DNA of 34,965 bases from NCBI GenBank assembly GCA_025361885.1, contig JANYJF010000061.1:1-34965 (forward strand), read 5' to 3'. Numbering within the stretch: position 1 is the stretch's first letter; the number at the start of each line of letters is the position of its first letter. A program made the position numbers and the translations under genes. Under the pieces are notes generated by a model, which made no database searches, had not been told where the DNA came from, and worked only from the letters and a program-made list of their open reading frames with translations. This stretch comes from Coriobacteriia bacterium. GTDB taxonomy: Bacteria; Actinomycetota; Coriobacteriia; Anaerosomatales; PALSA-660. Of this stretch, positions 1-34,965 are shown piece after piece.

Positions 1-317
1 GCCTCGTTGTGTTCTTCATCTTTGGCCCCGAACAGGAGAGTGACAACCCTCCTGTGCCGCTCGATGTCCAGGATGAGATCGAGCAGTTCGCGATGCGTCG
101 CGAGCTCGCTTTCATATCGTCTCTGGAACTCCGGCCACTTCTCGACATCGTGGCTGTACCACTTCCGCAGTTCGCTCGTGGGGGCGATGCGTCGAAGCCA
201 CAGGTCGATGTGCGCCGACTCCTCGCTCAGGCCCCGGGGCCACAGCCGGTCCACCAGGATCCGGTAGCCGTCGGACTGGGAAGCGGAATCATACACGCGC
301 TTGAGTTCGATGCTCAT
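1..317 (-). CDS. DUF488 (YeaO-like) family protein, truncated by the window start
   Basis: Absent from the ORF track because its stop lies outside the window. Manual minus-strand translation from ATG at 317: MSIELKRVYDSASQSDGYRILVDRLWPRGLSEESAHIDLWLRRIAPTSELRKWYSHDVEKWPEFQRRYESEL...VVTLLFGAKDEEHNEA, typical DUF488 (RVYD, R.LVDRLWPRG, LR.WY.HD, LL..AKD). Confidence 0.88.
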   Translation of the reverse strand, partial: MSIELKRVYDSASQSDGYRILVDRLWPRGLSEESAHIDLWLRRIAPTSELRKWYSHDVEKWPEFQRRYESELATHRELLDLILDIERHRRVVTLLFGAKDEEHNE

Positions 318-347
318 GTGCCTCACATCTTCCTCTTGTGCGGCGGG

Positions 348-641
348 CTAACTTTCTGCGGTACCTACCGAACCGTGCTCGCAATAGTGGTTGCTGGTCA
401 GTCCATTCTCACCCCATACCTGGCACGCAGGGCAGTTGCATAGATTCACGAAGCTGAGGTCTTTGCAGACCGCACTGCCGGTTGAGCAGTACAGTCCTCC
501 GAGTTGCGCCGGCAAAGGCAGTTCATCGGTGCTCTTGGATGCTTCGTACAGGTCGCGGGCGCACTTGCTGTCTGCCTGCACGGGGCAGGACCCGCACCAG
601 CACTTTGCCACGTTCTCTTTCGTGTACGCGACTCTCGACAT
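348..641 (-). CDS. Possible independently translated DUF2769-like Cys-rich protein (internal start)
   Basis: ATG at 641-639 preceded by AAAGGAG-TCGAA-ATG, a strong Shine-Dalgarno with ideal spacing. Product MSRVAYTKENVAKCWCGSCPVQADSKCARDLYEASK...GGLYCSTGSAVCKDLSFVNLCNCPACQVWGENGLTSNHYCEHG. Confidence 0.55.
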   Translation of the reverse strand: MSRVAYTKENVAKCWCGSCPVQADSKCARDLYEASKSTDELPLPAQLGGLYCSTGSAVCKDLSFVNLCNCPACQVWGENGLTSNHYCEHGSVGTAES

Positions 642-1253
642 TTCGACTCCTTTCGCTTGGCTGCGGTCACAGTATAGATAGAGGGTTGCTGCAGACCGAT
701 GCGGCCTCCATCGTTCGGCGGCTTCGGCGAGTTCGCTGACACTGGCGGATCGCCCAAGGCCGAGCATGTGCCCAGCTGCGGCCCGGATACCCGTGTCGTC
801 GAGGACGACGACATCGGGCCGCTGGAGTGCTAGCAGGAGGAACATTTGGGCGGTCCACCTGCCAACGCCCCGCACTCGCGTCAGGCGCCCGATCACCTGG
901 TCGTCGTCGAGGGAGTCGAGGTCATCAAGATCGATTTCTCCTGAGAGCTCTGCTCGAGCAATCCCGCGCAGATATCCGTTCTTGCGACGGGAGACTCCCA
1001 CGCTACGCATCGTATCGTCTGATGCTGCCATCACGGCCTCCGGCGTCAGTCCGATGTCCCGATCGAAGCGAGCGATGATCGCCCCCGCCGATGATTCGGA
1101 GAGCTGCTGGCCGAGGACGGTGCGCGCAAGGGTCGCGAACCGCGTGGGTCCTGACTTGACCTCGACCGATCCGACGCGGCTGATGACGCGACCGATCAAG
1201 GGGTCAGCGGCTGTTAGCGCGTCCGAGACCTTGTCGCCCGCTGAGTAGCGCAT
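348..1253 (-). CDS. DNA-3-methyladenine glycosylase (AlkA/HhH-GPD type) continuing in frame into a C-terminal Cys-rich DUF2769-like domain
   Basis: MRYSAGDKVSDALTAADPLIGRVISRVG...LARTVLGQQLS...VRGVGRWTAQMFLLLALQRPDVVVLDDTGIRAA...WRPHRSAATLYLY (HhH-GPD hallmarks), then MSRVAYTKENVAKCWCGSCPVQADSKC... No stop between the two parts. Start chosen at ATG 1253. Confidence 0.8.
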   Translation of the reverse strand: MRYSAGDKVSDALTAADPLIGRVISRVGSVEVKSGPTRFATLARTVLGQQLSESSAGAIIARFDRDIGLTPEAVMAASDDTMRSVGVSRRKNGYLRGIARAELSGEIDLDDLDSLDDDQVIGRLTRVRGVGRWTAQMFLLLALQRPDVVVLDDTGIRAAAGHMLGLGRSASVSELAEAAERWRPHRSAATLYLYCDRSQAKGVEMSRVAYTKENVAKCWCGSCPVQADSKCARDLYEASKSTDELPLPAQLGGLYCSTGSAVCKDLSFVNLCNCPACQVWGENGLTSNHYCEHGSVGTAES

Positions 1254-1435
1254 GGGTTCAGGCACGACCTGGTCTCGCAGTCCGTCCTCGGCTCGACGCG
1301 TTGGAAAGCCCCATTCATGCACGCATGCACTGGTGGATTGTACCCACTGAGAGGAGGCGGGAACGTTTGCGAGCCCGGCCCGCTCGGGCATATGCGTATG
1401 CAGACACCAACCGTGCGAACCGCAAGGTGAAAGAC

Positions 1436-1990
1436 ATGAGCGCAACAGCAGACCTGAGATCCGAGCACGTAGGCGTTGGCCGAATGCTCGGCATCATGGA
1501 CGCGATGACGAGGCGTGCCCAGTCGGGCGAGAAGCTGGAGCACGGCGATCTCGCGCAGACGATCGAGTTCCTCCGTGTCTTCGTTGACCAGTGCCATCAC
1601 GCCAAGGAAGAAAAGCTGCTCTTCCCGGCGATTCGCGCCGCGAAGATGACCTCTGTCGAGAAGACCATCGTCACCCTGCTTGCGGACCACGCGCAGGGGC
1701 GCGAGGCGGTCGCCCAGATAGCGTCGGGGGCGCAACGTCTTGCGGAAGGTGACGAGTGTGCGAGCATCGAGCTTGCCGATGCGATGTCCGGATACACGCG
1801 GCTTCTTCATACCCACATCCTCCGTGAGGAGAGGGACTGCTTCGGTGCGGCCGATCGCGAGCTGCCAACAGCTGTGCAGGATGAACTCGCCGCGGGGTAT
1901 GAGCGAATCGAGCGCGACGTGGTAGGAGAGGGAGTGCACGAGGGCTTTCACGCATTACTCGATCGGTTGTGGCTGACCTATCACGTATAG
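1436..1990 (+). CDS. Hemerythrin HHE domain protein
   Basis: MSATADLRSEHVGVGRMLGIMD...FVDQCHHAKEEKLLFPAI...LLADHAQGR...LLHTHILREERDCF; His/Glu spacing of HHE hemerythrins; start with upstream AAGGTG. Confidence 0.88.
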   Translation: MSATADLRSEHVGVGRMLGIMDAMTRRAQSGEKLEHGDLAQTIEFLRVFVDQCHHAKEEKLLFPAIRAAKMTSVEKTIVTLLADHAQGREAVAQIASGAQRLAEGDECASIELADAMSGYTRLLHTHILREERDCFGAADRELPTAVQDELAAGYERIERDVVGEGVHEGFHALLDRLWLTYHV

Positions 1991-2103
1991 ACCGATGCGC
2001 CTCGGCCCTGGTGATTCATGTCGGACCGGGAGGAGAGTTGCAAGCGCAGAAGCTGACGGGCGCCATCATCATTCTCGTGTGGTCCGCCGGCGACTGAGCG
2101 TTC

Positions 2104-3360
2104 TCACCAGCGGTAGACACGGATAGGTGTCTTCTTGCACTGGGGATCGTCGAGCACGGACAGCATGCTGTTGCCGACGACGAGCGTGTGCTTGCGGCTC
2201 CCCGCGATGGTCGTCTGCCACATCCCATCGGTGTCCGGGTAGGTCGTGGCAACCACGAACCGCGTTCGGGACTGCAGGTCCATTCCTCGCAACTGACAAA
2301 CCTGGCGCGGTGCGCTGGGGCTCCCCGTAGCAGTGAAGCTCTCGCAGAACGCGAAGCGCGGCGAGATCATGGGGTTCGCGGACTTGTAGCCGGCCAGCAT
2401 GACGTGGCCTTGTGGGTCCATAGCGTAGGCGATAGGCTGCCCGCCGCCCTCCGCGATCTCGGTCCACAAGAACCAGCCGTCGGCGTAATCCGCGAAGTGC
2501 GACAGGTCGTATCCGTTACCGAGGGAGGCGGAACGTAGCGTCTTGCCCGTTCGAGCGTCGACGGCCACAGCAGTCACGGGACTGACCTTACCTGGGACGG
2601 GGGAGCTCGTCAGCTCTGTCGTGACCAAGGTGCCCTCGGACAGCTTGAAACCGTCGATGAGGCGCGATGCGTGGTGGACGACGCGCGTGCGTCCAGTGGC
2701 CAGGTCCCTCGACCTCACGGTGTCGGGAGGCATCGATCGTGCTTTCCGTGCGAAGGGGGAGGACATGTTCGCCCAGTAGACCTCGGTGCCATCGACTCCG
2801 TAGAATGGCCGGCCGATCGTGTCGGTCCTGCCTTCGGCCACGAGGATCGGGCGTCCGATGCTGAGCGCCTTCCGATCGAGCGTCGCAGCGTAGAGCCGCC
2901 ATCCCGCGTTGCCCATGTCGTCACCCTCGCCGGGAGTGATCTCCTCCCATGCGATCGCTTCGTCCGAGAGCCGGGGCGCGCACATGTCCCACAGGTCCGC
3001 TGCGTTGACCGCCTCCTTCCGGACTAGCTCCCTGCGGCCGGTACGTAGGTCGAGCAGACCGATGTACGCATTCGGGTGCTCCACCCCGCTCATCTGTCCG
3101 TATGCCGCCAGGTTGTCGGTGTAGTCCTCCAGCGTGACCAGCGGCGGCAGTTCCCAGTCCCTGTACGCGAGCGCCGGAGCCTCGGCGTCCTCAAAGCCCA
3201 GGATCCGGGCGTCGGTGCGGGCGGGGAGCGTCCCGACGGTGGGCTCGACCACCGAGTCGCCGGACGCCTCCAAGAGGCGCCCGGCAGGAACGCACGACGC
3301 GGTCGAGAGTGCCACTGCGAGCAGTACGGGGAGCGCTATGCGTGCGGCGGAACCCATCAT
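2104..3360 (-). CDS. Putative secreted lipoprotein, possible beta-propeller-like repeats, function unknown
   Basis: MMGSAARIALPVLLAVALSTASCVPAGR lipoprotein-like signal; SD GGAGGAGAGAAC before ATG 3360. Coding frame taken from ORF 2104..4317, trimmed to the signal peptide start. Confidence 0.75.
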   Translation of the reverse strand: MMGSAARIALPVLLAVALSTASCVPAGRLLEASGDSVVEPTVGTLPARTDARILGFEDAEAPALAYRDWELPPLVTLEDYTDNLAAYGQMSGVEHPNAYIGLLDLRTGRRELVRKEAVNAADLWDMCAPRLSDEAIAWEEITPGEGDDMGNAGWRLYAATLDRKALSIGRPILVAEGRTDTIGRPFYGVDGTEVYWANMSSPFARKARSMPPDTVRSRDLATGRTRVVHHASRLIDGFKLSEGTLVTTELTSSPVPGKVSPVTAVAVDARTGKTLRSASLGNGYDLSHFADYADGWFLWTEIAEGGGQPIAYAMDPQGHVMLAGYKSANPMISPRFAFCESFTATGSPSAPRQVCQLRGMDLQSRTRFVVATTYPDTDGMWQTTIAGSRKHTLVVGNSMLSVLDDPQCKKTPIRVYRW

Positions 3361-3398
3361 GTTCTCTCCTCCGAGTGCGGATCGTCCCTTCGCGGCCA

Positions 3399-4262
3399 TT
3401 ACGGAGCGGCGACGACGGCACGCTGCGGATGGGTGCCGACGCCGTTCAGCAGAGCGTTCAGGGTGTGAGTGACATGACCGCCGGTTGAGCCGCCGCCCAT
3501 TCGGTACGTCGCCTCGTTGTACGGGTCGCACACTCGGATGTTGCCATAGCGCCAGTCGTATCCCTCGACAGGGAGGATGTGTCCAGAATGCGAGAACCGG
3601 TACTGGTTCCAGATCCCCGGAACGACGTTCACGTCCGCGACCAACGGCATCGCGTGTCCACTGATGCTGTCGCTGACCTTCGTGGTCACGGTTCCCGCGC
3701 CCAGGCCGCCGTAGTAGTAGTAGGGACGACCGGAGTAGTTTCGTAGGGCGTCGGCGACCCGGTAGAAGGCCGTGCCATTGGTCGTTGTGCCCATGAACGA
3801 CGCGAATGTCGACTGGGAGACCAGGCGTCCGAAATAGTGGGTCACGATCTGGCAGGTGGCCGGTCCGCACCAGTAGGATCTCTCCTGCAGGTGCCACGGC
3901 GTCCACAGATACCCGTACTGCCCGGACACGATCATGGGTGTGATCGCACCCTTGGTCGGCGCCTGCGCGGGGTCCCGTGTGAACGGGACGGGGGCCTCGG
4001 GGCTGACCACCCCGGGCGTCTGAGTCGGCGTATCCCCCGGAACGGCGTCGACAGCAGGCGTGGTGTCGACGGCGACCGCCACCTTGGTCGGACTCGCCTC
4101 TAGAGATGCCGTCGCATCCACCGCTGCCACCGCCGCAACGCCGTCCGAGCTTGTGGCGATCGTCTCCGCGAACGCCACACCCACCAGCGGCCCCGCGTGC
4201 GCGAGCGCCAACGATAGCGCTACCCCCACTGCGGCCATCCTGACTCTGGTTCGAGCATCCAT
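3399..4262 (-). CDS. Secreted C39-like (papain-fold) peptidase family protein
   Basis: Signal peptide MDARTRVRMAAVGVALSLALAHAGPLVGVAFAE; catalytic-like QERSYWCGPATCQIVTHYF (Cys), GHILPVEGYDW (His), VCDPYNE (Asp). Confidence 0.8.
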   Translation of the reverse strand: MDARTRVRMAAVGVALSLALAHAGPLVGVAFAETIATSSDGVAAVAAVDATASLEASPTKVAVAVDTTPAVDAVPGDTPTQTPGVVSPEAPVPFTRDPAQAPTKGAITPMIVSGQYGYLWTPWHLQERSYWCGPATCQIVTHYFGRLVSQSTFASFMGTTTNGTAFYRVADALRNYSGRPYYYYGGLGAGTVTTKVSDSISGHAMPLVADVNVVPGIWNQYRFSHSGHILPVEGYDWRYGNIRVCDPYNEATYRMGGGSTGGHVTHTLNALLNGVGTHPQRAVVAAP

Positions 4263-4427
4263 GGTTCCCCCTTTCTCCGTGGCTTCCAGACGCCCATTTG
4301 CGTGCCTGGAGAGCCAAAAGAACCGGACAGGGGGAGTGTCGCGCGAGGTGCTTACCGGTTTCTGACCACGAACGGACCGGCGCCGCGCGGTGCGAAGGGA
4401 TGTCTGACGCGGGGCGCTCGCGCGCTC

Positions 4428-4997
4428 CTACAGTACGTACGGCGCGCGGACGATGGTGTTGATGCTTGCGATGAGGTAGCCCGAGTTCAAGACATTGAAG
4501 AGCGTCACGGCCAGCACGAATCCACGGTAGTACGCGAGCCGCTTGCGCTGACGGCTCACGAAGCCCGGCGTCAACAGCACGCCCTGATCAGCTTCGGAGA
4601 GCCGCCCGGTCGCCGCGATCATCTTCGTGAGCATCACGAGCTCGACCAGCACGGTGGCGGCGGTCAGCACGAGCCACAGGGGATTCATCAGAGCGGCCGT
4701 CGAGGTGTTGCGCGTGAGAAGGTTGCCCAGCAGGCCCGTCAGCGCGATGTAGGCTACGGGAAGGACGGCGAATGCGAAAGCGATCGACTCGATGTCGAGC
4801 AGCGCGCGAACGGCCGCTGTGGTGGCGTCCACGTCCGTGACGATGGGCTGTGCGGTCCCGTCATCGGGGCCGTCCTCGGGAACCAGCGACTTGGCCGCAT
4901 CGGATGCGCGTGTGACGGCGTTGATGAACACTGCGCAGCCGGCCGCATACACGACCGACAGAAGCAGGTATCCGTAGACGTAGAACTTGGCGTCCAA
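4428..4997 (-). CDS. Small multi-pass membrane protein of unknown function
   Basis: (TTG start) MDAKFYVYGYLLLSVVYAAGCAVFINAV...IESIAFAFAVLPVAYIALTGLLGNLL...PLWLVLTAATVLVELVML...YYRGFVLAVTLFNVLNSGYLIASI; several hydrophobic segments; upstream GAGGAG. Confidence 0.65.
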   Translation of the reverse strand: MDAKFYVYGYLLLSVVYAAGCAVFINAVTRASDAAKSLVPEDGPDDGTAQPIVTDVDATTAAVRALLDIESIAFAFAVLPVAYIALTGLLGNLLTRNTSTAALMNPLWLVLTAATVLVELVMLTKMIAATGRLSEADQGVLLTPGFVSRQRKRLAYYRGFVLAVTLFNVLNSGYLIASINTIVRAPYVL

Positions 4998-5080
4998 AGA
5001 TGCAGTCTCCTCGAACTCGGCGCAGGGATCCCCATCCCCCTTGCGAGAGTGTAGCGTACGCGGGTGTGCGTGTCCCCACC

Positions 5081-6052
5081 TTACGCGCGGTCGTCGGTTT
5101 GTCGCCCCTCGCTGCCGGCCGGCACCACGAAGGTCGCCGCCATCGGGAGCACGCGACCCGAGAACGGCGTGCTTCCCTCCATGAGGTCGCCGTCGGTCTG
5201 CAGGGGCAGCGGCGGGGCCGTGAGCACCTCGATCTTCTTCGCACGATACGACTCGATGGCTTGCGACCTGTCGGGGAAGTCCACGATGCGGTCCAGCCAT
5301 GCGGCGAGCAGCGCCGGGATGAGTTCGGTGACGTGCTTCGCTTTGATGACGACGACCTCGAAGAGCCCATCGGTGGCGTCCGAATCGTGGGCGATGGTCA
5401 GATCGAACTGCATCCGTGCGAAGTTGACGAGGATGACGGAGCTGCCCTCCGTGATCACCTCGCGCCCGTCCAAGTCGAGTCGGATCTCGGCGATGGTCGG
5501 TTCCATGTTCGCCATCGCGCTGACCAGGTACGCACCCGCGCCGATGACGCTCTTGAGCTCGCGCGCGCCCTCCATGATCGACGCGTCGAAACCTGCGCCG
5601 GCCATGACGGAGAACCCGATCCGCTGCTTCGCACGTGGCCGGGCGAAGCGCCTGCGCTCGGCCCGGACCTCCTTCGAGCATGCTTCGCACGTCAACTCCC
5701 CGAGGTCGACGCGCATGGTCCGCCCCGCGAGCGTGGTGTCGGCGAGGCGCTTCGGGTCGAGCGGCAGCTTCAGGTTCAATGCGAGGAGGTTCGCCGTTCC
5801 CGCGGGATACGCGACGAGCGGGATGCCCGAGTCGCGAAGGGCGTACGCGATCGATGAGACCGTGCCGTCACCTCCGGCTGCGACCACGCGGTCGAACTCC
5901 TCGGCGTCTCGCAGTGCGTGGTCGAGCGAGGCTGCTTCGCGAAGGGCTCGCAGCGTGACCTCGGCTCCGGCGAGCGAAAGGTGGCGGATGTACTCGTAGA
6001 GGCCGGCGTCGCCTTGACCGGCCCTCAGGTTGTTGACGATCAGTATCCGCAC
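5081..6052 (-). CDS. Diacylglycerol kinase / YegS-like lipid kinase family protein
   Basis: MRILIVNNLRAGQG...VVAAGGDGTVSSIAYALRDSGIPLVAYPAGTANLLALNLKLP (GGDGT and PAGTAN motifs of the DAGK catalytic family). Confidence 0.9.
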   Translation of the reverse strand: MRILIVNNLRAGQGDAGLYEYIRHLSLAGAEVTLRALREAASLDHALRDAEEFDRVVAAGGDGTVSSIAYALRDSGIPLVAYPAGTANLLALNLKLPLDPKRLADTTLAGRTMRVDLGELTCEACSKEVRAERRRFARPRAKQRIGFSVMAGAGFDASIMEGARELKSVIGAGAYLVSAMANMEPTIAEIRLDLDGREVITEGSSVILVNFARMQFDLTIAHDSDATDGLFEVVVIKAKHVTELIPALLAAWLDRIVDFPDRSQAIESYRAKKIEVLTAPPLPLQTDGDLMEGSTPFSGRVLPMAATFVVPAGSEGRQTDDRA

Positions 6053-6177
6053 GCTCGGCTCCCAGCTCGAGGTGGCGCAGCGGATGCGCCATTCGGGCTT
6101 CTTCGCCCGATTTGATGTTACCGCAGCCGGACACCATACTTGGATGTTGGATCAGCGACTCGCGGAAGGACGTCGGC

Positions 6178-7326
6178 TTGTATATCAAGGACACAACGGA
6201 GCTCGCGGCGTTCTGCGACCGGGCCCGGGCCTCGGGGCTCGTGGCGCTCGATACCGAGTTCATGCGCGAGAAGACCTACTTCGCCAAGCTCTGCCTGATC
6301 CAGGCGTGTGCTGCCGAAGAGTCCGTGATCATCGACCCGCTGGCCATCAGGGACCTGACGCCGCTACTCGCGCTGCTGGCGGACACATCGGTCCTCAAGG
6401 TCGTGCACGCAGGCTCGCAGGACATGGAGATCTTCTATCGGCTGGCGAACGTGGCGATAGCGCCGATATTCGACACTCAGATCGCGGCCACGCTGGCGGG
6501 GTTCCCGTCGCAGGTCGGCTATGCGCGTTTGGTGAAGGAGATCTACGACGTCGACGTCGACAAGTCCGACACGTTCACGGACTGGGCTCGGCGCCCGCTG
6601 AGTCCGGCGCAGATACAGTATGCGCTGGCGGACGTCACCTACCTGCCCGGGATGTACGAGACCTTGCGGGGGAGGCTGGAGAAGGACGGTCGGCTGCAAT
6701 GGGTCGAGCGCGACTTCGAGCGGATGAGCGACCCGGCCACCTACGAGGTGGTGCCGGATCAGCAGTTCCGGCGCATAAAACGCGCCTCGGCGCTGTCGCG
6801 CAGGCAGCTGGGTGTCCTTCAGCAGGTCACCGCATGGCGCGAGCTCGAGGCGCAGCGGCGCGACCTGCCCAAGCGTTGGATCGTGTCCGACGAGACGCTG
6901 GTCGAGGTGGCGCGCCGGCAGCCGGTGGACGCCACGGCCCTTTCGGACATCCGCGGGATGAGCCCGCGCGCGCTCGGTGACGGCGGATCCGGTCTGCTCG
7001 CGGCCGTGTGCGCCGGCCTCGCCCTGACGGACGAGCAGTTGCCGAAGATCCCGAAGCGGCCCCGCAACATCATCGACATCGAGGGCATCGTCGAGCTCAT
7101 GTCGGCGCTCGTTCGAGTCAGGGCGGTGGAGAGCGGGGTGGCCGTGCCGCTGCTCGCGTCGCGAGGCGATCTGGAGCGTCTAGCCGGCGGCGAGCGTGAA
7201 GAGAACCCGTTGCTTGGCGGCTGGCGCCGCACCCTGATAGGCGAGGAGCTCGTCGCGCTGATCGACGGACGATTGGCACTGCGTGTGGCTGACGGGAAGG
7301 TCGTTGTCGAAGCGGCACAGGAGTAG
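6178..7326 (+). CDS. rnd: Ribonuclease D (3'-5' exonuclease plus HRDC)
   Basis: LVALDTEFMREKTYFAKLCLIQ (Exo I), VVHAGSQDMEIF (Exo II), ADVTYLPGMYE (Exo III), HRDC-like C-terminus. TTG 6178 follows GGAAGGA; ATG 6112 is an alternative start. Confidence 0.9.
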   Translation: MYIKDTTELAAFCDRARASGLVALDTEFMREKTYFAKLCLIQACAAEESVIIDPLAIRDLTPLLALLADTSVLKVVHAGSQDMEIFYRLANVAIAPIFDTQIAATLAGFPSQVGYARLVKEIYDVDVDKSDTFTDWARRPLSPAQIQYALADVTYLPGMYETLRGRLEKDGRLQWVERDFERMSDPATYEVVPDQQFRRIKRASALSRRQLGVLQQVTAWRELEAQRRDLPKRWIVSDETLVEVARRQPVDATALSDIRGMSPRALGDGGSGLLAAVCAGLALTDEQLPKIPKRPRNIIDIEGIVELMSALVRVRAVESGVAVPLLASRGDLERLAGGEREENPLLGGWRRTLIGEELVALIDGRLALRVADGKVVVEAAQE

Positions 7327-7398
7327 CTTGGTTGCTCTCGCGCGGCGATAGCCGGGCGGGATGCCGCTGGCGACCGCACGCACACTGGAGGTCTGCTC

Positions 7399-8070
7399 AT
7401 GAACTTCGTGCTGAACTACTGGGGGATACTGCTCCTGTCGCTGGTACTCGGCGGCACCACGCAGCTCTACATCCGTTCGACGTTCTCGCGGTATTCCAAA
7501 GTGCCCGTGGCCAACGGGTCGACCGGTGCTGAGATCGCGCGTCGCATGCTGGATACCAACGGGCTGCAGGCGGTCCAGATCCGGCCTGTCGGCGGCAAGC
7601 TGACCGACAATTACGACCCGCGCACACGCGTGCTCAACCTCTCGCAGGGCGTCTACGAAGGCCGCACCGTCGCTGCAGCGGGCGTCGCGTCGCACGAGGC
7701 CGGACACGCCGTGCAGGATGCCCTGGCGTACGGTCCGGCGGGCTTCCGCTCAACACTCGTGCCGGTGGCCAACCTGGGTTCCAGCATGGCATGGCCGCTG
7801 ATAATCGCGGGCATCTTCCTCAACTTCCCCACTCTCATCACGTTCGGGGCCGCGTTCTTCGCGATAGCGGTCCTGTTCCAGATCGTGACGTTGCCCGTGG
7901 AGTTCGACGCCTCACGACGCGCCGTGGTCGCGCTCGAAGGCGTGCTCCCTCCGGAGCAGGTCGCCGGCGCGCGGTCCGTGCTCACGGCGGCCGCGCTGAC
8001 GTATGTGGCCGCGGCGCTGATCTCCGTGCTCTACCTGCTGTACTACCTCGGTCTCGGGCGAAGGGACTGA
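7399..8070 (+). CDS. Membrane zinc metallopeptidase (YugP-like neutral zinc metallopeptidase)
   Basis: LTDNYDPRTRVLNLSQGVYEGRTVAAAGVASHEAGHAVQDA (HEAGH zinc motif) with flanking transmembrane segments. Confidence 0.88.
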   Translation: MNFVLNYWGILLLSLVLGGTTQLYIRSTFSRYSKVPVANGSTGAEIARRMLDTNGLQAVQIRPVGGKLTDNYDPRTRVLNLSQGVYEGRTVAAAGVASHEAGHAVQDALAYGPAGFRSTLVPVANLGSSMAWPLIIAGIFLNFPTLITFGAAFFAIAVLFQIVTLPVEFDASRRAVVALEGVLPPEQVAGARSVLTAAALTYVAAALISVLYLLYYLGLGRRD

Positions 8071-8170
8071 CGGGGTGCTCGTTGCTGACGGAGCCGCAGT
8101 CGCCGGCCGGGAGTGAGGGTCGGGTGCCGGTCGGGCGCGGGTAGGGTCGGGGTCGGACCACGATGAGAAC

Positions 8171-8206
8171 ATGGGCCGCCGTCCGCACTCGCGGGCGGCG
8201 GCCCAT
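8171..8206. terminator. 16-bp stem, 4-nt loop inverted repeat between metallopeptidase and recQ-like gene
   Basis: ATGGGCCGCCGTCCGC-actc-GCGGGCGGCGGCCCAT (one G.U); no clear T-tract, so termination is only a suggestion. Confidence 0.5.
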
Positions 8207-8240
8207 CACTCGGGGCCGACTTCGCCTGTCAGGAGTGCAG

Positions 8241-9833
8241 ATGAGCACGCCGCCCGCATCTCCGCTCGACGTCCTGTGCGACGTCTTCGGTCATACGTCG
8301 TTCCGGCCAGGCCAGGACGAGGTCATCGCCGCGGTGATCGCCGGTCGTGACTGTTTGGCTGTCATGCCCACGGGGGCTGGCAAGTCCGTCACGTTCCAGG
8401 TGCCGGCGAGAGTGCTCGGCGGGCTGGTGCTCGTGGTGTCGCCTCTCATCTCGTTGATGAAGGACCAGGTGGACCAGGCACAGGCACGCGGTCTTCGGGC
8501 GACGCTCGTGAACTCCACGCTCGAGGAGGCCGAACGAGCGCGCCGCGTTGCCGGTGCTCAGGAAGGTGAGTACGAGCTGCTGTACGTGGCGCCCGAGGGC
8601 CTCGAGCGTCTGTTGTCGTCGAACGCCATGCGCTCGCGAACATCGATGGTGGCGATCGACGAGGCGCACTGCATCTCGGCGTGGGGACATGACTTCCGTC
8701 CAGCATACCGGCAGCTCTCGGGTCTCAAGCGGACGCTCGGCGGCGTCCCGGTCCTCGCGGTCACCGCCACTGCCACAAGGCGGGTAGCGGACGACATCGT
8801 GTCCCAGTTGGGGATGTCGGACCCTTTCCGCTTCCGCGGCTCGTGCTTCCGCCCCAACCTGCGCATCGCCGTGCGCAAGAAGGATGGCATCGGCGATACG
8901 CGACGCGAGATCTTGTCGGTCATACGATCGCATGATGGGGAGAGTGGGGTCGTCTATTGCCTGACGCGACGGGCATCAGGGTCCCTCGCAGTATGGCTGC
9001 GCCGCCAGGACGTGCCCGCGAGGGCGTATCACGCCGGGATGGATGACACCGAGCGGGCTGAGGTCCAGGAGGCGTTCCTGAGGGGGGACGCGCGGGTGAT
9101 CGTTGCGACGGTCGCTTTCGGCATGGGCATCGACAAGGCGAACGTGCGCTACGTGATCCACAAGGATCTTCCGGGGTCTGTCGAGGCATATGCGCAGGAG
9201 ATCGGTCGAGCCGGGCGCGACGGCGCCCCGTCCGACTGTGTGCTGTTCTACTCGTGGGCGGACGTCAAGCGTCGAGACGCCATGATCGAGGCCATCGATG
9301 ACCGCGAGTACCGGCGGGAGGTCGCGCAGCGCGCACGGACGATGTATCGGATGGCGGCGGGCTCGGAGTGCAGACACCGTTCGCTGGCCGCCTGGTTCGA
9401 CGAGGCCATCGACGACTGTGGAGGTCCTTGCGACGTGTGTGGCGACGTGTCGGCGCAACGGTTGATCCGGGGCGGGGCGGCGCTCCCCGGCGCGGGGCGA
9501 GCCGAGGCGGGGGAGCGAGCCCGGGTCGGGGGGCCGCTCGCTCGCCGGTCGCTGCGAGCGGATCTGACGGACCGCGACGCGGCGCTGTTCGACCGGCTCC
9601 GCGAAGTACGTCTGGGGCTGGCCAGGGATCTCGCCGTGCCCGCATACGTCGTCTTCCCGGACACCACGCTGGCGGCGATCGCCACGCTACGACCGGCTGA
9701 CGAGGCCGCCATGAGCGCGCTGCCCGGAGTGGGGGAGGTCAAGCTCGTGCGGTTCGGCGCGACATTCCTTCGGGCTGTGGCGGACCACCAAGACGCACAT
9801 CCGACCGAAGGTGGCGACGCCTGTGGCTGCTAG
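8241..9833 (+). CDS. recQ: ATP-dependent DNA helicase, RecQ family
   Basis: SFRPGQDEVIAAVIAGRDCLAVMPTGAGKSVTFQVPA (Walker A), IDEAHCISAWGHDFRPAY (DEAH and RecQ aromatic-rich loop), QEIGRAGRDG (motif VI), Cys-rich Zn region, HRDC-like C-terminus. SD AGGAG before ATG 8241. Confidence 0.93.
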   Translation: MSTPPASPLDVLCDVFGHTSFRPGQDEVIAAVIAGRDCLAVMPTGAGKSVTFQVPARVLGGLVLVVSPLISLMKDQVDQAQARGLRATLVNSTLEEAERARRVAGAQEGEYELLYVAPEGLERLLSSNAMRSRTSMVAIDEAHCISAWGHDFRPAYRQLSGLKRTLGGVPVLAVTATATRRVADDIVSQLGMSDPFRFRGSCFRPNLRIAVRKKDGIGDTRREILSVIRSHDGESGVVYCLTRRASGSLAVWLRRQDVPARAYHAGMDDTERAEVQEAFLRGDARVIVATVAFGMGIDKANVRYVIHKDLPGSVEAYAQEIGRAGRDGAPSDCVLFYSWADVKRRDAMIEAIDDREYRREVAQRARTMYRMAAGSECRHRSLAAWFDEAIDDCGGPCDVCGDVSAQRLIRGGAALPGAGRAEAGERARVGGPLARRSLRADLTDRDAALFDRLREVRLGLARDLAVPAYVVFPDTTLAAIATLRPADEAAMSALPGVGEVKLVRFGATFLRAVADHQDAHPTEGGDACGC

Positions 9834-9913
9834 AATACCGATGAGGCGCCGCAGTCCGCGGCACCAACGGACGGGAGACCGGACGCCGCCGACATCGGGA
9901 GCTGACTCGGAGC

Positions 9914-11263
9914 TTGTCGGAAGACCGCGCACTCAGCGTCACCGAGGCCATGAGCCTCGCAAAGCGCGCCTTGGAGGGCATGTCGCTTCGCGTCCTCGGT
10001 GAGGTCAGCGAAGCGACTGACAAGCCCGGCTACAAGGCCGTCTACTTCACTGTGTGCGACGGACCGTCAGTGATGTCGTGTCTGATCTGGCGCGATGCGT
10101 ACGAAGCGTCGGGCGTTCCACTGCGTGTCGGGATGCAGGTCGAGGTGACCGGCACGTTGACCGTCTACGCGCCGAAGGGCCGGATGCAGTTCCAGGTCCG
10201 CAGACTGGCCGCGGCGGGCGAAGGGGTCTTGCGGATGCAGGTCGCCGCGCTGTCGCGGAAGCTCGAGTCCGAGGGGTTGATGCGAGCCGAGCGGAAGCGT
10301 GACCTGCCGCCGTTTCCGGCGAGGATCGGACTCGTGACGTCCCCGCGCGGCAAAGCGGTCCACGACGTACTGCGCACGCTCAGGCGGCGATATCCCGTCG
10401 CGGAGGTGCTCCTGGCCGGAGTGGCGGTAGAGGGCGCGGACGCGTCTGAGAACATAGTCGGGGCGATCGAAGCGCTGGGATCCGCGCAGGGAGTGGACGT
10501 CGTGATCGTTGCGCGAGGCGGCGGGTCCTATGAGGACCTGATGCCGTTCAACGACGAGCGCGTCGCCCGGGCGATAGCGGGCTGCCCGGTCCCGGTCGTC
10601 ACCGGCATCGGTCACGAGCCCGATACCACGATCGCGGACATGGTGGCCGACCTGCGGGCCTCTACCCCGACGGCTGCCGCCGAGAGCGTGGTCCCCGCAA
10701 CCGAGGAGGTGACCGCGCGACTGGCGTCACTCGGCCGATTGCTCGGACGAGCGCTTCTGCACGCGCGTCAGGGAACGGCGCATAGGTTGGCGATGCTCGC
10801 CAGCAGCCGGGCGCTCACCGACCCCCGCAGTCTGCTCGCCCAGCCTTCGCAACGGCTGGACCTCGCAGCCGACTCTCTGGCGCGGGCGCTGCCCGCGCGG
10901 CTGGGCTTGGATCACGCCCGGCTCGGTGCCGCGGCCACGGCGCTGGCGAGCCTGGCTCCACGTCTGGTCGTCCGCGATCACGGGCGGCTGGACCTCGCAT
11001 CGGCCGGGCTGCGGCGCAGCGGCCCGTTGTTGCTGGAGAGGTCGCGCGGCGCGGTCTCGGCCCTCGCGGCGAGGCTCGAAGACCTCTCGCCGCTCGGTAT
11101 CCTCGGCCGTGGATACGCCGTATGCTATGCGGAGGATGGCCGCAGTGTGGTCCGCTCGGCCCAGGAGATCCATCCCGGAGAGCACGTTCGGATCCGCATG
11201 CACGACGGATCCGCGGCATGTACCGTCGAGTCTGTAGATGATATGGAGCATGAGCAGTCATGA
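9914..11263 (+). CDS. xseA: Exodeoxyribonuclease VII large subunit
   Basis: OB-fold N-terminus (VLGEVSEATDKPGYKAVYFTVCDGPSVMSCLIW) and PFPARIGLVTSPRGKAVHDVLRTLRRRYP, VVIVARGGGSYEDLMPFNDE, PVVTGIGHEPDTTIADMVADLRASTPTAAAE. Confidence 0.95.
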   Translation: MSEDRALSVTEAMSLAKRALEGMSLRVLGEVSEATDKPGYKAVYFTVCDGPSVMSCLIWRDAYEASGVPLRVGMQVEVTGTLTVYAPKGRMQFQVRRLAAAGEGVLRMQVAALSRKLESEGLMRAERKRDLPPFPARIGLVTSPRGKAVHDVLRTLRRRYPVAEVLLAGVAVEGADASENIVGAIEALGSAQGVDVVIVARGGGSYEDLMPFNDERVARAIAGCPVPVVTGIGHEPDTTIADMVADLRASTPTAAAESVVPATEEVTARLASLGRLLGRALLHARQGTAHRLAMLASSRALTDPRSLLAQPSQRLDLAADSLARALPARLGLDHARLGAAATALASLAPRLVVRDHGRLDLASAGLRRSGPLLLERSRGAVSALAARLEDLSPLGILGRGYAVCYAEDGRSVVRSAQEIHPGEHVRIRMHDGSAACTVESVDDMEHEQS

Positions 11264-11505
11264 GCGACACATCCAGCAGCCCGGCCGCCGAGCTCCGCTT
11301 CTCTGAGGCGCTCACGGAACTCGAGTCGATAGTCGCGGCGCTCGAGGGAGGCCAGCTCGACTTGGAGGAGAGCCTCGCGCGCTACGAGCGCGGGGTCGCG
11401 CTCCTTCGCGCGTGTCAGGCCAAGTTGGCGGACGCCGAGCAACGAGTCACCACATTGATGGGCGAGATGCCCGCGACCGATGAGATCGACACGTCGTCCG
11501 ACTAG
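11260..11505 (+). CDS. xseB: Exodeoxyribonuclease VII small subunit
   Basis: RFSEALTELESIVAALEGGQLDLEESLARYERGVALLRACQAKLADAEQRV; ATGA overlap with xseA. Confidence 0.95.
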   Translation: MSDTSSSPAAELRFSEALTELESIVAALEGGQLDLEESLARYERGVALLRACQAKLADAEQRVTTLMGEMPATDEIDTSSD

Positions 11506-11568
11506 GACGCGTCCAGCTAGCGTCGTGCGATAGTGGCGCCAAAGGCGAGCGAGAAGGAGAGACGCCCC

Positions 11569-11919
11569 ATGGATGACTGTATCTTTTGCATGATCGCGCG
11601 TGGCGAGTTGGATGCCCGGACCGTGTACAGCAACGACCTCGTCATCGCCTTCGACGACATCACCCCTCAGGCCCCCGTCCACACGCTCATCATCCCCCGG
11701 AGGCACTACGCCGATATGGGCGACGACGTTCCCGACGAGGTGGCCTGTGCGCTGTTCGCTGCGGCCCCCAAGGTCGCGGCCATCAAGGGTGTCGCTGAGA
11801 CCGGCTACAGAGTCATCATCAACAACGGTCGCGATGCGTCACAGACCGTGCAGCACCTGCACGTCCACGTCATGGGTGGCGTCCCGTTCTCCCACGGCAT
11901 GGTCCACTTCAGCCAATGA
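11569..11919 (+). CDS. HIT family (histidine triad) protein
   Basis: MDDCIFCMIARGELDARTVYSNDLVIAFDDITPQAPVHTLIIPRRHY...QTVQHLHVHVMGG (HxHxH motif). Confidence 0.94.
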   Translation: MDDCIFCMIARGELDARTVYSNDLVIAFDDITPQAPVHTLIIPRRHYADMGDDVPDEVACALFAAAPKVAAIKGVAETGYRVIINNGRDASQTVQHLHVHVMGGVPFSHGMVHFSQ

Positions 11920-11952
11920 TCCGCCACACCCAGCCGGTATCCGAGGGAGATC

Positions 11953-12795
11953 ATGAGACCTGTCGCGATCATCACAGACAGCTGCTGCGACCTGCCGCCC
12001 GCCCTCGTCGATAGGTTCGGCGTAACAGTCGTCCCGCTCACCTTCACGATCGACGACCGCACGTACCGGGACGGCGAGATCACGTCGAGCGAGTTCTATC
12101 GGCTGATGAAGGCCGCGCCGGAACTCCCCAAGACCTCACAGCCTCCGGTGGGTGCGTTCATCGAGGCGTACAGGATGGCGCTGGAGACGGCTTCGGACGT
12201 GGTCTCGGTCAACGTCTCGTCGAAACTCTCCGGAACGATCGACTCGGCGCGAGAGGCGGCCAAGCGGTTCGGCGACCGCGTCCACGTGATCGACTCGCTC
12301 AATCTGTCGGGCGGGCAGGGGCTGCAGGTCTTCGAAGGAGCCCGACAAGCCGCGAAGGACTCGCCCCTCGACGTGGTCGTACGCGCTGTGGAGTCCGCGA
12401 GGGATCGGGTCGAGATGATCGTCGGACTCGACAGCCTCGACAATCTCTCGAGAGGGGGCCGCATCGGCCGCGTGTCCGCGTTCTTCGGTGGCCTGCTCGA
12501 TCTCAAGGTGACCCTGACTGTCAGCAATGACGGCGCGTTCGAGCCGGTCGCGCGCACGCGCGGAACCCAGGCGGCCCTCCAGCACACGATCGATTGGGTC
12601 GGGCGGAAGATGGCCGGTCGTTCGCGCGGCGAGTTCATCGTCGCGCACTTCGAGCAGCCGGAGAGCGCCGAGTGGCTTCGACGGCAGCTCGAGAAGCTTT
12701 ACGAGGTGACCGACATGTACCTGGTGGAGACCGGGCCGGTGATAGCCACGCACTGCGGCACCGGGTGGGGAGTCACGGCACTTCCGGCGGAGTGA
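11953..12795 (+). CDS. DegV family fatty-acid-binding protein
   Basis: MRPVAIITDSCCDLPPALVDRFGVTVVPLTFTIDDRTYRDGEIT...KTSQPPVGAFIEAY...SSKLSGTIDSA...GPVIATHCGTGWGVTALP. Confidence 0.93.
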   Translation: MRPVAIITDSCCDLPPALVDRFGVTVVPLTFTIDDRTYRDGEITSSEFYRLMKAAPELPKTSQPPVGAFIEAYRMALETASDVVSVNVSSKLSGTIDSAREAAKRFGDRVHVIDSLNLSGGQGLQVFEGARQAAKDSPLDVVVRAVESARDRVEMIVGLDSLDNLSRGGRIGRVSAFFGGLLDLKVTLTVSNDGAFEPVARTRGTQAALQHTIDWVGRKMAGRSRGEFIVAHFEQPESAEWLRRQLEKLYEVTDMYLVETGPVIATHCGTGWGVTALPAE

Positions 12796-12847
12796 CCCGC
12801 GGCTCGTCCTTGTGGAGAGATGATGCTCGAGATACCCGGTAATTGGA

Positions 12848-12873
12848 CAACCCCGGCCTTCGGGCCGGGGTTG
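12848..12873 (+). terminator. Rho-independent-type terminator after degV
   Basis: CAACCCCGGCC-TTCG-GGCCGGGGTTG, perfect 11-bp stem with TTCG tetraloop, followed by CCTTATTCCTT. Confidence 0.8.
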
Positions 12874-12882
12874 CCTTATTCC

Positions 12883-13021
12883 TTCCCTTACTACCCCTGA
12901 GTCTCGTCGAAGGGCCGCACAAGCGGCCGATCGTGCACGTCTCGCTGCAGGTGATGCCGGTCACCGCGCTGGGACGCTGCTTCCGCGCCGGATTCCCCGG
13001 CCGCGGACTTAGGGAAGGGAA
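12883..13021. other. Candidate structured RNA element between degV and acs
   Basis: Closing arms TTCCCTT(actac)CCCTGAGTC (12883-12903) and GACTTAGGGAAGGGAA (13006-13021) enclose hairpins GGCCGC-acaa-GCGGCC, GGTGA-tgccgg-TCACC and GCCGG-attcc-CCGGC. Confidence 0.4.
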
Positions 13022-13327
13022 ACTGAAACTGTCAACGTCGTCACGATACCGCACTGCCCAAGGCCTTGCAACGTATGTTACATGGTCATCCCGCGAACGG
13101 CGCCGTCATGGCGCTGGACGCGAATGGATGCCGCACACCGACCGGATGCGCCGCTCGCCCCCGCAGGGCCTTACGGACCCGTGGAACCTCCGTCTAGTAT
13201 CAGGCACCGGCCCTCTCACCCGCCGATGTCACGACGGGAGAAAGGTGGGGGCCGCACCCGGGGGCCGCAGGAGTCCCGCAGGCGCCGGACGACCGGCGGC
13301 ACAGATGGCGATCGAGGGAGGCGAGCA

Positions 13328-15316
13328 ATGACCGACACCACGTCGATAGAGTCGATGATGCAGGAGCTCCGAGTCGTCGACCCGCCCGAGTGGGTCCGCG
13401 AGCGCGCGTACATCCAGAAGCAGGACGAGTACGAGGCGATGTACAAGCGCTCGGTGGAGGATCCGGAGGGCTTCTGGGCCGAGATGGCCGAAGAGCATCT
13501 CTACTGGCACAAGAAGTGGGACTCAGTGCTCGACTACGAGTTCGAAACCCCGCGCATCTCGTGGTTCGCCGGCGGCAAGACCAACGTCGCCTACAACTGC
13601 ATCGACCGGCACCTCAGCACGTGGCGCCGCAACAAGGCCGCCCTGATCTGGGAGTCGGACGAGGGCCGCAGCAAGATGTACACGTACCAGGCCCTGTACT
13701 ACAAGGTGTGCCGCTTCGCCAATGTGCTCAAGAAGCATGGCATCCGGAAGGGCGATCGCGTCGCCATCTATCTGCCGATGATCCCTGAGCTCGCCGTCGC
13801 GATGCTGGCGTGCGCCCGCATCGGCGCGATCCATTCGGTCGTCTTCGGCGGCTTCTCCGCCGCGGCGCTGCGCGACCGCATCCAGGACTCCGGCTGCAAG
13901 ATGCTCATCACGGCCGACGAGGGCCTGCGTGGCGGTCGCATCGTGCCGCTGAAGGCAGAGGCCGACTCCGCGCTGTACGAATGTCCCACCATCGAGTCGG
14001 TCATCGTGGTCAGTCGTGCGCAGACCCGCGTCGACATGGAGCCCGGTCGCGACCACTGGTACCACGAGGAGGTCCGCGCCGCGGGCATCGGCCACCATTG
14101 CGACGTCGAGTGGATGGACGCCGAGGACCCGCTGTTCATCCTCTACACCTCGGGATCGACCGGCAAGCCCAAGGGTGTCCTGCACACCACGGCCGGCTAC
14201 CTGCTCTATGCCGCCGTCACGTTCAAGTACGACTTCGACTATCACGACGAGGATGTCTTCTTCTGCACGGCGGACATCGGCTGGGTCACCGGCCACAGCT
14301 ACGTCGTGTACGGCCCGCTATGCGTGGGCGCCACATCCCTGATGTTCGAAGGTGTCCCGAACTATCCGCACCCCGGCCGATTCTGGGAGATCGTCGAGAA
14401 GCACGGCGTCAACCAGCTCTACACGGCGCCCACGGCCATCCGCGCCATGATGAAATCGGGCGATGACTGGCCGAAGAAGTTCGATCTCTCCACGCTCCGC
14501 GTCCTGGGTACGGTCGGCGAGCCGATCAATCCAGAGGCGTGGATGTGGTACTACAAGGTCGTCGGAAGTGAGCGCGTCCCGGTCGTGGACACGTACTGGC
14601 AGACGGAGACCGGCGGGCACATCATCACCAATCAGCCCGGCTGGACGCCCATGAAGCCCGGTTCCGCGACCCGTCCGTTCTTCGGCATCGTGCCCGAGAT
14701 CGTGAACGAGGACGGGAGTCCCACCCCAATGGGCGAGGGAGGCCGGCTGTGCATCACCAAGCCCTGGCCGGGCATGCTGCGCGGCACGTGGGGCGACCCC
14801 GAGAACAAGCGCGTCAAGGAGGTCTACTTCACGCAGTTCCCCGGCAAGTACTTCACGGGTGACGGCGCACGGATGGACGAGGATGGATACTACTGGCTCC
14901 TCGGCCGCGTGGACGACGTCATCAACGTCTCCGGGCATCGCATGGGCACGGCCGAGGTCGAGTCGGCTCTGGTCAGCCACCCGTCCGTCGCGGAGGCCGC
15001 GGTCGTGGGCTTCCCGCACGAGATCAAGGGTGAGGGGATCTACGCATACGTCATCCTCAAGACCGGGCAGACGCAGTCGGCCAACCTCGAGAAGATCCTC
15101 GCCGGCCATGTGCGCGAGCAGATCGGGCCGATAGCCAAGCCCGACCACATCCATATCGTCCCGGAGCTGCCCAAGACCCGATCCGGCAAGATCATGCGCC
15201 GCATCCTGCGCAAGATCGCGGCGGGTGAGCGGGACATGGACGCATTCGGCGACATCTCGACGCTTGCCGATCCGGGGATCGTGAAGATCATCTTGGAGTC
15301 GGCTCCGGAGATCTAG
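13328..15316 (+). CDS. acs: Acetyl-CoA synthetase (acetate-CoA ligase)
   Basis: [30 protein letters not shown]...[115 protein letters not shown]. Confidence 0.96.
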
Positions 15317-15337
15317 CGCGTCATGCGTTGACTGACC

Positions 15338-15446
15338 GCGGAGCGCGGTCGGGGTGCTTGCGGACTCCAGGCCCTCTGGAGCGGCTGCAAGGGTGCGACT
15401 CGGACGTCTCGGAGTCGGCGTCCAGCACACCCCGACCGCGCTCCGC
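15338..15446. other. Large cloverleaf-like inverted-repeat element in a convergent intergenic region
   Basis: 19-bp perfect closing stem GCGGAGCGCGGTCGGGGTG (15338-15356) / CACCCCGACCGCGCTCCGC (15428-15446), enclosing CTTGC..CTCCAG-gccct-CTGGAG..GCAAG (15357-15391) and GACTC..GAGTC (15397-15416). Confidence 0.6.
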
Positions 15447-15517
15447 TGCGTTTCGCGCCTGCAGCCCGGCTCCAGGTCCACAAGGTCCATTGCCGGTTCG
15501 AACCGGCCACGCTCGGC

Positions 15518-16330
15518 CTAGGTTCTCGCGCTCGTCTCGGCTATCAGCTTCAGCATCTCCGCGTGCAGAGCAGGGTTGCCCGCCACCACGTCAGTGGTGG
15601 CGGGAGTCCAGTCGGCGCCCGAGAGATCGGTGATCACTGCGCCGGCCTCGCGGAGGATGATCACGCCCGCGGCCATGTCCCACGGTTTGAGGGCGAGCTC
15701 CCAGTAGCCGTCGGCGCGCCCGCAGGCGACCAGGGTCAGGTCGATGGCGGCGGACCCGTCGCGGCGGATCCCGTGAACCTGGCGGATCATGCGTGTGAAG
15801 ATCGCCATCTGGCGGTCGAGGGTGACCGTGCGATCGTAGGGAAAGCCGGTCACGAGCAGTGCCTCGGGGATCGTCGCGACGCTGCTCGGGTGCATCGGTG
15901 CCCCGTCCAGCGTCGCGCCCAGGCCCTCGGCGGCCGAGTTCATCTCATCACGCGATGCGTTGTAGACAGCACCGGCCACCGGTCGGCCGTCGCGCAGGCA
16001 CGCCACCGACACCGAGTAGCACGGATAGCCGTGGATGTACGACGTGGTGCCGTCGATCGGATCGATGACCCACACCTCCGCATCGTCGAGCTCGCCTTGT
16101 GTGACGCCGCTGAGCCCGTAGACCTCCGGCTCCTCGACGATCACATGCGCTGCCGGGTCGGCTGCAAGAATGGACCGCACCACGGCCACACCGGCGGCGA
16201 TGTCGACGTCGGTGACCATGTCCACGGCGCTGGACTTCGTGCGTACGGCTCCGAGCCTGCCGGCGCGATCCGCGAGCACGCGGCCGCCTGCTCTGGCTGC
16301 CGCCTCGGCTGTGGCGAGAAGTGTGTCCAT
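15518..16330 (-). CDS. Inositol monophosphatase family protein
   Basis: VIVEEPE, WVIDPIDGTTSYIHGYPCYSVSVA, GSAAIDLTLVACGRADGYWELALKPWDMAAGVIILREAGA; SD GAAGGAGA upstream of ATG 16330. Confidence 0.92.
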   Translation of the reverse strand: MDTLLATAEAAARAGGRVLADRAGRLGAVRTKSSAVDMVTDVDIAAGVAVVRSILAADPAAHVIVEEPEVYGLSGVTQGELDDAEVWVIDPIDGTTSYIHGYPCYSVSVACLRDGRPVAGAVYNASRDEMNSAAEGLGATLDGAPMHPSSVATIPEALLVTGFPYDRTVTLDRQMAIFTRMIRQVHGIRRDGSAAIDLTLVACGRADGYWELALKPWDMAAGVIILREAGAVITDLSGADWTPATTDVVAGNPALHAEMLKLIAETSART

Positions 16331-16439
16331 CGGGCGGGTCTCCTTCACGACGATGAGGACCGGCATGTCGTGCGATGGTGCTTCGGGAAGATACCCTGTG
16401 AGCAGTGTAGCGCCCCAGATCTCCAGAGAGGTGTCCCTC

Positions 16440-18365
16440 ATGGTCCCGCGAGGCTTCCAGACTCCCACGCTCGATGCCGAGACACTCGACGACCTCGAGG
16501 CGCGGGCGCTCGCTTGCAGGGGCGCCATCCTCACCATGACCTCGGTCGCGGCGTCGGGGCATCCTGGCGGATCGATGTCGTCCATCGAGACGTTCCTGAT
16601 GCTCTACCGTTTCGCCGACCTGCGCCCCAAGGACCCGTGCTGGGCCGGTCGTGATCGCGTGATAGTCAGCCACGGACACACGTCGCCCGGGGTGTATTCG
16701 GCGTTGGCGGACGCGGGCTTCTTCGACGTCGAGGACCTGATCCCGCATTTCAGGCAGGCAGGGTCGGTGTTCGAGGGCCATGTCGAACGCTCAGTGCCCG
16801 GAGTGGAATGGTCGACCGGCAACCTCGGGCAGGGTCTGTCCGCCGGCGTCGGGTCCGCGTTGGCTGCCCGCCTCACCGGCGGCGCCTGGCACACCTTCGT
16901 CGCGATGTCCGATGGGGAGCAGCACAAGGGCCAGGTCGCCGAGGCCCGGCGTCTCGCCGTCAAGGAGGGGCTGTGCGACCTGACTGTCGTCGTCGACCTC
17001 AACGGCATCCAGATCTCGGGACACACCCGCGACGTCATGCCCGTAGACGTCGCGGCGGACTTCATCGCGGACGGTTGGGGAATCGAAGAGGTCGACGGAC
17101 ACGACTTCGCGGAGCTCCACGGCGCGATCGCCCGGGCGGTCGCGGACTGCTCGCGTCCGTGCGCGGTCATCGCTCACACGGTCATCGGCAAGGGCGTCTC
17201 GTTCATGGAGGACCAGGCTGAGTTCCACGGCCGAGGACTTACAGCGGACGAGTACCGGCGCGCCATGGAGGAACTCGGTCTCGAGCCGCGTCTTGAGCAC
17301 TACCTGGGCTTGCGGACGTCGCCGTGCGCAACGGTCCCCGTGAAGAGGCCCCGGCCCGCAGTTGCGACGGTGACGGGTGCTCCGCGCACGTACACCTCCG
17401 AGAAGGGCACCGACAACCGGTCGGCGTGGGGCGCAGCCCTTGTGGACATCGCCGACAGCGAGCCCAGCACACCGATAGTCGTACTGGACTGTGACCTGGC
17501 CCAGTCCGTCAAGACCGAGGCCTTCGCCAAGGCGCGCCCCGACGCGTTCATCGAGTGCGGGGTGGGGGAGCACAACACGGCGACTGTCGGCGGAGCGATG
17601 TCGGTCAACGGCGTCCTGACCTTTTGGTCTGACTTCGGCGTGTTCGGCGTCGACGAGGCCTACAACCAGCAGCGGCTCAACGACATCAACGAGGCCCACC
17701 TCAAGCTCGCGGTCACGCACTGCGGCTTGGATGTGGGCGAGGACGGCAAGACGCACCAGTGCCTAGATTACGTCGGCGCGTTCCGTGACTTCTTCGGGTG
17801 GAGGGTGATCGTGCCGGCTGACCCCAATCAGACCGACCGCGCGGTCCGTTGGATGGCATCACAGCCGGGCTGCATAGCGATCGCCATGGGCCGCAGCAAG
17901 CTGCCGGTCATCGCGGAGGCGAACGGCGATCCGGTGTTCGCTCGCGACTACACCTTTCGCTATGGCGAGGTGGAGTGGGTCCGTCGCGGTGTCGACGCCA
18001 CGATCCTCGTGATGGGCACACCGTCGGGGGCGGCCGTCCGCGCCGCCGACATCCTGGCGAGGCAGGGGATACGCGTGGGCGTCGGAATCGTGTCGAGCCC
18101 CCTCGAGCTATCCGATGACGACATGCGGCGCGCCCTAGAGGCACCGGTGCTCGTGACTGTGGAGGACCACAGCGTCCGCAGTGGACTAGCGGCGACCGCG
18201 GCGGAGTGGCTGGCGCTCAACGGCCGCTCGACGCACTTCGTGCGGGTCGGCGTTGACGGCTACCGGTCCTCGGGTGCCTCACAGGACCTGCTGTCGCGCA
18301 ACCATCTGGACGCCGACGGTATCGCGAGCGTCGTGAGGGGCCACACGAAGAAGAACAGCGCCTAG
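16440..18365 (+). CDS. Transketolase-family protein (N- and C-terminal halves in one chain)
   Basis: ILTMTSVAASGHPGGSMSSIETFLMLYRFADLRPKDP...DRVIVSHGHTSPGVYSALADAGFF...WSTGNLGQGLSAGVGSALAARLTG...AMSDGEQHKGQVAEARR...; C-half ECGVGEHNTATVGGAMSVNGVLTFWSDFGVF...CGLDVGEDGKTHQCLDYVGAFR. Confidence 0.88.
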   Translation: MVPRGFQTPTLDAETLDDLEARALACRGAILTMTSVAASGHPGGSMSSIETFLMLYRFADLRPKDPCWAGRDRVIVSHGHTSPGVYSALADAGFFDVEDLIPHFRQAGSVFEGHVERSVPGVEWSTGNLGQGLSAGVGSALAARLTGGAWHTFVAMSDGEQHKGQVAEARRLAVKEGLCDLTVVVDLNGIQISGHTRDVMPVDVAADFIADGWGIEEVDGHDFAELHGAIARAVADCSRPCAVIAHTVIGKGVSFMEDQAEFHGRGLTADEYRRAMEELGLEPRLEHYLGLRTSPCATVPVKRPRPAVATVTGAPRTYTSEKGTDNRSAWGAALVDIADSEPSTPIVVLDCDLAQSVKTEAFAKARPDAFIECGVGEHNTATVGGAMSVNGVLTFWSDFGVFGVDEAYNQQRLNDINEAHLKLAVTHCGLDVGEDGKTHQCLDYVGAFRDFFGWRVIVPADPNQTDRAVRWMASQPGCIAIAMGRSKLPVIAEANGDPVFARDYTFRYGEVEWVRRGVDATILVMGTPSGAAVRAADILARQGIRVGVGIVSSPLELSDDDMRRALEAPVLVTVEDHSVRSGLAATAAEWLALNGRSTHFVRVGVDGYRSSGASQDLLSRNHLDADGIASVVRGHTKKNSA

Positions 18366-18919
18366 CCTTCGCGGCCGGGCATGTCCCCGAATCCTCGCAT
18401 CGCGGAGAGCACCTGAGCGTCAGCCGTCGTGCCCTGCCGGGGCGTCACCACGACATCGTGCTCGGCAAGGATCGTCAGGACCGCTGCGACGGCGGCCGGC
18501 ACGGCGGCCTCGACAGCGGGTGTGAGGCCGATCGACATCTGGCTCATGTCTTGGATCTGCACGGCTACGCACTCCCCGACGACCTTCGCGCCCATCAACT
18601 CGGCTGCTTGGAGCACGTCGACGAATCGGATGTCGTGGAGAGAGTGGAGGACTTGGTTGGGGGCGAGGTCCTCCGGGTCGAGCCGCACGACGGTCCCTGG
18701 CGCCTCGCCGGTGCCATCGATCGCATCGACCACCAGCATGTAGTCCGCGTCCTGGAACAGGTTCAGGATCGACATGCCCATCGTGCCGGCGTCGAGCACG
18801 GTCACGTTGTCCGGGAAGACGAACCCCTCCATGAGCACTTCGGCGACCCGCGGCCCGATGCCCTCGTCGCGCATCAGTGGGTTGCCGAGACCCATGACGG
18901 TGATTCGCTCCTGCTGCAT
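18362..18919 (-). CDS. hyaD: [NiFe]-type hydrogenase maturation protease
   Basis: ITVMGLGNPLMRDEGIGPRVAEVLME...VTVLDAGTMGMSILNLFQDADYMLVVDAIDGTGEAPGTVVRL (HyaD/HybD family). Confidence 0.9.
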   Translation of the reverse strand: MQQERITVMGLGNPLMRDEGIGPRVAEVLMEGFVFPDNVTVLDAGTMGMSILNLFQDADYMLVVDAIDGTGEAPGTVVRLDPEDLAPNQVLHSLHDIRFVDVLQAAELMGAKVVGECVAVQIQDMSQMSIGLTPAVEAAVPAAVAAVLTILAEHDVVVTPRQGTTADAQVLSAMRGFGDMPGREG

Positions 18920-19014
18920 CGTACGACCTCTCTTGTGGCTTCGATGGCTTCAGCCGCCTGATGATACAGCACCAAGAGGCCGGGCAGACGCCGAGCGATG
19001 CCGGCGCTGGGTGG

Positions 19015-20451
19015 CTACACCGCCGGCGCGCACTCCGGCTCGAGGGCCCCGGGGAGATCGCACCCTTCGAGCAGCAGCAGGCGCTCCGCGGCGGGCAGGG
19101 CCGCCCGGGCCTCGTCGCGATGTTGGTTCGACATCGCGAGCATCTCCCGCATCATCACCACGAGCAGGTAGCGGCCCTTCTGGGTGAGCGTCAGGCACTC
19201 TGGGTCGTCGCGCTCGAACGCACCCACTGCGCGCATGAACGCCATCTCGCCGAGCAGCCCCAGGTCCACGGGCACGCCGAACTGCTCCCTGAAGCGGCGC
19301 TTGTCCAGTCTGAGCCCGAACAGATCGACGACGAACTGATAGCGCATCTTGTCATGCCAGCCATACGTGCGTCCGGCCGTCGCCACCGACATGCGGCCCG
19401 ACTCTATGGAATCGGCGTACTCGGACAGCGAGAAGGTGTTCCCATAGAGCCGTCCGTCAAGGAACGACTGAGCGCCGGAGCCGATCCCCACGTACTCCGG
19501 CGTGTCGACGATGTACTCGTCGATCATGCCGCCCTTCTCGCGGGAGTAGGTCCAGGCCGAGGACGCTTCGAAGGCTTCACCGGCGCACAGGACATCACCG
19601 ATGATGTGGTGGTAGTCGCCTTCGCGAGAGTAGTCGATCTTTCCCACTGCGCTGGCCATCGACTCCGCCGACTCGGGCGAGGCCATGAGCGGGTAGAACG
19701 TCGTCTGGTTGCAGCCGCTTGCCCGGATCAGCTCCACGTCGCGACGCAGGCTCGCCTCCGTCTGTGACGGGAAGTTGAAGATCATGTCGACGTTGAGCGA
19801 ATGGAACCAGCCGCGCGTGGCGACCAGCCTCTCGAAGAGTTCCGCGCCAGAGCCGTACTTGTCGTAGCGGTCCATCTGCTTGAGCAGCATGTCGTCGAAA
19901 CTCTGGATGCCCACAGACATGCGCTGGATGCGGCCGTCGAGTTGTTCCACGACCTGCTCGGTCAGGTGGTTCGGGCTCGTCTCCGAGGAGACCTCCTGTA
20001 TGGAGAACAACTCGCGAGCAAGGTCGATCGTCTCGACCAGCTCATCGACGAGGATAGTGGGTGTGCCGCCGCCGATGTAGAGCGAGGAGAAGTCGTAGCC
20101 CAGCCTCGAGACCATACGCATCTCATCGCGAAGGTGACCGAAGTAGACGCGAGCGCGGTCTTCTTGGAACAGGAACCGGTTGAACGAGCAGTACAGGCAC
20201 AGCCGCTCGCAGAACGGTACGTGGACATACAGCGTGTATCCGTGGCCAGGGAGGGGGGAGGGCAGCGAATCCATCGTCGCAGGCGCGTGCGCGGTGTAGC
20301 CGGCGGTCAGCTGGCGCATCACGGTGGTGAGGCAACGCTCTGCGAACATCGGGACGGGTTCCCTTCCGTGGAGCATGGAAGCGCTGTCCGGAGCCGGGAC
20401 CGCGTTCGCGCGTGCGTTGATGTGTGAGAAGTGCTCGAGCGGCTCCCACAT
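19015..20451 (-). CDS. HemN/HemW-like radical SAM protein (coproporphyrinogen III oxidase family)
   Basis: YTLYVHVPFCERLCLYCSFNRFLFQEDRARVYFGHLRDEM (CxxxCxxC), LYIGGGTPTIL, RMSVGIQSFDDMLLKQMDR, YVGIGSGAQSFLDGRLYGNTFSLSEYADSI. Confidence 0.88.
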   Translation of the reverse strand: MWEPLEHFSHINARANAVPAPDSASMLHGREPVPMFAERCLTTVMRQLTAGYTAHAPATMDSLPSPLPGHGYTLYVHVPFCERLCLYCSFNRFLFQEDRARVYFGHLRDEMRMVSRLGYDFSSLYIGGGTPTILVDELVETIDLARELFSIQEVSSETSPNHLTEQVVEQLDGRIQRMSVGIQSFDDMLLKQMDRYDKYGSGAELFERLVATRGWFHSLNVDMIFNFPSQTEASLRRDVELIRASGCNQTTFYPLMASPESAESMASAVGKIDYSREGDYHHIIGDVLCAGEAFEASSAWTYSREKGGMIDEYIVDTPEYVGIGSGAQSFLDGRLYGNTFSLSEYADSIESGRMSVATAGRTYGWHDKMRYQFVVDLFGLRLDKRRFREQFGVPVDLGLLGEMAFMRAVGAFERDDPECLTLTQKGRYLLVVMMREMLAMSNQHRDEARAALPAAERLLLLEGCDLPGALEPECAPAV

Positions 20452-20497
20452 TCGGCCTTCGCTGCGCTCCGAGGAACGGCGACGAGACTCAATGTGC

Positions 20498-20523
20498 GAT
20501 ATTCGCCATTGTAGGCGAATATC
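20498..20523. promoter_or_regulatory. Perfect 10-bp inverted repeat, candidate operator upstream of the HemN-like/hyaD pair
   Basis: GATATTCGCC-ATTGTA-GGCGAATATC, about 47 bp upstream of the HemN-like start at 20451. Confidence 0.6.
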
Positions 20524-20613
20524 CTGCCGTGCACGACGGCAGCCGTCCGGTTCAGCCGATGGGAGCGACGCTTCGAAGAGTCGCTGTGCCGAGACGTGGG
20601 CGCACTCGTGGAA

Positions 20614-20643
20614 GGGCCGGGAGCCGCAAGCGGCTCCCGGCCC
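20614..20643 (-). terminator. Terminator hairpin downstream of the hydrogenase cytochrome b gene
   Basis: GGGCCGGGAGCCG-caag-CGGCTCCCGGCCC, 13-bp stem about 43 bp past the 20686 stop; weak T-content after it. Confidence 0.6.
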
Positions 20644-20685
20644 TCGCCGGTCGGATCTTCGTACTCAGGACATGCAGACCGGGTA

Positions 20686-21348
20686 CTACTGGTGGTACCG
20701 GTCGTGTGGGTCCTCGGTCTCGATCCAGAAGAACATGAGCTTGGTCGGCGCTACTCCGTAGATGTTCGCGAGATACACGTGGATCATCGTGAAGAGGATG
20801 ATCGCCCACATCAGGAAGTAGTGGATGATACGCATGTTCATGTCGCCACCCACTGCGGTGAGCCCAGCCTCGAAGAACGGCCAGATACCCCACTGGTGCG
20901 CCGGGGTGTAGATGGCGAATCCGGCGTACGCGATGGCATACGTGAGCGGGATCGTGGCCAGGTAGGCGATCTTCTGGAGAGCGCCGTTCTTGGCCGAGAT
21001 CACGTGCTCCTTGCGCATGAACAGGTAGTACTTTGCGGTCTCGATGAGCTGGTGACGGTTCTCCGCCTGAGGGATCCAGTTCTTCCAGTCCCAGTCGCGA
21101 TCCTTGGTGCCCATCTGGTTCGTATCCTTGACCGTGAAGGCCATGATGATGCGAGCCGTGATCGTGACCAGGAGCAGGTACATGAAGAAGAAGTGCAGAG
21201 AGCGGGCCGCACCCATGAAGCCCGCGAAGAACGGGAAGTGGATGTAGAAGCCCGTGAAGACGAGCACGATCATGCTGATGAGGTTGCTCCAGTGCGACAA
21301 CATCAAAGGCAGAGGGTGCGCCTCACGGTAGTGTCCGTGGCCCGACAT
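20686..21348 (-). CDS. hyaC: Hydrogenase b-type cytochrome subunit
   Basis: HPLPLMLSHWSNLISMIVLVFTGFYIHFPF...ARSLHFFFMYLLLVTITARIIMAF...MRIIHYFLMWAIILFTMIHVYLA, multi-TM with heme-ligand-like His. GTG at 21357 is an alternative start. Confidence 0.88.
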   Translation of the reverse strand: MSGHGHYREAHPLPLMLSHWSNLISMIVLVFTGFYIHFPFFAGFMGAARSLHFFFMYLLLVTITARIIMAFTVKDTNQMGTKDRDWDWKNWIPQAENRHQLIETAKYYLFMRKEHVISAKNGALQKIAYLATIPLTYAIAYAGFAIYTPAHQWGIWPFFEAGLTAVGGDMNMRIIHYFLMWAIILFTMIHVYLANIYGVAPTKLMFFWIETEDPHDRYHQ

Positions 21349-21353
21349 GGAGA

Positions 21354-22988
21354 TCACCTACCCATCGGCTTCGACATCACGAAGCTCTTCTTGCCGGTCT
21401 TGGGTTCAAACACGTGAACCCCGCAACCGAGTCAAGGATCGAAGCTATGGACGATGCGGAGTGCTTCGAGCGGCTTCTCCGGGTCTGCGATGGGAGCACC
21501 CACGAGGGCCTCTTCCAGCGGACCGCGAACACCCTTGGCGTCCCTTGAGGACATGTCCCACGTTGACGGGGTGACCACCTGATAGTTGGCGATCTTGCCG
21601 CCCTTGACGCTCATCCAGTGGCCGAGAGCGCCACGGGGCGCCTCCCACAAGCCAGCGCCATCGCCTTCGGTCTCGGACGACTCGACGAAGAACGAAGAGT
21701 CGCCTTCCTTGACTGCAGCGATGAGCTCGCCGATCCAGTCGCCCATAAGTCCGACGACGTACAGGGCCTCGAGGTTCCGGGCCGCGACGCGTCCGAGCAG
21801 GGACATCAGGATCTCGGGCTTGCCGGCTGCGCCGAGCTTCGCCAGCGTGCCGTCGATGATGGCCTTGACCTTCTCGTTGCCCGAGAGGTACGCGACCAGC
21901 ATGCGGGACAGGGGACCGACTTCCATGGGCTTCTCGTCGTAACGGGGAGCCTTGACCCAGGAGTACTGCTTGTCGAGGTTGTAGTCCGTGAAGGCCATGT
22001 GAGTCTTGCCCTGTGCGGGGTTCAGGCCGGTCTCGGACTGCGTGTACCACGAGTGCTCGACGTATTCCTTGATCTTCTTGGGGTCCGCGTCCGCGACGGT
22101 CAGACTGCCGGAGATGACGCCCGGTGGAAGGTAGCGCTTCTTCGGGTCCATCGACTTGTCCTCGAAGACACCCCACGCCAGGTAGTTGCCGACGCCCTTG
22201 CCGTAGGTGGTCGCATCCAGATAGAACGGAGCGATCGCCAGGGTATCGGGGATCATGGCCTTCTCGACGAACTCCTTGACACGATTGAAGTGGAACAGGA
22301 CGCCGTCGAGCTTCTCCTCGGTGGGATACCAAGCGGTACCACCAGGAAGTGACGTCATGAAGTGCGGGAACTTGCCGCCCATGATCGCGATGATCTGCGC
22401 TGCCTCGGCCTGGATGGAGAGGGCCTCGAGGTAGTGAGCCACGGCGATGAGGTTGAGCTCCGGCGGAAGCTTATAGGCCGAGTGCCCGAACCAGTTGTTC
22501 GTGAAGATGGACAGCTGTCCGTTCTCCACGAAGCCCTTGATGCGGCTCTGGATCGCGCCGAAGTCCGCAGTGGACGTGCCGGCCTTCTCGGCCAGGGCGT
22601 ACGTATCGGCGATGTTCGCCTTGAGGGCGGAGACCACGTCGACGTAGTCCAGCGCGGTGAGCGTGTAGAACCACAGCACGTGGCTGTGGAGCATCTCAGC
22701 GCCTTCGATGATGTTGCGGATGATGCGAGCGTTGTTCGGGATCTTGATCTTGAGCGCGCCCTCGGCCGCCATGGTGGCGGCGTGGCCGTGCGAGATCGGA
22801 CAGACACCGCAGATGCGCTGAGCGACGTAGAAAGCGTCGGCCGGAGCGCGACCTTGCAGCACCGTCTCAAGACCACGGTACAGGCCACCGGACGCCCAAG
22901 CGTCGGTCACCACGCCGTTGTCGACCTTTACCTCCACGCGGAGGTGTCCTTCGATCCTGGTAACAGGGTCGATGACTACGTTAGCCAC
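21354..22988 (-). CDS. hyaB: [NiFeSe] hydrogenase large subunit; predicted selenoprotein with UGA (21432-21434) read as Sec
   Basis: L1 motif RICGVCPISHGH. The ORF track stops at 21432 (...LEALRIVHSFDP), but read-through gives U-LGCGVHVFEPKTGKKSFVMSKPMGR and a TGA at 21354-21356, completing DPUxxCxxH and a cleavable C-terminal tail. GTG start at 22988 overlaps the small subunit stop by 1 nt. Confidence 0.92.
21402..21421 (-). promoter_or_regulatory. bSECIS-like hairpin just 3' of the in-frame UGA
   Basis: mRNA sense: UGA CUCGGUUGCG-GGGUUCA-CGUGUU-UGAACCC-AAGACCG. 7-bp perfect stem, 6-nt loop containing GU, loop 21-26 nt from the U of UGA, plus a possible outer CGGU/ACCG stem. Confidence 0.72.
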
Positions 22989-24136
22989 TATTTGTCGCCT
23001 CCCTTCGCTGCTTTCTTGCGGTCATACGCCTTCTCGGTCTCGGGCGGTCCGCCCTTGCCGACCCGGCCTTGGGTGCCGCTGACGACGGCGTGGACACCGA
23101 GCGCCACGGCAGCTGCGCCACCGAGCACTGCGCCCACGGTCGACGGAGCTACGCCGCCGATGCCCGGAAGCTTCACGTTGCTCGTGCGCGTCAGGAACGG
23201 AGCGTCGTTGTCGACCCAGTTGAAGTTGCCGCAGCCGATGCAGGGGCTACCGGACTCCACACACCAGGAGACACGGTCGTTCCAGCGGACATACGGGCAG
23301 TTCGTGTAGGTCTGGGGGCCCTTGCAGCCGACCTTGTACAGGCAGAACTGCTTCTTCTCCTCGACGGTGCCGAACTTCTCCACGAACTCGCCGTTCTCGA
23401 AATGACCGCGGCGGGGGCAGTTGTCGTGGATGGTGGAGCCGTAGATGAGCGTCGGGCGACCCTTGGAGTCCAGAGCCGGCAGCTTGCCGACGAGCAGGAC
23501 GTCCACGATCATCGCGACGATCCACTCCGGGTTCACCGGGCATGTGGGAAGGTTGATGATCGGCTTGCTGATGCCGACGGATGCCAGATACTCGCTGACG
23601 CCCGTGGCGCCGGCGGGGTTCGGGGCAGCCTTGACCCAGCCGCCGTCGACCGCGCAGGAACCCACGGCGATGATGGCGTCGGCGTTCTTGGCCGCTTCCT
23701 TGACATCTTCGCGGCCAGGACGGCCACCGACACGCAGTGTGTTGCCATTGGCACCGTTCATGATGGAACCCTCGACGATCAGGATGTAGCCACCCTTGTC
23801 GACGGTCTCGGTGATCGCCTTGAGGGCGTCGGAACCAGCCGACGCCATGACAGTCTCCCAGTAGTTCACCGAGAGGATGTCGAGGACGACCGTGGGAACG
23901 TCTGGCGTCCGTGACTGCGCCATGGACTCAGTGCAGCCGGTGCAAAGGCCCTGTGCGATCCACAGCACGGGCTTGAGCTTCGCGCCGGACTCGACGGCTG
24001 CGGCGATCTGGGGCGCGTACATCTCGGACAATCCGAGAAGGGCCGCAACGGAACCGCAGTACTTCAGAAAGTCGCGTCGCGACACACCCCTGGCAGCGAG
24101 CAGGTCATAGACCTCTCCTCGCGCGTCTTGCGCCAT
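22988..24136 (-). CDS. hyaA: Hydrogenase small subunit, Tat-exported
   Basis: Tat signal GVSRRDFLKYCGSVAALLGLSE; LCTGCTES proximal motif; GSCAVDGG; DNCPRRGHF; CLYKVGCKGPQTYTNCPYVRWNDRVSWCVESGSPCIGCGNFNW. SD AAGGAGG before ATG 24136. Confidence 0.94.
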   Translation of the reverse strand: MAQDARGEVYDLLAARGVSRRDFLKYCGSVAALLGLSEMYAPQIAAAVESGAKLKPVLWIAQGLCTGCTESMAQSRTPDVPTVVLDILSVNYWETVMASAGSDALKAITETVDKGGYILIVEGSIMNGANGNTLRVGGRPGREDVKEAAKNADAIIAVGSCAVDGGWVKAAPNPAGATGVSEYLASVGISKPIINLPTCPVNPEWIVAMIVDVLLVGKLPALDSKGRPTLIYGSTIHDNCPRRGHFENGEFVEKFGTVEEKKQFCLYKVGCKGPQTYTNCPYVRWNDRVSWCVESGSPCIGCGNFNWVDNDAPFLTRTSNVKLPGIGGVAPSTVGAVLGGAAAVALGVHAVVSGTQGRVGKGGPPETEKAYDRKKAAKGGDK

Positions 24137-24187
24137 CCCATACACCTCCTTGTTTCTTCGAACAGTAGGACGGATGTGATACTCCCC

Positions 24188-24222
24188 GGCTCGTACCGGC
24201 CCACACCGGGCCGTCACGAGCC
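24188..24222 (-). promoter_or_regulatory. Hairpin in the hydrogenase 5' region
   Basis: GGCTCGT-ac-CGGCCC-acacc-GGGCCG-tc-ACGAGCC, 13 paired bp with a symmetric 2-nt internal loop, about 50 bp upstream of the hyaA start. Confidence 0.45.
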
Positions 24223-24712
24223 CCATTCGGATGCGCGAACCCTCCTTTCGATGAACACGAGAGACTTGGCAGTCCTTTCAGCCACGGCACAGGAGCGCCG
24301 CCAGGTCGGGTGTGACCGGGCGGCGCGGGCCGGAACTGTCGTCATGGGGTGTCGGGCGAAGGGGTCGGCGCTGCACGACGGATCATGTGCGGGCAGACCT
24401 GCCCGATTGGTGGTCGTTCAAGACCAGGCGCGACGCCTGAGGGAGGGGACGGCGAAGCAAGAGGGAGTACCCCCCGCGCCGGTACGGGTTCTGCCGGCCC
24501 CGTTGCCGTCGGTACGTTCACGCATGCGGATCGTCATAGCCCCTCGTCGACGTGGTCGCACGATGTCGCGCGTTCACTAGTCTGAAACTTGCCGCGTGCC
24601 CGCACAAGTCCCAACACGTCTATTCTGCGCAGAAGTCGCGACACCTGCCCACGTGCTCCTTTGATGGGGGCGTCGCGGGTATGTACCCCCAACAGCCTAA
24701 GGAGGCAGGACA

Positions 24713-24916
24713 ATGGACATCTACGGCGAACATGACGACAAGGAACGTGTGGAGTCACAGGGGCCGCCCTCGCTCGGGGGCGCTGAGGACGAGGTCGCCC
24801 GCAAGCGCGAGGTGTGCTCGGCGGACCGGACGGGGATGGAACCGCGCGAGACAGCCGAGTGCACGGGCACGGAGTTGGCGGACCGGTACAACAACGATGA
24901 GGACGGCGGCTCGTAG
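24713..24916 (+). CDS. Small acidic/charged protein of unknown function (67 aa)
   Basis: Strong SD AAGGAGG before ATG 24713; MDIYGEHDDKERVESQGPPSLGGAEDEVARKREVCSADRTGMEPRETAECTGTELADRYNNDEDGGS. No recognised domain. Confidence 0.45.
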   Translation: MDIYGEHDDKERVESQGPPSLGGAEDEVARKREVCSADRTGMEPRETAECTGTELADRYNNDEDGGS

Positions 24917-24978
24917 GGGCGGTGGAGCTTTCGACCGCGGCCGGTGTGTCCCGGGACTGAAGGGCAGGGGTCGAGAGC

Positions 24979-25236
24979 GTGTCGGTTGCTTCGACTGGAC
25001 TGGTCATGGACATCCGAGGGCTCACGCCGGCGTTGCGGCGGCCGATCGTGTTCACGGTCATCGAGAAGATGCTCGACATCGAGGCGTCCGACTCCCTTGT
25101 CGTCATCTGCGACCACGAGCCCGCCGGTCTCGGATACCAGATAGAGCTGCGCAAAGAGACCAAAGGGCATTTCGAGTTCTTCTACGACCAGCGCCTCGAC
25201 GGTGCCTGGGTCGCGCTCATCCGGCGCAGAGTGTAG
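24979..25236 (+). CDS. DUF2249 domain protein
   Basis: MDIRGLTPALRRPIVFTVIEKMLDIEASDSLVVICDHEPAGLGYQIELRKETKGHFEFFYDQRLDGAWVALIRRRV (sulfur-carrier-like DUF2249 layout). The true start may be ATG 25006. Confidence 0.8.
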   Translation: MSVASTGLVMDIRGLTPALRRPIVFTVIEKMLDIEASDSLVVICDHEPAGLGYQIELRKETKGHFEFFYDQRLDGAWVALIRRRV

Positions 25237-25248
25237 CCGGACCCGCGA

Positions 25249-25938
25249 TCAGTCCTCGATGAGCCGTGGCAGGAGAGCAGCCAGGTCCGTGAGGTCTCCC
25301 GACCAGTCGGCGTGCACGCCGACGTCCCCGCCCACGTAGAACGTGCGCATGCCCACGTCCGCGGCCGCCAGATCCAGCGAGCGGTCGTCGCCCACCATGA
25401 TGCATCGGAGAGGATCCACCCCGATGATGGCCGCGGTTTCCAAGAAGTAGGCCGGGTCGGGCTTGCACGAGTGCATGAGCTCGTAGGAGGTCACGACAGG
25501 GAGGTCCAGGTCGTCGAGACCCGCCCATGCCAGACGCGTACGCTGAGCTGTCTGAGGGAAGATCGGATTCGTCGCGATCGCGACGCGCACCCCGAGGCCC
25601 AGCGCCGTCTCCACCGCCTGTCTTGCTCCACGGTGCGGGCCTTCGCCATCGCGGAGGGTGGGGAAGACCTCCCGGTAGAACCGCTCGAAGACAGGCCAGT
25701 GCTCGTCGAGATCGAGGCCCGTCCGGGCCAGGAAGTCCTCGTAGAATACTTCGCGGTTCGTCCGTGCGGGGTGCGGCTCCTGCATAGCTGTGGTGGACTG
25801 GAGGATCGCCGGCATGACGTCGACTCCCGGGAAATTCGCGGCCGCGGCGGCTCCGATGCCCGCGAAGTAGCGCCGCAGGAACGAGCTCAAGTCGATGTCG
25901 AGGAGAGTGCCGTCCATGTCGAAGAGGATGCCGCGCAC
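25249..25938 (-). CDS. HAD family hydrolase
   Basis: RGILFDMDGTLLDIDLS (motif I), VRVAIATNPIF (motif II), CKPDPAYFLETA...CIMVGDDRSLDLAAADVGMRTFYV (motifs III/IV). GTG start with AAAGGGAG. Confidence 0.9.
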   Translation of the reverse strand: MRGILFDMDGTLLDIDLSSFLRRYFAGIGAAAAANFPGVDVMPAILQSTTAMQEPHPARTNREVFYEDFLARTGLDLDEHWPVFERFYREVFPTLRDGEGPHRGARQAVETALGLGVRVAIATNPIFPQTAQRTRLAWAGLDDLDLPVVTSYELMHSCKPDPAYFLETAAIIGVDPLRCIMVGDDRSLDLAAADVGMRTFYVGGDVGVHADWSGDLTDLAALLPRLIED

Positions 25939-26098
25939 AGTGGCGCTCCCTTTGCTCGTCGGGCGGGCGGGGCGGGATCCGATCGTAGCACGGCGCCGGA
26001 CGACCGACGGTTGCTCGGATGGTCTCGTCACTCACCGGCGTGGCAAGTGTGCCATTCTGTATCTCAAGTCACACTTCGGCTGGGACGATAAGGTGCGT

Positions 26099-26794
26099 AT
26101 GAACAACCAGTCACGAGCTGCCGCGATCGCCAAGTTGCGCAGCCTCCCGCTCTTCTCCGAACTCGGTGACGACGAGATCGCCACACTCGCCGGCATGGTC
26201 ACCTACCGGCGCATTCCCAAGGGCGCCTTCATCGTCACGCAGAACGAGCGCGGCGGCAGCATGTACCTGCTTGTCAGCGGCCGGGTCAAAGTGTCGCTCG
26301 CGTCGCCGGACGGCAAGGAGCTGGCGCTCAACTACCTGGAGGCGCCAGGCCATTTCGGCGAGATGAGCCTCGTCGACTCGGAACCACGCAGCGCTGACGT
26401 CATCGCGGTCAGCGACGTGGAGGTCTTCGCACTCGAATCCAGGGACCTCGCGGCGGCCATACAAGTGCAGCCCAAACTGGCGCTCTCGCTCATCGCGACG
26501 CTGTCCCGGCGTCTTCGCCAGACGATCGCCAGACTCGAGGACATGGCGTTCCACGACGCCACCCATCGCGTGATGCGCGTGCTGCTCAACGTGGCCACCG
26601 CCAGCTATGAGGCGCGGGGACTGCCGGTCATCGCCGGTCTGACGCACTACGAGATCGCGACGCTGGCGGGCACGTCCCGCGAGACCGCGAGCCGCATCAT
26701 CTCGAGCCTGGTGAAGGAAGGCGTGCTGGCCACCAAGGGGCGGCGCATCGTGGTGGACCTGTTCCAGCTCAGGGAGCGTCTCGAGGCCGAGTAG
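26099..26794 (+). CDS. Crp/Fnr family transcriptional regulator
   Basis: Cyclic-nucleotide-binding-like LPLFSELGDDEIATLAGMV...GSMYLLVSGRVKVSLASPDGKEL...GHFGEMSLVDSEPRSADV, then HTH LTHYEIATLAGTSRETASRIISSLVKEGVL. Confidence 0.93.
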   Translation: MNNQSRAAAIAKLRSLPLFSELGDDEIATLAGMVTYRRIPKGAFIVTQNERGGSMYLLVSGRVKVSLASPDGKELALNYLEAPGHFGEMSLVDSEPRSADVIAVSDVEVFALESRDLAAAIQVQPKLALSLIATLSRRLRQTIARLEDMAFHDATHRVMRVLLNVATASYEARGLPVIAGLTHYEIATLAGTSRETASRIISSLVKEGVLATKGRRIVVDLFQLRERLEAE

Positions 26795-27033
26795 AAGGCC
26801 CGGCGACCCGCTCCAACCCCCTTGCGAGATCTGCGCCGAATGCTTCGTCGTCCGCTCGGCCGTCGAGCACGGAGTGTGATGTTCGACGTGCCGAACGGTA
26901 TCCTTCCAGCGACGAAAGGGACCGTCTGTCCGACTCCCTGGTAGTCGGTGACGCCCGTCACCGCTGAGACCGCACGATGCGCCGATGTCCTGTGCAAGTC
27001 GGGGAGGATCCCGCGAGCGGAAGGTACGAGGCG

Positions 27034-27426
27034 ATGGCTGCAAGGACGCGGACGGCGATGAGGGTGTGCATGATGGCGCTGATGCTCGTGGTGCTCGTGC
27101 CCTCCGTCGCGCACGCCGCCGACTCCGTGGCGCACAGCACGGTCGCCGGTCGAGTCTCGGGTTTGCAGATCGCGCAGCAGATCCTCGGACAGCTCAGGGG
27201 CGTGCAGCTGGGCTCGGGCGATGCGACCGTGGCGATGGATGTCGGGGGGCATACGCAGCCGGTGCGCATCGACTACAGCTCTCTTGTGGGAGCGGCGGGG
27301 CCGACCGGCGGCGCGACCGGAGCCGGCGGTATCGGCGGTCTGGCACGGCTCTTCGCGATCCCTGTGGCAGGCGGCGTCTTCCTCAAGCTGGCCAGCCTCC
27401 TGTCTCGCCTGCATGGCCGAGGGTAG
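27034..27426 (+). CDS. Putative secreted or membrane-anchored protein, unknown function
   Basis: MAARTRTAMRVCMMALMLVVLVPSVAHAADS signal peptide; C-terminal hydrophobic Gly/Ala-rich segment; SD GGAAGG. Confidence 0.6.
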   Translation: MAARTRTAMRVCMMALMLVVLVPSVAHAADSVAHSTVAGRVSGLQIAQQILGQLRGVQLGSGDATVAMDVGGHTQPVRIDYSSLVGAAGPTGGATGAGGIGGLARLFAIPVAGGVFLKLASLLSRLHGRG

Positions 27427-27527
27427 AGACCGCCCCGTCCTTCTCCTCCGCCGGTTTCGGGCTTGCTGACCGCGGTGATAATCCGTGCAGACCGGCAGGT
27501 CCGTTGACCACCATCGGGAGGAAGACG

Positions 27528-27755
27528 ATGAAGGAGTTCACCACCGCAGAGATCGCGAAGTTCGACGGCCGCAAAGGCCAACCGGCGTATGTGGCCTACA
27601 AGGGCACCGTCTACGACGTGTCCGGAAGCGGCATGTGGGGAGAAGGCGACCACGGCGGCTTCCATCAGGCGGGCGCCGACCTCACGGTCGAGCACGATGA
27701 CGCGCCTCACGACGTGCTCGTGGTTGACTTCCCCGTGGTCGGGACGCTCGTGTAG
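27528..27755 (+). CDS. Cytochrome b5-like heme/steroid-binding domain protein
   Basis: MKEFTTAEIAKFDGRKGQPAYVAYKGTVYDVSGSGMWGEGDHGGFHQAGADLTVEHDDAPHDVLVVDFPVVGTLV. Confidence 0.88.
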   Translation: MKEFTTAEIAKFDGRKGQPAYVAYKGTVYDVSGSGMWGEGDHGGFHQAGADLTVEHDDAPHDVLVVDFPVVGTLV

Positions 27756-27794
27756 TGCACCTCGGCCGAGGCGGCGGGAACCACCTGGATAGCA

Positions 27795-27834
27795 GCGAAG
27801 AGACCCGGCCCGACAGGGGGCCGGGTCTCTTCGC
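27795..27834. terminator. Bidirectional terminator between convergent cyt b5-like and RlmD-like genes
   Basis: GCGAAGAGACCCGGCC...GGCCGGGTCTCTTCGC, perfect 16-bp stem; A/T-rich stem base on both sides. Confidence 0.8.
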
Positions 27835-27883
27835 GTCCGGGTCCCCGAGCGCGTTCCAAGGCAGCGTGCGCGGCGTCGGCGGG

Positions 27884-29215
27884 TCAGGCACCTGTCCTGT
27901 CGAACACGGCCACCGTCTCAACGTGGTAGGTCTGCGGGAACATGTCGATGGGGGTGGCGCGTACCGGAACGTAGCCGGCGGCCACCATCCGGGCGGCGTC
28001 GCGCGCCAGGGTCGCCGGGTCGCACGAGACGTAGGCGATGCGGCGGGCGCCGGTAGCGAGCAGAGCGTCGAGGGCCTCGGGTCGCATCCCCGCGCGCGGC
28101 GGATCGACGACAGCCAGGTCGAACTTGCCCAGTTCAGCGAGCGCGCGGGTGGCGTCGCCCGGGGCGACGTCGGCGTACACGCCGTTGGTCTCGAGGTTCG
28201 CACGAAGGTCGCGGATGGCGTGCCCGTTCTGCTCGACCGCGACGACGGAGCCGGCCGCCTCCGCCAGCGGGAGTGTGAACGTGCCCACGCCCGAGAACAA
28301 GTCGAGCACGCGGTCCGAGCCGTCTGGCTGGAGAGCCTCGGTCACCAGCGCGATGAGAGCCTCGGCGCCAGCGGTGTTCACCTGGAAGAACGACGGTGCG
28401 GACACGCGGTACTCGAAGTCGCCGATCACCTCGCGCCACGTGCCGGATCCGGACAGGACCTCGACGCCGCGAACGTCGCGCGCCTTGTCCTCGCCCGAGG
28501 CCAGCACCCGGGTCAGAGTCGACGAGCGCACCGCGGCACCGAGGGTCTTGGCGACCATCGCGCGCGGGAACGGACCCGGCTGCGCCCAGAGGTCCACCTC
28601 GATGTCGGAGGTGTGGGCCGCCGACCGGACGTGGACGCGGCGCAGTGCCAGATCCATGCCGCGTGAGAGGTAGCGAAGGGCTCCCGTCAGCGCCTTCGGG
28701 TAGGCGCGGCACTTCTCAGGCATGAGCATGCACGCGTCGATCGGAACGAGCCGCTCTTCCATTCGGGCCATCAGTCCCAGTAGCAGGGCACCCGACGGGG
28801 CGGCTCCGACCGACAGCTCGATCTTGTTGCGATAGCCGTACGCACGCCCGACCGAGACGCATTCGAGGACTTCCATGTCCGGCAGCTTCGCGATGCGGCG
28901 GAACGTCTCCGCCACCATCTGGCGCTTGGAGGCGGCTTGGACTTCGTGGGAGACGTGCTGCCACTGGCATCCGCCGCACTCCCCGAAATACGGACAGGGC
29001 GGCTTGCGACGGTCGGCGGAAGGATCCACGACCTCGCTGAGGGTGGCTTCCGCCCAGCGGCCGTGATCGGCCGTGATCACCGCGTCCACGACGTCTCCGG
29101 GACATGTGCCTTGGACGAACACGGCTTCGCCTTCGGGTGAGCGGCCGACTCCCGCGCCTCCGTGGGCGAGGCTGTCTATATGAAGGCGGACGGTATCAGT
29201 CACGGTTGACTCCAA
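27884..29215 (-). CDS. rlmD: 23S rRNA (uracil-C5)-methyltransferase, RlmD/RumA family (TrmA-like)
   Basis: TRAM-like N-terminus (RLHIDSLAHGGAGVGRSPEGEAVFVQGTCPGD), CPYFGECGGCQWQHVSHEVQ Fe-S Cys motif, VLDLFSGVGTFTLPLA, VDPPRAG, YVSCDPATLARD. Confidence 0.92.
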   Translation of the reverse strand: MESTVTDTVRLHIDSLAHGGAGVGRSPEGEAVFVQGTCPGDVVDAVITADHGRWAEATLSEVVDPSADRRKPPCPYFGECGGCQWQHVSHEVQAASKRQMVAETFRRIAKLPDMEVLECVSVGRAYGYRNKIELSVGAAPSGALLLGLMARMEERLVPIDACMLMPEKCRAYPKALTGALRYLSRGMDLALRRVHVRSAAHTSDIEVDLWAQPGPFPRAMVAKTLGAAVRSSTLTRVLASGEDKARDVRGVEVLSGSGTWREVIGDFEYRVSAPSFFQVNTAGAEALIALVTEALQPDGSDRVLDLFSGVGTFTLPLAEAAGSVVAVEQNGHAIRDLRANLETNGVYADVAPGDATRALAELGKFDLAVVDPPRAGMRPEALDALLATGARRIAYVSCDPATLARDAARMVAAGYVPVRATPIDMFPQTYHVETVAVFDRTGA

Positions 29216-29422
29216 AGGCCGAGGACGGGGGCGACGTCACATGATAGACCCCGACGACGAGAGTGGCCGGGGTGGATCCGACGGCAGGCCGTTGAGCGAT
29301 GGCCCGGCAATGACGATATACTCACTCAGTGGCCCGGGTCGACCGGGGCGGCCGTTCCTGCTCGTCACGCTGGGTCGCGCCGCGCCCCGAGGACCGAAGA
29401 CGATCGAGGGGGACTCCCTGCT

Positions 29423-31039
29423 GTGGCAGAGATCAGAGTGCTGATAATCAATGACGACCCGTCGCTGGTGGACACCCTCCAGCGCTTCTTCACCTCACAC
29501 GATCCGGAGATGGACGTGTTCGCCGCGGTGTCCGGTCCTCGCGCCATAGGGATGGCGAGCGCCCGCAAGCCGCATGTGATCATCGTGGACGGCGACATGG
29601 CCGATATCGACGGATACACGCTGACCAAGCAGATCAGACAGGAGGACGGGCTGGGCTCCGTGCCCGTCATCATCCTGGCCGACAAGCCGTCGGAGGCCAC
29701 GGCACTCAAAGCACGCCAGGCGGGTGCCGCGGCGCACATGGCGGACGCGACCGATCCGGGCACCATCATGGACAAGGTGCGAGCCCTCGCGGGCGGCTCG
29801 GGGGCGGCGCCGGCATCGGCGTCCGCGACCACGCTGTCGGACGAGCCGGCGGCCTCGCCCGCAGACGCGCTTTCCAACTACGGCGCGCCGCAGCCCGTCC
29901 CGAGCGGGGGAGCCGCTGCGGAGTTTGCTGGTTCCGTGGCGGCGGGCGTCAAGGTCGGCCAGCCTACCGACGTTCCCCACATCGACGACCTCCTGCGCCT
30001 GATGATCGAGCGCAACGGGTCGGACCTTCACATCACGGTCGGCAGCCCTCCCGGCGTCCGCCAGCGCGGTGAGCTGATGGCCATCGACGGCTACCGTCCT
30101 CTGTCGCCCCGAGACACGCAGGAGATGATCCTCGGGCTGCTGTCCGAGGAGCAGCGTCGCCGTTTCGAGACCGAGCTGGAACTCGACTTCGCCTATTCGA
30201 TCCCGGGCGTGTCACGCTTCCGCGCGAACGTGTTCCAGCAGCGCAACTCCATGGGCGCGGTCTTCCGCGTCATCCCGCTCAAGATCCCGACCATCGAGGA
30301 GCTGCAGCTGCCCAAGGTGTGCAAGTTCCTCGCGGAGCGCCCTCGCGGCCTGGTGCTCGTGACCGGTCCGACCGGCTCGGGCAAGTCGACCACTCTGGCC
30401 GCGATCATCGATCACATCAACACGACGCGCAAGGTCCACATCATCACCATGGAGGACCCGATCGAGTTCATGCACCGCAACAAGATGGCGTACGTCAACC
30501 AGCGCGAGGTCGGCGAGGACACGCACTCCTTCGCGTCGGCGCTCAAGCGGGTCCTGCGGCAGGACCCCGACGTCATCCTGGTCGGCGAGATGCGGGACCT
30601 AGAGACGATCTCCGCGGCGATCACCGCGGCGGAGACCGGCCACCTCGTGTTCGCGACCCTGCACACCACCGGCGGTCCCGAGACCATCGACCGAGTCATC
30701 GATGTCTTCCCCCCGCACCAGCAGCAGCAGGTGCGCATGCAGCTCTCGGGTACGCTCGAGGGGGTCCTGTCGCAGAACCTGTTGCGATCGACCGACGGCA
30801 AGACACGCGTGCTTGCGATGGAGATAATGCTCGGCGTTCCCGCCATCTCCAACTTGATCCGCGAGGGCAAGACCCATCAGATGGCGACGATCATCCAGGG
30901 CGGCGCGAACATCGGCATGCAGACGCTCGACCAGCATCTCAAGAACCTGTGCCAGGCCGGGAAGGTCACCTTCGAGGAGGCCATCTCCAAGGCCAAGGAG
31001 CCGCGCGAGCTCGCCCAGCTCATGGGGCGCAAGATCTAG
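29423..31039 (+). CDS. Receiver-like domain fused to PilT-type (GspE/VirB11 superfamily) ATPase
   Basis: N-term VLIINDDPSLVDTLQRFF...HVIIVDGDMADIDGYTLTKQIRQ; C-term HIDDLLRLMIERNGSDLHITVGSPPGVRQRGEL..., GPTGSGKSTTLAAIIDHIN, ITMEDPIEFMH, LRQDPDVILVGEMRDLETISAAITAAETGHLVFATLHT. Confidence 0.93.
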   Translation: MAEIRVLIINDDPSLVDTLQRFFTSHDPEMDVFAAVSGPRAIGMASARKPHVIIVDGDMADIDGYTLTKQIRQEDGLGSVPVIILADKPSEATALKARQAGAAAHMADATDPGTIMDKVRALAGGSGAAPASASATTLSDEPAASPADALSNYGAPQPVPSGGAAAEFAGSVAAGVKVGQPTDVPHIDDLLRLMIERNGSDLHITVGSPPGVRQRGELMAIDGYRPLSPRDTQEMILGLLSEEQRRRFETELELDFAYSIPGVSRFRANVFQQRNSMGAVFRVIPLKIPTIEELQLPKVCKFLAERPRGLVLVTGPTGSGKSTTLAAIIDHINTTRKVHIITMEDPIEFMHRNKMAYVNQREVGEDTHSFASALKRVLRQDPDVILVGEMRDLETISAAITAAETGHLVFATLHTTGGPETIDRVIDVFPPHQQQQVRMQLSGTLEGVLSQNLLRSTDGKTRVLAMEIMLGVPAISNLIREGKTHQMATIIQGGANIGMQTLDQHLKNLCQAGKVTFEEAISKAKEPRELAQLMGRKI

Positions 31040-31069
31040 CACAGCACACACCGGGCGATCATCGCGGGG

Positions 31070-31090
31070 CCGCGGGCGTCGACGCCGCGG
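31070..31090 (+). terminator. Possible weak terminator hairpin downstream of the PilT-like gene
   Basis: CCGCG-g-GCGTCGACGC-CGCGG, near-palindromic 10-bp stem with one bulge and minimal loop; no T-tract. Confidence 0.25.
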
Positions 31091-31177
31091 TCTCCTGCCG
31101 TGCTTCGGGAATGAATCATGGCGGGCGCGCCGCATGCGAGTGCCCTCTCCCAAACATCGAGGAAGGAGCCGAAGACT

Positions 31178-31606
31178 GTGGACACCATCCGCGTAAGGCA
31201 CGTGGCAGGCCGCCAGTTCACCGGCTGGAACGAACGAGGTCACGGAATCGTGATGGACACACCCCCCGCATACAAAGGCGAGGGCACCGGTCCGCGACCC
31301 TTGGAACTCGTCCTGTATGCCTTGGGCGGATGCACGGCCATGGACGTGGTGAGTATCCTCGAGAAGAAGCGACTCGATATCCGGAGCGTGGATGTCACAG
31401 TCACCGGCGTTCAGCGCGAGGACGACCATCCGCACTACTACGAGCGTGTCAGCGTCGAGTACCTTGTGACCGGTGTGGGCGTTCCCGAAGAGGCCGTCGC
31501 ACGAGCGATCGAGTTGTCCGAGACCAAGTACTGCTCGGTCAAGGGTATGTTCGGCCCCCAGGTCGAGGTCGTCACGAGCTTCCGCGTGGTGGAAGTCACG
31601 TGCTGA
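31178..31606 (+). CDS. OsmC family protein
   Basis: VRHVAGRQFTGWNERGHGIVMDTPPAYKGEGTGPRPLELVLYALGGCTAMDVVSILEKKR...AIELSETKYCSVKGMF. GTG start after GGAAGGAG. Confidence 0.9.
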   Translation: MDTIRVRHVAGRQFTGWNERGHGIVMDTPPAYKGEGTGPRPLELVLYALGGCTAMDVVSILEKKRLDIRSVDVTVTGVQREDDHPHYYERVSVEYLVTGVGVPEEAVARAIELSETKYCSVKGMFGPQVEVVTSFRVVEVTC

Positions 31607-31652
31607 CGTCCATCGTGTGCCGCCGCACTCGTGTACCCGAAGAGGGTGCCGT

Positions 31653-32351
31653 GTGACCGACTGCCTCGTCATGCCCGTCTACAACGAAGCGCCCACCGTG
31701 ACGAGCGTACTGGACGCTGTGCGGCACTACTACGACGGCGTGGTGGTGCTGGTCGACGACGGGTCGACGGACGAGACGGCCGTCATCCTGGCCGCCCGCG
31801 ACGACGTCCAGGTGATCACGCACCCTGTCAACGAGGGCTATGGCCAGTCGCTCATCGACGGAGCGCGTGCCGCACAGGCGGCGGGGGCGTCGCGGCTCGT
31901 GACCATGGACGTCGACGGGCAGCATGAGCCGGCACGCATCCCCGAGTTCCTTGAGGCGCTCTCCGGCGGCGTGGACATCGTGTCCGGGTCGCGTTACCTG
32001 CCCGCGAGCGTGCAGGCGGGCATCGCCCCGCCGGACCGAGCCGACATCAACCGGCGCATCACCGACACCATCAACGCGACGACGGGCTGGGGTCTCAGCG
32101 ACGCATTCTGCGGATTCAAGGCCTATCGCCTCTCGTCGCTGTCCGGTATCACCCTGAGCGAGCGCGGTTACGCCATGCCACTGGAGCTGTGGGCGAAGGC
32201 GTGGCGGCGCGGCCTGGTGGTGCGCGAGGCGCCGGTGGAGCGCATCTACTTCGACCACGACCGGTCGTTCGGCGAGGATCTCGACGACCCGGTCAAGCGG
32301 TACTCCTACTACATGCGGGTGTGGGAACGCGCCCTCGACGAGGAGGACTGA
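31653..32351 (+). CDS. Glycosyltransferase family 2 protein
   Basis: CLVMPVYNEAPTVTSVLDAVRHYYDGVVVLVDDGSTDET...THPVNEGYGQSLIDGARAAQ...VTMDVDGQHEPARIPEFLEAL (GT-A fold, DxD). Confidence 0.92.
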   Translation: MTDCLVMPVYNEAPTVTSVLDAVRHYYDGVVVLVDDGSTDETAVILAARDDVQVITHPVNEGYGQSLIDGARAAQAAGASRLVTMDVDGQHEPARIPEFLEALSGGVDIVSGSRYLPASVQAGIAPPDRADINRRITDTINATTGWGLSDAFCGFKAYRLSSLSGITLSERGYAMPLELWAKAWRRGLVVREAPVERIYFDHDRSFGEDLDDPVKRYSYYMRVWERALDEED

Positions 32352-32358
32352 TCGAGCA

Positions 32359-33039
32359 GTGTTCGACATCATTGCCGTGGGGGCTCACCCCGACGACGTA
32401 GAGATCGGCATGGGCGGCACCGTGGCCGGACTGGTCCGGCAGGGGATGAGCGTCCTGATCGTGGACCTCACCGATGGCGAGCCGACGCCCTTCGGCACCA
32501 GGGAGACCCGTGCGGCCGAGTCGAAGGCGGCGGCGTCCGTACTCGGCGCGCAGCGGCTGACGATGACGCTCCCGAACCGCGAGTTGTTCGACACCGTGGA
32601 CGCGCGAAAGATGCTGGCCGAGGTCATCCGCGCGCACAAGCCGCGCGTACTGTTCGCACCGTATCCGATCGACTCGCATCCGGATCACGTCGCTGCGGCG
32701 GCGATATGCGAGGCTGCGCGGTTCTACGGCAAGTTCGTGAAGACGGACATGCGCGGCGAGCCCCATTTCGTGCCCCGCCTCTACCACTATTTCGCCGTAC
32801 ATCTGCGGATGGTGGCCAAGCCATCCTTCATCGTGGACGTCAGCGAGGACATGCCCAAGAAGATGGATGCGTTGGCCTGTTACGAGTCGCAGTTCTCGGC
32901 CAACGATCGCAACACCGGCGTGCTCGACTGGGTGCGCGGTCAGTCTGCCGTTTGGGGCGGCGCGATCGGTCGGTCTGCGGGCGAGCCGTTCCTGTGCCGC
33001 GAGGAGATCGGCGTGCGCTCGGTCGGTGATCTGCTGTGA
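32359..33039 (+). CDS. PIG-L family deacetylase, BshB1-like
   Basis: IIAVGAHPDDVEIGMGGTVAGLVRQGMSVLIVDLTDGEPTPFGTRETRAAESKAAASVLGAQRLTMTLPNRELFD...YPIDSHPDHVAAAAIC (AHPDDxE zinc site). Confidence 0.88.
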   Translation: MFDIIAVGAHPDDVEIGMGGTVAGLVRQGMSVLIVDLTDGEPTPFGTRETRAAESKAAASVLGAQRLTMTLPNRELFDTVDARKMLAEVIRAHKPRVLFAPYPIDSHPDHVAAAAICEAARFYGKFVKTDMRGEPHFVPRLYHYFAVHLRMVAKPSFIVDVSEDMPKKMDALACYESQFSANDRNTGVLDWVRGQSAVWGGAIGRSAGEPFLCREEIGVRSVGDLL

Positions 33040-34613
33040 GCCCGGTACACGCGCGTTCGGTGACACCGTCCGGGCATGGTGAGGTGCTGACAGAGCCGGC
33101 GTTCGACTCGTGGGCGCGACTCGCTCGCGACAACGCTTCTGCCGCGGCTGCCTGGGACTTCGACGTGTGCGGTGTCCGGGCGGTCGATCTGCGGGCCCGT
33201 GCCCGCGCCGAGGCTATCGCCGAGGCGAAGACGTTCTCGGCCCGGATGGGCGTCCCAGTGGCGTCTCCGCCCGAACATCCCGACCTCCTCGTCATGACCG
33301 GCCACCAGCCGCAGCTGTACCACCCGGGCATCTGGGTGAAGGACTTCTTGCTGCAGCGCTTGGCGGACCAGATCGGGGCGGCCGCGATCGATTTGGTGGT
33401 CGACTCCGACGGATTCGACCTCGTCGAAGTGCACGCGCCGTGCCTGAGGCCTGTGCTGTCGAGGTGCGCCCAGTTCCTGGCGGTCGGTGGGGGCGACACG
33501 TGCTTCGCCTGCTCGTCGGTCCCGAGCGCGCGTGACCTGTCGACGTTCCGCGAGGCAGGCGCACAGATGCTCGCGACTCTGCCGGCGCCCGCCATCGGGC
33601 GGCACTTCGACTCGTTCTGCGATGCGATGGACGCGGCGCGTTCCGACAGCGCGAACCTTGGCGAGTTCATCACCTTCGCCCGACGGCGCTTCGAGGCCGT
33701 GGCCGGTACCGACTACCTGGAGCTGCCTGTGACGAGCGAGGCGAGCACGACAGCCTTCGCTGTGTTCCTGGCCGATATCGTGCGTGATGCCGAGCGTTTC
33801 GCGAGCGTGTACAACGCCGAGCTTGCAGCGTACCGGGAGCGTACCGGGACCCGCTCCGCAGCGCAGCCGTTCCCTGACCTTCGCATCGAAGGAGGGTTGG
33901 TGGAGTTGCCGTTCTGGCATCTGCGGTCCGGCGGACGCTCCACGCTGTGGGCGCGCACCGACGGCGTTCCGGCCCTCGTGTGTGACGGCGAGGTCCTGTG
34001 CGAGCTGCCGAGCGAGTGCGAGGAGGCCGCCGCGACGCTCGCTTCGTGCGTCGTGCGGCCGGCGCCCAAAGCGCTCGCGCTCACACTGTACAACCGGATG
34101 TTCGTGGCGGACCTGTTCATCCACGGCACCGGCGGTGGCCGCTACGACCGAGTCACCGACGGTGTCATCCGCTCGTTCTGGGGCGTGGAGCCACCCGCGT
34201 TCGTGGTTGCCTCGATGACGATGTACCTCCCGCTCGGGGCGCGCGTGGTCACTGCCGAGGAGGTCGATGCGGTGAGGCAGACGCTCAACCGTCTGCAGCA
34301 CAACCCCGACCAGCTGCTGGACGAGCTGGAGTTCGACGACGCGGAGGAGCACCGCCGAGCGGTCGCGCTGGCGGGCGAGAAGTCACGCCTGGTGGGCGAG
34401 ATTGCCGCGCCGGACGCCGACAAGAAGGCCATCGGGCGTTTGATCCGCGAGGTGAACGCCGAGCTGGCTGCACTCATGGAGCCGTACGAGATGTCGCTCC
34501 GCGAGGAGTTGGAGCGGCTGGTGGAGATGCAGCAGGCATCCGAGATCCTGACCGACAGGACCTACCCGTTCTGCTTCTGGAGCCCGCTCGAGGTCGCCGA
34601 CAAGGCGCGATGA
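33036..34613 (+). CDS. Divergent BshC-like (bacillithiol cysteine-adding enzyme-like) protein
   Basis: LLVMTGHQPQLYHPGIWVKDFLLQRLADQIGAAAIDLVVDSDGFDLVEVHAP resembles the BshC TGQQ...DxDF..EV region; LYNRMFVADLFIHGTGGGRYDRVTDGVIRSFWGVEPPAFVVAS resembles the BshC GGPGE region. Overlaps the preceding stop (GTGA). Confidence 0.6.
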   Translation: MSPVHARSVTPSGHGEVLTEPAFDSWARLARDNASAAAAWDFDVCGVRAVDLRARARAEAIAEAKTFSARMGVPVASPPEHPDLLVMTGHQPQLYHPGIWVKDFLLQRLADQIGAAAIDLVVDSDGFDLVEVHAPCLRPVLSRCAQFLAVGGGDTCFACSSVPSARDLSTFREAGAQMLATLPAPAIGRHFDSFCDAMDAARSDSANLGEFITFARRRFEAVAGTDYLELPVTSEASTTAFAVFLADIVRDAERFASVYNAELAAYRERTGTRSAAQPFPDLRIEGGLVELPFWHLRSGGRSTLWARTDGVPALVCDGEVLCELPSECEEAAATLASCVVRPAPKALALTLYNRMFVADLFIHGTGGGRYDRVTDGVIRSFWGVEPPAFVVASMTMYLPLGARVVTAEEVDAVRQTLNRLQHNPDQLLDELEFDDAEEHRRAVALAGEKSRLVGEIAAPDADKKAIGRLIREVNAELAALMEPYEMSLREELERLVEMQQASEILTDRTYPFCFWSPLEVADKAR

Positions 34614-34725
34614 GTCCGGTCCCGCCGTGCGGGAAGGTTTGCGTTCGTCGCTTGAATACAGGGCGCGTATGGTGGAAACTTCGCGAACGCGCTCCTGCGC
34701 GACTCTCTTAGGAAAGGACCGGCCC

Positions 34726-34902
34726 ATGGGTAAGCCCGTCGTCGACCCGAACCTGTGCACCGCCTGCGGTATCTGCGTGGACGAATGCCCGACCAGTGCC
34801 CTCGATCTCCAGGACACCGCGGTCCTGGCCCGTCCGGCTGACTGCAGCGAGTGCGGAACGTGCGAAGAAGTCTGCCCGAACGAGGCGATCAAGCTCGTCT
34901 AG
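34726..34902 (+). CDS. 2[4Fe-4S] ferredoxin
   Basis: MGKPVVDPNLCTACGICVDECPTSALDLQDTAVLARPADCSECGTCEEVCPNEAIKLV; two CxxCxxCxxxCP motifs; SD AGGAAAGG. Confidence 0.94.
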   Translation: MGKPVVDPNLCTACGICVDECPTSALDLQDTAVLARPADCSECGTCEEVCPNEAIKLV

Positions 34903-34965
34903 GACGGCGCTTCCGCGGATGTGCAGAGGGCCGGCCCCATGGGGCCCGCCCAAAGCACAAACCCC

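Follow-up and report, generated by a model that had tools for sequence, protein, structure and literature searches.

Three consecutive genes in a 34,965-nucleotide stretch of DNA from a Coriobacteriia bacterium (contig JANYJF010000061.1; the whole stretch is called the window below) encode a GT2 glycosyltransferase, a PIG-L deacetylase and a BshC-like protein, and these are likely to be the three enzymes of a biosynthesis parallel to that of bacillithiol. An earlier note, made from the letters of the sequence, had read a glycosyltransferase, a BshB1-like deacetylase and a BshC-like protein here as following bacillithiol-type logic, and structure comparison, profile homology and co-occurrence across genomes support this reading. 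Planctomycetes are among the major lineages in which a low-molecular-weight thiol has been neither documented nor predicted (Hiras et al. 2018, PMC6282198). The cassette provides a specific three-gene thiol prediction for this group, which can be checked in Singulisphaera acidiphila DSM 18658, a cultured planctomycete whose genome is of the variant type (carrying the BshC-like gene). No description of such a pathway was found among open-licence papers. Current annotation masks it, in that the deacetylase is labelled as bacillithiol BshB1 in genomes lacking BshA and BshC and the ligase is assigned to no family.

Organization and conservation of the cassette

The features of the cassette, all on the + strand, are as follows.

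31178..31606, +: OsmC/Ohr-family protein, 142 aa (PF02566, E 6.2e-18); opens the conserved cassette
31653..32351, +: GT2 glycosyltransferase, 232 aa, GT-A domain only (PF00535, Glycos_transf_2, E 1.1e-25)
32359..33039, +: PIG-L / BshB1-type N-acetylglucosaminyl deacetylase, 226 aa (PIG-L, E 6e-24; TIGR04001, 189.2 bits)
33036..34613, +: BshC-like protein, 525 aa (AF2 pLDDT 91.6; Foldseek and hhalign matches to BshC)
33297..33311, +: TGHQP motif (aa 88-92) of the BshC-like protein, counterpart of BshC TGQQ
33402..33410, +: D123-x-D125 of the BshC-like protein, counterpart of D-x-D in the BshC S/ASEDHD motif
34122..34148, +: HGTGGGRYD motif (aa 363-371) of the BshC-like protein, counterpart of BshC VGGPAEIAY
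34726..34902, +: 2[4Fe-4S] ferredoxin, 58 aa, neighbour conserved on the 3' side (PF00037, Fer4, E 2.1e-15)

The five open reading frames (31178-34902) are all intact and lie in the order that the earlier note had described. The 4-nt overlap between the deacetylase and BshC-like genes is likewise present (33036-33039, GTGA), whereas the gap between the GT2 and deacetylase genes, given previously as 8 nt, is 7 nt (32352-32358). For the ferredoxin, the listed frame spans 34627-34902, but a later ATG at 34726 agrees with homologs.

The BshC-like gene is present in 65 of the 69 genomes of the window's order. The gene order GT2, PIG-L, BshC-like is kept in all of the approximately 31 order-level loci with enough flanking sequence, the ferredoxin gene lies 3' of the cassette in 33/33 testable order loci, and OsmC precedes GT2 in 38 of the 39 longer order loci that could be tested, the exception being locus L061. 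Because these relationships are near-invariant across the order, the arrangement is not due to chance. The co-conservation of the three genes on which the earlier note had staked its reading extends to Planctomycetota, where they co-occur even when unlinked. The OsmC and ferredoxin genes are absent from the planctomycete loci and from L061; both were therefore not taken to be pathway enzymes, and any role they have in the pathway would be putative. A tblastn search of plasmids returned no match. Weak matches in six genomes outside the order, at class or phylum level, were discounted as coiled-coil or short stretches only, and a match in one further genome was excluded as a TPR/kinase protein.

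A divergent relative of BshC

The BshC-like protein is a distant homolog of BshC and shares conserved residues with it. The description of this protein as very divergent was borne out, since it lies outside PF10079 and matched no family in a Pfam/NCBIfam search. Its proposed relation to BshC was recovered by structure and by profile. The Foldseek top match of the AF2 model is B. subtilis BshC (4wbd; E 1.5e-12, prob 1.00), and 4wbd also ranks first for a second, independently built AlphaFold model (E 1.8e-13). Using cross-phylum alignments of the family, hhalign matched BshC with prob 93 and E 3.4e-7 over 332 colinear columns, and the controls (reversed BshC, PIG-L and GT2) were negative (E 0.15-0.26). 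This match was obtained only with the cross-phylum alignments; the narrow, order-only alignment A1 gave none (E 0.16). Searches against the PDB yielded no matches with phmmer and only coiled-coil chance matches with the family profile. Nine residues (G89, Q91, K102, D123, D125, R301, R354, G364 and Y370) are at least 93% conserved in the BshC-like and BshC families alike. Fold, profile homology and shared residues together place the protein in the BshC superfamily in a wider sense, as a second, very divergent BshC family, and the few residues common to both families point to the likely catalytic site. We propose from sequence and predicted structure that this undescribed family comprises amino-acid (putatively cysteine) ligases.

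It should be noted that TM-scores against BshC are only 0.49-0.52, with a global rmsd of approximately 10 Å, and that the in vitro activity of BshC itself was undemonstrated as of a 2015 review (PMC4360819); we count both against our best explanation. Class I LysRS is the second Foldseek match for both models, class I aminoacyl-tRNA synthetases being the next matches after BshC. Together with the position of the protein outside all curated families, this would suit a reading in which it is no more than a Rossmann protein of the class I aaRS type, whose association with GT2 and PIG-L serves some other metabolite. We regard this as very improbable, given that in both searches the E-value of the next match is approximately seven orders of magnitude worse than that of BshC, that the profile homology includes shared conserved residues, and that the protein is exactly complementary to BshC in Planctomycetota (below).

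The glycosyltransferase and the deacetylase

As the earlier note had stated, the glycosyltransferase belongs to GT2 (PF00535) and not to GT4 as BshA does. Its metal-binding motif is MDVDGQHEP, and the window GT2 groups with the GT2s of the planctomycete cassettes in a single clade (support 100/96). We propose, on the basis of sequence, that it replaces BshA. Its score reaches no equivalog cut-off, the PpgS model giving 95 bits against a cut-off of 370 and other models less. Among solved structures the closest is 5mlz, a dolichol-phosphate mannose synthase from Pyrococcus, which matches across the GT-A domain (E 1.6e-21).

The AHPDDxE deacetylase, which the earlier note had placed close to BshB1, scores above the TIGR04001 (BshB1) equivalog cut-off (189.2 against 182.5 bits), carries the motifs AHPDDVE and HPDH, and matches GlcNAc-malate deacetylase 6p2t in the PDB (E 3.2e-52). 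It is not of MshB type (TIGR03445, 39.5 bits against a cut-off of 224.35). In the deacetylase tree, variant-type sequences, that of the window among them, form a clade separate from those of BshA/BshC genomes, requiring one change (support 100/100).

The nearest characterised relatives of the GT2 are dolichyl- and undecaprenyl-phosphate sugar transferases, which makes a lipid acceptor possible and counts against our best explanation. The GT2 might then load polyprenyl phosphate, with PIG-L deacetylating the sugar and the BshC-like protein adding an amino acid, to give a lipid-linked or envelope aminosugar conjugate and no soluble thiol. This seems improbable to us, since the GT2 consists of a soluble GT-A domain only, the PIG-L protein is nearest to soluble GlcNAc-malate deacetylases of BshB1 type, and the ligase, being homologous to BshC, replaces it exactly.

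Distribution among genomes

Among 118 Planctomycetota genomes, 96 encode a BshB1 deacetylase, and each of these has either canonical BshC (70) or the BshC-like protein (26), none having both and none neither. BshA occurs in 68 genomes, all within the BshC set, and is absent from 26/26 variant genomes. The cassette-type GT2 (>200 bits; next best 140) occurs in 27 genomes, namely the 26 with the BshC-like protein and one other, G768. BshA thus tracks BshC and GT2 tracks the BshC-like protein, even where the genes are unlinked: in Planctomycetota the GT2/BshC-like pair substitutes exactly for BshA/BshC. Fisher p-values were not read as probabilities, since these are related genomes; part of the correlation goes back to a single deep split in the phylogeny, and such values therefore overstate independence. 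In the window's order, PF10079 was found in 0/69 genomes and BshA (GT4, TIGR03999) over cut-off in 0/69, so that the complete canonical bshA/bshC set that would have spoken against the earlier note is not found elsewhere; matches to the BshA model below cut-off were taken as ordinary GT4 enzymes.

Genome G768 combines a variant-clade GT2 and a variant-clade deacetylase with canonical BshC in the absence of BshA, and the GT2 therefore appears to stand in for BshA. The intermediates may be interchangeable, and the deacetylase passes the BshB1 cut-off; both points favour the view that the cassette makes ordinary bacillithiol (Cys-GlcN-malate), with GT2 and the BshC-like protein merely replacing BshA and BshC. 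Each of the three G768 genes is on a separate contig of a draft bin, however, and mis-binning is possible. Moreover, variant deacetylases form their own clade, an alpha-linked product is unexpected from an inverting GT2, and bacilliredoxin BrxA/B (PF06491) is found in 59/70 Planctomycetota genomes with BshC but in 0/26 with the BshC-like protein. On balance ordinary bacillithiol is an unlikely product, if the least unlikely of the alternatives. The absence of BrxA/B from all 26 variant genomes means that no known thiol-handling partner ties the product to thiol chemistry there, which also counts against our own explanation.

Proposed pathway

In the parallel pathway that we favour, the cytosolic GT2 would move an N-acetylhexosamine from a UDP-sugar onto a small anionic acceptor, the BshB1-type deacetylase would expose the amine, and the BshC-like enzyme would couple cysteine to it, yielding a cysteinyl-aminosugar thiol. 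GT2 enzymes invert, and the first product is therefore expected in the beta configuration, whereas BshA and MshA give an alpha product. The end product is probably bacillithiol-like but chemically distinct; its substrates, sugar acceptor, stereochemistry, cysteine and thiol function are what we infer from these relationships. In this way a small protective thiol is probably available to many members of Planctomycetota and to an entire order of Actinomycetota, groups in which none had been recognised. A fuller version, to which we give an even chance, is that a previously undescribed, beta-linked cysteinyl-aminosugar low-molecular-weight thiol, its aglycone not necessarily malate, is the main redox buffer in a large share of Planctomycetota, in the order of Coriobacteriia to which the window belongs (probably Anaerosomatales) and in some members of Armatimonadota, and that a dedicated redoxin and disulfide reductase would act on it.

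Comparison with known systems

Like the polyprenyl-phosphate sugar synthases DPMS and PpgS, the cassette GT2 has a GT-A fold with DxD and GSRY motifs; unlike them, it has no membrane segment, falls far under every equivalog cut-off and forms a clade of its own that goes with the BshC-like gene. Mycothiol biosynthesis (MshA, MshB, MshC, MshD) shares the aminosugar thiol logic, whereas the cassette has GT2 rather than GT4, a deacetylase far below the MshB cut-off, and a ligase resembling BshC, not CysRS/MshC. Downstream of the cassette, 22/37 planctomycete loci have a GNAT gene, which recalls MshD, as a lead only.

Bacillithiol biosynthesis (GT4 BshA, BshB1, BshC) differs in that the cassette starts with GT2, its ligase lies outside PF10079, its deacetylase has its own clade and variant planctomycete genomes lack BrxA/B; in common are the three-step logic, a BshB1-equivalog deacetylase and, third, a distant BshC homolog. 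The BshC family itself (PF10079 and PF24850; 4wbd) is set apart by both of these Pfam domains, neither of which the BshC-like protein matches, and by Q where that protein has H (TGHQP), GGPAE..Y in place of GG..Y, and a different C-terminal end (DRTYPFCFW in the BshC-like protein). The two families nevertheless share their overall predicted fold and the TG[HQ]Q, K, D-x-D, R, R, G and Y positions.

Cassette organization and relationship to BshC

The cassette lies at the 3' end of the window, which is a single contig from a 1.65 Mb draft genome, and consists of five genes:

31178-31606, OsmC
31653-32351, GT2
32359-33039, PIG-L deacetylase (BshB1 type)
33036-34613, BshC-like protein, 525 aa
34726-34902, 2[4Fe-4S] ferredoxin

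The tight spacing described in an earlier note holds for the 4-nt overlap between the PIG-L and BshC-like genes, but the gap between GT2 and PIG-L is 7 nt and not 8. At 189.2 bits, the PIG-L protein exceeds the BshB1 equivalog (TIGR04001) cut-off of 182.5 bits. The 525-aa protein matched no Pfam or NCBIfam family, and none of its 20 order-level homologs gave a convincing match. Elsewhere in the window, an apparent NiFe hydrogenase operon (18362-24226, minus strand), judged by sequence motifs only, contains small and large subunits, a cytochrome b and a maturation protease.

Structure searches with an AlphaFold2 model built from the order's sequences (pLDDT 91.6) returned Bacillus subtilis BshC (4wbd) as the top match (E = 1.5e-12), followed by class I LysRS (8e-5). 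A second, independently built model, for the homolog from Singulisphaera acidiphila (pLDDT 94.2) and made without the order's sequences, also matched 4wbd first (E = 1.8e-13); global TM-scores of the models against BshC were moderate (0.49-0.52). When a profile of 113 members of the BshC-like family was compared with one of 35 canonical BshC sequences, the probability was 93% and E = 3.4e-7 over 332 colinear columns; the reversed BshC, PIG-L and GT2 controls gave E values of 0.15-0.26. Nine residues (G89, Q91, K102, D123, D125, R301, R354, G364 and Y370) are conserved at >=93% in both families, and the BshC-like motifs TGHQP, D-x-D and HGxGGxxYD align with TGQQ, SEDHD and VGGPAEIAY of BshC, respectively. 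These profile and model comparisons identify the 525-aa protein as a relative of BshC, as the earlier note had suggested.

Distribution and gene neighborhoods

Homologs of the 525-aa protein occur in 65 of the 69 genomes of the window's order within Coriobacteriia (probably Anaerosomatales/OPB41); the other four are draft genomes, including two with completeness values of 64% and 77%. Elsewhere in the class, the search gave just short weak matches. Neither canonical BshC (PF10079) nor BshA above cut-off was found in any of the 69 genomes. Wherever flanking sequence suffices, the order and orientation of GT2, PIG-L and BshC-like are constant and ferredoxin lies downstream; OsmC precedes GT2 in 38 of 39 loci. 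One coriobacterial locus (L061) retains the three central genes without the OsmC and ferredoxin neighbors. Just upstream of the cassette (29423-31039) lies a gene whose product joins a response-regulator receiver domain (PF00072) to a PilT-like type II/IV secretion ATPase (PF00437), with homologs upstream of the cassette in 36/39 loci.

A scan of about 85,000 species, one genome each, placed relatives outside the order in Planctomycetota and Armatimonadota. Of 37 loci examined from outside Coriobacteriia, 35 have GT2 next to the BshC-like gene. PIG-L is adjacent in an armatimonadete (L075) and lies elsewhere in planctomycete genomes, where BshB1 exceeded cut-off in 23/30 and matched to some degree in 30/30. 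Four loci (L171-L174, in G700, G724, G769 and G781) encode BshC-like proteins that are divergent and short, at about 450-485 aa; their genes remain next to GT2, and they may represent a further subfamily. A GNAT gene (PF13527) directly follows the BshC-like gene in 22/37 planctomycete loci (for example, L102:11628-13028, which also has an SCP2-like domain); as a lead, this could be an MshD-like tailoring step.

Apparent replacement pattern in Planctomycetota

Five search models were applied to one sample of 118 Planctomycetota genomes, counting BshB1-type deacetylases at E < 1e-40 and GT2 at >200 bits (next best 140). The deacetylase occurs in 96 genomes, canonical BshC in 70 and BshC-like in 26; BshC and BshC-like never occur together, and the genomes carrying one or the other are precisely the 96 with the deacetylase. 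BshA (68/118) is confined to BshC genomes, and variant GT2 (27/118) to the 26 BshC-like genomes plus G768. In 11 of the 26 it lies on another contig or distant from the BshC-like gene, yet none of them lacks it. This pattern is as expected if GT2 has taken the place of BshA, and BshC-like that of BshC. It should be noted that the 118 genomes are not independent trials, since the deacetylase tree has one deep split: a single change (support 100/100) separates BshA/BshC-type from GT2/BshC-like-type deacetylases, the latter from Coriobacteriia, Planctomycetota, Armatimonadota and G768. In a tree with background GT2s, those of the cassette, including that of G768, likewise group in a single clade (100/96).

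G768 combines variant-type GT2 and deacetylase with canonical BshC (PF10079 + PF24850) and lacks BshA and BrxA/B. This genome could be a naturally occurring hybrid, in which case GT2 is able to substitute for BshA, or it may reflect mis-binning, because its pathway genes sit on three contigs (L220, L221 and L222). In G800, BshC and a BshB1-type gene are adjacent (L219); BshA, variant GT2 and BrxA/B were not found. Bacilliredoxin BrxA/B (PF06491) occurs in 59/70 genomes with BshC and in 0/26 with BshC-like; of the remaining 22 genomes, two carry it. This distribution suggests that the variant product and bacillithiol are handled differently.

Proposed chemistry and comparison with known pathways

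GT2 enzymes are inverting, whereas BshA and MshA belong to GT4 and act with retention; deacetylation is carried out by BshB, and BshC is the presumed cysteine ligase. In the proposed route, GT2 would transfer beta-HexNAc onto a small anionic acceptor, PIG-L would deacetylate the conjugate and BshC-like would ligate cysteine. In vitro activity of BshC itself was undemonstrated as of a 2015 review (PMC4360819).

No description of such a pathway was found in the open-licence literature. Planctomycetes were reported to be without a documented or predicted low-molecular-weight thiol (Hiras 2018, PMC6282198); here, in contrast, canonical BshC is present in about 59% of sampled Planctomycetota genomes, the variant in 22%, and BshA, BshB1 and BshC occur together in 68/118. 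The initial proposal of a possible low-molecular-weight thiol or sugar-cysteine cassette is supported and extended by the BshC relationship, conservation in the order and the Planctomycetota replacement pattern, with the product predicted from genes.

The nearest characterized relatives of the cassette GT2 are polyprenyl-phosphate sugar transferases, but it has no membrane part and scores far under their equivalog cut-offs. Because the cassette lacks two of three gene-level features of the bacillithiol pathway (BshA and PF10079), we do not file it as such; judged from its genes, it is a predicted variant of the aminosugar-thiol kind that would work like the bacillithiol pathway.
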